Source: Solirubrobacteraceae bacterium | GTDB taxonomy: Bacteria > Actinomycetota > Thermoleophilia > Solirubrobacterales > Solirubrobacteraceae | Length of the DNA stretch: 51,718 bases | Assembly (NCBI GenBank): GCA_031177685.1 | Contig: JAPSGI010000019.1 | Location: 1 to 51,718, forward strand | Direction of reading: 5' to 3' | Part shown: in pieces, positions 1-51,718 of the stretch | How positions within the stretch are numbered: the stretch's first letter is position 1 | Layout of the letters: each line of letters starts with the position of its first letter | Notes under the pieces: generated by a model | What the model saw: the letters and a program-made list of their open reading frames with translations, nothing else | The model's database searches: none | What the model was told of the DNA's origin: nothing | Program-made: the position numbers and the translations under genes

Positions 1-780
1 CGCAACCTGCGCCGGCCGCGGACCGATCTGCGCGGGTTCGTGGCGGGGACCGCCGCGGCCGCGGCGGCCGTCGCGCCCGTCGCCGGGCAGCTGGGCGGCC
101 TGCTCGACGGGGCGGCGGTCACCCTGGAGGCCGTCTCCTCCACCGAGGGGGCGCTGGGCGAGACGATCGACGAGGCGCCCGCCACCGCGGCGGTCACCGC
201 GCGCGCCGCGCGGCGGGTGCGGCCGGTGCTGGCCGACGGCGCCGCGCTGCTGCGCGACCTGCGCCCGGCCACCGCGATCCTCCCGCGCGCGTCGCGGCGG
301 CTCGCGCTGGCGGTGGAGGCCGGCACGCCCGTCCTGCGGCGGGCGACCGCGCTGGGGGACCGCCTCGGCGACACGCTCGCCGCCCTGGAGGCGCTGTTCC
401 GCGACCCGGCGACCGAGGGCTCCGTGCGCAAGCTCGCGGCGGTCGTGGCGTCGCTGGAGCCCACGCTGCGCCACGTCAACCCGCTGCAGGTGCGCTGCAA
501 CTACCTGGGCGTATGGACGCGCAACGCGTCCTCGGCGATCAGCGAGGGCGACGCCAACGGGACGTGGTTCCGCTTCATCGCGGTGGTGGGGCTCGACGAG
601 ATGGTGCAGCGCCCCGACCCCGCGCCGGGTCTGCACGTCAACCCGTACCCGCAGACCGGTCAGAACGGCGAGTGCGAGGCGGGCAACGAGACGTGGGTAC
701 CGGGGCAGCAGATCGGCCCCGCGCCCGGGCGCCAGCCGGGCTTCACGGAGGCGACGTCGCCGGAGACGGTGATCCCGTGA
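1..780 (+). CDS. MCE (MlaD) family protein, 5'-truncated by window edge
   Basis: The frame is open from the first base, so the start, the membrane anchor and the MCE domain lie upstream of the window. The visible part is the Ala/Arg/Leu-rich helical region typical of the C-terminal half of actinobacterial Mce proteins, with repeated 'LRPA' and 'RRL' helices. It is followed by a Cys-containing tail (CNYLGVW, then a second Cys near the end). The tail resembles that of the Mce protein at 2249-3523. Known of the family: Mce proteins are periplasmic/cell-wall substrate-binding subunits of ABC-type lipid importers. The stop TGA overlaps the GTG start of the next Mce gene (GTGA), so the two are translationally coupled. 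A GTG at 40 is not treated as the start, because coding continues 5' of it. Confidence 0.85.
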   Translation, partial: RNLRRPRTDLRGFVAGTAAAAAAVAPVAGQLGGLLDGAAVTLEAVSSTEGALGETIDEAPATAAVTARAARRVRPVLADGAALLRDLRPATAILPRASRRLALAVEAGTPVLRRATALGDRLGDTLAALEALFRDPATEGSVRKLAAVVASLEPTLRHVNPLQVRCNYLGVWTRNASSAISEGDANGTWFRFIAVVGLDEMVQRPDPAPGLHVNPYPQTGQNGECEAGNETWVPGQQIGPAPGRQPGFTEATSPETVIP

Positions 781-2252
781 GCTGGCGGCGGCGTGGACTG
801 AGCCCGACCGCGGCCGGCGTGCTGGCCGTGATCGCGGTGTGCGTCTTCACGTACCTGGGCTTCGCCAAGCGCCTGCCCTGGGCGGGCGACTGGGAGGTGC
901 GCGCCGTGTTCCACTCGGCCAACGAGCTGCACTCCCAGTCGCCGGTGCGCATCGCCGGCGTCGACGTGGGGAAGGTCAAGCGCGTGGAGCGGGGGCCGGG
1001 CGGGACCGCGCTGGTCACGATGGCCATCGAGGACGGCGGCCGTCCGCTGCACCGCGACGCCACCGCGAAGATCCGCCCGCGCATCTTCCTGGAGGGCAAC
1101 TTCTTCGTGGACCTGCGCCCGGGGACGCCGCGCGGGGGCGAGATGCCGGAGGGCGGCGTGATCCCGCTGTCGCGCACCGCGGTGCCGGTCCAGCTCGATG
1201 AGGTCCTGTCCGCACTGAACGCCTCCACGCGCGCGCAGACGCAGGACCTGGTGCGCGAGTACGCGGCCGCGCTGGACCGCGGCGGCGCCGAGGCGCTCAA
1301 CCGCGGCTACGCGCACTGGCCGGGCGCGTTCGCGGGCACGGCGGCGACCGCCGAGGCGCTGCGCGGGCGCCGTCCCCACGACCTGTCGGAGCTCGTGGCC
1401 GCCGCGGCCGCGGTGTCGAGCACGCTGGCCGAGCGCCGCGTCGAGCTGGCCGAGCTGATCTCCAGCTTCAACCGCACGCTCGGAGCGCTCGCCGCGAACG
1501 AGGACGACGTGGCCGCCGGCGTCCGCGCGCTCGCGGCGCTGCTGCGGACGTCGCCGGAGGCGCTGCGCGCGATCGACGACTCGGTCCCCGCCGTGCGCGC
1601 GTTCACCGCGCGGCTGCGCCCGAGCCTGCGCGAGGCGCCGGAGACGCTGGACCTGGCGATCCCGCTGCTCGTCCAGCTGCGCGGGCTGCTGGCGCCGGGC
1701 GAGCTGCCGGGACTGGTGGGCGACCTGCGGCCGGCGGTGCGCAGCCTGACCCGGCTCGAGCCGCGCCTCGCCGCCCTGTTCGACCTGGTCGGCCCGGTGT
1801 CGGAGTGCGTGGTGCGCAACGCGCTGCCCACGCTGAACTCGAAGGTGGACGACGGCAAGCACTCGACAGGCCAGCCCGCCTGGCAGGAGCTGCTGCACGG
1901 GGCGGTCGGGCTGGCCAGCGCATCGCAGAACTTCGACGGCAACGGGCCGGCCGTCCGCTACCACGGCGGCTACGGCGACCAGCTCGTCTCCACCGGGCAG
2001 GTTCCCGGAGTCGGGCAGCTGTTCGGGCTCGCGCCGGAGCCGCTCGTGGGCTCGCGCCCCGCCTGGCCGGGACCGGGGCGCCAGCCGCCCTTCCGGCCCG
2101 ACGTTCCGTGCGCCACGCAGGCCCCGCCGAACCTGGAGGCGCGCGTCGCGCCGCCCGTCTCGGCCGCGGCCCGCGGGCGGCTGGCGCCGCTCGCGCCGGA
2201 CGCGGCGAAGCGAGCGCTGGCGCAGCTGCGGCGGGGGAGGCCGGGCGGATGA
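777..2252 (+). CDS. MCE (MlaD) family protein, Mce operon subunit
   Basis: This 491-residue protein has one N-terminal membrane anchor (about residues 9-28) and an MCE/MlaD domain (about 36-115) containing the family pattern VRIAGVDVGKV. A long alpha-helical Ala/Leu/Arg region and a Pro/Gly-rich tail with Cys residues follow. The start GTG at 777 is chosen because it overlaps the upstream TGA (GTGA) and places the anchor at the very N terminus; longer upstream extensions in this frame are out-of-frame reading of the preceding gene. In known systems six Mce subunits assemble into a hydrophobic tunnel feeding a YrbE/MceG ABC transporter that imports lipids or sterols. The substrate cannot be deduced here. 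The start of the next gene overlaps this stop by ATGA. Confidence 0.9.
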   Translation: MSWRRRGLSPTAAGVLAVIAVCVFTYLGFAKRLPWAGDWEVRAVFHSANELHSQSPVRIAGVDVGKVKRVERGPGGTALVTMAIEDGGRPLHRDATAKIRPRIFLEGNFFVDLRPGTPRGGEMPEGGVIPLSRTAVPVQLDEVLSALNASTRAQTQDLVREYAAALDRGGAEALNRGYAHWPGAFAGTAATAEALRGRRPHDLSELVAAAAAVSSTLAERRVELAELISSFNRTLGALAANEDDVAAGVRALAALLRTSPEALRAIDDSVPAVRAFTARLRPSLREAPETLDLAIPLLVQLRGLLAPGELPGLVGDLRPAVRSLTRLEPRLAALFDLVGPVSECVVRNALPTLNSKVDDGKHSTGQPAWQELLHGAVGLASASQNFDGNGPAVRYHGGYGDQLVSTGQVPGVGQLFGLAPEPLVGSRPAWPGPGRQPPFRPDVPCATQAPPNLEARVAPPVSAAARGRLAPLAPDAAKRALAQLRRGRPGG

Positions 2253-3523
2253 GCGTCGCCCGCCAGCTGCGCCGCTACCGCGTCGAGCTGCTCGCCGTGC
2301 TCGCCATGGTGGCGGTCGCCGTTCCGGTCGGGGGCTACATCGTCTCCAAGCAGCGGCTGCGCTTCCCCTGGGAGCAGGTGTACACGCTGCGCGCGGAGTT
2401 CGCCTCGGCGCAGGCGGTCACCCCCGGCCAGGGGCAGAACGTCACAGTCGCCGGGGTGACGGTGGGGGAGATCTCCAAGGTGCAGCTGCGCAACGGCCGC
2501 GCGCTGGTGACGATGGAGATGAGTCCCGACCAGCTGCGCGCGGTCTACGCCGACGCCCGCATGCTGCTGCGTCCCAAGACGGGCCTCAACGACATGTCGA
2601 TCGAGCTGGACCCGGGCACGCCGGCCGCCGGGCGCCTGGAGGAGGACGACGTCCTGCCCGCCGCCAACACGACGCCCAACGTCCATCCCGACGAGGTCCT
2701 CGCGGCCCTGGACGTCGACACGCGCGCCTACCTCTCGACGCTGCTCAACGCGGGCGGTCGCGGACTGCGGGGCCGCGGCGCGGACCTGCGGGCGGTCCTG
2801 CGCGCGTCGGCCCCCGCGTTCGCGCGCACGCGGCGGATCACCGCCGCGCTGGCCGACCGGCGCGCCCAGCTGCGGCGGCTGGTCGGCAACCTGCGCGTGC
2901 TCTCCCAGGCGGTGGCCGGGCAGGACGAGGACCTGGCCGAGCTGATCAGCGCCGGCAACGCCACCTTCGGCGCGCTGGCCTCGCAGGAGGGGGCGCTGGG
3001 CGAGTCGGTGCGCCGGCTGCCCGGGACGCTGACCGAGGCGGAGGCCGCGCTGCGCGCGAGCGGGCGCTTCGCCCGCCGCCTGCGCCCGGCCCTGGACGAG
3101 CTCGCGCCCGCCGTCGACGCCCTGGCGCCGGCCCTGCGCGACGTGCGCCCGCTGCTGCGCGACGCCGAGCCGATCCTGCGCGAGGAGATCCGTCCGCTGG
3201 TGCGCGCGGCGCGCCCCCTCGCGCGCGACCTGCGCCCGGCGCTGGGCGACCTGGACGCCGTCACGCCCGACCTGACGTCCGCCTTCCGCGTCCTCGTGCG
3301 GGTGGTCAACGAGCTGGCCTACAACCCGCCCGGCGAGGAGGAGGGCTACCTGTTCTGGCTCGCCTGGTTCTCCCACAACGCCAACTCGATCCTCTCGATC
3401 GAGGACGCGCACGGGGTGGCCTGGCGCGGCCAGGTCATGGGGTCGTGCTCCACCTACCAGGACCTCGCCGCCACCAACCCGGCCTTCGCGCTGCTCGTCG
3501 GCGTGCCGGCCTGCCCGTCGTAA
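2249..3523 (+). CDS. MCE (MlaD) family protein, Mce operon subunit
   Basis: This 424-residue protein has an N-terminal membrane helix (about residues 10-30, LLAVLAMVAVAVPVGGYIV). The MCE domain follows, with QNVTVAGVTVGEI (about 65-80) and the conserved 'LRPKTGLNDMSIELDPG' type strand. The helical region contains several 'LRPAL' turns. The C-terminal tail has two Cys residues and a conserved aromatic patch (LFWLAWFSHNANSI), much like the tail of the truncated first gene, so the two are probably equivalent subunits. The start ATG overlaps the upstream TGA by four bases and the stop TAA shares its last base with the ATG of the next gene. It is an extracytoplasmic lipid-import component by family; its place in the hexamer is inference. 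Confidence 0.9.
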   Translation: MSVARQLRRYRVELLAVLAMVAVAVPVGGYIVSKQRLRFPWEQVYTLRAEFASAQAVTPGQGQNVTVAGVTVGEISKVQLRNGRALVTMEMSPDQLRAVYADARMLLRPKTGLNDMSIELDPGTPAAGRLEEDDVLPAANTTPNVHPDEVLAALDVDTRAYLSTLLNAGGRGLRGRGADLRAVLRASAPAFARTRRITAALADRRAQLRRLVGNLRVLSQAVAGQDEDLAELISAGNATFGALASQEGALGESVRRLPGTLTEAEAALRASGRFARRLRPALDELAPAVDALAPALRDVRPLLRDAEPILREEIRPLVRAARPLARDLRPALGDLDAVTPDLTSAFRVLVRVVNELAYNPPGEEEGYLFWLAWFSHNANSILSIEDAHGVAWRGQVMGSCSTYQDLAATNPAFALLVGVPACPS

Positions 3524-4941
3524 TGGAGACCCGCGCCCCCACTCCGTCGCGCATCGCCGTCATGGCGCTGTTCGCGCTGTCGTGCTTCGGGCTGCTGCTG
3601 TACCTGTGGAGCGCCTTCGGGGGGCCGACCCCGCTGGAGCCGCGCGGCTACCGCTTCTACGCGTCGTTCCCCGAGGCCACGCAGCTCGCCCAGCAGGCCG
3701 ACGTGCGGATCTCCGGCGTGTCGGTGGGCAAGGTCGTGGCCACGCGCGCCGACGCGCGCAGCGGGCTGACGCGGGCGGAGATCCGGCTGGAGTCCCGCTA
3801 CGCGCCGATCCCGCGCGACAGCCGCGCGATCCTGCGCCTCAAGACGCTGCTGGGCGAGACGTTCGTCGAGCTCACGCCCGGCAGCCCCAGCGCGCCGCCC
3901 CTGCCCGAGGAGGGCGAGCTGCCGCGCGGCAACGTGGCGCCCACGGTGGAGCTCGACGAGGTGCTGCGCGCTTTCGACCCGCCCACCCGGCAGGCGCTGC
4001 AATCCTGGATGGCCTCGTGGTCGCGCGCGCTGGACGGCCGCGCGCAGGATCTGTCGGACGCGCTGGGGAACCTGCCCGTCGCCGAGGAGGAGGGGACGCG
4101 GGTGCTGCGCGTCCTGGACTCCCAACAGGACGCGGTCAGCCGCCTGGTGCGCGACGCCGGCGTGGTGTTCGGGGCCGTGGGCCGCCGGACGCAGGCCACG
4201 CGCACGCTGATCGGCGCCGGCGAGCGGGTGTTCGCCACGACCGCGGCCCGCGACGTCGAGCTGGCGGCGGCGCTGTTCGCGCTGCCTACGTTCCTGCGCG
4301 AGCTGCGGGCGACGCTGCGTGTGGCCGAGGCCGTCGCAGTCGAGGCCGGACCGGTGCTGCGCGCGCTGCGGCCCGCGGCGCCGCGCGTCGCGCCGACGCT
4401 GCGCGCCCTGGACGCGCTGGCGCCCGACGCGCGCGTGCTGTTCGCCGACGTGGATCGCGTGGTCACCGTCTCCGAGCGGGCGCTGCCCGCGGCGACGCGG
4501 ATCGTGCGCGCGGCGCCGCCGCTCGTGCGGGGCCTGTACACGGCGGGACGCGACCTCGTCCCCGTGGCGGAGCTGCTGGGGCGCTACCGCAACGAGCTCA
4601 CCACGATGTTCGCAAACGTCGCGGCAGCCACGCAGGCGACCCTGCCGGGGGCGGGAGGCAAGCCGATCCACTACCTGCGCACGCTCATCCCGTTCACCAA
4701 CGAGGCGTTCGTGGACCGCCCGCAGCGACTGCCATCCAACCGTCACAACCCGTACTTCGCGCCGCGCGCGCTGGACCGGCTCGCGAGCGGCCTGCACGCG
4801 TTCTCGTGCGCGAACCTGTCCAACCCGCAGTCCGTTCCGGCCGCCGGCAACGGCGGGCCGCCGCCCTGCGTGGTCCAGGCGCCGCAGGAGATCCAGGGCC
4901 GGCGGACGAGCTTCCCGCAGCTGCGCCGCGACGGGCCCTAG
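3523..4941 (+). CDS. MCE (MlaD) family protein, last gene of the Mce operon
   Basis: This 472-residue protein has a membrane anchor at about residues 13-33 and an MCE domain with VRISGVSVGKV and 'LKTLLGETFVELTPG' (about 60-130). The helical region is followed by a distinct C-terminal domain rich in Pro, Asn and Cys (FSCANLSNP, then PPPCVV). The ATG at 3523 overlaps the TAA of the preceding Mce gene by one base. It ends the visible operon: its TAG (4939-4941) overlaps the TAG of the convergent pfkB-type gene in a shared CTAG, leaving no room for a classical terminator between them. No yrbE or mceG gene lies in this window, so the permease and ATPase must be encoded upstream or elsewhere. Confidence 0.9.
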   Translation: METRAPTPSRIAVMALFALSCFGLLLYLWSAFGGPTPLEPRGYRFYASFPEATQLAQQADVRISGVSVGKVVATRADARSGLTRAEIRLESRYAPIPRDSRAILRLKTLLGETFVELTPGSPSAPPLPEEGELPRGNVAPTVELDEVLRAFDPPTRQALQSWMASWSRALDGRAQDLSDALGNLPVAEEEGTRVLRVLDSQQDAVSRLVRDAGVVFGAVGRRTQATRTLIGAGERVFATTAARDVELAAALFALPTFLRELRATLRVAEAVAVEAGPVLRALRPAAPRVAPTLRALDALAPDARVLFADVDRVVTVSERALPAATRIVRAAPPLVRGLYTAGRDLVPVAELLGRYRNELTTMFANVAAATQATLPGAGGKPIHYLRTLIPFTNEAFVDRPQRLPSNRHNPYFAPRALDRLASGLHAFSCANLSNPQSVPAAGNGGPPPCVVQAPQEIQGRRTSFPQLRRDGP

Positions 4942-5873
4942 CCGCGCAGCGCGAGCGGGGCGTCGGCGAAGGTCGTGATCCGCTGCAGCTCGCCCACGCG
5001 GTCGCGGATCTCCTCGCCGGTCAGCCGGGCCACGCGCTCGGTCCCGAACTCCGAGACGTTGAACGACGCCAGCGCGGTCCCGTAGGCCATGGCGCGGCGC
5101 AGCAGCGGCGCGTCGAGCTCGTCGTCCGGATGGGCCGCCAGGTAGCCGACGAACCCGCCGGCGAAGGAGTCGCCCGCGCCGGTGGGGTCCACCACGTCCT
5201 CCAGCGGGAAGGCCGGCAGGGCGAAGAACTCGTCCCCGTGAAACAGCGCGGCGCCATACTCGCCCTGCTTGGCCACGACCAGGCTGGGCCCCCACGACAT
5301 CACCTCGCGCGCCGCCCGCACGAGGTTGGGCTCGCCGGTGAGCATGCGCAGCTCGGCGTCGTTGAGCATCAGCGCGTGGACGCCCTCGATCGTGGCGATC
5401 AGCGAGTCGCGGGCGGTCTCGATCCACAGGTTCATCGAGTCCATGGCGACGAAGCGCGCGCCGGCGCACTGCGCGCGCACCTCGCGCTGCAGGTCGGGCT
5501 GGATGTTGGCCAGGAACAGCACGTCGCAGTCGCGCGAGGCCGGCGAGAGCTTGGGCGCGAAGTCGCCGAACACGTTGAGCTGCGTCTCGTCGGTGTGGGC
5601 GGTGTTGAGGTCGAACTCGTAGTGGCCGCGCCAGAAGAACGTGCGGCCGCCGGCGATGCGCTCGATGTCCTCGGTGTCCACGCCGCGCGCGTGCAGGACG
5701 GCCAGCTCGGACTCGCCGAAGTCGTCGCCCACCGGTCCCACCACGCGCACGTCCGTGAAGAAGGAGGCGGCCAGCGAGAAGTGCACGGCGGAGCCGCCGA
5801 GCATGCGCTCGCGCTCCCCCCAGGGCGTCCGCACGGCGTCGAACGCGATCGATCCCACGACGGTCAGGCTCAT
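4938..5873 (-). CDS. PfkB family carbohydrate/nucleoside kinase
   Basis: This 311-residue cytosolic kinase belongs to the PfkB/ribokinase superfamily. The N terminus VVGSIAFD and the GGSAVHFSLAASFF segment (about 26-39) correspond to PfkB signature 1. The C-terminal signature DPTGAGDSFAGGF spans residues 229-241, with D235 as the expected catalytic base and GAG as the anion hole. The family phosphorylates sugars or nucleosides with ATP. The substrate is not determinable from sequence; the overall pattern resembles adenosine/sugar kinases of Actinobacteria rather than ribokinase proper. The ATG start is 29 bp from the divergent oxidoreductase gene at 5903. Its stop shares CTAG with the converging Mce gene. 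Confidence 0.88.
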   Translation of the reverse strand: MSLTVVGSIAFDAVRTPWGERERMLGGSAVHFSLAASFFTDVRVVGPVGDDFGESELAVLHARGVDTEDIERIAGGRTFFWRGHYEFDLNTAHTDETQLNVFGDFAPKLSPASRDCDVLFLANIQPDLQREVRAQCAGARFVAMDSMNLWIETARDSLIATIEGVHALMLNDAELRMLTGEPNLVRAAREVMSWGPSLVVAKQGEYGAALFHGDEFFALPAFPLEDVVDPTGAGDSFAGGFVGYLAAHPDDELDAPLLRRAMAYGTALASFNVSEFGTERVARLTGEEIRDRVGELQRITTFADAPLALRG

Positions 5874-5902
5874 GGCGGCCGGGAGGATAGGGTGCGCTCC
5901 CC

Positions 5903-6856
5903 ATGCGCGCGATCCAGATTCGCGAGTTCGGCGGGCCGGAGGTCCTGGAGCTGGTCGACCTGCCGCGGCCGCAGGCCGGTCCGGGGCAGGTGCTGATCCG
6001 CGTTTCGCGCGCCGGCATGAACTACGCCGACACGCACCAGCGCACCAACGACTACCTGGCCAAGTACGAGCTGCCGCTGGTCCCGGGCGGCGAGGTGGCG
6101 GGCGTGCGCGAGGACACGGGCGAGCGCGTGGTGGCGATGTGCGGGCTGGGGGGCTACGCCGAGTACGCCGTCGCCCAGGAGGAGCTCACCTTTCCCATCC
6201 CCGACGGCGTGGACGACGCCACCGCGCTGGCGCTGCTGATCCAGGGGCTGACCGCCTGGCACCTGTACCGCACGTGCGGGCGGGTGGCCGCCGGCGAGTC
6301 GGTCGTGATCCACGCCGCGGCGGGCGGCGTGGGGTCGCTGGCCGTCCAGATGGGCGCGCCGATGGGGGCGGGCCGGGTGATCGCCTCGGCGTCCACGGAG
6401 GACAAGCGCGCGCTGGCGGTGGACCTGGGCGCCGACGCCGCGATCGACGCCGACCCCGCCGGGATGAAGGAGCGCCTGATCGAGGGCAACGAGGGACGGC
6501 GCGTCGACGTCGTGTTCGAGATGGTCGGCGGGGAGACGTTCGACCAGTCGCTGTCCGCGCTGGCGCCGTTCGGGCGCCTGGTCACCTACGGGATCGCCTC
6601 GCGCGAGCCGAACACCGTCCAGAGCGGGTCCCTGATGCGCAACTCGCGCGCGGTCGTGGGGTTCTGGCTGATGCACTGCCTCGGCCGGCCGGAGATGGTG
6701 GACGAGGCGCTGGCGGACCTGTTCGCCCGCGTGGCGCGCGGGGAGCTGAAGGCCCACGTCGGCGCCACGTATCCGCTGTCGCAGGCGGCGCAGGCGCAGG
6801 TCGACATCGCGCAGCGGCGAACCACCGGGAAGGTGGTCCTGGACCCGGCGGCGTAA
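5903..6856 (+). CDS. Zinc-independent NAD(P)H:quinone oxidoreductase-like MDR protein
   Basis: This 317-residue medium-chain dehydrogenase/reductase has the N-terminal GroES-like fold (MRAIQIREFGGPEVLEL, the hallmark start of the quinone oxidoreductase branch) and a Rossmann motif AAAGGVGSLAVQ (about residues 135-147). The zinc-binding Cys/His residues of alcohol dehydrogenases are not at their usual positions, which fits the zinc-free QOR class. The C terminus VDIAQRRTTGKVVLDP is typical of the family. The likely reaction is NAD(P)H-dependent reduction of quinones or enones in the cytosol; the true substrate is unknown. It is divergent from the PfkB gene and separated by 61 bp from the secreted-protein gene at 6918. 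Confidence 0.88.
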   Translation: MRAIQIREFGGPEVLELVDLPRPQAGPGQVLIRVSRAGMNYADTHQRTNDYLAKYELPLVPGGEVAGVREDTGERVVAMCGLGGYAEYAVAQEELTFPIPDGVDDATALALLIQGLTAWHLYRTCGRVAAGESVVIHAAAGGVGSLAVQMGAPMGAGRVIASASTEDKRALAVDLGADAAIDADPAGMKERLIEGNEGRRVDVVFEMVGGETFDQSLSALAPFGRLVTYGIASREPNTVQSGSLMRNSRAVVGFWLMHCLGRPEMVDEALADLFARVARGELKAHVGATYPLSQAAQAQVDIAQRRTTGKVVLDPAA

Positions 6857-6917
6857 GCGATCTGACGTCCGGCCGGGCGGGACTTACGGAACGTCCTTTT
6901 CTGCCGATACAAACGTT

Positions 6918-7346
6918 GTGATCCGTCTACTGCCGTCCTTCGTGCTCGCCGCGCTGGCGTCTGCGGCGCTGGCCGTGCCGGCGTCCGCGTTCAGCGGCGC
7001 GTACGTGCGCGGGTCCAGCGTCTCGGCCACGTATGCGGCCAAGCACCTGCTGGTGCGGATCGCCTGCCCGCCCGGGACGCGCTCGACGCCGCGCGAGGGC
7101 GACTTCTCCTTCTGCACGGGCAGCGCGCGCTTCTTCCATCGCGGGCGCCTGGTCGCCTCCGGCCCGTTCTCCGTGCGCACCTACGACTCGCACATCGAGA
7201 AGATGCTGGTGCGCCCCTCCGCCAAGCCGCTGTTCCGCCCGGGCCGCCGGCCGACCGTGTCCTACGTCGTGCGCAGCCATGACGGGCAGGGTCAGTGGGC
7301 GACCAACCGCGGCACGTTCACGGTCTACAACCCGTTCAAGCGATGA
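6918..7346 (+). CDS. Small secreted protein of unknown function
   Basis: This 142-residue protein starts at GTG 6918 with a clear Sec signal peptide (about residues 1-24, hydrophobic LLPSFVLAALASAALAVP then ASA). The mature part is basic and beta-rich, with two Cys residues (IACPPG and FSFCTG) about 19 residues apart that could form a disulfide. I do not recognise a family. Its TGA overlaps the ATG of the NHL-repeat gene (ATGA), so the two are co-translated and both products are exported. The upstream 61 bp includes a locally AT-rich stretch ahead of the start, probably the promoter of this pair. Confidence 0.75.
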   Translation: MIRLLPSFVLAALASAALAVPASAFSGAYVRGSSVSATYAAKHLLVRIACPPGTRSTPREGDFSFCTGSARFFHRGRLVASGPFSVRTYDSHIEKMLVRPSAKPLFRPGRRPTVSYVVRSHDGQGQWATNRGTFTVYNPFKR

Positions 7347-8374
7347 GGCGTCTCCTGGTCGGTCTCGCCGCCGCGCTCGCGGCGGGCGCCGTCGCGGCGC
7401 CCGCCGCTCCCGCGTGGGTGGTCGAGGCGCGCTGGGGGAGCCTGGGCCAGGGTCCCGGTGAGTTCGGGTCGGGCGTTTTGGGCAACGGCGCGATGCGCCA
7501 GTACGACAGTCCCGGCGGGATCGCGATCGCGCCCGACGGGACCGTGGTGGTCGTCGACGTCAGCAACAACCGCTTCCAGCGCTTCACGCGCGACGGGCGC
7601 TTCCTGAGCGCGTACGGGCGCCGGGGCCACGACAAGGGCTTCGTGAGCCTGCGCCTGCTCGACCGCTTCTTCCAGCCGGAGGGCGTGGACATCGACTCCC
7701 GCGGCCACGTCTACGTCGCCGACACCGGCAGCGACCGGGTGATGAAGCACCGGGCGCGCGGCGGGTTCCTGGCCCGCCTGGGCTACCACGGCTCCCGCCG
7801 CGGCCAGCTGGTGCAGCCGTGGGACGTCGCCGTGGGCCGGCGCGAGGCCTACGTGATCGACCAGGGCAACTACCAGATCGACCGCTTCTCGCGGACCGGG
7901 CGGTTTCGCGGGTCCTTCGGGCGCTTCGGACGCGGGCTCGGTGAATTCGTTACGCCGTACGGGATCGAGCTGGACGCGTCCGAGAGCCGGCTCTACGTCA
8001 GCGACCACATTCGCAACCAGGTGATGGTGTTCACGCCGCGAGGGCGACTTGTGGGCGCGTTCGGATCGGAGGGAGGCGGCCCCGGCCAGTTCCGTCGTCC
8101 CGCCGGCGTGGCCGCCGGGCCCGACGGGAGCGTCTTCGTCGCCGACCGCTGCAACCGCCGGATCCAGCGCTTCACCGCGGACGGCCGCTACCTGGAGTCC
8201 TTCGGGCGCGGCGTGCTGGACACGCCGACGTTCCTCGCCGTCGACCGGACGGGCGACGTGTACGTGTCGGACCATCACCGCGTGGTGCGCTTCGGCCAGG
8301 GCTCCGGTCTGAGCGCGCGGCGCTCGACGCACGACGGCGTGAACATCCAGTGCCGTCACGTGGGCCGCGACTAG
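7343..8374 (+). CDS. Secreted NHL-repeat six-bladed beta-propeller protein
   Basis: This 343-residue protein has a signal peptide (about residues 1-24) followed by roughly six NHL repeats. They show the recurring pattern 'P.GIAIAPDGTVVVVD..NNR.QRF...G', for example PEGVDIDSRGHVYVAD, PYGIELDASESRLYVSD and PAGVAAGPDGSVFVAD. Six repeats would close a single propeller, so the protein is essentially one domain. Such propellers act as binding scaffolds or lyases outside the cell; no catalytic His/Arg set can be assigned from sequence alone, so function is open. The ATG at 7343 lies inside the stop of the upstream secreted protein. A short spacer separates it from the helicase gene. Confidence 0.88.
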   Translation: MRRLLVGLAAALAAGAVAAPAAPAWVVEARWGSLGQGPGEFGSGVLGNGAMRQYDSPGGIAIAPDGTVVVVDVSNNRFQRFTRDGRFLSAYGRRGHDKGFVSLRLLDRFFQPEGVDIDSRGHVYVADTGSDRVMKHRARGGFLARLGYHGSRRGQLVQPWDVAVGRREAYVIDQGNYQIDRFSRTGRFRGSFGRFGRGLGEFVTPYGIELDASESRLYVSDHIRNQVMVFTPRGRLVGAFGSEGGGPGQFRRPAGVAAGPDGSVFVADRCNRRIQRFTADGRYLESFGRGVLDTPTFLAVDRTGDVYVSDHHRVVRFGQGSGLSARRSTHDGVNIQCRHVGRD

Positions 8375-8408
8375 GCCCTCGCACGCCGACGGCTAAGCTG
8401 CCGGCCAT

Positions 8409-9830
8409 ATGCCGTCGTTCTCCGACCTCGGTCTGTCCGAGCCTCTTCTGGAGGCTCTGCGTGACGTCGGCTACGAGTCGCCCAGCCCGATCCAGGTGCA
8501 GGGCATCCCGCCGCTCCTCGAGGGTCGCGACGTCATCGGGCAGGCCCAGACCGGCAGCGGGAAGACCGCGGCGTTCGGCCTGCCGATGCTCGAGTACGTC
8601 GATCCGAGCGAGCGCGAGGTGCAGGCGCTCGTCCTGACGCCGACGCGCGAGTTGTGCATCCAGGTCACGCAGGCCGTGCGCACGTACGGTGCTCGCAAGG
8701 GCGTGGATGTCGTCGCCGTGTTCGGCGGCGCGCCGATCCGCACGCAGCAGGCCCAACTGCGGGCGGGCGGGCACATCGTGGTGGGCACCGTGGGGCGCGT
8801 GCTCGACCTGATCTCGCGCCACTCGCTCATGTTGCACTCCACGCGCTTCGTGGTCCTGGACGAGGCCGACGAGATGCTCGACCTCGGCTTCCTGGAGGAC
8901 GTGGAGAAGATCCTGTCCCTGACCCCGGGCTCGCGCCAGACGGCGCTGTTCAGCGCGACGATGCCCGCGGAGATCCGGCGGCTGGCGGAGACGTACCTGA
9001 TGGATCCGGTGACGGTGAAGGTCAAGGCGCCCCGCCTGACCGTGGACACCGTGGAGCAGTTCAAGCTGCAGACCTCGGGCCGCGAGAAGGACGCGGCGCT
9101 CGAGCGCGTCGTGGACGCCGAGCGCCCGACTCAGGCCATCGTCTTCGTGCGCACGAAGATCCGCTGCGAGCAGCTGTTCAAGCGCCTGCGCGACCGCGGC
9201 GTGGACGCCAAGGCGCTGCACGGCGACATGAGCCAGGGCGCGCGCGACGGCGTGATGATCGGCTTCAAGAGCGGCCGCGTGCCGATCCTGGTGGCGACCG
9301 ACGTGGCCGCGCGCGGGCTGGACATCGCCGGGGTGACGCACATCATCAACTTCGACGTCCCCACGTCCCCGGACGTCTACGTCCACCGCATCGGACGCAC
9401 CGGCCGAGTCGGCCGCTCGGGCCGCGCGATCACGTTCTACGAGCCGCGCCAGGAGCGCGACATCGCCGCGATCGAGCGCCACGCGGACATCACGATGGGC
9501 GAGTGGGAGCCGGGCGCGCACGTGGACCCGGCCCCGGTCCAGGAGCGCCCGCGCCGCCACGAGAAGCCCCACGTGGCGCGCAACGGCGACGAGCCGCACG
9601 TCAAGCTGATCGTGAACGCGGGGCGCGCGGCGGGCCTGGAGCCCGCGGACGTGGTCAACGCGGTCACGGCCGGGGCGGGCCTGGACGGCGAGGCGGTCCG
9701 CAACGTGCGCTTGCTCGAGCGGTTCTCGTTCTTGGAGGTGCCCGAGAGTGAGGCGGACCTGGTTATCGAGCGCGTGCGCGACCGTGAGGTGCGGGGTACC
9801 CGGCTGCGCCTGGAGCGTGCTCGCGCTTAA
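8409..9830 (+). CDS. DEAD-box ATP-dependent RNA helicase with DbpA-type RNA-binding domain
   Basis: This 473-residue helicase carries the full motif series: Q motif (GYESPSPIQ), motif I (AQTGSGKT), Ia (PTREL), II (DEAD), III (SAT), V (VATDVAARGLD) and VI (HRIGRTGRVGR). After a basic linker the last about 75 residues (HVKLIVNAGRAAGLEPADVV to the end) match the DbpA/CsdA C-terminal RNA-binding domain. The expected role is RNA remodelling in ribosome assembly or cold adaptation, as for DeaD/DbpA. Motif Ib reads TVGR instead of the usual TPGR. The gene is monocistronic by appearance, with an ATG start. Confidence 0.93.
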   Translation: MPSFSDLGLSEPLLEALRDVGYESPSPIQVQGIPPLLEGRDVIGQAQTGSGKTAAFGLPMLEYVDPSEREVQALVLTPTRELCIQVTQAVRTYGARKGVDVVAVFGGAPIRTQQAQLRAGGHIVVGTVGRVLDLISRHSLMLHSTRFVVLDEADEMLDLGFLEDVEKILSLTPGSRQTALFSATMPAEIRRLAETYLMDPVTVKVKAPRLTVDTVEQFKLQTSGREKDAALERVVDAERPTQAIVFVRTKIRCEQLFKRLRDRGVDAKALHGDMSQGARDGVMIGFKSGRVPILVATDVAARGLDIAGVTHIINFDVPTSPDVYVHRIGRTGRVGRSGRAITFYEPRQERDIAAIERHADITMGEWEPGAHVDPAPVQERPRRHEKPHVARNGDEPHVKLIVNAGRAAGLEPADVVNAVTAGAGLDGEAVRNVRLLERFSFLEVPESEADLVIERVRDREVRGTRLRLERARA

Positions 9831-9882
9831 TTCGTAACGTTCTGCGCGCCCCACGCGCGTCTGGGCCGGTCAGGGTGGGGGT

Positions 9883-10803
9883 GTGGGTAACGAACGTCTC
9901 CTGTCAGGCGACAAAAGTTGCGCACGTCCGGATTTGGCCTTGGCGCGTTTGGCCGGACGGCAGCACGGAATCGTGACCGTGGCGCAGCTCGCGGAGTTGG
10001 GTCTCGATCGGCGCGCCGTGTCGAAGCGGGCTCAGGCCGGGCGTTTGCACCGGGTCCATCGGGGTGTGTATGCGGTGGGGCATCGGGCGCTTTCGCGGGA
10101 AGCGCGGTGGATGGCGGCGGTGCTCGCGGCGGGCGAACACGCCGCACTGAGTCACCTGTGCGCCGCCACGCTCTGGCGCGTGTGGCGGCGCGGGACGAAC
10201 GGGATCGACGTCGTCACCCCTGACCGGCGCCGTTCCCGTCCCGGGGTGCGCATCCACGGGAGCCGGATCCTGGATCCGACGGACGTGACAAAGCGCGAAG
10301 GAATCCCGGTCACGACCGTGCCCCGAACCCTCGTGGACCTGGCCGATGTCATGACGGCAGAGCGACTCGCCAACGTGATCCACGAGGCGGCGTTTCGCAA
10401 CGTGTTCGACGCGCGCGCAACCCGAGAGGCGATAAACCGCGCGCACGGGCGGCGCGGCACGAGCGTGCTGGCACGGGCGCTCGCAGCGCACGAGAGCGGC
10501 AGCGCCGGAACGAGGAGCAGCCTCGAGGACCGCTTCCTCGCACTCGTCAGACAGGCCCGCCTCCCCGAACCCCAGGTGAACGTCCACGTCCCGGCAGGCG
10601 GCCAAGAGATCGAAGTCGACTTCCACTGGCCCGACCGGCGTCTTTGCGTCGAGATCGACGGCCCGGGTCACGGAAGACCGCGGACGCAGCACGAGGACCG
10701 GGCCCGCGACGAAGCGCTGCACAGAGCCGGGCACCGCGTGGTTCGCCTGCGCGAAGAAGACCTCGAACTAGGCGCGCGGGTGGTGGAGAGGCTCACGGAG
10801 TAG
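9883..10803 (+). CDS. AbiEi-type N-terminal domain plus DUF559 (PD-(D/E)XK-like) protein
   Basis: This 306-residue protein starts at GTG 9883. The N-terminal part (about residues 18-70, [21 protein letters not shown], then [12 protein letters not shown]) is the winged-helix 'AbiEi antitoxin' type domain. The middle ([14 protein letters not shown]) is the conserved linker of this actinobacterial family. The C-terminal about 100 residues form a DUF559/Vsr-like fold with EVDFHW, VEIDG and [18 protein letters not shown], the expected PD-(D/E)XK pattern. No AbiEii toxin gene is adjacent, so it is an orphan. Base composition over its first 250 bp looks less GC-rich than neighbouring genes, a possible sign of transfer. 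Nuclease activity is possible but unproven. Confidence 0.85.
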
Positions 10804-10813
10804 GGTGGCCCGC

Positions 10814-11281
10814 ATGTCCACCGCCACCATGCACACGACCGCGGGCCCGATCGAGGTCGAGCTCTTCGACGAAGACGCGCCCAAGACGGTCGAGAACTTC
10901 CGCAAGCTGTCCGCCGACGGCTTCTACGACGGGCTCGTCTTCCACCGCGTCATCAAGGACTTCATGATCCAGGGCGGCTGCCCGCAGGGCACCGGCACGG
11001 GCGGTCCCGGCTACACGTTCGAGGACGAGATCAACGAGCACAAGATCGTCCGCGGCGCGCTCGCCATGGCGAACGCCGGGCCGAACACCAACGGGTCGCA
11101 GTTCTTCATCGTCACGACGGACGCCGCGCCGTGGCTGGACGGCAAGCACACGGTCTTCGGCCGCGTGACTTCCGGGATGGACGCCGTGGACGCCATCGAG
11201 GCGAGCCCCACGGGCGCCGGCGACCGCCCGGTCGACGATCAGCGCATCGAGCGCGTCGAGCTCGCCGCCGAGCCGTTCTAG
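10814..11281 (+). CDS. Cyclophilin-type peptidyl-prolyl cis-trans isomerase
   Basis: This 155-residue cyclophilin catalyses cis-trans isomerisation of X-Pro bonds, and no signal peptide is present, so it acts in the cytosol. Diagnostic segments are FHRVI (catalytic Arg), [33 protein letters not shown] and [12 protein letters not shown], in the right order and spacing for a single-domain enzyme. I chose ATG 10814 over the in-frame GTG 10805 because it gives the usual short N terminus before the [11 protein letters not shown] strand; the GTG would add three residues. It lies 10 bp after the AbiEi/DUF559 gene and 31 bp before the cupredoxin gene. Confidence 0.92.
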
Positions 11282-11312
11282 ACGCCCGGCCGCAGGCTCA
11301 AGCGGCCCGGGG

Positions 11313-11707
11313 GTGCGCGCCGATCACATCAGCGTGCGCGCAAGTTGGGGGATCACGGCTGCCGCAGTCGCTGTCGCGGCTGGCGGCTGCCTGCCCGCGG
11401 GCGCCGGCGCCGCCGGCACGGCGGTCGGCGTCGCCGAGCGCGAGTTCCGCATCAGCCTGTACCGCGCGACTGTCGCCCCGGGGACCGTCCGCTTCAACGT
11501 CACGAACTTCGGTGAGGACGCGCACGACCTCGCCGTCCTGACGCCGCGCGGCCGCCTGCTGGCGATCTCGCCCGAGATCCGCGCCGGCCGCCGCCACACG
11601 CTGACCGTCCGGCTGCGCCGCCCGGGCGCCTACCGGCTCGTGTGCACCAAGCTCGACCATCCCGCGCGCGGCATGCGTGCCACGCTGCGGGTGCGCAGGC
11701 CGCGCCG

Positions 11708-11711
<4 letters not shown>
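11313..11711 (+). CDS. Secreted cupredoxin-like (blue copper) protein
   Basis: This 132-residue protein starts at GTG 11313 with an N-terminal export signal (hydrophobic residues 13-34). A Cys at 26 could be a weak lipobox. The mature domain is a small beta-sandwich cupredoxin. It has a full candidate type-1 copper ligand set: H71 (EDAHDL), C111, H116 and M121, arranged C-x4-H-x4-M as in azurin/pseudoazurin-like proteins. Expected role: extracytoplasmic electron transfer or copper binding. The stop overlaps the DUF1800 start (ATGA), so it is the first gene of the cupredoxin-DUF1800-DUF1501 set and probably functions with them. Confidence 0.8.
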
Positions 11712-13078
<1,367 letters not shown>

Positions 13079-13079
13079 C

Positions 13080-14405
13080 ATGAGCGCCTGCGACGACTTC
13101 CGCCAGACCACAGAGGCCGAGCGCCGGCGCTGGCTGACCCGTCGCCAGGTCCTGGCCCGCGGCGTCGGCGCCGGCCTGGCCGTCTACGCCGCCCAGGCCA
13201 TGCCGTTCGCGCGCATCCTCGAGGCGGCGCAGGCCCAGGCCCAGGCCGCCCCGAACGCCCCGGTGCTGGTCTCGGTCTTCCTCCCGGGCGGGCTCGACCT
13301 GCTGAGCGCCCTGCCGCCGCTGGGCCACTACGGCCGCTACGCCGACCTGCGCGGCGGCGTGAAGGTCGAGGCGCCGCCGCCCCTCGGCGCCACCGGCCTG
13401 GGCATCCATCCCGCGCTGACCGAGGGGGTCAACGGCGGCGTCAAGGGCCTGCACGACGCCGGCAAGGTCGGGTGGCTGCCGGGGATCGACTACGCCAACC
13501 CGGACCTCTCCCACTTCCACTCGCGCCACTTCTGGGAGACCGGCCTCATCACGCACGCCGACGCGCCCGGCTGGCTGGGCCGCTGGCTGGATCGCCACGG
13601 CTCCGCCGACAACCCGCTGCAGGGGCTGTCGGTGTCGCACGGGCTCTCGCCCGTGATGCGCTCCGGCCGCGCCCCCGTGGCGGCCGTCTCCAGCCCCAAC
13701 GACGCGCGCATGTGGGTGCGCGACGTGTGGGGCCCCGCCTACGACCGTGCGATCGACACGTGGGGGCGAATCGCCTCCGCCAGCCCCGGCGCCCCGGGTC
13801 CCTCCTCCGCGTACACGGCCGCGCGCCTGGCCAAGGAGGTGGGCGACCGCCTCGCGCCCTACCGCCGCGAGAAGGGCCGCGACCCGCTCGCCCCCGCGGT
13901 CGAGTACCCCGACGACAACGAGCTGGGCGGCCGCCTGTCGCGCATGGCCGCGCTGATCGCCCAGCCGCTGGGCATCCGCGTGGCCACCGTGGAGGCCGGG
14001 GGCGACTTCGACACGCACGACAACCAGCCCGACGACCTCGCCCGCGACCTCGCCGAGGTCTCCCGCGCGCTGGCCGCCTTCCAGGCCGACCTGGAGGCCC
14101 GCGGCATCGCCGACCGCGTGCTGACCCTGGTGTGGTCGGAGTTCGGCCGCCGCCCCGAGGCCAACGACTCCCGCGGGACCGACCACGGCGCCGGCGGGAT
14201 CGCCTGGGTACAGGGCACACGCGCCCGCGCCGGCGTCCACAGCGACTACCCCAGCCTGACCTCGTTCGACCGCGACGACAACCTCCGGGTCACCGTCGAC
14301 TTCCGCTCCGTGTACGCGAGCCTGCTGGAGAGCTGGATGGGGACGGGCGCCGACGAGGTCATCCCCAGCTCCAAGGCCTTCCGCCGCCTCGCGCTCGTCG
14401 CCTGA
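13080..14405 (+). CDS. DUF1501 domain-containing Tat-exported protein
   Basis: This 441-residue DUF1501 protein belongs to the alkaline-phosphatase/sulfatase-like superfamily. A twin-arginine signal is visible (R21-R22 in LTRRQVLARG followed by GVGAGLAVYAAQAMPFA), so it should cross the membrane folded, often with cofactor or metal bound. Family landmarks include VFLPGGLDLLS, the HFHSRHFWETG segment, the GGDFDTHDNQ metal-type motif and SEFGRRPEANDSRGTDHG. It starts one base after the DUF1800 stop. The substrate is unknown; hydrolase-type chemistry is inferred from superfamily membership only. Confidence 0.9.
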   Translation: MSACDDFRQTTEAERRRWLTRRQVLARGVGAGLAVYAAQAMPFARILEAAQAQAQAAPNAPVLVSVFLPGGLDLLSALPPLGHYGRYADLRGGVKVEAPPPLGATGLGIHPALTEGVNGGVKGLHDAGKVGWLPGIDYANPDLSHFHSRHFWETGLITHADAPGWLGRWLDRHGSADNPLQGLSVSHGLSPVMRSGRAPVAAVSSPNDARMWVRDVWGPAYDRAIDTWGRIASASPGAPGPSSAYTAARLAKEVGDRLAPYRREKGRDPLAPAVEYPDDNELGGRLSRMAALIAQPLGIRVATVEAGGDFDTHDNQPDDLARDLAEVSRALAAFQADLEARGIADRVLTLVWSEFGRRPEANDSRGTDHGAGGIAWVQGTRARAGVHSDYPSLTSFDRDDNLRVTVDFRSVYASLLESWMGTGADEVIPSSKAFRRLALVA

Positions 14406-14481
14406 GCCGAACTGGCTGGACAGCCAGCCGGGACGGATCTTGGGGTAGGCTCCCTGGTTCCAGCGGCGAGAGGAGTAGGAG

Positions 14482-16026
14482 ATGGCGACGGTCGAGCAGC
14501 GGCGTACACGGTCGGGCAACGGCGCGGGCCCCGGCGGGACCCCGGTCGAGAACCCGGCGACCGGCGAGATCATCACCTCGGTTCCCGACCTCAAGCCCAA
14601 GGACGTAAAGGAGATCGTCGCCCGCGCCCGGGCGGCGCAGCCCGCCTGGGAGGCGCTCGGCTTCGAGGGCCGCGCGCGGATCCTGCGGCGCGCGCAGAAG
14701 TGGGTCCTGGACAACACGCAGCGCATCTGCGACACGATCGTCGCCGAGACCGGCAAGACGTACGAGGACGCGCTGATCGCCGAGGTCTCCTACGCCGCCA
14801 ACGCGTTCGGCTTCTGGGCCAAGACCGCACCGGAGTACCTCGCCGACGAGCGCGTGAAGTCCTCCAACATGTTCGTCAAGGGCGCCAAGCTGATCGTCCG
14901 CTACAAGCCGCTGGGCGTGGTCGGCGTGATCGGCCCCTGGAACTACCCGCTGACCAACTCCTTCGGCGACTGCATCCCCGCGCTGGCCGCCGGCAACGCC
15001 GCGGTGCTCAAGCCGGCGGAGAAGACACCGCTCACCTCGCTGCTGATGGCCGAGATGCTCGACGAGTGCGGGATGCCCGAGGGCGTCTTCGGGGTCGCCA
15101 CCGGCAAGGGCAGCGTGACCGGCCCCGCGCTCATCGACGCGGTCGACTTCGTGATGTTCACCGGCTCCACGGAGACCGGCAAGAAGGTCATGGCGCAGGC
15201 GGCCGAGACGCTGACGCCCGTCGGCCTGGAGCTCGGCGGCAAGGACCCGATGATCGTCCTCTCCGACGCCGACCTCGAACGCGCCGCCAACACCGCCGTC
15301 TACTACGGCTTCCAGAACGGCGGGCAGACGTGCATCTCGATCGAGCGCGTCTACGTCGAGGAGCCGGTCTACGACGAGTTCGTCGCCAAGGTGCAGGACA
15401 AGGCGCGCGCGCTGCGCCAGGGCGTGCCGTCCGGCCCCGGGTCGGTCGACGTGGGCGCGGTCACCTTCGAGCCGCAGATGAAGACGATCCAGGAGCACGT
15501 CGACGACGCGCTGGCCAAGGGCGCGCGGGTCGTGGCGGGCGGCCACGCCAAGACCGATCGCGGGCGCTACTTCGAGCCGACCGTCCTGGTCGACGTCGAC
15601 CACACGATGAAGTGCATGACCGAGGAGACGTTCGGCCCGACGCTGCCGATCATGAGGGTGCGCGACGCCGAGGAGGCCGTGCGGCTGGCCAACGACTCGC
15701 CGTTCGGGCTGGCCGGCTCGGTGTTCACCAGAGACGTCGAGAAGGGCGAGCGGATCGCGCGCCAGGTCGAGTCCGGGGCGGTGTGCGTCAACGACGCGAT
15801 GACCAACTACGCCGCGCTGGAGATCCCCATGGGCGGCTGGAAGACCTCCGGCATGGGGTCGCGCCACGGCGCCTACGGGATTCGCAAGTACTGCGCCCAG
15901 CAGACGCTGCTGGTCAAGCGCTTCGCGCTCAAGAAGGACGTGCACATGTTCCCGTACCGGGCGCGCAACACGAAGGTGATCGGCGGGCTGCTGAAGCTCC
16001 TGTACGGGCGCGGCAAGCGCGACTAG
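14482..16026 (+). CDS. Aldehyde dehydrogenase family protein (NAD(P)+-dependent)
   Basis: This 514-residue cytosolic aldehyde dehydrogenase has the signatures GPWNYPLTNSF (N-terminal active-site region), FTGSTETGKKV (cofactor binding), LELGGKDP with the general-base Glu, and GQTCIS with the catalytic Cys. The closest recognisable group is the succinate-semialdehyde/long-chain aldehyde class, but the substrate is not certain. A good Shine-Dalgarno (aggagtaggag) lies directly before ATG 14482. The first 20 residues are a poorly conserved basic/Gly-rich extension. It is followed in the same frame, after its TAG, by the EamA transporter gene, which lacks a normal start. Confidence 0.92.
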   Translation: MATVEQRRTRSGNGAGPGGTPVENPATGEIITSVPDLKPKDVKEIVARARAAQPAWEALGFEGRARILRRAQKWVLDNTQRICDTIVAETGKTYEDALIAEVSYAANAFGFWAKTAPEYLADERVKSSNMFVKGAKLIVRYKPLGVVGVIGPWNYPLTNSFGDCIPALAAGNAAVLKPAEKTPLTSLLMAEMLDECGMPEGVFGVATGKGSVTGPALIDAVDFVMFTGSTETGKKVMAQAAETLTPVGLELGGKDPMIVLSDADLERAANTAVYYGFQNGGQTCISIERVYVEEPVYDEFVAKVQDKARALRQGVPSGPGSVDVGAVTFEPQMKTIQEHVDDALAKGARVVAGGHAKTDRGRYFEPTVLVDVDHTMKCMTEETFGPTLPIMRVRDAEEAVRLANDSPFGLAGSVFTRDVEKGERIARQVESGAVCVNDAMTNYAALEIPMGGWKTSGMGSRHGAYGIRKYCAQQTLLVKRFALKKDVHMFPYRARNTKVIGGLLKLLYGRGKRD

Positions 16027-16029
16027 CGC

Positions 16030-16875
16030 CTGCTGGCCCTAGCGCTAGGCCTCGGCTCGTCCCTGTGCTGGGGCGTCGCCGACTTCGCCGGCGGGCTGCA
16101 GGCCCGGCGCTTCGCGCTGCTCGCGGTACTGCTGGTCTCTCAGGCCGCCGGCCTGACGGGCGTCGCGGTGGTCGTGGCGCTGGGCGGCGAGTCCGCTCCG
16201 CCGGTGAGCGAGCTGTGGCCGGCCGCCGCGGGCGGGATCGCCGGCGCGGCCGCCCTGGCCGCCTTCTACCGCGGCTTGGCCATCGGGACGATGAGCATCG
16301 TCGCGCCGATCTCCGCCACCGCCGCGGCCGTCCCGGTCGCGGTCGGCGTGGCGACCGGCGAGCGGCCGGGCGCGCTGCAGGCCGTCGGGATCGCGCTCGC
16401 CGTGAGCGGCGTGGTGCTCGCCTCGCGCGAGGAGGGCTCGGGTGCGGCAGCCGCAGCGGTCGCGCGCCGCAGCGTGCTGCTCGCCCTCGTGGCGGCGCTG
16501 GGCTTCGGCACGTTCTTCGTGGGGATGGACGCCGCGGCCGAGGAGGACGTCTTCTGGGCGCTGCTGGCCGCGCGCGGCGCCTCGTTCACGATGCTGTGCG
16601 CGGCCGCCGCGATCGTCCGCCCACGCCTGCCGGGCCGGCCCGCGACGCTGGGCGCGCTGGCGGCGATCGGCGTGCTGGACCTGTTTGCCAACGGGCTCTT
16701 CGCCGCCGCGTCGACGCAGGGGCTGCTGTCGGTGGCCGCGGTGGCGTCGTCGCTCTATCCCGTGGTGACGATCGCGCTGGCGCGCGCCGTGCTGCGCGAG
16801 CGCGTGCGCGGGGTCCAACGCGCGGGCGTCGCCGCCGCGCTCGCCGGCGTGCTGCTCATCGCGAGTGGGGCGTGA
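16030..16875 (+). CDS. EamA/DMT-family membrane transporter (apparent CTG start)
   Basis: The protein has about ten hydrophobic helices in two EamA repeats, typical of drug/metabolite exporters of about 280 residues. Coding similarity clearly begins immediately after the TAG of the aldehyde dehydrogenase: LLALALGLGSSLCWGVADF is the classic first EamA helix. This frame has a stop at 16024 and no ATG, GTG or TTG until GTG 16168, which would delete about the first two helices. I therefore place the start at CTG 16030 (281 residues); CTG 16033 is the alternative. No strong Shine-Dalgarno is visible, so coupling to the upstream stop is likely. The 3' end overlaps the convergent Ddn-like gene by 20 bp. 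Substrate unknown. Confidence 0.72.
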   Translation: MLALALGLGSSLCWGVADFAGGLQARRFALLAVLLVSQAAGLTGVAVVVALGGESAPPVSELWPAAAGGIAGAAALAAFYRGLAIGTMSIVAPISATAAAVPVAVGVATGERPGALQAVGIALAVSGVVLASREEGSGAAAAAVARRSVLLALVAALGFGTFFVGMDAAAEEDVFWALLAARGASFTMLCAAAAIVRPRLPGRPATLGALAAIGVLDLFANGLFAAASTQGLLSVAAVASSLYPVVTIALARAVLRERVRGVQRAGVAAALAGVLLIASGA

Positions 16876-17299
16876 CGTCCAGGTCGACGCGCACGGTGAG
16901 CAGGTCGGTGCCGAAGAGCCGCACGGCCGCGGCGTTGCTCCGGGCTCCGCGGCGGCGGGCGGCGAGCCAGCGCTGGCGCTCGCGCGGGTCGTCGTCGGTC
17001 AAGGCGTGCGCGGTGCCGGTGAGCCAGCGGGTGCGCAGGCCATCGCGAACCTTCAGGCGCACGCGTGGGTTGGCCTGGAGATTGCGCACGTAACCGGCCT
17101 TGCGCCCGTGCTCGGCGACGATCCAGAACTCGCCGCCGACACGACCGTCGCCGACCGGGGTGCGCCGCGTGCGACCGCTGCGCCGGCCGACCGTCTCGAT
17201 CAGCGCGTAGCCCGGCGGCACCGCTCCGATCCGGAAGAGCAGGCGCAGCGGCGGGTTTAGCAGGTAGTGCTGAACGAAGTGGACGGCGCGGTGCTTCAT
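16856..17299 (-). CDS. Ddn-like nitroreductase/quinone reductase family (deazaflavin-dependent) protein
   Basis: This 147-residue protein belongs to the DUF385/Ddn family of F420H2- (or flavin-) binding split-barrel oxidoreductases. Landmarks are LIETVGRRSGRTRRTPV, FWIVAEHGRKAGYVRNLQANP and VRLKVRDGLRTRWLTGTA. Family members in mycobacteria reduce quinones or nitroimidazoles with coenzyme F420. ATG 17299 is preferred because it overlaps the TGA of the upstream HAD gene (ATGA) and gives the usual family N terminus; the longer upstream reading is out of frame with the HAD gene. It is the last gene of an APH-HAD-Ddn operon. Confidence 0.85.
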   Translation of the reverse strand: MKHRAVHFVQHYLLNPPLRLLFRIGAVPPGYALIETVGRRSGRTRRTPVGDGRVGGEFWIVAEHGRKAGYVRNLQANPRVRLKVRDGLRTRWLTGTAHALTDDDPRERQRWLAARRRGARSNAAAVRLFGTDLLTVRVDLDVTPHSR

Positions 17300-17913
17300 C
17301 CGCGCAGCGAGACGCCCAGCAGTTCCTCCAGCTGCGGGATCGTCTGCTCGGAGGACACGTGGTGCACGGTGGCCATCCCCAGCTCGGCGGCCGGCTTGAG
17401 GTTCGGCGGCAGGTCGTCCACGAACACGCACTCCTCGGGCGGCAGTCCGATCGCCTGCGCGGCCAGCGCGTAGATCTGCGGCAGCGGCTTGCGCATCCCC
17501 ACCTCGCCCGAGATGACGGTCCCGTCGAACAGCTCCTCGAAGCGCGACCGGTCGTAGCGGCCCTTTCCCCAGGAGTTGGAGAGCAGGCCGGTCCGCACGC
17601 CCCCCCGCTTGGCCGCGGCGACGGCCGCCACCATGTCCTCGTCCGGGCGCATCCCGTCGAACAGCCGGTCGATCAGCCCGATGGGATCGGCCACGCCGAG
17701 GACCTCCGCGAAGCGCGGCTCGAACTCCTCCTCGGTCAGCCGGCCCTCCTCGAGGTCGAACAGCAGCTGCTGGGCGGCGGGATCGGCGCGAAAGCGGTCG
17801 CGCACCGCGCCGGGCGCGAGCCCCTCCGCGACGCAGAACGCCTGGAAGGACTCGAAGACGTTGGTGGTGAGCACCCCTCCGAAGTCGACGAGGAGTCCCC
17901 GCCTAGCCGCCAT
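17296..17913 (-). CDS. HAD-superfamily (subfamily IA) hydrolase
   Basis: This 205-residue HAD phosphatase-like protein has the nucleophile D10 in LLVDFGGVL. The second Asp of the usual DxD is replaced by Gly, as in the epoxide-hydrolase/YihX-like group. Motif II is LLSNSWG, motif III Lys is in GMRKPLPQIY, and motif IV is CVFVDDLPPN. The cap region lies at about residues 20-90. It overlaps the APH-like kinase gene upstream by 11 bp and the Ddn-like gene downstream by 4 bp, so all three are one transcript. The pairing of a HAD of this type with an APH-like kinase mirrors the domain order of animal ACAD10, a hint of action on phosphorylated hydroxyacyl intermediates (inference). Confidence 0.87.
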   Translation of the reverse strand: MAARRGLLVDFGGVLTTNVFESFQAFCVAEGLAPGAVRDRFRADPAAQQLLFDLEEGRLTEEEFEPRFAEVLGVADPIGLIDRLFDGMRPDEDMVAAVAAAKRGGVRTGLLSNSWGKGRYDRSRFEELFDGTVISGEVGMRKPLPQIYALAAQAIGLPPEECVFVDDLPPNLKPAAELGMATVHHVSSEQTIPQLEELLGVSLRG

Positions 17914-18970
17914 GCGCGATGCCCAGGGCGCGGCGGGCGATGGCGGGGACGCCCTCGTCGAGCAGCTTGAAGAACGGGTCGTCCGTGGTGCCGGCGAGCA
18001 GGCGCTTGTAGGAACCCTCGAGGAACACGGCGGACTTCCACAGCGCGAGCGTCTGGTACCAGGGCAGGTCGGACATCGAGCGCCCGGAGCGTTCCTCGTA
18101 GCGCGCGATCAGCGCGTCGCGGGTGGGGAAGCCCGCGCGCGTGGTGACCGCGCCGAGCGCGAAGAGCGGCGTGCCCTCCTGGTCGCCGGGCTGCGCGTAG
18201 GTGGCGGTGAGGTAGCCGAGGTCGGCGAGCGGATCGCCGATCGTCGCGAGCTCCCAGTCGAAGATCGCCACGAGCCGGGCGGGAGTCCCCGGCGCGAACA
18301 TCGTGTTGCCCAGGCGGTAGTCGCCGTGGACGATCGTGGCGGGCGGGGACTCGGGCACGTTGGCCCGCAGCCACTCCGTCGCCTCGTCGACCTCGGGGAC
18401 GGGGCGGGTGGCGTTGTGCTCCCACAGTCCGCTGAAGCGGCGGACCTGGCGCTCCAGGTAGCCGGTCGGCTTGCCGTAGCCCTCCAGGCCGGCGGCCCGC
18501 CAGTCCACGGCGTGGATCTCCACCAGCGCGTCGATCAGCTCGTGCGCGATGCGCTCGCGCTGCGCCGGCGTGTCGAGCCGCGCCGGGATCTCGGCGGTGA
18601 TCACGTCGCCCTCGACCTTTTCCATCACGTAGAACGGCGCGCCGATCACCGACTCGTCGTCGCAGGTCGCGAGCACGCGGGGCGTGCGCACGTCGGCGTC
18701 CTCGATCGCGGTGAGCAGGCGCGCCTCGCGCAGGACGTCGTGGGCCGACGGCGGCAGCGGAGGCCGGGGCGGCCGGCGCAGGACCCACTCGCCCGCTTCG
18801 CGGCGGATCAGGTAGGTGATGTTGGAATGGCCCTCCCCGACGGTCTCCGCCTCGACGGGCCCGGACCCGAGCCCGCGCTCGTCCAGGAACGCCTCCAGCG
18901 GCCGGCGGACGAGCAGGGGCGCCAGCTCGAGGGCGGCGGCCTCCTCGGGCGTGTCCACGATGGCGGTCAT
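17903..18970 (-). CDS. APH-like phosphotransferase (ACAD11-type kinase domain family)
   Basis: This 355-residue protein-kinase-fold phosphotransferase has the N-lobe ETVGEGHSNITYLIRR and WVLRRPPRP. The catalytic loop HGDYRLGN starts at H215 with catalytic D217, and the metal-binding segment IFDWE places its Asp at 238. The C-terminal ALWKSAVFLEGSYKRLL is typical of the subgroup related to ACAD10/ACAD11 kinase domains and to bacterial LvaA of levulinate breakdown, which phosphorylate hydroxyacyl-CoAs. It is therefore unlikely to be an aminoglycoside resistance enzyme despite the family name. It is the first gene of a three-gene overlapping operon. No acyl-CoA dehydrogenase gene is adjacent. 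Confidence 0.88.
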   Translation of the reverse strand: MTAIVDTPEEAAALELAPLLVRRPLEAFLDERGLGSGPVEAETVGEGHSNITYLIRREAGEWVLRRPPRPPLPPSAHDVLREARLLTAIEDADVRTPRVLATCDDESVIGAPFYVMEKVEGDVITAEIPARLDTPAQRERIAHELIDALVEIHAVDWRAAGLEGYGKPTGYLERQVRRFSGLWEHNATRPVPEVDEATEWLRANVPESPPATIVHGDYRLGNTMFAPGTPARLVAIFDWELATIGDPLADLGYLTATYAQPGDQEGTPLFALGAVTTRAGFPTRDALIARYEERSGRSMSDLPWYQTLALWKSAVFLEGSYKRLLAGTTDDPFFKLLDEGVPAIARRALGIAHGG

Positions 18971-19009
18971 GCCGCCCTCCCGTGCTCCCGTGGCATGCGA
19001 GCCGGGACG

Positions 19010-19660
19010 CTAGCGGACGGCGAACGTGCGGGTGCGCTTGTTCGAGCGCAGACCGGAGGCGTCGGTGACGACGAGCTCGACGCGGTACGTGCCGGGCGCC
19101 AGCCGCCTGGCGACTCGCTTGGAGTTCGCGCCCCGGCGCGCGGGGAAGGTGGCGCTGCCGCGGCGCACGAAGCGCCGGCCGGCGCGGCGCAGGAAGGAGG
19201 CCCGGGCGGTCCCCGCGCGCGAGGAGCGGAAGCGCAGCCGCACGCCGGTCCGGGTGCCAGCGGCGGTCAGTCCGCCGATCGTGGGCGGCAGCACGCCGGC
19301 GGCATTGACGTAGACGTAGCCGACCATGCCGAAGTCGCCGGTGGGCGCGGCGTGGGCCTCGCAGTAGTAGCGGTACTTGCCGGGGCGCGTGAACGTGCGC
19401 GAGACGCCGCCGGCGGGCCACTCGTCCGGCGGGACGGCGCTGGCCGGCTGCGGCGGCGCGCCGCCGTCGTTCCACACGACGTTGTGGTCGCCGCCCTGGT
19501 TGGTGACGGTGACCTTCTCGCCCGGCTTCACCGCGACGCTGCGCGGCGAGAACGTGTTGTCGGTGCGCGCGACGACGGACCGGTCGGCGGCCAGGGCGGT
19601 CGGCGCCGCGAGCGCGACGGCGGCGGTCGCGGTGGCGAGCAGGAACGAGCGCATCTGCAT
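19010..19660 (-). CDS. Secreted plastocyanin/cupredoxin-domain protein with C-terminal beta domain
   Basis: This 216-residue protein has a signal peptide (about residues 1-25, ending ALAAD). Residues 26-120 form a plastocyanin-type domain with copper ligands H59 (GDHNVVW), C100 and H103 (YYCEAH) and M112 (FGMVG). The Cys-to-Met spacing is four residues longer than the compact plastocyanin loop. The remaining about 90 residues are a basic beta-rich module (GTYRVELVVTDASG) often appended to secreted actinobacterial proteins. The start is ATG 19660, with ATG 19654 as an alternative. Likely an extracytoplasmic copper/electron carrier. It lies 39 bp upstream of the APH-like gene and could share its transcript, and it is divergent from the glycosylase gene. 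Confidence 0.85.
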   Translation of the reverse strand: MQMRSFLLATATAAVALAAPTALAADRSVVARTDNTFSPRSVAVKPGEKVTVTNQGGDHNVVWNDGGAPPQPASAVPPDEWPAGGVSRTFTRPGKYRYYCEAHAAPTGDFGMVGYVYVNAAGVLPPTIGGLTAAGTRTGVRLRFRSSRAGTARASFLRRAGRRFVRRGSATFPARRGANSKRVARRLAPGTYRVELVVTDASGLRSNKRTRTFAVR

Positions 19661-19718
19661 GGGGATATACCGGGGGACGCCCCGGAGTTCCGGTTTCTTC
19701 CCCCGTAGCCTTCGGGGA

Positions 19719-20564
19719 ATGCCCGAGCTGCCCGAGGTGGAGATCGTCGCGCGCCGCATCGGCGCCGCCGTCGCCGGCGTGCGCGTGGAGAACGCGTTCG
19801 CGCCCGGCCTCAACGCGCTCAAGACGTTCGACCCGCCGCTGTCGGCGCTGGAGGGTCGGGCGCTCACCGGGCTGCGCCGGCGCGGCAAGCACCTGATCGT
19901 GGACGCGCAGGACGGTCTCTCGCTGCTCGTGCACCTGATGTCCGCGGGGCGCCTGCAGCTGTACGACAAGCGCGCGGGCCCGCGCGACCGCACCTCGCGG
20001 CTGCTCGTGCGCCTGGAGGGCGGTGGAGAGCTGCGCCTGCGCGAGTTCGGCACGCGCCAGCGGGCGTGGGTCAAGCTGCTGGCGACGGAGGCGCTGGAGG
20101 CCGACGAGGCGCTGGCGGACCTCGGTCCCGAGGCGTGGCCCGATCCGCCGCCCTTCGAGGAGCTGCTGGAGGGCCCGCGGCCGCTCTACACCCTGCTGCG
20201 CGACCAGCACACGATCGCGGGCATCGGGCGCTCGTGGGTGGACGAGATCCTGTGGACGGCGCAGCTGTCGCCCTTCAAGCGCGCGGACGACCTCACGCCG
20301 CTGGAGGCGCAGCGCCTGCGCGACGCGACGGTGGCGCGGCTGGGGGCGGCGATCGACCACTACGAGGAGGTGGTCACGCTGCCGATCCCCGACAAGCTGC
20401 CGATGCCGCTGGAGGTGCACCGCCGCGAGGGCGAGCCGTGCCCGCGCTGCGGCACCACGCTGGAGGCCGTGCACTACGAGGATTACGTGATGGCCTACTG
20501 CCCGGCGTGCCAGACGGAGGGGCGAGTTCTCAAGGACCGACGCCTCTCCCGTCTGCTGAAGTGA
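19719..20564 (+). CDS. Fpg/Nei family DNA glycosylase
   Basis: This 281-residue base-excision-repair glycosylase/AP lyase has the catalytic N terminus MPELPEVE (Pro2 nucleophile, Glu3) and the beta-hairpin Lys in RRRGKHLIV. The helix-two-turns-helix region is around TIAGIGRSWVDEILW. A C-terminal zinc finger uses C241, C244, C261 and C264 (C-x2-C-x16-C-x2-C). The Arg of the finger loop that contacts DNA in E. coli Fpg (R258) appears to be Tyr256 here, so this is a divergent Fpg/Nei member and I withhold mutM. A further about 17 residues follow the finger. Bcp peroxiredoxin follows 28 bp downstream. Confidence 0.9.
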   Translation: MPELPEVEIVARRIGAAVAGVRVENAFAPGLNALKTFDPPLSALEGRALTGLRRRGKHLIVDAQDGLSLLVHLMSAGRLQLYDKRAGPRDRTSRLLVRLEGGGELRLREFGTRQRAWVKLLATEALEADEALADLGPEAWPDPPPFEELLEGPRPLYTLLRDQHTIAGIGRSWVDEILWTAQLSPFKRADDLTPLEAQRLRDATVARLGAAIDHYEEVVTLPIPDKLPMPLEVHRREGEPCPRCGTTLEAVHYEDYVMAYCPACQTEGRVLKDRRLSRLLK

Positions 20565-20592
20565 GACCACGAACCGCGAAAGGACCCGCTGC

Positions 20593-21057
20593 ATGATCGA
20601 GCCCGGCGACACCGCCCCCGACTTCACGCTCTCCGACCAGAACGGCGACCCCGTGACGCTCTCGCAGCTGCGCGGGCAGCACGTCGTCCTCTACTTCTAC
20701 CCGAAGGCCGACACCCCGGGGTGTACGACGCAGGCGTGCGGGGTGCGCGACCGCGCGTCCGACTACGAGCGCGCGGGGGCCGTCGTGCTCGGCGTCTCGC
20801 CCGACCCGCCCGAGCGCCTGGCCAAGTTCGACGCCAAGCACGGCCTCGGCTTCACGCTGCTCTCCGACGTCGACCACGCGGTCGCCGAGGACTACGGCGT
20901 GTGGGTCGAGAAGTCGATGTACGGCCGCAACTACTGGGGCAACGAGCGCACGACGTTCGTGATCGATCCCGACGGCGAGGTGCTCGACGCGATGCGCAAG
21001 GTCAAGCCTGCGGAGCACGACGACCGCGTTCTCGGCGCGCTCGCCGCGACTGGCTGA
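20593..21057 (+). CDS. bcp: Thioredoxin-dependent thiol peroxidase (peroxiredoxin Q/Bcp)
   Basis: This 154-residue atypical 2-Cys peroxiredoxin has its peroxidatic Cys at C44 in PKADTPGCTTQAC and resolving Cys C49, the C-x4-C arrangement of the BCP subfamily. LYFYPKADTPG and FVIDPDGEV are further family marks. It reduces hydrogen peroxide and organic peroxides using thioredoxin in the cytosol. It follows the DNA glycosylase gene by 28 bp in the same direction, a sensible oxidative-damage pairing. Its last 56 bp overlap, in antisense, the 3' end of the small coiled-coil gene at 21002-21331. Confidence 0.93.
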   Translation: MIEPGDTAPDFTLSDQNGDPVTLSQLRGQHVVLYFYPKADTPGCTTQACGVRDRASDYERAGAVVLGVSPDPPERLAKFDAKHGLGFTLLSDVDHAVAEDYGVWVEKSMYGRNYWGNERTTFVIDPDGEVLDAMRKVKPAEHDDRVLGALAATG

Positions 21058-21331
21058 CGCGCTCCAGCGGCGCGGCGATGCGGACCAGGCGGTCGGTGTT
21101 CTCGCCGAGACCCTCGGCGTGGCCGCGCAACTGCGCGGTGTGGTCGTCGATGCGCCCGAGCTGGCCGCGCATCGCCTGCGTGTGGTCGTCGATCGTCTTG
21201 AGCTGCTCGACCGCGGCGGCGAGCAGGCGCTGCATGTCGGCCATGCTGCGCTCCATGCTCTCGAGGCGGCCGGGGAGGGCGGCCACGGTGCGCAGGACCC
21301 GGACGGGCAGCGCGATCAATCCGTCCATCAT
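21002..21331 (-). CDS. Small putative coiled-coil protein
   Basis: This 109-residue predicted protein starts at an ATG (MMDGLIALPVRVLRTV), with a short amphipathic/hydrophobic N terminus that may touch the membrane. A continuous heptad-like helix follows (ESMERSMADMQRLLAAAVEQLKTIDDHTQAMRGQL, then a near repeat IDDHTAQLRG), and it ends in a very basic tail (SRRARRERGRR). The repeated IDDHT unit suggests internal duplication. No known family is recognised. It converges on bcp with a 56-bp overlap at the 3' ends. The coiled-coil periodicity is the main support for its being real. Confidence 0.6.
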   Translation of the reverse strand: MMDGLIALPVRVLRTVAALPGRLESMERSMADMQRLLAAAVEQLKTIDDHTQAMRGQLGRIDDHTAQLRGHAEGLGENTDRLVRIAAPLERVSQSRRARRERGRRAPQA

Positions 21332-21361
21332 GAGTGCACGCTAGCCGAGCGGCCGGTCAGG

Positions 21362-21805
21362 TCACGGAACCACGCGGCCGCTGGGCCGGACCACCAGCCA
21401 CAGACCGCCGTAGGAGTTCACGCGGTGGCAGAAGACCTGCCGGCGCCCCTCGTTGACGTAGAAGTACAGCGGCCGGCCGGCGTAGGTGACCTGGCGCCGG
21501 CCGTCGCGCCGCCGGGTGGTGCCGAGCAGGCGCGAGCGCACGCCGCGCCCGGCGACGGGCCGTGCGCGCGTGTAGACGGGCGGCCATGCCCGGGCGCAGG
21601 CGCCGTAGCAGCGGCTGAGGTTGCGCCGGTCGTAGGTGAAGGCGTAGATCGCCTGGCCGCGGCCGTCGAAGAGGATCGGCCCGAAGCGCGCGTGGTCGAT
21701 GATGCGAATCGTGGTGCCCTGCGGGGCGCGTGCGGCGGCGGGCGCGGCGGCGGCCAGCGCCGCGAGGGCGACGAGCAGCGCGGTGAGGGTGCGGCGCGCG
21801 GCCAT
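21362..21805 (-). CDS. Secreted-repeat (PF03640-like) protein
   Basis: This 147-residue protein has a signal peptide (about residues 1-27, ending in AAARA). Its mature part shows the two half-motifs of the 'secreted repeat of unknown function' family: GQAIYAFTYD...CYGACARAWPPV, then VTYAGRPLYFYVNEG ... GGLWLVVRPSG. Cys residues in CYGACA and VFCHR could pair. Family members are small exported or lipoprotein components without known activity, sometimes beside redox proteins. ATG 21805 is chosen as the only Met directly before the signal peptide. It is divergent from the FMN oxidase gene, with 54 bp between starts. Confidence 0.8.
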   Translation of the reverse strand: MAARRTLTALLVALAALAAAAPAAARAPQGTTIRIIDHARFGPILFDGRGQAIYAFTYDRRNLSRCYGACARAWPPVYTRARPVAGRGVRSRLLGTTRRRDGRRQVTYAGRPLYFYVNEGRRQVFCHRVNSYGGLWLVVRPSGRVVP

Positions 21806-21859
21806 GGCTGCGCCGATGTTCCCACACCCCGCCGCGCCCGGCCATGGAATGCTGCGCGC

Positions 21860-22939
21860 GTGACTCTTCCCCCGACGATCTCGGACTTCGAGCGCGCGGC
21901 GGCCGACGCGCTGGAGCCCGGGCCGCGCGCGTACTACTTCGGCGGCGCGGGAGCCGAGCTGACCCTGCGCGACAACCCGGAGGCGTGGGGGCGCATCGCG
22001 ATCCGCCCGCGCGTCCTCGTCGACGTGTCCGCATGCGATCCGCGCACGACGGTCCTGGGACGCGAGCACCCGCACCCGATCTTCGTCGCGCCCACCGCCT
22101 TCCACCGCCTGGCGCACGGCGACGGGGAGGAGGCGACGGCGCGCGGGGCCGCGGCGGCCCAGGCGCTCTACTGCCTCTCGTCGCTGGCCACGAGCAACCC
22201 GGTGGCCGTCGCGCAGGCCGCACCGGGAGGCCGGCGGTGGTTCCAGCTCTACGTCTTCCGCGACCGCGCCGTGTCCGACGCGCTGCTGGCGGCCGCCGTG
22301 GAGCACGGCTACGAGGCGATCGTGGTCACGGTCGACCTGCCCGTGTGGGGCGTGCGCGAGCGCGAGCTGCGGTCGGGGTACGCGATCGACGCCGCGCAGC
22401 TGGCTCCGCACCTGTACCCGGGCGACCTGGCGCTGACCGACGTCGGGACGCTGATCGACCCCTCGCTGACCTGGGCGGACGTCGAGCGCTTCGCCGCGGG
22501 ATCGCGGCTGCCGGTCCTGGTCAAGGGCGTGCTGACCGGGCGCGACGCCGTCCTGGCCGCCGAGCATGGCGCCGCGGGCGTGGTGGTCTCCAACCACGGC
22601 GGGCGCCAGCTGGACACCGTGCGCTCCGGCGCCGATGCGCTGCCCGAGGTGGTGGAGGCGGCCGGCGACCGCCTCGACGTGCTGGTCGACGGCGGCATCC
22701 GCCGGGGGACCGACGTGCTCAAGGCGCTGGCGCTGGGGGCCAGGGCGGTGATGGTGGGCCGGCCCGTGGTGTGGGGCCTGGCCGTCGGCGGTGAGGACGG
22801 CGTGCGCGCGGTGCTGGACCTCCTGCGCGCCGAGTTCGAGGTGGCGCTCGCGCTGGCCGGAGTCCCCCGCGCGGCCGACCTCGACGGCGCGGCCGTCGAG
22901 CCGGCTCCGTGGGCCGGCGGCGTACCGTTCCGCGCGTGA
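21860..22939 (+). CDS. FMN-dependent alpha-hydroxy-acid oxidase/dehydrogenase
   Basis: This 359-residue TIM-barrel flavoprotein is in the glycolate oxidase/lactate oxidase/mandelate dehydrogenase family. Visible are the Tyr of RAYYFGGAG, the FMN-contact segments FVAPTAFHRLAH and FQLYVF, VTVDLPVWG, the flavin-N1 Lys in LPVLVKGVLTG, the catalytic His in SNHGGRQLDT and the phosphate site VDGGIRRGTDVLKALALGA. It oxidises an L-2-hydroxy acid to a 2-keto acid; which acid cannot be read from sequence. The start is GTG 21860, giving the usual N terminus. Its TGA overlaps the GTG of the next membrane-protein gene (GTGA). Confidence 0.92.
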   Translation: MTLPPTISDFERAAADALEPGPRAYYFGGAGAELTLRDNPEAWGRIAIRPRVLVDVSACDPRTTVLGREHPHPIFVAPTAFHRLAHGDGEEATARGAAAAQALYCLSSLATSNPVAVAQAAPGGRRWFQLYVFRDRAVSDALLAAAVEHGYEAIVVTVDLPVWGVRERELRSGYAIDAAQLAPHLYPGDLALTDVGTLIDPSLTWADVERFAAGSRLPVLVKGVLTGRDAVLAAEHGAAGVVVSNHGGRQLDTVRSGADALPEVVEAAGDRLDVLVDGGIRRGTDVLKALALGARAVMVGRPVVWGLAVGGEDGVRAVLDLLRAEFEVALALAGVPRAADLDGAAVEPAPWAGGVPFRA

Positions 22940-23916
22940 CGCTGCGTCCCGTCCACGCCGGGCTGGGGGACTTCTTCCAGGCCGTCGGCGACTTCTTCGA
23001 CAGCCTCGGCGACATCAGCTTCGGCCCGCTCGCCTTCGGTCTGGCGTGCTTCGTCGTCTACCTGTCGTTGCGCGCCCGCGCGTACTTCAACGTGATCCGC
23101 GCGGCCTACCCGACGGAGCACGTCGAGTTCCGGCGGGTGTGGGGCGCCTACATCGCGGCCTACGGGTTCAACAACGTGGTGCCGGCGCGCGGCGGCGACC
23201 TCATCCGGCTGTTCTTGACGAAGAGCTCGGTGCCCAACTCGTCGTATCCGGCGGTCGCGTCGAGCTTCGCGGTGGAAGCCGTCTTCGACGCCTCGATGGC
23301 GGTGTTCATCCTCACCTTCGCCTTCTCGCAGGGCGTGTTCCCCAAGCCGCCGGACTTCTCGGATCTGCAGGCGTTCGATCTCTCGTGGCTGGCGGCGCAC
23401 CCGCGCTTCACGCTGTTCCTGCTGACCTTCCTGGCCGTCGGCTCGCTGGTCGCCTTCGCGCTGCTGTCGGTGCGGGTGCAGGCGTTCTGGGCGCGCGTCA
23501 AGCAGGGGCTGACGATCCTGACCGACCGGCGGCGCTACTTCCGCGAGGTGTGGCTGGTCCAGTTCTGCGGGTGGCTGTTCCGCTTCACGGCGTTCTGGTT
23601 TCTGCTGGAGGCCTTCGGCGTGGGGGGATCGGTGCGCAACGTCCTGCTGGTCTTGGGCGTCAACGCGGTGGCGGCGCTCGTCCCCTTCACGCCGGGCGGC
23701 GCGGGGGTCCAGCAGGCGCTGCTGGTGAAGGTGTTCGCGGGCGCCGCGGCGGGCGCGACCGTGGCCGCCTACTCGGTGGGCCAGCAGATCGCGATCGGCG
23801 CCACGACGCTGGGAATCGGGTTCATCGCGCTGGTCATGATCTTCGAGATCCGCTCGTTCAAGGAGGTCATCCGCGCCGGGAAGGAAGAACGCGCGGCGGA
23901 AGCGGCGGCGCGCTGA
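22936..23916 (+). CDS. UPF0104/lysylphosphatidylglycerol-synthase-TM-type (flippase-like) membrane protein
   Basis: This 326-residue multi-pass membrane protein has about eight helices and belongs to the YbhN/AglD/MprF-transmembrane group (LPG_synthase_TM). Family marks are GFNNVVPARGGDLIRLFL, near the end of the second helix pair, and LVPFTPGGAGVQQALLV in the C-terminal half. Family members are thought to move lipids or lipid-linked groups across the membrane. The start GTG 22936 overlaps the upstream TGA; an earlier in-frame GTG 22909 would add nine residues inside the oxidase gene. The tail is basic/Ala-rich (KEERAAEAAAR). It converges with the small gene at 23918 with a one-base gap. Confidence 0.88.
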   Translation: MTLRPVHAGLGDFFQAVGDFFDSLGDISFGPLAFGLACFVVYLSLRARAYFNVIRAAYPTEHVEFRRVWGAYIAAYGFNNVVPARGGDLIRLFLTKSSVPNSSYPAVASSFAVEAVFDASMAVFILTFAFSQGVFPKPPDFSDLQAFDLSWLAAHPRFTLFLLTFLAVGSLVAFALLSVRVQAFWARVKQGLTILTDRRRYFREVWLVQFCGWLFRFTAFWFLLEAFGVGGSVRNVLLVLGVNAVAALVPFTPGGAGVQQALLVKVFAGAAAGATVAAYSVGQQIAIGATTLGIGFIALVMIFEIRSFKEVIRAGKEERAAEAAAR

Positions 23917-23917
23917 C

Positions 23918-24184
23918 CTACTGAAGCCCCTGGCGCGCCTCGCGCACCAGGGCGACCGCCTCGGGGAAGACGATCGCCATCACCGAGCGGATCTGCTCGG
24001 CCTGGCGCTCGACGTCGCCCTCCAGCTGGACGCGGTTGATGGCGGCGACCGTCAGGTCCACCGCGAGCTTGATCGCGGAGTCGGCCCACGCGACGCGCTG
24101 GGCACCCTGCATCTGCTCGGCGAACTCGGCCATCCGCCGCTGCAGCTCCTCGGGATCGCCGAACAGTCCACCGAAGCCTTCCAT
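23918..24184 (-). CDS. Small helical protein of unknown function
   Basis: This 88-residue protein has ATG start 24184 and no signal or membrane segment. The sequence is alpha-helical throughout: GLFGDPEELQRRMAEFAEQM, then AINRVQLEGDVERQAEQ and a final helix ending REARQGLQ. The N-terminal 'GDPEELQRRM' pattern is reminiscent of small nucleoid or cell-division helpers, but I do not recognise the family. It is divergent from the alpha/beta-hydrolase gene, with only 15 bp between the two start codons, so their promoters must overlap. The stop is one base from the stop of the convergent flippase-like gene. Confidence 0.7.
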   Translation of the reverse strand: MEGFGGLFGDPEELQRRMAEFAEQMQGAQRVAWADSAIKLAVDLTVAAINRVQLEGDVERQAEQIRSVMAIVFPEAVALVREARQGLQ

Positions 24185-24199
24185 GGGAGGATCGTACCC

Positions 24200-24949
24200 A
24201 TGGCGCAGAGCGTGCATGTGCCCGGCGCCGAGCTGGCGTACGCGGCGCACGGCGAGGGCTCGCCGCTGCTGCTCGTCCACGGCATCGCGGAGCGGGCGGA
24301 GAGCTGGGCGCCGGTGGTCGCGCAGACCTCGGCGACCGCGCGCGTGATCGCGTACGACCGGCGCGGCTACGGGGACTCCTCGGCGCCCGAGCCCTACGGG
24401 CGCACGACCGTCGCCGAGCAGGCGGAGGACGCGGCCGCGCTGCTGGAGGCGGTGGCGGGCGGGCCGGCGATCGTCTGCGGCCGCGACCTCGGCGCGCTGG
24501 TGGCGCTCGACCTGGCCAAGCGTCACCGCCGCCTGGTGGTGGGCGTCGCGGCGATCGACCCGTTGCTGCTCGCCTTCTCTTCCACCGCCACGGAGGTCCT
24601 GAGCACCGAGCGCCTGGCCCTGGAGGAGTCCCTGCGCGACGGCGGTCCCGCGGCGGCCGTGCGCGACTGGCTGCAGGCGCGGGGCGCCGATCCGCGGCGC
24701 CTCGAGTGGGCGGACGCCGACCACGGTGCGTTCTTCGCCGACTTCGCCGGCCTGGCCACCTGGCCGATCTCGCGCCGCGAGCTGCGCGCGCTCGACGTCC
24801 CCCTGGCCGTGCTGGTCTCCGCCACGGCCCGGGCCCACGTCCGCGAGGCCGCCGAGGCCCTGGCCACGCTGGTCCCCGGAGCGCGGGTGGCGCCCGAAAG
24901 CGACATCACACAAGAGCTTTGGTCACTTGACCGCGATATACGCGGCTAA
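24200..24949 (+). CDS. Alpha/beta-hydrolase fold protein with atypical active site
   Basis: This 249-residue alpha/beta-hydrolase has the oxyanion-hole LLLVHGIAERAESW and the strand/turn VIAYDRRGYGDSS. At the nucleophile elbow it has GRDLG (D96) instead of GxSxG. An Asp nucleophile is normal for epoxide hydrolases and haloalkane dehalogenases. However, the usual acid position (VSATARAHV) and the final His position (VAPESDITQE) have neither Asp nor His, so normal hydrolysis is doubtful. It may be a non-catalytic binding protein or use unusual chemistry. A GGGAGG Shine-Dalgarno lies nine bases before ATG 24200. The last about 40 bp are less GC-rich than the rest. Confidence 0.82.
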   Translation: MAQSVHVPGAELAYAAHGEGSPLLLVHGIAERAESWAPVVAQTSATARVIAYDRRGYGDSSAPEPYGRTTVAEQAEDAAALLEAVAGGPAIVCGRDLGALVALDLAKRHRRLVVGVAAIDPLLLAFSSTATEVLSTERLALEESLRDGGPAAAVRDWLQARGADPRRLEWADADHGAFFADFAGLATWPISRRELRALDVPLAVLVSATARAHVREAAEALATLVPGARVAPESDITQELWSLDRDIRG

Positions 24950-24966
24950 GTCCACACGCTGCGGCG

Positions 24967-25905
24967 TCAGGGGCGGTTGCGGGCCAGCACGGCGACCGTC
25001 CCGCCGCGGCGTGCGAGCCCGGCGGCGAGCTCGAGGAGGGCCGCGAGCGGGAAGAGGGGCAGCAGGAGGATCGACGTCGCGAGGTCGCGGGCGTCGAGCG
25101 GCGCCTCGCGCTTGAGGAAGGCGAAGAGGTAGGACGGGCGGCGCGTGACGCGGTTGACCAGCGACTGCCACATCCCGAACGGGTTGTGCTCGGCCAGGAC
25201 GTGATGCGTGCGCACCGGCTCGAGGCCGTGGCGGCGCAGCAGCGCGTGCAGCCCCGCGACGGTGAAGTGCGTGCGGTGGCGCGGGACGTCGAGGTGGTAC
25301 CAGCGCTCGCCGCCCAGGCGCGCCTGCAGCGAGCCGAGGTTGGGGACGCCTACGAGCAGCGCCCCGCCCGGGCGCAGCCACGCGGCGAACGACGCGACCG
25401 CGGCGTCGGGATCGATCACGTGCTCGAGCACGTGCCACGCGGTGACCGCGTCGACGGACCCGGCCACGACGCCGGCGTCCTCGACGCCGGCGACCGACAG
25501 CCGCACGCCGTATCCGGACGCCGCGGCCGCCCGCGCCGGATCGGGCTCGAACCCCTCCGCCGCGTACCCCGCGGCACGAGCGGAGGCCACGAACCGCCCC
25601 CGACCGGCCCCCGCATCGACCAGCCGGGCGGGTGGCGGAACCACGCGCCGCAGCATCCGCAGCCGCCGCCGATCGAAGGCCGCAAGAACCGGCGCCGCCA
25701 GCCGCGCGCCGCGAGGGGACGGCGAGGCGGCCCCGGACTCCTCCCCTGACGGCAATGCCGTTGCGGGCGCCAGCGTCACCGCAGTCCCACAGTCGACGCA
25801 GCGGGCGAGTTCCGCACGCCAGGGCCTCAAGGCGCCGCCGCAGGCCGGGCAGGCGGTGGGCGGGCTCAGACCGCGGCTTCCCGGGCGGGCGCCGGCGCCT
25901 CCCAC
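24967..25905 (-). CDS. Class I SAM-dependent methyltransferase with N-terminal zinc ribbon and C-terminal membrane segment
   Basis: From GTG 25905 the protein has 312 residues. An N-terminal zinc ribbon (C19-x2-C22, then C36-x2-C39) is followed by a Methyltransf_23-type domain with motif I LVDAGAGRGRF, WHVLEHVIDPD and WLRPGGALLVGVPN. A hydrophobic helix (SILLLPLFPLAALLELAAGL) near the C terminus suggests membrane association. Such proteins often act on polyprenol-linked or cell-envelope sugars; the substrate is unknown. The start is uncertain: GTG 25905 lies 40 bp inside the reductase gene, whereas a CTG at 25869 would make a neat CTGA overlap with its stop and begin just before the zinc ribbon. 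No ATG is available upstream of the ribbon. Confidence 0.82.
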   Translation of the reverse strand: MGGAGARPGSRGLSPPTACPACGGALRPWRAELARCVDCGTAVTLAPATALPSGEESGAASPSPRGARLAAPVLAAFDRRRLRMLRRVVPPPARLVDAGAGRGRFVASARAAGYAAEGFEPDPARAAAASGYGVRLSVAGVEDAGVVAGSVDAVTAWHVLEHVIDPDAAVASFAAWLRPGGALLVGVPNLGSLQARLGGERWYHLDVPRHRTHFTVAGLHALLRRHGLEPVRTHHVLAEHNPFGMWQSLVNRVTRRPSYLFAFLKREAPLDARDLATSILLLPLFPLAALLELAAGLARRGGTVAVLARNRP

Positions 25906-26990
25906 GCGACGCCGTGGCCGCCCAGGTGGTCGAGGAACTCCGCCGGGTCGAACGCCGACGCCGGGCTGTGCGCGCCGACCTCCGCGAAGTGCCCCGCCGC
26001 GAGCAGCGACGCGGTGTGCACGGCCGTGACGGCGGTCAGCCCGTACACGTCGGAGCCGCGCGCGAGTGCCCGCGCCGTGCGGCCGTCCTCGCCTCGCGCC
26101 AGCGCGGCCACCGTGAAGCGGGCCGCCCCGCGCGCCGCCTCCGGCGGCCCCTCGGGCAGGCGGTCGATCGCCACGTCGACCAGCGCCTTGAGCGGCGAGT
26201 GCAGCGCCAGCGCCGCGGCGGGCATCGCCAGCGCCACCAGCGCGCCGGGCAGCGGCACCGGCGCCAGGCCCGCCAGTGCGATGAGCGACTTCACGGCTCG
26301 CGTACGCGTATGGCGCGGCACCGTCAGGACCTCGCCCGAGGGATAGGCCACCATCTCCTGGCTTCCGACCGGCACGGGAAACGCGAAGCGCGCCCGGCGC
26401 GGCACCCGCGGCGCCCGGCGCAGCTCGCCGTCGCGGTACTCCAGACCGCCCGCCCGGGCCATCTCGAGCCCCGAGTGCAGCGTCCCGCGGGTCGCGCCGA
26501 ACCCCGCGACGTAGTACGCGAGCACGAGCTCGGACAGCGGCTCGACCTCGCGTCCGGCCAGGCGCGCCAGCAGGTCCCCCGGCACGTAGTCGAAGCCCGC
26601 CGCGGGAATCAGGACCACCTCGGCGGCGCGCGCCGCGTCGTCGAACTCCTCGTACACGCGCCGCATGTGGGTCTGCTCGCCCGTCGTGTCGACGTAGTGC
26701 GTCCCCGTCTCCACCGCGGCCCGCACGACGGGCTCGCCCAGCTGCGTGAAGGGCCCCGCGCAGTTCACCACCGCGGCGCAGTCCCCGAAGGCGTGGCGCA
26801 GCGCGTCGCGATCCTCCAGCGACGCGGGGCGCACCTCGGAGAACCCCGTCTCCTCGGCGAGGGCGTGCAGCTTCGACGGGCTGCGACCGCACAGGACCGC
26901 GTCGGCGCCCCGCCGGGCAAGCTCCGCCACCACGAGCCGGCCGGTGTAGCCGGTCGCCCCGTACACCGCGATCGGCTCGGACCCGGTCAC
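25866..26990 (-). CDS. Saccharopine dehydrogenase-like NAD(P)-binding reductase
   Basis: This 374-residue protein has the N-terminal Rossmann motif IAVYGATGYTGRLV and the following VLCGRSPSKL, then VVNCAGPFTQLGEPVV and GTHYVDTTGEQ. These are all typical of the saccharopine-dehydrogenase-like family, which in actinobacteria includes trans-acting enoyl reductases of lipid synthesis. A moderately hydrophobic stretch (LIALAGLAPVPLPGALVALAMPAAALAL) sits in the C-terminal half, as in those enzymes. GTG 26990 is chosen because it overlaps the CBS gene's TGA (GTGA) and gives the correct N terminus; the longer reading upstream is shadow. It sits between the CBS gene and the methyltransferase gene in one coupled operon. 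Confidence 0.88.
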   Translation of the reverse strand: MTGSEPIAVYGATGYTGRLVVAELARRGADAVLCGRSPSKLHALAEETGFSEVRPASLEDRDALRHAFGDCAAVVNCAGPFTQLGEPVVRAAVETGTHYVDTTGEQTHMRRVYEEFDDAARAAEVVLIPAAGFDYVPGDLLARLAGREVEPLSELVLAYYVAGFGATRGTLHSGLEMARAGGLEYRDGELRRAPRVPRRARFAFPVPVGSQEMVAYPSGEVLTVPRHTRTRAVKSLIALAGLAPVPLPGALVALAMPAAALALHSPLKALVDVAIDRLPEGPPEAARGAARFTVAALARGEDGRTARALARGSDVYGLTAVTAVHTASLLAAGHFAEVGAHSPASAFDPAEFLDHLGGHGVAWEAPAPAREAAV

Positions 26991-27436
26991 CCGCCGCGGT
27001 TGTGGAAGTAGAAGTCCGGATGCGCGGCGCGCGCGATGTCCGTGGTCACCTCGTGCGTGAGGTTGACGTCGCCCGTGCGGACGACCAGGTCGTCGAGCGT
27101 CACGATCCCGGTCAGGCGCTCGCCGTCCAGCACCGGCAGCCGGCGGATGCGGTGCGCGACCATCAGCTCGCCCGCCGCCTCCACGGTCATCTCCGCGTCG
27201 CCCGTGACGACCGGCGAGGAGGCGTGGTCGATCGCGTGGTCGCCCGGGTCGCGCCCGTCCGCGACAACGCCCACCGCCAGGTCGCGATCGGTCACGATCC
27301 CGGTCGCCGCCCCCGCGTCGTCGAGCAGCACGACCGAGCCGACGTTGCGCTCGCGCATCAGCTCGGCCACCTCGCGGACCGGCGCGGCCGCGGGCGCCGT
27401 GACCACCGACTCGGTCATCACGTCGCGGATGAGCAC
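26987..27436 (-). CDS. Tandem CBS-domain protein
   Basis: This 149-residue stand-alone protein consists of two CBS motifs. The first (VLIRDVMTESVVTAPAAAPV ... GIVTDRDLAV) covers about residues 1-60, and the second (MTVEAAGELMVAHRIRRLPVLDG ... GIVTLDDLVV) about residues 70-130. CBS pairs bind adenine nucleotides such as AMP, ATP or SAM and act as regulatory modules. The short C-terminal tail (DIARAAHPDFYFHNRGG) is unassigned. The start is GTG 27436. The stop overlaps the downstream reductase start. It is divergent from the small gene at 27482, with 45 bp between. Confidence 0.9.
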   Translation of the reverse strand: MLIRDVMTESVVTAPAAAPVREVAELMRERNVGSVVLLDDAGAATGIVTDRDLAVGVVADGRDPGDHAIDHASSPVVTGDAEMTVEAAGELMVAHRIRRLPVLDGERLTGIVTLDDLVVRTGDVNLTHEVTTDIARAAHPDFYFHNRGG

Positions 27437-27481
27437 GCGCCGAGCATATCGCCGCCGGATGGCTAGAGTCCGGCGTTCGCG

Positions 27482-27664
27482 ATGGCCGCGTTGACCCCAA
27501 CCCAGATGGCCTGGCGCGGGCGCATCGAGACGGCGCTCGGCCTCGCCGCCCCGGCGCTCGACCTCCTCCTGGCCGCGGGCGACCGGCTCGCCCGCCTGCT
27601 GGAGCCCGACGACGCGTGGGACCCGCCCGTGCGCCCGCCGCGTCACCGGCTCGAGAGGGAGTGA
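27482..27664 (+). CDS. Small protein of unknown function (60 aa)
   Basis: This 60-residue protein starts at ATG 27482: MAALTPTQMAWRGRIETALG, then a hydrophobic amphipathic helix (AAPALDLLLAAGDRLARLL) and a Pro/Arg tail. I recognise no family. Support for it being real comes from its TGA overlapping the GTG of the following membrane-protein gene in a GTGA, the same coupling used throughout the window, and from its placement in an otherwise unexplained 220-bp gap. It could be a short accessory subunit or a translational leader of the membrane protein. Confidence 0.55.
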   Translation: MAALTPTQMAWRGRIETALGLAAPALDLLLAAGDRLARLLEPDDAWDPPVRPPRHRLERE

Positions 27665-28521
27665 GCGCGCTGTCCGGGCGCGAGGAGCAGCTGGACTGGG
27701 AGCGCCGCCGCGCGCCGCTCGCGGCGGCCGGGGCGATCGCCGGCGCGCTCCTCCCCATGGGCGGCGCCCTGGTGGGAGCCCAGACCCTCACCGACCAGCC
27801 CAAGGACTCGGCCAGCCGGCTTCTGTACTTCCACGAGCACGCGAGCGACCTCGTCGTCTACGCGATCCTGCTCGCGCTCGGCGCGCTGGCGATCCTCGCG
27901 CCGATGGCCTACCTGTACCGCGCGACGCGCTTCCGCCGGCCTGCGCTGCCGAAGATCGCGCTGATCGTCCTGATCCTCGGCGGCGTCCTGCTGGCGATCG
28001 TGCAGGTGGGCTCCCAGGTCGTCCTCACGGATCGCGCCGGCGACTTCGCACGCACCGGCGACCAGACCTACGAGGAGGCCAAGCGCGTGTTCGACCTGCC
28101 CGGGCTGCGCACGCTCGCGGTGGGCGGGCTGATCGCGCAGCTGTCGCTGGGCTTCGCCTTCGTGATGATCTCGCTCAACGCGATGCGCGCCGGGCTGCTC
28201 ACCCGCTTCATGGGCTACCTGGGGATCATCGTCGGGGTCCTCTTCGTGCTGCCGCTCGCGCCCGGGCCGCCGGTCGTGCAGTCGTTCTGGCTCGGCGCGC
28301 TGGCGGTCCTGCTGCTCGGCCGCTGGCCCAGCGGCGTGCCGCCCGCGTGGCGCGAGGGCCGCGAGGTCCCATGGCCCACCCGCCAGGAGCTGATCGAGCG
28401 CGCGCAGCGCGAGGGCCGCGGCCCCGCCTCCGAGCCCGAACCGGCGACCGCCGGCGCCGCGCCGGCGCCCCGCACACGCGCCGCCAGCTCGAAGAAGCGC
28501 ACGCGCAAGAAGCGGCGCTGA
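27661..28521 (+). CDS. Multi-pass membrane protein of unknown function
   Basis: This 286-residue protein starts at GTG 27661. It has about six hydrophobic segments: AAAGAIAGALLPMGGALVGA, VVYAILLALGALAILAPMAYL, IALIVLILGGVLLAIVQV, a segment around AVGGLIAQLSLGFAFVMISL, FMGYLGIIVGVLFVLPLA and FWLGALAVLLLG. A charged cytosolic tail follows (AWREGREVPWPTRQELIERAQ) and ends in a strongly basic Lys/Arg stretch (SSKKRTRKKRR), probably an RNA- or lipid-headgroup-binding tail. The family is not recognised with confidence; the layout resembles uncharacterised DUF4386-like actinobacterial proteins. It is co-translated with the 60-residue gene upstream. Confidence 0.78.
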   Translation: MSALSGREEQLDWERRRAPLAAAGAIAGALLPMGGALVGAQTLTDQPKDSASRLLYFHEHASDLVVYAILLALGALAILAPMAYLYRATRFRRPALPKIALIVLILGGVLLAIVQVGSQVVLTDRAGDFARTGDQTYEEAKRVFDLPGLRTLAVGGLIAQLSLGFAFVMISLNAMRAGLLTRFMGYLGIIVGVLFVLPLAPGPPVVQSFWLGALAVLLLGRWPSGVPPAWREGREVPWPTRQELIERAQREGRGPASEPEPATAGAAPAPRTRAASSKKRTRKKRR

Positions 28522-28552
28522 GGCTCGCGCGGCCGCGCGATAGGCTCCGGCC

Positions 28553-30529
<1,977 letters not shown>

Positions 30530-30567
30530 TTCGACCAGCGCGGCGGCGCCCTCCTAACGTATGGCGC

Positions 30568-31809
30568 GTGCTCGACCTGCACGCCCACCTGCCGATGTAC
30601 CTCCGGGTTCCCGGACGGCGCGCGGCGGCGCGGCAGTTCATGGTCGACCGCGCGGGGCGCTCGAGCGGGAACTACCTGCGCGACGGCACGCCGCGCGTCA
30701 CCGTGCCGGCGCTGCGCCAGGGTGGGGTGGGGACGGCGTTCTCGGTCCTCTACTCGCCCTTCGACGAGCTGGCGCCGGGGCGCCGCGACGTGCCGCGCCT
30801 ACGTCAACTCCCGCGCGTGCTGGCGACCGTCCGGCGGCAGGGGACGGTCCCGACGCTGGACGGCGCGATGTCGCTCGCGCTGTCGGTGCTCGTCGCCGAC
30901 CGTCCCTCGAACCCGGGGGCGTTCGGACGCCTGCTGGCGCAGCTGGACGCGGTCGAGCGCCACGTAGAGCGCGACCACGCGGGCGAGGCCGCCTTCGCCC
31001 GCTCGCCGGAGGAGCTCGACGAGCTCGAGGGGACCGGGCGGCTTGCGCTCGTGCACGCCGTCGAGGGGGGCTTCCACCTGCCGGCGCGCCCGGAAGCGGC
31101 CGCCGCGGCCGTGGGAGAGCTGGCGCGCCGGGGCGTCGCGTACCTGACGGTCGCGCACCTCTTCCACCGCCAGGTCGCGACGGTCGCCCCGGCGATCCCC
31201 TACCTGCCCGACGAGGTGTTCCACGCGCTGTTCCCCCAGCCGGCGGAGGGACTGAGCCCGACGGGCCGCGCGATCGTGCAGGCGGCGGTGCGCCACGGCG
31301 TGCTGGTCGACGTCTCGCACATGAGCGACGCCTCGCTGCGCGAGACGTTCGAGCTGCTGGACCGGCTGGACCCCGATCGCGAGGTGCCAGTGCTGGCCTC
31401 GCACGTCGGCTTCCGGTTCGGGACGCAGGCCTACAACCTGCCGGACTGGGCGATCCGCGAGATCGCGGGCCGCGGGGGCGTCGTGGGCCTGATCGCGGCG
31501 ACGCATCAGCTCGCGGACGCCGCGCCGGAGCCGGGCTCCTTCGACGAGGGCATGGAGCTCCTGTTCCGCCACGTCGACGCGATCGCTGACGTGGCCGGGG
31601 GGCACGAGCACACCGCGATCGGCACCGACCTCGGCGGGTTCATCGAGCCGCTTCCCGGCCTGGACGACGTGGGCTGCCTGACCCCCGTGACCGCCGCGCT
31701 GGAGCGCCGCTACGGGCCGGACGACGGCGGGCGCATCGCCTCCGGCAACGCGCGGCGGCTGCTGGCCGAGCACTGGGGCCGCCGGCCCGCCGTTTCGCCG
31801 CGCGCCTGA
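30568..31809 (+). CDS. M19 (renal/membrane dipeptidase) family metallopeptidase
   Basis: This 413-residue amidohydrolase-fold dipeptidase starts at GTG 30568, directly before the metal site DLHAHLP (H5, H7). The family usually has H-x-D here, so His replaces the second Asp. Further metal/catalytic residues are the bridging Glu in HAVEGG, the His in VDVSHMSD, the His in ASHVGFR and the Asp in IGTDLGG. No signal peptide is seen, so a cytosolic role in dipeptide or D-amino-acid peptide breakdown is expected. No alternative upstream start exists in frame before shadow sequence. It is 38 bp downstream of acsA and 17 bp upstream of a small gene. Confidence 0.88.
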   Translation: MLDLHAHLPMYLRVPGRRAAARQFMVDRAGRSSGNYLRDGTPRVTVPALRQGGVGTAFSVLYSPFDELAPGRRDVPRLRQLPRVLATVRRQGTVPTLDGAMSLALSVLVADRPSNPGAFGRLLAQLDAVERHVERDHAGEAAFARSPEELDELEGTGRLALVHAVEGGFHLPARPEAAAAAVGELARRGVAYLTVAHLFHRQVATVAPAIPYLPDEVFHALFPQPAEGLSPTGRAIVQAAVRHGVLVDVSHMSDASLRETFELLDRLDPDREVPVLASHVGFRFGTQAYNLPDWAIREIAGRGGVVGLIAATHQLADAAPEPGSFDEGMELLFRHVDAIADVAGGHEHTAIGTDLGGFIEPLPGLDDVGCLTPVTAALERRYGPDDGGRIASGNARRLLAEHWGRRPAVSPRA

Positions 31810-31826
31810 CCGGGCACGCGACACCC

Positions 31827-32054
31827 ATGACCGAACGCAGCGAACAGCTGGACCGCCTCCGCGACGCGGTGGACCGCAAGTCGGCCGAGGCGCGGGAGCG
31901 CTCGCGCGCCGGGGTCGAGCATCCGCCGGCCGGCGACGACCTGTCGCCGGAGAGCCAGAACCTGACCGGCACCGACCGCACGCAGGACGCGTCGTCGGTG
32001 CGCGACAAGAACGCCGGCAAGGGCAAGAAGACCGCCGACAAGTGGAATCAGTAG
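31827..32054 (+). CDS. Small hydrophilic, probably disordered protein
   Basis: This 75-residue protein starts at ATG 31827. A charged helix (SEQLDRLRDAVDRKSAEAR) is followed by a Pro/Gly/Asp-rich, Lys-rich tail (KNAGKGKKTADKWNQ) with no hydrophobic or Cys residues. I do not recognise the family; short hydrophilic proteins of this kind in actinobacteria are sometimes stress- or desiccation-associated, but that is not shown here. It follows the dipeptidase gene by 17 bp and could be co-transcribed. Its stop is eight bases from the stop of the convergent secreted-protein gene. Confidence 0.65.
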   Translation: MTERSEQLDRLRDAVDRKSAEARERSRAGVEHPPAGDDLSPESQNLTGTDRTQDASSVRDKNAGKGKKTADKWNQ

Positions 32055-32061
32055 GCGGGCG

Positions 32062-32964
32062 TCAGCCGCCGCGGATCCGACCGGTGTAGACCGCCTCGAA
32101 GGCGCTGCCGGGGACGGTCTTGAGCTGGTCGAGGTCGTCGTCGTCCCAGCGGCGGTCCGCCGCGCCCGTGACGTACCAGCTCGACCCGTTGTCCGCGACG
32201 AACATCCCGTAGCGCTTCAGCGCCCGCAGGATCACGAGCGACTGCCCGCGGAAGCGCGCCAGCGGGTAGTCGCGCCTGAGGCGCAGGCGCAGGCCCATCG
32301 GCGGAAGATCGGGATCGCGGCTGCTCGAGGCGAAGTGCCGCGCGGGGTGGACATAGCCGCGCTGGCTTCGCTGCACCGTGAAGCGCAGCGCATGGCGGAT
32401 CGCACCGCGGCGCACCTCGTCGTAGCGGGCCAGGCCGGGGAGGATCGGCAGCCCGGCCGCGTCGGCGGAGGTGTGGCCGGCGGGGCGCAGCCGGTTGGAG
32501 CGCAGGTCGAAGACCGATCCCTGCGCCGCCGCCCAGCCCGCGCCGGAGCGGCGGGCGTCGAAGAGCTCGTAGAGGCGGCACGTGCCGCGCTGCAGCGCGA
32601 GGACGTGGCGGTCCGAGCCGCGCTCGACCGGCGCGTTCAGGGGGACGGGGTACGGGCCGGGGTCCGACTCGTCGGGGTAGTCGGTGATGCGGATGGGGAC
32701 TCGTCTTTGGTTCTTCGGCACGACCCTGAAGGGAATTCCGTAGGCGCCGTTCCCGCCGAAGTCCGCGTGCAGGAACCTGGCCCCGGCGCTGATGCTGCGG
32801 ACGTAGGCGTCCGAACGGGGGTGGACGGGGGCCCGCGAGACGTCGCGGTTCCAAGGGTTGGTGGCGGGGAAGACGGGGCAGCCGCCGAGCGTGGGCGGGG
32901 CCGCTTTGGCCGCCGGGGCCCCGACGCTTACGGCGGCGATCAGGAGCGTGAGGACGGGCAGCAC
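32062..32964 (-). CDS. Secreted protein of unknown function (NPWNRD-type)
   Basis: This 300-residue protein has GTG start 32964 and a signal peptide (about residues 1-22, LPVLTLLIAAVSVGAPAAKA). The mature protein begins with GGCPVFPATNPWNRDVS and contains further conserved-looking blocks: IPIRITDYPDESDPGPYPVP-like (VPIRITDYPDESDPGPYPVP), QRGTCRLYELF, PAGHTSADAAGLPILPG and a C-terminal YGMFVADNGSSWYVTG. Two Cys residues (GGC and GTC) could pair. The SADAAGLPILPGL/H-rich centre looks enzymatic, but I can name no family. The longer upstream reading lacks a signal and overlaps an inverted-repeat region, so the internal GTG is preferred. Confidence 0.78.
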   Translation of the reverse strand: MLPVLTLLIAAVSVGAPAAKAAPPTLGGCPVFPATNPWNRDVSRAPVHPRSDAYVRSISAGARFLHADFGGNGAYGIPFRVVPKNQRRVPIRITDYPDESDPGPYPVPLNAPVERGSDRHVLALQRGTCRLYELFDARRSGAGWAAAQGSVFDLRSNRLRPAGHTSADAAGLPILPGLARYDEVRRGAIRHALRFTVQRSQRGYVHPARHFASSSRDPDLPPMGLRLRLRRDYPLARFRGQSLVILRALKRYGMFVADNGSSWYVTGAADRRWDDDDLDQLKTVPGSAFEAVYTGRIRGG

Positions 32965-33145
32965 GGATCGAGCGTACCCGCGCCCCGGCGCGGCGCGGCC
33001 ATCGCTGGCCGAATCTACGACCGCCCCGAACTTGCGTGCGGTTGAGCCGCTATAGGCGGCCGAACGGCACCAAAGTTCGGGGCCGCCGACACGCAAACGC
33101 TACGGAGGCGCGCCGCCCGGCCGATCCAACCCCTGACCGGCCGCC
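32965..33145. other. 181-bp intergenic region with nested inverted repeats
   Basis: This gap separates the thyX-type stop from the secreted-protein start, both on the minus strand. It holds the inverted repeats annotated separately. It presumably carries the thyX terminator and the promoter of the secreted-protein gene. I see no ORF, tRNA or other RNA gene that I can identify in it. Confidence 0.6.
33023..33083. repeat. Perfect 11-bp inverted repeat with inner 5-bp hairpin
   Basis: gccccgaactt (33023-33033) is exactly reverse-complementary to aagttcggggc (33073-33083). Between them gccgc (33046-33050) and gcggc (33056-33060) form a second hairpin with loop tatag. A further inverted pair, ttgcgtg (33032-33038) and cacgcaa (33090-33096), overlaps the outer arm and could form only if the first does not. 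It could be a thyX terminator without a U-tract, a protein-binding palindrome, or an alternative-fold RNA switch. Confidence 0.6.
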
Positions 33146-34735
33146 TTACAACCGCGCCTCGGCCCGAGCCTGCGTCCGCATCTCGGACAGGATCCGCTCG
33201 AGCCGTGGCTCCAGCTCGCGGTCCACGTGAACCATGGCGGCGGCGACGGCCGGATGCACGGACGCGATCTGGGCTTGCATCTCGTGGGCGACCGCGCGGT
33301 ACGTCGGGTGCCCCTCGCGCCCCGAGCGCAGCTCGATCAGCTGCATCGCCTCGCGGGCGTTGAGCTCGAGCACGTAGCGGATGCGGTAGCCGAGGCACAG
33401 CGCGTAGGGCGCGGAGCGCTCCAGCCCGGCGGCCACGAGGCGCTCGTACTCCTCGCGCGAGCGTTCCAGCGCGCGGCGGTAGGCGTCGCCCTGGCCGGCC
33501 GCGTCGATCTCCTCGGGGATCCCGGCGCCGAGGTCGGGGGACAGCGACTGCCACTGGCAGGTCAGCATCCGGTGGCGCTGCAGGTCGCGGAAGGCGCCGT
33601 AGTCGGAGACGATCTCGAAGCGGTAGCGCAGCGTCTCCAGGCCGCGGCCGGGCCGGTAGCGGCGGTTGCGCCGCTCGCCCACCAGGTCGGCGAACAGCGC
33701 CCCCTGCTGCTCGGGCGACAGGGACGCCACGGCGATCCGCGCCTGCTCCTCGGACACCGCCGATGACTCGAACAGCAGCGCGGCCAGCAGGCGCTCCATG
33801 TCGCCGTCGACCTCCAGCAGCCGGACGGACGGGCCGCCGTCTGCCGCCGCCGGCCGGTCGAGTCCCAGGCGCCCGACCCAGTCGCGCGTCGCCTGCTCGC
33901 GGCGCTCGAGGTATTCGATCCACTCGCCGCCGCGGTCGGGGCGCTCCACGCGCGCGACGAAGCTCGGCATGACCGCCTTGACCTCGTCGAGGATCATCCG
34001 GCCGTACGCCCGCGCCTCGGGCAGCGGGTGCGCGAGCAGGTGCAGGACCAGCTGCTCGTAGGTCTGGCCGGTGGCGAAGATCCCCATGTGGGAGAGAGAG
34101 GACGCCGGGAGCAGGCCGCGGAGGAGATCGAACGCCTTGGCCTTGATCGCCCGCGCGTGCGCGGCCTCGGGCTCGCCCGCGGCGCACGGAAAGCGCTGGT
34201 CCGCCCAGGCGACGACGCGCGGCAGGGCGGCGGAGTACGCGGAAAACAGGGCGTCCATCGCCGCCACGTACGGCGGCCCCAGCTCCTGGTCGCGGTAGTA
34301 GCGGTAGCCGCCGCCCGGCATCGGCGCGTCGTAGGCGATGTAGCGGGTGGACTGCTCGAGGTAGGCGCCCAGCCGCGGGCGCTGGAGGACCTTGGTGAGG
34401 ATGTTGGACACCCACTCGCAGGCCACGTGCGCCCCACCCAGCTGCGCGACGGAGTCGTCGCCGTAGCCCAGGAAGATTCGCTCGTAGAGCTGGGCCGCGC
34501 GCTCGCCCTCGGCGCCGTCCCACACGCCGGCCGTCGCCTGCGCCACGTCGCCCGCGAACTCGTCGAGGAAGAGGCGGCGCAGCGTTCCCGGATAGCGTGA
34601 GTAGCGCGCGAACAGCGCACCCTTGACGGTCTCGGGCAGATTGACCAGCGCGAAGACCGGCCGGTCCAGGTTCGTGACGTGCGGCGCGAGCGCTGAGCGC
34701 TCCTCGTCCGTGAAGGTCTCGACCGGGTACTCCAA
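33146..34735 (-). CDS. Double-domain flavin-dependent thymidylate synthase (ThyX-like)
   Basis: At 529 residues this is about twice a normal ThyX (220-250). Both halves show ThyX-like features. The N-terminal half has YGDDSVAQLGG (about 91-101) and QRPRLGAYLEQSTRYI (motif at residues 119-132). The C-terminal half has the QRHRMLTCQWQS motif (387-400), then ELNAREAMQLIELRSGREGHPTYR. The ThyX signature RHRxxSxxxxSxRY is split: the first half keeps the S-x-R-Y end, the second keeps RHR. The normal reaction is dUMP to dTMP using FAD, NADPH and methylene-tetrahydrofolate. TTG 34735 is the only plausible start at the conserved N terminus (MEYPVETFTDEERSAL); no ATG or GTG is available there. It is divergent from the OsmC gene, 33 bp away. 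Confidence 0.85.
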   Translation of the reverse strand: MEYPVETFTDEERSALAPHVTNLDRPVFALVNLPETVKGALFARYSRYPGTLRRLFLDEFAGDVAQATAGVWDGAEGERAAQLYERIFLGYGDDSVAQLGGAHVACEWVSNILTKVLQRPRLGAYLEQSTRYIAYDAPMPGGGYRYYRDQELGPPYVAAMDALFSAYSAALPRVVAWADQRFPCAAGEPEAAHARAIKAKAFDLLRGLLPASSLSHMGIFATGQTYEQLVLHLLAHPLPEARAYGRMILDEVKAVMPSFVARVERPDRGGEWIEYLERREQATRDWVGRLGLDRPAAADGGPSVRLLEVDGDMERLLAALLFESSAVSEEQARIAVASLSPEQQGALFADLVGERRNRRYRPGRGLETLRYRFEIVSDYGAFRDLQRHRMLTCQWQSLSPDLGAGIPEEIDAAGQGDAYRRALERSREEYERLVAAGLERSAPYALCLGYRIRYVLELNAREAMQLIELRSGREGHPTYRAVAHEMQAQIASVHPAVAAAMVHVDRELEPRLERILSEMRTQARAEARL

Positions 34736-34768
34736 GGGCGATCCAAGATAACGACGAGAGGAGACACC

Positions 34769-35194
34769 ATGCCGACACGCACCGCGGACGCGGTCTGGAG
34801 CGGCCCGATGCCGGGGGGCGAGGGCACGATGAAGATGGCGAGCGGCGCCTGGGAAGGGCCGTACTCGTTCAGCTCGCGCTTCGAGGAAGGTCAGGGCACG
34901 AACCCCGAGGAGCTGATAGGCGCCGCCCACGCGGGCTGCTTCTCGATGGCCTTCGCCGGCAACCTCGGCCGCGCCGGACACGAGCCGCAGCGCGTGGAGA
35001 CCAACGCCCGCGTGCACATCGACAAGGACGGCGACGGCTTCACGATCACGCGCATCGAGCTCGCGACCACCGCGACGGTCCCCGGCATCGACGACGAGGA
35101 GTTCCAGCGCATCGCGCAGGCGTCGAAGGAGGGCTGCCCGGTCTCCCGGGCGCTGGCCGGCGTGGACATCCAGCTGGAGGCGAAGCTCGGCTAG
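34769..35194 (+). CDS. OsmC/Ohr family peroxiredoxin
   Basis: This 141-residue hydroperoxide reductase is of the OsmC type. The catalytic Cys pair is C57 in AAHAGCFSMA and C123 in EGCPVSRALAG, with the usual spacing and the TNPEELIGAAHAGC lead-in. It detoxifies organic hydroperoxides using low-molecular-weight thiols or lipoyl proteins. The strong Shine-Dalgarno gagaggag precedes ATG 34769. It is divergent from the thyX-type gene. Its TAG shares a CTAG with the TAG of nuoN coming from the other side, so nuo-operon transcription must end inside or beyond this gene or at the shared stop. Confidence 0.93.
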   Translation: MPTRTADAVWSGPMPGGEGTMKMASGAWEGPYSFSSRFEEGQGTNPEELIGAAHAGCFSMAFAGNLGRAGHEPQRVETNARVHIDKDGDGFTITRIELATTATVPGIDDEEFQRIAQASKEGCPVSRALAGVDIQLEAKLG

Positions 35195-36750
35195 AGCAGC
35201 CCGAGCGCCGACCCGGCGTCCCGCGCCAGGTCGAAGAGCGGCGACGGGAGGATGCCGAAGAACAGCGTCGCCGCGCCGAACAGGACCGCGACGGCGGTAG
35301 CCTCCGCTTGAGAGACGGGCCGGTCGGGACCCGCATCCTGACCGGCGCCGTCTTCGGGGTCCGCAGCGGCGTCCAGCTCAGGCGAGCCACCCGCGATCGC
35401 CGGGACCGGCTCGCGCGCGGCCGGGACGGGGACGTCGCTCAGCCACATCGCCGCGACGACGCGCAGGTAGTAGTACAGCGAGAGCATCGACCCGACCACG
35501 ATGGCCACGCCGAGCCAGGTGTAGCCGCCGTCCACCGTGGCGCCGATCAGCGTGAACTTGCCGATGAAGCCGGCGGTCGCCGGGATCCCGGCCAGCGACA
35601 GCATGGCCAGCGTCATCGGCCAGGCCAGCGCCGGGCGCGAGGCGCCCAGCCCGGCGAGCGAGCGGATGTCGTCGCCGAACGGCGTCTCGCGCTCGCGCGC
35701 GACGATCACCGCGAACGCGGCCAGGTTCATCACCAGGTAGACGGCGAGGTAGAACGCCAGCGCCTCCACGCCCTCGCGGTCGGCCACCACGACGGCGGCC
35801 AGCATGTAGCCGGCCTGCGCGATGCTCGACCAGGCCAGCAGGCGCTTGAGCGACGTCTGGGTCAGCGCGCCGACGTTGCCCACCACGATCGACGCCACCG
35901 CGACGGCCGCCAGCAGCGGCGACCAGTTCGTGGCCGCGTCGATCAGAGCCACGTCGAACAGCCGCACGAAGGCGCCGAAGGCCGCCGCCTTGGTCGCCAC
36001 GGCCATGAAGGCGGTCACCGGCGTGGGCGCTCCCTCGTACACGTCCGGCGTCCACTGGTGGAAGGGCGCCGCCGAGACCTTGAAGCAGAACCCGACGACG
36101 ATCAGCCCGATGCCGGTCAGCGTCAGCGGATCGTCGATCAGCCCGGCCTGGGAGGACAGTGCCGTCGCGATCTGCTCGAACCCGGTCGCGCCCGTGGCCC
36201 CGTAGATCATCGCCAGGCCGTAGAGCAGCGTCGCCGACCCCACGGAACCCACGATCAGGTACTTCAGCCCCGACTCCAGCGACTTCGACCGCCGCAGGTT
36301 CGTCGCGCACATCACGTAGAGCGGGATCGACAGCAGCTCGAAGCCCAGGAAGACGACCACGAGGTTCTGGGCCGAAGCCAGGACCGTCATCCCCAGGACG
36401 GACGAGATCAGCAGCGCGTGCCACTCCCCGTGGCCGGACTCCTCGGGCGAGGAGTCGCGCAGCGCCAGCACGACGGCCGCGATCGCCCCGGCGCAGAACA
36501 GCAGGTTGAGGAACATCGCCAGGTCGTCCACGGCGAGGGCGCGGGAAACGATCGCCTTGTCCTCGCCCCACTGCCAGATCGACAGCCCGGCGGTGGCGCC
36601 CAGCGTCAGGAGCGTCAGCAGCGGGACGCCGTAGCGGCGCAGCCACGCCCCGCGGAAGAGACCGGCGGCGAGCACGACGATCCCGCCGGCCGTCAGCGCG
36701 ACGATCGGGGAGAGGCCGGCCCAGTCGATGTGCGGCGCTTCGGGCGTCAT
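35191..36750 (-). CDS. nuoN: NADH-quinone oxidoreductase subunit N
   Basis: This 519-residue antiporter-like membrane subunit of Complex I has about fourteen helices. Typical segments are FLGFELLSIPLYVMCA, SGLKYLIVGSVGSATLLYG, FKVSAAPFHQWTPDVYEGAPTPVTAFM with the pump-channel Lys, and SLKRLLAWSSIAQAGYML. An unusual acidic/Pro/Ala-rich loop of about 45 residues (438-482) separates the last two helices. ATG 36750 overlaps the nuoM stop (ATGA). It is the last gene of the nuo operon; its TAG overlaps that of the convergent osmC gene. Confidence 0.93.
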   Translation of the reverse strand: MTPEAPHIDWAGLSPIVALTAGGIVVLAAGLFRGAWLRRYGVPLLTLLTLGATAGLSIWQWGEDKAIVSRALAVDDLAMFLNLLFCAGAIAAVVLALRDSSPEESGHGEWHALLISSVLGMTVLASAQNLVVVFLGFELLSIPLYVMCATNLRRSKSLESGLKYLIVGSVGSATLLYGLAMIYGATGATGFEQIATALSSQAGLIDDPLTLTGIGLIVVGFCFKVSAAPFHQWTPDVYEGAPTPVTAFMAVATKAAAFGAFVRLFDVALIDAATNWSPLLAAVAVASIVVGNVGALTQTSLKRLLAWSSIAQAGYMLAAVVVADREGVEALAFYLAVYLVMNLAAFAVIVARERETPFGDDIRSLAGLGASRPALAWPMTLAMLSLAGIPATAGFIGKFTLIGATVDGGYTWLGVAIVVGSMLSLYYYLRVVAAMWLSDVPVPAAREPVPAIAGGSPELDAAADPEDGAGQDAGPDRPVSQAEATAVAVLFGAATLFFGILPSPLFDLARDAGSALGLL

Positions 36751-38216
36751 CGCTGCACCGCCTGCGCCGTGCGCACGCTCGCGTCGATCGACTTCTCCGA
36801 GCGCGCCAGCGGCAGCTGCGGATAGAGGGCGAGCGCCAGCACGCACACCACGAGCGGCACGATCGCCACGCCCTCGCCGAGCGACAGCTCGCGCGACTCG
36901 GCGCGCGACCCCGCCCGGTTGTGCATCGTCGCGATGAAGGCGCGCAGCATGTACACCGAGGCCAGCACGACGCCCGTCGAGGCCACGATCGCGATCGCCA
37001 GCTTGGACTCGAAGACCCCGAGCAGGATGTAGAACTCGCCCACGAAGTTGGCGAAGCCCGGCATGGCAAGGTTGGCCAGCGCCGCGATCAGGAACGTCGC
37101 CGCCAGGAGGGGCGCGCGCGCCGCCATCCCGCCCATGTCGCGGATGTCCTCCGACCCGCCGGCGCGGGCGGCCAGCGCGCCCACGACGAAGAACAGCGGC
37201 ACGACGACCAGCGCGTGGTTGACCATCTGCAGCAGCGCCCCCTGCGCTCCCTCGGGCCGCAGCGCGAAGATCCCCAGCACGATGAACCCGAGCTGCGCCA
37301 TCGAGGAGAAGCCGAGGATCAGGCGCAGGTCGGTCTGAGTGAACGCCATCACCGACCCGTAGAGGATCGCCGCGACCGCGAGCAGCAGCATCAGCTCCTG
37401 GAAGTGCACGGAGGCGTCGGGGTAGAGCGGCAGCACCACGCGCAGAAAGCCGTACGCCGCGACCTTGGACAGCACGGCCGAGAACACGGCCAGCACCGGC
37501 AGCGGCATCGCGCGGTACCCGTCGGGCATCCAGCCGTGCACGGGGAACAGAGGCATCTTGACCAGGAAGGCCAGCGCGAAGCACAGGAAGATCCACTGCT
37601 GCGTGCCCTCGGCGAGCTGGACCTGCGCCAGGTCGGAGAGCACGAAGGTCAGCTCGCCGCCGCCCTCCGCCGCGATCACCCCGGTGGCGATCGCGCCGGC
37701 CAGCATGAACAGCGACCCGACCAGCGTGTAGATCACGAGCTTGGTCGTCGCGCGCACGCGCTCGCCGCGACCCCACGCCCCGATCAGGAAGTAGAACGGG
37801 ATCAGCATCAGGTCGAAGAAGGCGACGAACAGCGCCAGGTCCTGCGCCAGGAACGCGCCCAGCACGGCGCTCTCGGCCAGGGCGAACATGAAGAAGAACA
37901 GGCGCGGGCGCTCCCACTCGCGCAGGTTGGCGTGCAGCAGCGCCGCCGCGAACAGCAGCGCGGTGACCAGGACCAGGAAGAGATTCAGCCCGTCCAGCCC
38001 GAGCTTGTAGTGGATGCCCAGCTCGGCGATCCAGGTCTCGTCGGTGACCCACTGCAGGCCCTCCGCGCCGCGGTCGAACGACGCCACGTAGCCGATCGCC
38101 AGCACCAGCGTGATGACCGAACCGGCGAGCACGACGCGCGGCGCCCAGCGCGCCGGCCACAGCACGGCCACCAGGCCGGAGACCGCGGGCAGCCAGATGA
38201 GCAGGGAGAGGGGCAT
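36747..38216 (-). CDS. nuoM: NADH-quinone oxidoreductase subunit M
   Basis: This 489-residue proton-pumping membrane subunit has about fourteen helices. Family landmarks are VTDETWIAELGIHYKLGLDG, FALAESAVLGAFLAQDLALF, FLVKMPLFPVHGWMPDGYRAMP and GSVMAFTQTDLRLILGFSSMAQLGFI. The GMAARAPLLAATFLIAAL stretch and the Lys/His residues that line the proton channel are in the normal places. ATG 38216 starts three bases after the nuoL stop, and the TGA overlaps the nuoN ATG. It works in the membrane arm with NuoL and NuoN, converting quinone reduction into proton transfer. Confidence 0.95.
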   Translation of the reverse strand: MPLSLLIWLPAVSGLVAVLWPARWAPRVVLAGSVITLVLAIGYVASFDRGAEGLQWVTDETWIAELGIHYKLGLDGLNLFLVLVTALLFAAALLHANLREWERPRLFFFMFALAESAVLGAFLAQDLALFVAFFDLMLIPFYFLIGAWGRGERVRATTKLVIYTLVGSLFMLAGAIATGVIAAEGGGELTFVLSDLAQVQLAEGTQQWIFLCFALAFLVKMPLFPVHGWMPDGYRAMPLPVLAVFSAVLSKVAAYGFLRVVLPLYPDASVHFQELMLLLAVAAILYGSVMAFTQTDLRLILGFSSMAQLGFIVLGIFALRPEGAQGALLQMVNHALVVVPLFFVVGALAARAGGSEDIRDMGGMAARAPLLAATFLIAALANLAMPGFANFVGEFYILLGVFESKLAIAIVASTGVVLASVYMLRAFIATMHNRAGSRAESRELSLGEGVAIVPLVVCVLALALYPQLPLARSEKSIDASVRTAQAVQR

Positions 38217-38219
38217 CGT

Positions 38220-40235
38220 CTAGGCGCTCACGATCAGGAAGTAGAGGGCCACGCCGACCACGCCGAGCACCAGCAGTCCGGCGTACACGCGCAGGTAGCC
38301 GTCCTGGATCGCGCGCACGAACGCCGAGCCGCCGCGCACGGCACCCGTCGGCCCGCCGACCAGCGCGCCGTCGATCACCCAGCGCTCGAAGCGCTCGCGG
38401 AAGAAGCCGCCGACCGCCCGGGACGGCCGCACGACCGTGCGGTCGTAGAGCTCGTCGAACCACCACTTGTTGAAGGACAGCTCGTAGAGCGGCCGCAGGC
38501 CGGACCGGATGCGCGCGGGCAGCTCGGGCCGCCGCACCCACAAGAACCACGCGAGGGCGATGCCGGCCAGCGCCAGGACCGTCCCCAGCACGAGCCCGAA
38601 CGCGATCAGCCCGTCGGAGGGCTCGTGGTGCGCGAACTCCGAGCCCGCGAACGTCGGCTCCAGGAAGCTGTCGATCACGTGCGTGACGTGGGGGATCTGC
38701 AGCACGCCCAGCACGGTCGCGCCCACGGCCAGGATCGCCATCGCGGTCTTCATGGGCCACTCGCGCTCGGCGATGAAGTGTCCCGGGCCGGGGAAGCCGA
38801 CCTCGGTGTCCTCCTCCTCGCCGGTCATCGGGTTCACGGGCGTCTCCGCGTGGTGCAGGTGACCGCCCTCCAGCTCGCGCGCCTCGGGCACGGAATCGCC
38901 CAGGAAGGCGCGGAAGATCATTCGGAACGTGTAGACGGCGGTCAGGAAGGCCGAGACGTAGCCGACGGCGTAGAGGATCCAGTGCCAGCCGCCGCGGTCG
39001 CCCACCAGCAGCAGGATCTCGTCCTTGGAGAAGAAGCCGGAGAACGGCGGCACGCCGGCCAGCGCCAGGCCCCCGACCACGAAGCAGCCGAAGGTGAACG
39101 GCATGGAGCGGCGGAAGCCGCCCATGCGGTCCAGCGACTGGATCCCCGCCATGGCGGCGATCACCGAGCCGGCGGCCATGAACAGCAGCGCCTTGAAGAA
39201 GGCGTGCGTCATCAGGTGGAACAGGCCGGCCGCGTACGCGCCCGCCGAGACGCCCATGATCATGTAGCCGATCTGCGACATCGTCGAGTAGGCGATGACG
39301 CGCTTGAGGTCGGTCTGCGTCAAGGCGATCGTGGCGGCCACGAACAGCGTCGCGCAGCCGAGGATCGCGCCCACGTCGGCCGCGGCGGGAGCCTGCTCGA
39401 ACAGCGGGTGCATGCGCGCGATCAAGTAGACGCCCGCGGTCACCATCGTGGCGGCGTGGATCAGCGCGCTCACCGGCGTGGGGCCCTCCATCGCGTCGGG
39501 CAGCCAGGTGTGCAGCGGGATCTGGGCCGACTTGGCGACCGCACCGACCAGCAGCAGGATGCAGCCGGCCACCAGGTCGCCGTCGTTGTGGGCGAACTCG
39601 TCGGGGACCTTCTCGAAGGCGGCCACGAAGTCCAGCGTCCCGACGTGCTTGAAGACGAAGTACGTCCCCAGGACGAGCCCCACGTCGCCGATCACGTTCA
39701 TCACGAACGCCTTGATGCCCGCGCGGGTGGCGGTGCGCCGGCGATACCAGAACGAGATCAAAAAGTAGGAGGCGGCGCCGACGAAGGCCCAGCCCACGAT
39801 GAGGAAGAAGAAGTTGCCCGCCAGGACGAGCAGCAGCATCGAGAAGACGAAGAAGTTCAGGTACGCGAAGAAGCGCGCGTACCCGCGGTCCTCCCACATG
39901 TAGATGACCGAGTAGAGGTGGATCAGGGCGCTGACGCCGCTGACCACGAGGATCATGAAGACCGACAGCGGGTCGACGAGGATCGTGAGGTTGGCGTCCA
40001 CGCCCAGCGTGTTCGCGTACTCGTAGGCCGTCGAGACGACGGTCTTGGCCTCCTCGCCCTCGCGGCCCTCCAGCGACAGCAGCGCCCCCACGGCGCAGGC
40101 GAACGACGCAAACACCGCGCCGGTCCCGATCCAGCCGGGCAGCTTGCCGGGCAGCGCGCGCCAGCCGAGCGCGACGGCCACCGTCCCGGCGAGCGGGAAC
40201 GCGAGCACCAGCCAGCCCCAGGTCGTGGGCGACAT
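38220..40235 (-). CDS. nuoL: NADH-quinone oxidoreductase subunit L
   Basis: This 671-residue distal membrane subunit is longer than E. coli NuoL (613). It contains NuoL landmarks such as FVGAASYFLISFWYRR, GAVAKSAQIPLHTWLPDAM (pump Lys at about 235), PTPVSALIHAATMVTAGVYLIAR, MTHAFFKALLFMAAGSVI and FSGFFSKDEIL. A hydrophilic loop (about 447-493: VPEARELEGGHLHHAETP and an acidic stretch) interrupts the helical order before the C-terminal part that carries the lateral helix. ATG 40235 directly follows the nuoK stop. It is in the middle of the nuo operon, three bases ahead of nuoM. Confidence 0.95.
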   Translation of the reverse strand: MSPTTWGWLVLAFPLAGTVAVALGWRALPGKLPGWIGTGAVFASFACAVGALLSLEGREGEEAKTVVSTAYEYANTLGVDANLTILVDPLSVFMILVVSGVSALIHLYSVIYMWEDRGYARFFAYLNFFVFSMLLLVLAGNFFFLIVGWAFVGAASYFLISFWYRRRTATRAGIKAFVMNVIGDVGLVLGTYFVFKHVGTLDFVAAFEKVPDEFAHNDGDLVAGCILLLVGAVAKSAQIPLHTWLPDAMEGPTPVSALIHAATMVTAGVYLIARMHPLFEQAPAAADVGAILGCATLFVAATIALTQTDLKRVIAYSTMSQIGYMIMGVSAGAYAAGLFHLMTHAFFKALLFMAAGSVIAAMAGIQSLDRMGGFRRSMPFTFGCFVVGGLALAGVPPFSGFFSKDEILLLVGDRGGWHWILYAVGYVSAFLTAVYTFRMIFRAFLGDSVPEARELEGGHLHHAETPVNPMTGEEEDTEVGFPGPGHFIAEREWPMKTAMAILAVGATVLGVLQIPHVTHVIDSFLEPTFAGSEFAHHEPSDGLIAFGLVLGTVLALAGIALAWFLWVRRPELPARIRSGLRPLYELSFNKWWFDELYDRTVVRPSRAVGGFFRERFERWVIDGALVGGPTGAVRGGSAFVRAIQDGYLRVYAGLLVLGVVGVALYFLIVSA

Positions 40236-40535
40236 CTAGCCCCTCAGCTCCCGCAGCTCGTCGACGTCCACCGGCAGGCGCCGGCGGTGGATGGCGACGA
40301 TCACGCCGAGGCCGATCGTCACCTCGCACGCCGCGACCACCATCACGATCAGCGCGAAGATCTGCCCGTCGCCCGAGCCGTGCATGCGCGCGAAGGCCAC
40401 CAGCGCCAAGTTCGCCGCGTTGAGCATCAGCTCCAGGCACAGCAGGATCACCAGCGGATTGCGCCGCACGAGCACGCCCCCGGCGCCGGTGCAGAACACC
40501 AGCGCGGAGACCGCCAGGTACCAGCCGATGTCCAC
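40236..40535 (-). CDS. nuoK: NADH-quinone oxidoreductase subunit K
   Basis: This 99-residue three-helix membrane subunit has GTG start 40535, which shares its G with the TAG of nuoJ (TAGTG). Sequence marks are GVLVRRNPLVILLCLELMLNAANLALV, with the conserved membrane Glu of CLELMLN, and IFALIVMVVAACEVTIGLGVIV with the second conserved Glu. Length is exact for the family. It lies at the junction of the Q-module and the antiporter-like subunits. The stop is directly adjacent to the nuoL ATG. A longer reading upstream is nuoJ sequence in another frame. Confidence 0.95.
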   Translation of the reverse strand: MDIGWYLAVSALVFCTGAGGVLVRRNPLVILLCLELMLNAANLALVAFARMHGSGDGQIFALIVMVVAACEVTIGLGVIVAIHRRRLPVDVDELRELRG

Positions 40536-41188
40536 TACCAGCCGCCCTTTCGCTCGCGCTCGTCGCGCTCGCGGCGGTCCTGGAGCATCCCGCCGCTCTC
40601 CGCCTGCGTGCCGACGCCCGGCTCCAGGCGGAAGAGGTCGGCGACGGTGACCGTCGGGACGTCCTCCAAGCCCTCCTCCTCCAGCCCGCGCCGCCGGCGC
40701 GCCAGGATGACCGCGCCGACGGCGGCGATCAGCAGCAGGTAGGAGGCGACCTCGAAGGGCAGCAGGAAGCGGGTGAGGAACAGCTCGCCGATCTGGCCGG
40801 GCGAGCCGAAGCCGGCCTCGTACGGCGCGCCCTGCGCGTCGATCGCCTTCAGGCCCGAGCCCAGCATGGCCAGGCACAGCTCCACGAACAGCGCGCCGGC
40901 GAACAGCGGCGCGGCCAGGCCGAGCCCGGGGCCCGTGGTGCGCACCGGCCTGTCGGCGCCGCCGATGTAGGCGACCACGAACACGTACAGGACCATCACG
41001 GCCCCGGCGTACACGACGACCTGCGCCGCGGCGACGAACTCCGCGCGCAGCAGCAGGAACAGCGCCGCCAACGAGAGGAGGTGCCCGACCAGCGCGAGCA
41101 CGCTGTAGAACGGGTTGCGCAGCGCGACGACGCCCACCGCGCCGCCGATCGCCCCCAGCGAGGCGACGAAGAAGACGACTTCGGCCAC
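40535..41188 (-). CDS. nuoJ: NADH-quinone oxidoreductase subunit J
   Basis: This 217-residue membrane subunit starts at GTG 41188 inside the nuoI stop (TAGTG). The five-helix core shows VALRNPFYSVLALVGHLLSLAALFLLL and AAAQVVVYAGAVMVLYVFVV. The latter carries the pi-bulge helix region (YAGAVMVLYVFV) that couples quinone chemistry to pumping. The C terminus is unusually long and charged: after about residue 160 comes a 55-residue hydrophilic tail ending in QDRRERDERERKGGW, which has no counterpart in E. coli NuoJ (184 residues). Membrane arm; coupled to nuoK. Confidence 0.93.
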   Translation of the reverse strand: MAEVVFFVASLGAIGGAVGVVALRNPFYSVLALVGHLLSLAALFLLLRAEFVAAAQVVVYAGAVMVLYVFVVAYIGGADRPVRTTGPGLGLAAPLFAGALFVELCLAMLGSGLKAIDAQGAPYEAGFGSPGQIGELFLTRFLLPFEVASYLLLIAAVGAVILARRRRGLEEEGLEDVPTVTVADLFRLEPGVGTQAESGGMLQDRRERDERERKGGW

Positions 41189-41718
41189 TACTCGCCTTCC
41201 GCCCTCAGCGGCGTGCGCTCCAGCGGCTCGGCCAGGAGCATCTCCTTGGTGAACACGAGATCGCTGCGGTTGTAGTCGGACAGCTCGTAGTCGTGGCCCA
41301 TGGTGATCGCGTCGAAGGGGCACGCGACCTCGCAGTAGCCGCAGAAGATGCAGCGGCTCATGTTGATCTCGTACACCGCGGCGTAGCGCTCGCCCGCCGA
41401 GATGCGGTGCTCCGGCGTGTTCTCGGCGGCCACGACGCGGATGCAGTCCGCCGGGCAGGCGGCCGCGCACAGCGAGCAGCCGACGCACTTCTCCAGGCCG
41501 GTGTCCTCGAAGCGGTGCAGCTTGTGGCGCCCGCGGAAGCGCGGGTAGACCGGCACCTTCTCCTCGGGGTACTGCACGGTCACGGGGCCCTCGAGGATCC
41601 GCGCGAACGTGGTCTTCAGGCCGCGCAGCGTCTCGCCGAACGCGCGGTACACGCCGCCGGCCCCGCCGGGCTGCGGGCCCCGCACGACCTCGACGACGTC
41701 CTCGTCGTATCTCCTCAT
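41188..41718 (-). CDS. nuoI: NADH-quinone oxidoreductase subunit I
   Basis: This 176-residue iron-sulfur subunit connects the NADH module to the quinone site. Two [4Fe-4S] ferredoxin motifs are complete: C78, C81, C84 and C88 ([14 protein letters not shown]), and C123, C126, C129 and C133 ([14 protein letters not shown]). These form clusters N6a and N6b. The N-terminal about 70 residues carry [21 protein letters not shown], the normal membrane-facing segment. ATG 41718 overlaps the nuoH stop (ATGA), and its own TAG is shared with the nuoJ GTG. Peripheral arm, cytoplasmic side. Confidence 0.95.
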
Positions 41719-42737
41719 GTCGACACCACCACGATCGCGGTCACGAGCGCGTTGACCGTCGCCAGCGGGAGCAGCACCTTCCAGCCGAAGGACATCAGCT
41801 GGTCGTAGCGCAGCCGCGGCAGGGTCGCTCGGATCCAGATGAACAGGAACAGGAAGAAGAAGATCTTGGCCAGGACGACGATCGGGTCCACCCAGCCGGG
41901 GGGGTCGATCCCGAAGGGCAGCAGCCACCCGCCGAGGAACAGCGTCGACGCGATCGCGGAGATCACGATCATGTTCATGTACTCGGCGAAGTAGTAGAGG
42001 GCGAAGCGGCCCGCGCCGTACTCGGTCATGTACCCCTGGACCAGCTCGGCGTCGGCCTCGGGCAGGTCGAACGGCGTGCGGTTGGTCTCGGCGAAGCCAG
42101 CGATCAGGAAGATCCCGAAGCCGACGAACTGCGGGACGACGTACCACATGCCCTTCTGGGCCTCGACGATCTCCACCAGCGACAGCGTCCCCGCGGTGAA
42201 GATCACCCCCACCAGCGACAGCCCCATCGCCACTTCGTAGGAGATGAGCTGCGCGGCGGCGCGCATCGCGCCCAGGAACGAGTACTTCGACCCCGAGGCC
42301 CAGCCGCCGAGCACCAGCCCGTAGAAGGCGATGGCCCCGAAGGCGAACAGGTAGAGGATCCCGATGTCGACGTCGATCCCGTACAGGCCGACGTCGGTCC
42401 CGAAGATGTCCACCACCGGCCCGAAGGGGATGATCGCCAGCGCGGCGACGGCCGTGAGGATCGAGATCGCCGGCGCCAGCGCGTACAGCGGACCGACGCT
42501 GCTGTGGGGGCGCGACTGCTCCTTGGACAGCAGCTTGAGGATGTCCGCGACCGGCTGGACCATCCCGAACGGCCCGACGCGGTTGGGCCCGTAGCGCGCC
42601 TGCATCCGGCCCAGCAGCTTGCGCTCCATCATCAGCACGAGCGGGACCATCTGCAGGACGACGGCGAAGATCACGACGGACTTTGCCAGCTGCGCCCACC
42701 AGGGCTCGTAGTAGTCCAGTGCGGCGAGCGGGGTCAC
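41715..42737 (-). CDS. nuoH: NADH-quinone oxidoreductase subunit H
   Basis: This 340-residue membrane subunit forms most of the quinone-entry chamber. Eight helices are expected. Landmarks are [22 protein letters not shown] near the N terminus, [33 protein letters not shown] (the Glu-rich loop of the quinone chamber) and [22 protein letters not shown] near the C terminus. GTG 42737 overlaps the nuoG TGA (GTGA), and the stop overlaps the nuoI ATG. The start is supported by the compact N terminus [13 protein letters not shown], which fits actinobacterial homologues. Confidence 0.95.
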
Positions 42738-45196
42738 GCGGGGCGCACCTCCACCAGGCGCGGCTCGCCAGAGGACAGCGCGTTGGCGCCCTGGGCCTCG
42801 TGCAGGAAGGCCGAGCCGGCCGGCACGTCGCTGCGCACGACGACCTCCGCCGCGACGCCCGTGCCGTCGTGGGACACGTGCACGCGCGCGCCGCTGGCCA
42901 GCCCGAGGCGCCGCGCGTCGCCCGGCGAGAGCTCCACGCGCGCGCGCGCGGAGAGGAAGCGCAGCGCGGGGGAGACCTCCACCTCCGGCGCCGCCCAGAT
43001 CGGGCGGAACGTCCCCAGGCGCAGCGCCCCGTTGGGCGAGGGCGCGGCGGGCGGGCGCTCCAGCTCGACCGGCTCCCACGCCGGCGCGTCGAGGGCGGAG
43101 GCCGCGTCGCGCTCGGGCCAGCGCACGCCGTCCGCGGCCAGGTCGACCAGCGAGAGGCCCGCGTAGAACGGAACGGCCTCGAACAGCAGCTTCGTCGCCG
43201 CGGCACCCGTCGGCAGCGCGATCTCCAGGCCGGCGCGGCGCGCCACGTCGGCGAGCACCTGCCACTCGGCGCGCACGCCGCCGGGCCGGCCGATCGCCGG
43301 CCGCAGCCGCTGCACGCGCCCGTCGGGGTGCGTGACGGTGCCCTCCTTCTCCGCGTAGGACTCGGCGGGGAAGACGACGGTCGCGTGCTCCAGCAGGCCC
43401 TCGGTAAGCACCGAGGCGTGCGCGATCACCGCGTTGGCGCGCGCCAGCGCGGCGCTCCAGACCGTGCGGTCGGGGTGCGTGCGGACCGGGTCGGTGCGCA
43501 GCAGGTACAGCGCGCCGAGCTCGCCGCCGGCCAGCGCGCGGGCGATGCCGGCGGCGTCGCGCCCGTCCGCGGCCTCGCTCCAGCCCGGTCCGGCGCCGGG
43601 CAGGACGCCGGCCTCGCGCAGCCCGCGCCCGTTGGCGGAGGAGGGGATCTCCAGCAGACCCGCGCCGTCGCGGCGCAGGTTCAGCCGGGCGCAGACGTTG
43701 AGCAGCGCCCGCGCCGCCTGCTCGCCGCGCGGGCCGCCCGTCAGCCGCTCGCCCCAGACGACCACGACGTCGTCGCCGGCCTCGCGCAGCAGGCGGGCCA
43801 GCTCCCGGACGGCCGCCGGATCCGCGCCGGCCGCACCGGCCGCAGAGTCGACGTCGCCCCCGGCCAGCGCCGCGTCCAGGGCGGCCAGGAAGGCCTCTCC
43901 GGCGCCGGGCGCGAAGCGGACCGAGACCGCGGCGTTGGGGTCCAGCGACGACGGCCGGCTCGTCGCCACGACCAGCCGCATGCCGTGGCGGCGCACGCCC
44001 TTGCGAATGCGCAGGTCGAGGATCGGCATGTCGTCCATCGGCTCGCAGTCCAGGACGAGCACGGCGTGGGCGAACTCGACGTCGGGCACGGTCGCGCCCA
44101 GCGCCGGGGCGCTCAGCGCCCGCGCGGTCTCGCGCGACGGGCCGCGGGCCACGCGCGAGTCGAGGTCATTGCAGTCGAGCGCCTCGCGCAACAGCCGCCC
44201 GAGCAGGTAGCCCTCCTCGTTGGTGGCGCCGTCGCCGGCCAGCGCGCCCACGCGTCCGCGCGCCCGGGACAGGGCGGCGGCGGCCTCGTCGAGCGCGCGC
44301 TCCCACGACACGGGGCGCAGCGTGCCGCCCTCGCGCACCATCGGCTCGACCACGCGCTCGTCGGCGTGCACCGCCTGGTAGGCGAAGCGGCCCTTGTCGC
44401 ACAGCCAGCCGTCGTCGACGTCCGGGTTGTCGCGCGCCATCACGCGCAGCACGCGGTCGTCGCGGACGGTGAAGCTGATGTTGCACTGGGCCGGGCACAG
44501 CGTGCAGATCGAGCCCGCCGCCTCGATGTCCCACGGCCGCGCGCGGAAGCGGTAGGCGCGCGAGGTCAGCGCGCCCACCGGGCACAGCTCGATGATGTTC
44601 CCCGCGAAGGGCGCCACGTACGGGGTGCTGTCGAACGTGCCCACGTAGGAGTGCGCGCCGCGCTCCAGCAGCACCAGCTGGTAGTCCTCGGCGATCTCCT
44701 GCGAGTAGCGCACGCAGCGGTAGCACAGGATGCAGCGCTCGCGGTCGATGGCCACCAGCGGGCTCAGCGCGAGCGGCTTGCGGAAGTGGCGCTTGGGCTC
44801 GATGAAGCGCGAGGTGCCGCCGCCCCAGCCGTAGGAGATGTCCTGCAGCGGACACTCGCCCCCCTTGTCGCACACCGGGCAGTCCAGCGGATGGTTGATC
44901 AGCAGGAACTCCACCACCGCCTCCTGCGCCTTGCGCACGCGCTCGGTCTGCGTGTGGACCACCATCCCGTCCTTGACCGGCGTGGAGCAGGCGGTCTGCA
45001 GCTTGGGGATGCCCTCGACCTCCACCAGGCACATGCGGCACGCCCCGACCGGCGGGCCGAGCTTGGGCTCGTAGCAGAAGACCGGGATCTCGACGTCGCC
45101 GTGCTTGGCGCCGTCCACCAGCATCGAGTTCTCGGGCGCCTCGACCTCGCGACCGTCGATGGTCAGCGTGACCATCCGCACCTCGGGCCGCGGCAT
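42734..45196 (-). CDS. nuoG: NADH-quinone oxidoreductase subunit G
   Basis: This 820-residue large iron-sulfur subunit has ligands for a [2Fe-2S] cluster (C41, C53, C56, C70) and a His-ligated [4Fe-4S] cluster (H102, C106, C109, C115). A further [4Fe-4S] cluster has ligands C155, C158, C161 and C205. The extra cluster N7 set is complete at C231, C234, C238 and C266 (CTLCPAQC, then WLCDKG). The rest is a molybdopterin-oxidoreductase-like domain that has lost its cofactor, ending in a molydop-binding-type beta barrel. ATG 45196 directly follows the nuoF stop; an internal ATG (45175) is a possible alternative. Soluble arm. Confidence 0.94.
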
Positions 45197-46473
<1,277 letters not shown>

Positions 46474-46477
<4 letters not shown>

Positions 46478-47115
46478 GCGCCGCGCGCCTCCTCGTCGGC
46501 GACGGGTCGGCGCGCCAGTTGGCGGTCCTCCAGCACCGGGCGCCCGGCCTTGATGTCGTCCACGACGGTCTGGGCGTCGCGCGGCTCCAGCGGTCCGACG
46601 TACACGCCGTCCACCGAGGCCATCGGGGCGATGTCGCAGGCGCCCAGGCACTCGAAGGAGCGCACGTGGATGCGGTCCTCGTCGGAGGCGACCTCCTGGA
46701 AGGCGGCGAACACGTCGGGGGCGCCGAGCAGCGAGCACGAGATGTTGGTGCAGACGAAGACGTCGTGGTGGTCGGGCCGCGGCTCGTTCTCCGTCATGTC
46801 GTAGAACGTCGCGATCGACGCGAGGTAGCCCGGGGTCACGCGCATGACCGAGGCCACCTGGTCGATGGCCTGGGGCGAGCACCAGCCGTGGCGGCGCTGC
46901 GCCGCGCGCAGGGCGGGGATCGCGGCCGAGCGGCGGTCCGGGTAGCGGCTCATGTGCTCCTCGATCTCGGCGCGCAGGTCGTCGGGGACGGCCGTGGTGG
47001 CCGGGTCGGGGATGGACGCCGGGTCCTTGTTGACGTCCACCGCGTCGTCCCAGCCGGGGACGCGCGAGCCGTGGGCGAAGCGCGGGACCGACTGCTCGGC
47101 CTCGAATGCGCTCAC
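46474..47115 (-). CDS. nuoE: NADH-quinone oxidoreductase subunit E
   Basis: This 213-residue thioredoxin-fold subunit holds the N1a [2Fe-2S] cluster through C122, C127, C156 and C160 (CTNISC and CLGAC). Other marks are RRSAAIPALRAAQRRHGW and YLASIATFYDMT. It carries an N-terminal extension of about 45 residues (to TTAVPDDL) and an approximately 30-residue C-terminal tail compared with E. coli NuoE (166). GTG 47115 overlaps the nuoD TGA (GTGA), the reason for choosing it. Peripheral arm, next to NuoF. Confidence 0.94.
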
Positions 47116-48326
47116 CGGTCGATCCCTCCCAGGATGGGGTCGAGCATGGCCAGCGTGGCGATCAGGTCGGCCACGTAGCCGTCCTTGGCCATGTAGGGCA
47201 GCGCCTGCAGGTTCACGAACGAGGGGTCGCGCATGTGCACGCGCGCCGGCTTGGCCGAGCCGTCCGAGCGCACCCACGCGCCCAGCTCGCCGCGCGGGCT
47301 CTCGATCGGCGCGTACGCCTCGCCCGGCGGCACGCGGAAGCCCTCGGTCACCAGCTTGAAATGGTGGATGAGCGCCTCCATCGAGGTGCCCAGCTCGTGG
47401 CGCGGCGGCAGCGCGACCTTGCGGTCCTCGGTGATGAACGGGCCCTCGGGGAGGCCCTCCAGCGCCTGCTCGACGATCTTGACCGACTCGTACATCTCGT
47501 ACATGCGGACCTTGAAGCGGTCGTAGTTGTCGCCCACCGTGCCCACCGGCACCTTGAAGTCGAAGTCCTCGTAGGAGGAGTAGGGCGCCGCCTTGCGCAG
47601 GTCCCACGGGTTGCCGGCGGCGCGCAGCAGCGGCCCGGTGACGCCCAGTCCCAGCAGCGTCTGCTCGTCCACGACCGCCACGTTGCGCAGCCGGCGCAGC
47701 ACGATCTCGTTGCGGTCCAGCAGCGCGGCGTACTGGTCCACGCGGCGCGGCATCTCGCGCGTGAAGGCGCGGACCTTGTCCGCCCAGCCCGCCGGCACGT
47801 CCTCGAACACGCCCCCGACCTGGATGTAGCGCGTGTGCATGCGCTGGCCGGAGCTCTGCTCGAAGAGGTCCATGACCTTCTCGCGCTCGCGGAAGCAGTA
47901 CCAGAACATCGAGATCGCGCCCAGGTCGAGGGCGCTGGTCCCCAGCCACACCAGGTGCGAGGCGATGCGGTTGAGCTCGAGGTGGATCACCCGCAGGTAC
48001 TGGGCGCGCTTGGGGACCTCCAGGCCGAGCAGCTGTTCGACCGCCATGCAGAAGGTCTGGGCGTTGAAGTAGTAGGCGAGGTAGTCCATCCGCTCGACCA
48101 CCGGGATGACCTTCCAGTAAGCCTTGTCCTCGGCGGTCTTCTCGATCCCGGTGTGGACGTAGCCGATGATCGGCTTGCAGTCGCGCACGACCTCGCCCTC
48201 GAGCTTGACCATCAGCCGCAGCACCCCGTGCGTCGCGGGGTGGTGCGGGCCCATGTTGATCGTCAGCAGCTCCTCGTCCGGCCGGTCCGTGCCCGCGACC
48301 GGCATGACCTCCTCGCGCGTGCTCAC
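47112..48326 (-). CDS. nuoD: NADH-quinone oxidoreductase subunit D
   Basis: This 404-residue 49-kDa-type subunit forms the quinone-binding pocket with NuoB. Landmarks are TINMGPHHPATHGVLRLMVKLEGE (quinone-site His), GYVHTGIEKTAEDK, YFNAQTFCMAVEQLLG, HLELNRIASHLVWLG and ESPRGELGAWV. The conserved C-terminal GYVADLIATLAMLDPILGGIDR ends normally in Arg. GTG 48326 lies in a GTGA overlap with the nuoC stop. The gene is separate from nuoC (not fused as in E. coli). Confidence 0.95.
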   Translation of the reverse strand: MSTREEVMPVAGTDRPDEELLTINMGPHHPATHGVLRLMVKLEGEVVRDCKPIIGYVHTGIEKTAEDKAYWKVIPVVERMDYLAYYFNAQTFCMAVEQLLGLEVPKRAQYLRVIHLELNRIASHLVWLGTSALDLGAISMFWYCFREREKVMDLFEQSSGQRMHTRYIQVGGVFEDVPAGWADKVRAFTREMPRRVDQYAALLDRNEIVLRRLRNVAVVDEQTLLGLGVTGPLLRAAGNPWDLRKAAPYSSYEDFDFKVPVGTVGDNYDRFKVRMYEMYESVKIVEQALEGLPEGPFITEDRKVALPPRHELGTSMEALIHHFKLVTEGFRVPPGEAYAPIESPRGELGAWVRSDGSAKPARVHMRDPSFVNLQALPYMAKDGYVADLIATLAMLDPILGGIDR

Positions 48327-48832
48327 TCCGGGTACCCCCGCACGCGCTTCTCGTTGAACGTGAAGATCACCGGCTCGCCGCCGATCGGGAAGTCACGGCG
48401 CTGCGGGAAGCCCTCGTAGTCCTCGGGCATGAGGATGCGGCGCAGGTTGGGATGGCCGTCGAACACGACGCCGAACATGTCGAAGGCCTCGCGCTCCTGG
48501 TGGTCGGCCGTCGCCCACATGTCGGTGACCGAGTCGACGTGGGGCTCGTCTGCGCCGACGCGCACCTTCACGGAGATGCGGTCCACCTTCTCCATGTCCA
48601 GCAGCTCGTAGATCACGCCGAGGCGCGGCTCGTCGGGCCAGTAGTCCACGCCGTGCAGGCTGGCGAGGAACGTGTAGCCCTTGCCGCGCAGCGCCTCCAG
48701 GACCCGACGGATGGCGGGCGGGTTGGCGATCAGGGTCGCGCGCCCGCGCGCGTACGTCGTGTCCAGTACGGCGTCCGGGTCGCCGTCGCGGATGTCCTGG
48801 GCGATGAGCTCCAGACCCGTGGCGTCAGGCAC
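48323..48832 (-). CDS. nuoC: NADH-quinone oxidoreductase subunit C
   Basis: This 169-residue 30-kDa-type subunit of Complex I has the family stretch HVDSVTDMWATADHQEREAFDMFGVVFDGHPNLRRILMPEDYEGFPQRRDFPIGG. The EREAFDMFG and PEDYEGFPQRRDFP parts are the signature. GTG 48832 overlaps the nuoB stop by eight bases. The N-terminal about 20 residues differ from other bacteria, as is common. It links NuoB/NuoD with the peripheral arm. Confidence 0.94.
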   Translation of the reverse strand: MPDATGLELIAQDIRDGDPDAVLDTTYARGRATLIANPPAIRRVLEALRGKGYTFLASLHGVDYWPDEPRLGVIYELLDMEKVDRISVKVRVGADEPHVDSVTDMWATADHQEREAFDMFGVVFDGHPNLRRILMPEDYEGFPQRRDFPIGGEPVIFTFNEKRVRGYPE

Positions 48833-49451
48833 CCGCGGTGTCTCCCCCGACGTAAACGTTGTCGGCCTGCGGGACCGCCACCGGGGCGTCGATCACCTCT
48901 TCGGTGCCGAGGGCGCGGTAGCGCTCGCGCCAGCCCTGGTCGGGGGAGCCCAGGACCTGCGCGCGGAGCTTGACGATGCCGTGCATCAGCGATTCGGGCC
49001 GCGGCGGGCAGCCCGGGACGTGCACGTCGACCGGCATGAACTTGTCGGCCGGGACCAGCGCGTAGTTGTTGAAGACGCCCATGGACGACGAGCAGGCGCC
49101 CATGGCGATGGACCACTTCGGCTCGAGCATCTGGTCGTAGAGGCGGCGCACGATCGGCGCCATCTTCACCGAGATGCGGCCGGACAGGATGATCAGGTCC
49201 GCCTGGCGCGGCGTGGCGCGCAGCGCCTCGAAGCCGAAGCGCGCCACGTCCACGCGCGCGCCGACGATCGACATCATCTCGATCGCGCAGCACGCCAACC
49301 CGAAGGTCATCGGGAAGATCGAGTTCCCGCGCGCCCAGTGCAGCGCCTTGTCCAGCGTGGTCGTCAGGACGCGCTCCTCGACGAAGCGCTCGAGCTCCTC
49401 CCCCTGGAGCCCGCGCAGCATGTCCTGCGAGTGGTTGCGCTCTATCTCCAC
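48825..49451 (-). CDS. nuoB: NADH-quinone oxidoreductase subunit B
   Basis: This 208-residue subunit carries the terminal [4Fe-4S] cluster N2 through the tandem C54-C55 (GLACCAIEMM), C120 (MGACSSSMG) and C148 (VPGCPPRPE). Other marks are FGFEALRATPRQADLIILSG and YDQMLEPKWSIAMG. N2 gives electrons to the quinone at the interface with NuoD. GTG 49451 overlaps the nuoA stop by ten bases; upstream reading is nuoA in another frame. The C-terminal about 40 residues after the last ligand (ALGTEEVIDAPVAVPQADN) are a variable tail. Confidence 0.94.
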   Translation of the reverse strand: MEIERNHSQDMLRGLQGEELERFVEERVLTTTLDKALHWARGNSIFPMTFGLACCAIEMMSIVGARVDVARFGFEALRATPRQADLIILSGRISVKMAPIVRRLYDQMLEPKWSIAMGACSSSMGVFNNYALVPADKFMPVDVHVPGCPPRPESLMHGIVKLRAQVLGSPDQGWRERYRALGTEEVIDAPVAVPQADNVYVGGDTAGA

Positions 49452-49798
49452 TCCAGCGCCCCTCTCCGCCACACGTACACGAACGCGACGGCGAGCAGCG
49501 AGATGAAGACGATCGTCTCGATCAGCGCGAACGTCCCGAAGGCCTTGAGCTGCACGGCCACCGGGTAGAGGAAGATGACCTCGATGTCGAAGAGGATGAA
49601 CAGCATCGCGACCAGGTAGAAGCTGATCCCGAAGCGGAAGTCCTCCTTGACCTCGGACGGCAGGCCGCATTCGTAGGGGTCGGCCTTCATCCGGCCGGGA
49701 CGACGGGGCCCGAGGTACGAGTTGATCAGCGCGAACGCAGCACCCACCACGGTTCCGAGACCGACGAACACGAGGGCTGGTAGATAGCTGCGGAGCAC
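49442..49798 (-). CDS. nuoA: NADH-quinone oxidoreductase subunit A
   Basis: This 118-residue three-helix membrane subunit is the first gene of the nuo operon. It has PYECGLPSEVKEDFRFGISFYLVAMLFILFDIEVIFLYP, the diagnostic NuoA block with the conserved Cys-bearing loop (YECG) and the acidic FDIEV helix. The start is GTG 49798, giving a normal length. A 62-bp divergent intergenic region upstream must hold its promoter together with that of the gene at 49861. Confidence 0.94.
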   Translation of the reverse strand: MLRSYLPALVFVGLGTVVGAAFALINSYLGPRRPGRMKADPYECGLPSEVKEDFRFGISFYLVAMLFILFDIEVIFLYPVAVQLKAFGTFALIETIVFISLLAVAFVYVWRRGALEWR

Positions 49799-49860
49799 CG
49801 TTCGCCCGGTGTTGTATCCGACTTTGTAACGCGTTGCTACTTAGTGCCCGGAGGCACGAA
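49799..49860. promoter_or_regulatory. Divergent promoter region of nuoA and the small membrane-protein gene
   Basis: This 62-bp spacer is distinctly AT-richer than the genes around it (ttgtatccgactttgtaac). It is the only region from which the 14-gene nuo operon can be transcribed, unless its promoter lies inside the divergent gene. No clean -35/-10 pair can be asserted by eye. The GGAGG at 49850-49854 on the plus strand is a ribosome-binding site. Confidence 0.5.
49850..49854 (+). promoter_or_regulatory. Shine-Dalgarno GGAGG that decides a TTG start
   Basis: A perfect GGAGG sits six bases before TTG 49861, the proper spacing. An earlier in-frame TTG at 49834 lacks such a site, so TTG 49861 is the preferred start of the downstream membrane protein. 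Confidence 0.7.
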
Positions 49861-50313
49861 TTGACCGCCCTGCACCTCGTCGCCGGCGTCGGCGTCATGA
49901 CGCTCTTCAGTCTCGCCGGCCTGCTCGGGGCCTGGCGCTGGTGGCGCGTGGAGACGAGTCGGTGGTTCTGGCGACTGCTGCGCGCCGCGCAGGCGGTGCT
50001 CGGCGTCCAGGTCGTGCTGGGCGGGATCCTGCTCGCGCAGGGCCGCGACGCCTCCGACGACCTGCACCTCGTCTACGGGCTGCTGCCCGTGGCGGTGTCC
50101 TTCGTGGCCGAGCAGCTGCGGATCGCGGCCGCGCAGACGGTGCTCGACGCGCGCGGGCTGGCCGACGCGGAGGCGGTCGGCCGGCTGCCCGAGGCCGATC
50201 AGCGCTCGGTCGTGGTGGCGATCCTGCGGCGCGAGCTGGGCGTGATGACGCTGGCGGCGCTGTTCATAGCCGGGCTCGCGGCGCGGGCCGGGTTCATGAG
50301 CGGGGCTCTGTGA
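49861..50313 (+). CDS. Small four-helix membrane protein of unknown function
   Basis: This 150-residue protein starts at TTG 49861, chosen from the well-placed GGAGG. Helices: LHLVAGVGVMTLFSLAGLLGAW, FWRLLRAAQAVLGVQVVLGGILL, LVYGLLPVAVSFVAEQLRIAA and VMTLAALFIAGLAARAGFM. A charged loop (LPEADQRSVVVAILRREL) lies between the last two. It resembles small heme/cytochrome-associated four-helix proteins of actinobacteria, but no His pair is diagnostic, so I leave the function open. It is divergent from nuoA. Its 3' end overlaps the convergent flavin reductase gene by 20 bp. Confidence 0.78.
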   Translation: MTALHLVAGVGVMTLFSLAGLLGAWRWWRVETSRWFWRLLRAAQAVLGVQVVLGGILLAQGRDASDDLHLVYGLLPVAVSFVAEQLRIAAAQTVLDARGLADAEAVGRLPEADQRSVVVAILRRELGVMTLAALFIAGLAARAGFMSGAL

Positions 50314-50788
50314 CCGTCGTGTAGGCGCCGCGGTACCAGACGAGCGGCGCGCCCCGGTCGTGGCCCAACGCGGTCACGGCGCCGATCCCGATCGTGTGGT
50401 CGCCGCCGGGAAGCAGCTCGCGCAGGTCGCAGACGACCCAGGCGAGCGCTCCGTCGAGGATCGGCGTCCCGTCGCGCAGCGAGTGGGGGATGTCGCCGAA
50501 CTTCTCGTCCTGCGGCAGCTTGGACGCGAAGCGCCCGGCGAGTCCCTCACCGCCCTCCGCCAGGACGTTCACCGCGAAGCGCCGCGTGGCTCGGACCACC
50601 GGCAGCGTGCGCGCCGCGTTGTCGAAGCAGACGAGCAGCAGCAGCGGGTCCAGCGACAGCGACGTCAGCGCGTTGGTCGTCATCCCGACCGCGCCGCGGT
50701 CGTCGCGCGCGGTCACCACCGCCACCCCGGTCGCGAAGTGCCCCATGACGGCGCGGAAGCGCTGGCGTTCGGCTTCCGGCGTCGGCAT
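50294..50788 (-). CDS. Flavin reductase-like (FMN-binding split barrel) protein
   Basis: This 164-residue protein belongs to the flavin reductase family (HpaC/DIM6/NTAB). It has FRAVMGHFATGVAVVTARD, GMTTNALTSLSLDPLLLLVCFDNAART, RFAVNVLAEGG and FASKLPQDEKFGDI. The central TSLSLDPLLLLV stretch is the typical flavin-contact strand. Family members supply reduced FMN to monooxygenases or act as oxidoreductases. ATG 50788 is the start. Upstream, on its 5' side, lies the 184-bp structured intergenic region discussed under findings, so its expression might be controlled there. Confidence 0.9.
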   Translation of the reverse strand: MPTPEAERQRFRAVMGHFATGVAVVTARDDRGAVGMTTNALTSLSLDPLLLLVCFDNAARTLPVVRATRRFAVNVLAEGGEGLAGRFASKLPQDEKFGDIPHSLRDGTPILDGALAWVVCDLRELLPGGDHTIGIGAVTALGHDRGAPLVWYRGAYTTVTEPRS

Positions 50789-50972
50789 CCGGGGACGAGG
50801 GACGGTCAGTCCGCGTGCCCTCGGAGGCGCGCAGGGCCGAGCTGGGCAAGGACGCAGGGCGAAGCCGATGCCGGGCGCATCGGCGAGCCCGAGGACGCTG
50901 CCCCAGCGACGGTCATGCGCGTCATCCGTGGGTGCGGGGGCTGGCCGTCACTCGTCTAGTATTCCGCGCCCG
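50789..50972. other. 184-bp divergent intergenic region with RNA-like structure
   Basis: This region lies between the flavin reductase start (minus) and the cytochrome c start (plus). It contains the long imperfect hairpin annotated separately (50841-50907) and a smaller hairpin, GGAC (50800-50803) with GTCC (50809-50812). The 3' end (50945-50970) is relatively AT-rich and could hold a promoter for the plus-strand gene. No convincing ORF is present. Confidence 0.6.
50841..50907 (+). ncRNA. Candidate structured RNA element (long imperfect hairpin)
   Basis: Three stacked helices can form. The outer helix is GCTGGGCA (50841-50848) with TGCCCCAGC (50899-50907, one bulged C). The middle helix is GGGC (50857-50860) with GCCC (50887-50890). 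The inner helix is an 8-bp perfect stem GCCGATGC (50864-50871) with GCATCGGC (50877-50884) and loop CGGGC. The outer internal loop is symmetric (AGGACGCA opposite GAGGACGC), and both sides contain the same AGGACGC word. A GAA/GA asymmetric bulge lies between the middle and inner helices, compatible with tandem G-A pairs. The strand is not certain, because the fold works on either strand. No named riboswitch is recognised. Confidence 0.35.
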
Positions 50973-51479
50973 ATGACCCGGCGCCGCGCCGCATTCTCAG
51001 CCGTCTGCGTACTGGCCGCCGCCGCGGTCGTGGCGGGCTGTGGCGAGGAGCGGATCGAGCTCAACGCCAAGCAGGGCGACAACGCCAGCATCCGCCGGGG
51101 CGCCCTGCTGTTCGTCAACCGCTGCTCCGGCTGCCACACGCTCAGCGCCGCCGCGACCGAGGGCTCGGCCAGCGGCATCAAGTACACCGAGCGCACCGAC
51201 GGCCCCAACTTCGACCAGCGCCCGGAGACGGTCGACCAGGTCCTCTACGCCATCCGCAACGGTGGCTTCTCCGGCGCGATCATGCCCCAGAACATCGTCG
51301 TGGGCCAGCAGGCGATCGACGTCGCCGAGTTCGTCGCCCGCTACGCGGGGACGGCGGCGCGGCGTCCCGAAACGCCCGAGCGCCCGGGCAGCGAGCCGCG
51401 CGGCGGGGAGATCCCCGACGGCGGCAGCGGCGACGAGACCAACGAGCCCGGCCGGGGCGGCGGCACGGGCGCCGACTGA
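50973..51479 (+). CDS. c-type cytochrome lipoprotein
   Basis: This 168-residue protein has a lipoprotein signal (MTRRRAAFSAVCVLAAAAVVAGC) with the lipobox Cys at C23. It carries one heme-c motif CSGCH (C51, C54, H55) preceded by GALLFVNR, and a likely distal ligand M104 in GAIMPQNIV. It is therefore a membrane-anchored monoheme cytochrome c on the outer face of the membrane. The C-terminal about 45 residues are disordered and Pro/Gly/Glu-rich. ATG 50973. It may carry electrons in the respiratory chain fed by the Complex I encoded nearby, but its partner oxidase is not in the window. serS follows at once. Confidence 0.9.
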   Translation: MTRRRAAFSAVCVLAAAAVVAGCGEERIELNAKQGDNASIRRGALLFVNRCSGCHTLSAAATEGSASGIKYTERTDGPNFDQRPETVDQVLYAIRNGGFSGAIMPQNIVVGQQAIDVAEFVARYAGTAARRPETPERPGSEPRGGEIPDGGSGDETNEPGRGGGTGAD

Positions 51480-51482
51480 GCC

Positions 51483-51487
51483 GGAGG
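51483..51487 (+). promoter_or_regulatory. Shine-Dalgarno GGAGG ahead of serS
   Basis: GGAGG at 51483-51487 lies just after the cytochrome stop and five bases before the codon where serS homology begins (GTC 51493). It supports initiation in this spot, although no ATG, GTG or TTG occurs there. Confidence 0.6.
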
Positions 51488-51492
51488 GCCTC

Positions 51493-51718
51493 GTCCTCGA
51501 CGTCAGGCTGATCCGCCGCGAGCCGGACGCGGTCCGCGCCGCCCTGGCGCGGCGCGGCGACACTGGGGCGCTGGACCGGGTGCTGGAGCTCGACGCGCGC
51601 CGGCGCGAGCTGCTGCCGGCGCTGGAGTCGATCCGCGCGGAGCAGAACGCCGCCTCCAAGGAGATCGGGGCGGCCAAGCAGCGCGGGGAGGACGCGCCGC
51701 CACGTCCTCCATCGCCGC
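51493..51718 (+). CDS. serS: Seryl-tRNA synthetase, N-terminal part (truncated by window edge, no standard start codon)
   Basis: The frame reads LDVRLIRREPDAVRAALARRGD, then LDRVLELDARRRELLPALESIRAEQNAASKEIGAAK. This is the start of the coiled-coil tRNA-binding arm of seryl-tRNA synthetase, which charges tRNA(Ser). Bacterial SerS usually starts M-L-D-(V/L)-(R/K)-L-(I/L), so the first residue should be at 51493, where the codon is GTC. In this frame there is no ATG, GTG or TTG between the previous stop and the homologous region; the first common non-canonical candidate is CTG 51508, but the GGAGG fits 51493 or 51496 better. The last about ten residues (APPRPPSP) depart from the family and may reflect the end of good sequence. 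Confidence 0.7.

What the first reader, a model, noticed from the sequence alone, without database searches (positions are those of the whole stretch)
33146..34735. Tandem ThyX with two complementary half-broken signature motifs
One 529-residue protein carries two ThyX-like halves. The canonical ThyX signature is R-H-R-x-x-S-x-N-E-x-S-x-R-Y. The first half (residues 119-132; 34340-34381) reads R-P-R-x-x-A-x-L-E-x-S-x-R-Y, losing His2, Ser6 and Asn8 but keeping E, S and R-Y. The second half (residues 387-400; 33536-33577) reads R-H-R-x-x-T-x-Q-W-x-S-x-S, keeping RHR and losing N-E and R-Y. ThyX active sites are built across subunit interfaces of a homotetramer. The two halves therefore look subfunctionalised, so that one composite active site per pseudo-dimer is complete: a natural single-chain heterodimer.
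Basis: partly seen in the sequence, partly recalled or inferred. Interest (0 to 1): 0.72.

Follow-up and report, generated by a model that had tools for sequence, protein, structure and literature searches.

The report
Tandem ThyX with a shared active site
This gene joins two copies of a DNA-building-block enzyme (flavin-dependent thymidylate synthase) in one protein, and each copy has kept only its own share of the working residues, so the two apparently have to act together to make the cell's thymidylate.

Summary
Window 33146-34735(-) encodes a 529-residue protein with two PF02511/ThyX domains, both above the curated cut-off. Only 19 residues are invariant in 108 tandem homologues down to 21% identity, and 10 of these are ThyX active-site equivalents (T. 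maritima numbering). Half 1 always keeps Glu86, Ser88, Arg90, Tyr91, Arg147 and the FAD-phosphate Ser. Half 2 always keeps Arg78, His79, Arg80 and Arg174. Half 1 never has His79, and half 2 never has the ExSxRY block. No model of the assembly could be made.

The genome has no ThyA, DHFR, thymidine kinase or second ThyX. Among 199 genomes of the class, 83 have the tandem gene, and none of those has full-length ThyA and one has a single-domain ThyX. All first halves group together in a tree, as do all second halves, indicating one old duplication.

Domain-duplicated ThyX is not new: a 2009 paper noted it in Chloroflexi as uncharacterised. The reciprocal partition of catalytic residues, its conservation and the sole-synthase context appear undescribed in the papers I could search. 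It is a new variant of a known enzyme.

The parts
33146..34735 (-). tandem (domain-duplicated) ThyX gene, 529 aa, TTG start
   Evidence: ORF; two PF02511 matches; full-length homologues at 64-77% identity in 58 Thermoleophilia loci
33860..34735 (-). half 1 (residues 1-292), the ThyX domain that supplies the dUMP-cradle residues
   Evidence: AF2 model pLDDT 81.6; VIA Z 11.6 to Mtb ThyX 3gwc; hhalign to canonical ThyX E 4.8e-6
33149..33859 (-). half 2 (residues 293-529), the ThyX domain that supplies the flavin-clamp residues
   Evidence: VIA Z 16 to 6j61/1o26 ThyX over residues 299-508; hhalign E 8.1e-10
34340..34381 (-). half-1 signature RPRLGAYLEQSTRY (residues 119-132): E127, S129, R131, Y132 kept, His lost
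   Evidence: E, S, R, Y 108/108; His position G/P/S/F, never H
33536..33577 (-). half-2 signature RHRMLTCQWQSLSP (residues 387-400): RHR kept, NExSxRY lost
   Evidence: R387, H388, R389 108/108; no aligned ExSxRY
34118..34120 (-). Arg206, equivalent of T. maritima Arg147 (half 1 only)
   Evidence: 108/108 in half 1; P/Q/S/M/A and others in half 2
34451..34453 (-). Ser95, equivalent of the FAD-phosphate Ser71 of Mtb ThyX (half 1); Arg364 in half 2
   Evidence: 108/108 Ser in half 1; Arg 105/108 in half 2
33326..33328 (-). Arg470, equivalent of T. maritima Arg174 / Mtb Arg199 (half 2)
   Evidence: 108/108
33353..33361 (-). NAR motif (residues 459-461), Arg461 = T. maritima Arg165 / Mtb Arg190
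   Evidence: Arg 105/108 in half 2; Gln 105/108 in half 1

Best explanation
It is the cell's thymidylate synthase: a ThyX whose gene duplicated and fused, after which the two copies divided one active site between them. Half 1 holds dUMP (Glu127, Ser129, Arg131, Tyr132 lid, Arg206, in the roles of T. maritima Glu86, Ser88, Arg90, Tyr91, Arg147). Half 2 holds the flavin and reaches over to the dUMP (Arg387-His388-Arg389 and Arg470, in the roles of the RHR motif and Arg174). Two chains would pair into a ThyX-like pseudo-tetramer with two complete sites (half-2 clamp plus half-1 cradle) and two permanently dead ones. Chemistry at the live sites would be ordinary ThyX chemistry: methylene-THF, FAD and NADPH convert dUMP to dTMP and release THF, so no DHFR is needed. 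Shown: the tandem architecture, the reciprocal residue sets, their conservation, one origin, and the lack of any other synthase. Inferred: catalytic activity, the quaternary structure, and the two live plus two dead sites.
For: Both halves are ThyX by sequence and by fold. In 108 homologues only 19 residues are invariant, and 10 are active-site equivalents split between the halves. PMC6514825 assigns RHR and Arg199 to subunit A and Ser105, Arg107 and Tyr108 to subunit C of one site. No ThyA, DHFR, TK or second ThyX in the genome. Class-wide replacement pattern: 83 tandem, 9 full ThyA, 90 single ThyX; tandem/ThyA overlap 0, tandem/single ThyX overlap 1. DHFR accompanies 9 of 9 full ThyA but only 1 of 83 tandem genomes, at 25.2 bits, just over the cut-off. 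Tree: half 1s one group (100/99), half 2s one group (93/94), so a single duplication.
Against: No activity data exist for any tandem ThyX that I found. Half 1 often keeps Arg78/Arg80/Arg174-like basic residues, so the loss is not fully symmetric. The third-subunit residues are mixed: the FAD-phosphate Ser is in half 1, while Arg165eq is in half 2 in actinobacteria but in half 1 in Bacillus and Paenibacillus. TIGR02170 scores below its cut-off (47.7 against 87.9). Two of 116 tandem genomes in the phylum also have ThyA.
Confidence: 0.82

Rival explanations
1. Only one half is catalytic, and the other is a structural or regulatory pseudo-subunit.
For: Half 2 scores better as ThyX and has the fuller FAD clamp.
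Against: Half 2 has no ExSxRY block or Arg147 equivalent in any of 108 sequences, and half 1 has no His79. Neither half alone carries a full set, yet the missing parts are invariant in the other half.
Confidence: 0.07
2. A ThyX-fold enzyme with another job (a different pyrimidine methyl or hydroxymethyl transferase, or a non-catalytic protein) rather than dTMP synthesis.
For: The ThyX fold hosts another activity, the UMP/dUMP methylase PolB (4p5a, 4p5b), which is among the fold matches. A crystal structure title reports a ThyX 'not required for thymidylate biosynthesis' in C. glutamicum (3ge9). The Bacillus copies lie on plasmids.
Against: It is the only candidate synthase in the genome. Strong mutual exclusion with ThyA and single ThyX (Fisher p about 1e-36 in the class, genomes treated as independent) and with DHFR.
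Confidence: 0.08
3. An annotation or assembly artefact joining two genes, or a decaying pseudogene.
For: GC-rich sequence with many overlapping ORFs.
Against: The same full-length architecture in 58 independent contigs, across the phylum, in Bacillota and Bacteroidota plasmids and in a Vibrio phage, with invariant motifs.
Confidence: 0.01

Closest known systems
Canonical flavin-dependent thymidylate synthase ThyX (T. maritima TM0449, M. tuberculosis ThyX; PF02511)
   Same: Same fold in both halves; same set of dUMP- and FAD-site residues when the two halves are taken together; active site expected across subunit interfaces; goes with absence of ThyA and DHFR.
   Different: Two domains in one chain; the RHR...ExSxRY signature is split between the domains; predicted two sites per tetramer-equivalent instead of four.
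Domain-duplicated ThyX of Chloroflexi, noted as uncharacterised in PMC3224940 (2009)
   Same: Same duplicated architecture by description, and in organisms with no other thymidylate synthase.
   Different: That paper mentions the duplication in passing, gives no residue analysis and does not name actinobacteria in that remark; I did not compare Chloroflexi sequences directly.
Long ThyX-like proteins of Bacillus/Paenibacillus plasmids, Vibrio phage BONAISHI and (by structure match) Microcystis phage LMM01
   Same: Bacillus, Paenibacillus and BONAISHI proteins show the same reciprocal residue split at about 21-23% identity; the LMM01 protein (491 aa) matches the whole model.
   Different: Bacillus and Paenibacillus carry one extra residue (RHNR in place of RHR) and keep the Arg165 equivalent in half 1.

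Membership tests
ThyX (PF02511) | Profile match above the curated cut-off | tested here: met
   Both halves above 24.8 bits: 60.9 and 42.4
ThyX (PF02511) | ThyX fold | tested here: met
   Half 2 Z 16; half 1 Z 11.6
ThyX (PF02511) | Signature RHRxxSxNExSxRY intact within one domain | tested here: not met
   Split: RHR in half 2, ExSxRY in half 1, in all 108 sequences
ThyX (PF02511) | Complete set of dUMP/FAD-site residues in the chain as a whole | tested here: met
   All present when the halves are pooled (roles from PMC6514825)
ThyX equivalog TIGR02170 | Score above the equivalog cut-off | tested here: not met
   47.7 bits against 87.9
ThyX (functional class) | Sole de novo thymidylate synthase, DHFR dispensable | tested here: met
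   genomic evidence only
ThyX (functional class) | FAD- and NADPH-dependent dTMP formation | not testable with these tools
   Needs a biochemical assay
ThyX (functional class) | Tetrameric assembly with sites at subunit interfaces | not testable with these tools
   Only single-chain prediction was available

The most novel reading that the evidence does not exclude
A widespread, undescribed class of thymidylate synthase in which an ancient gene fusion turned a four-site homotetramer into an obligate two-site pseudo-heterotetramer with two permanently dead sites, and which is the only route to dTMP in large parts of the Actinomycetota.
Probability: 0.6. Interest if true: 0.65.

Novelty: new variant of a known kind. 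Interest (0 to 1): 0.52.

Why it matters
It would be a natural case of an essential homo-oligomeric enzyme dividing its active site between fused paralogous domains. That gives a ready-made single-chain system for testing which ThyX subunit does what, since each residue can be changed once per live site, and whether ThyX sites cooperate. It also accounts for dTMP synthesis in many actinobacteria that lack ThyA, DHFR and ordinary ThyX, and it warns that automatic signature or equivalog rules (TIGR02170) under-score a probable real synthase.

Tried and rejected
PDB search with the single sequence found nothing; only the family profile reached ThyX, weakly. Direct hhalign of half 1 against half 2 gave no useful alignment (E 0.31), so the halves were linked through canonical ThyX instead. 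An apparent ESLRY after an earlier RHR in half 2 of seven homologues (RRHRPGRGxESLRY) was considered as a hidden intact signature and rejected: by the profile alignment to T. maritima it lies at His53-Glu58, about 28 residues before the true RHR, and its Ser is not conserved. Weak PF00303 hits in two tandem genomes of the class (G089, G096) and many others in the phylum are partial (about 27-87 bits) and were counted apart from full-length ThyA. The T. maritima Arg147 role is from my own knowledge; a paper search for it found none held. Deciding from sequence which half plays the third-subunit role failed because the Ser and Arg point to different halves. Paper searches for tandem, fused or duplicated ThyX found only the 2009 remark; subscription journals are mostly not held.

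Full report
What is there. The ORF at 33146-34735 on the minus strand encodes 529 residues from a TTG start. The start is supported by homologues that have Met at or next to the same position. Pfam finds Thy1 (PF02511) twice, and a whole-genome search scores the halves at 60.9 and 42.4 bits against a cut-off of 24.8. Half 2, predicted within the full chain (pLDDT 85.7, pTM 0.86), matches T. thermophilus and T. maritima ThyX at Z 16 over residues 299-508. Half 1, folded alone (pLDDT 81.6), matches M. tuberculosis ThyX at Z 11.6 and T. maritima ThyX at about Z 8-9, well above unrelated folds at Z 4. Both halves are therefore ThyX domains.

Residue partition. Each half was aligned by profile to canonical ThyX. 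The roles were taken from PMC6514825: in Mtb ThyX, FAD of subunit A is held by RHR of subunit A and by Ser71 and Arg190 of subunit B, and the stacked dUMP is held by Arg95 and Arg199 of A and by Ser105 and Arg107 of C, with Tyr108 of C as lid. The spacing of Mtb Arg190 to Arg199, T. maritima Arg165 to Arg174 and window Arg461 to Arg470 is nine in all three cases, which supports the mapping. In 108 tandem homologues (55 from the class, the rest from the phylum, plasmids, a Vibrio phage and one viral contig; identity to the window down to 21%) only 19 residues are invariant. Ten of them are active-site equivalents: in half 1 Ser95, Glu127, Ser129, Arg131, Tyr132 and Arg206, in half 2 Arg387, His388, Arg389 and Arg470 (hypergeometric p about 5e-10 against 25 predefined positions). 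His79 is absent from half 1 in all 108, and the aligned ExSxRY block is absent from half 2 in all 108. Half 1 retains several basic residues (Arg80eq 105/108, Arg78eq 66/108, R, H or K at Arg174eq in 105/108), so the loss is sharper in half 2 than in half 1.

One old event. A tree of 27 first halves, 27 second halves and six single-domain ThyX puts all first halves on one branch (100/99) and all second halves on another (93/94), with partly matching sub-groups in the two. Bacillus and Paenibacillus plasmid copies, the phage copy and a Parabacteroides plasmid copy fall in the same two groups. Very long branches (BONAISHI, one single-domain ThyX) make the deep placement uncertain, and the bootstrap had not settled.

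Function from genomic context. The genome (3.15 Mb, 96.6% complete) has no ThyA, no DHFR, no thymidine kinase and no other ThyX. Across 199 genomes of the class, 83 have the tandem gene, 9 have full-length ThyA and 90 have single ThyX; tandem and ThyA never co-occur, and tandem and single ThyX co-occur once (Fisher p about 1e-36, treating genomes as independent, which overstates it because of shared ancestry). Within the window's own family, some genera have the tandem form and others the single form. DHFR is present in all nine full-ThyA genomes, next to thyA, and in one of 83 tandem genomes as a match barely over the cut-off. In the phylum draw of 396 genomes, 116 carry the tandem gene and 51 full ThyA, with two overlaps. 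This is the pattern of functional replacement among thymidylate synthases. It also fits ThyX chemistry, which yields tetrahydrofolate and so needs no DHFR (general knowledge).

Mechanism. In a 222-symmetric ThyX tetramer each site takes the RHR clamp from one subunit and the dUMP cradle from another. With half 2 supplying only a working clamp and half 1 only a working cradle, two of four pseudo-tetramer sites would be complete and two would lack both signatures. That step is inference from the residue sets and known ThyX geometry; neither assembly nor activity was shown. Which half plays the third-subunit (B) role is unresolved: Ser71eq lies in half 1 in all sequences, while Arg190eq lies in half 2 in actinobacteria and in half 1 in Bacillus and Paenibacillus.

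What is known. Domain-duplicated ThyX was mentioned in 2009 for Chloroflexi as 'not been characterized' (PMC3224940). NCBI names the plasmid copies 'FAD-dependent thymidylate synthase'. I found no paper describing the divided active site, but subscription journals are mostly not held in the library. The protein belongs to the ThyX family by profile and fold, fails the single-domain signature and the TIGR02170 cut-off, and is best called a new variant of a known kind.

Noticed in passing
L102 3791-5488 (Bacillus licheniformis plasmid), L103 3914-5500 (Paenibacillus urinalis plasmid): Divergent tandem ThyX with one extra residue inside the clamp motif (RHNR) and the Arg165 equivalent in half 1 instead of half 2, a swap relative to actinobacteria.
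   Followed up: partly
L105 1434-2876 (Vibrio phage BONAISHI); Microcystis phage LMM01 protein A0A7D4: Tandem-length ThyX proteins (480 and 491 aa) in large phages; BONAISHI keeps the same residue split at about 23% identity.
   Followed up: partly
L087, L088 (genomes G004, G034; also G016, G022): Genomes of the class with neither ThyX nor full ThyA carry a protein of about 210-230 aa that weakly matches PF00303 (41-47 bits), perhaps another thymidylate synthase type; similar weak matches are common in the phylum.
   Followed up: no
L003-L060, half 2, residues equivalent to window 358-373: Seven homologues read RRHRPGRGxESLRY about 28 residues before the true RHR, an accidental look-alike of the ThyX signature.
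   Followed up: yes
window 34769-35194(+) and 35191-40235(-): An OsmC-like gene lies divergently just upstream of the tandem thyX, and NADH dehydrogenase proton-antiporter subunits lie beyond it; no nucleotide- or folate-metabolism gene was seen among the neighbours tested.
   Followed up: partly
L085 (genome G089): The only genome of the class draw with both a tandem and a single-domain ThyX, plus a broken ThyA-like match; contamination or transfer possible.
   Followed up: no
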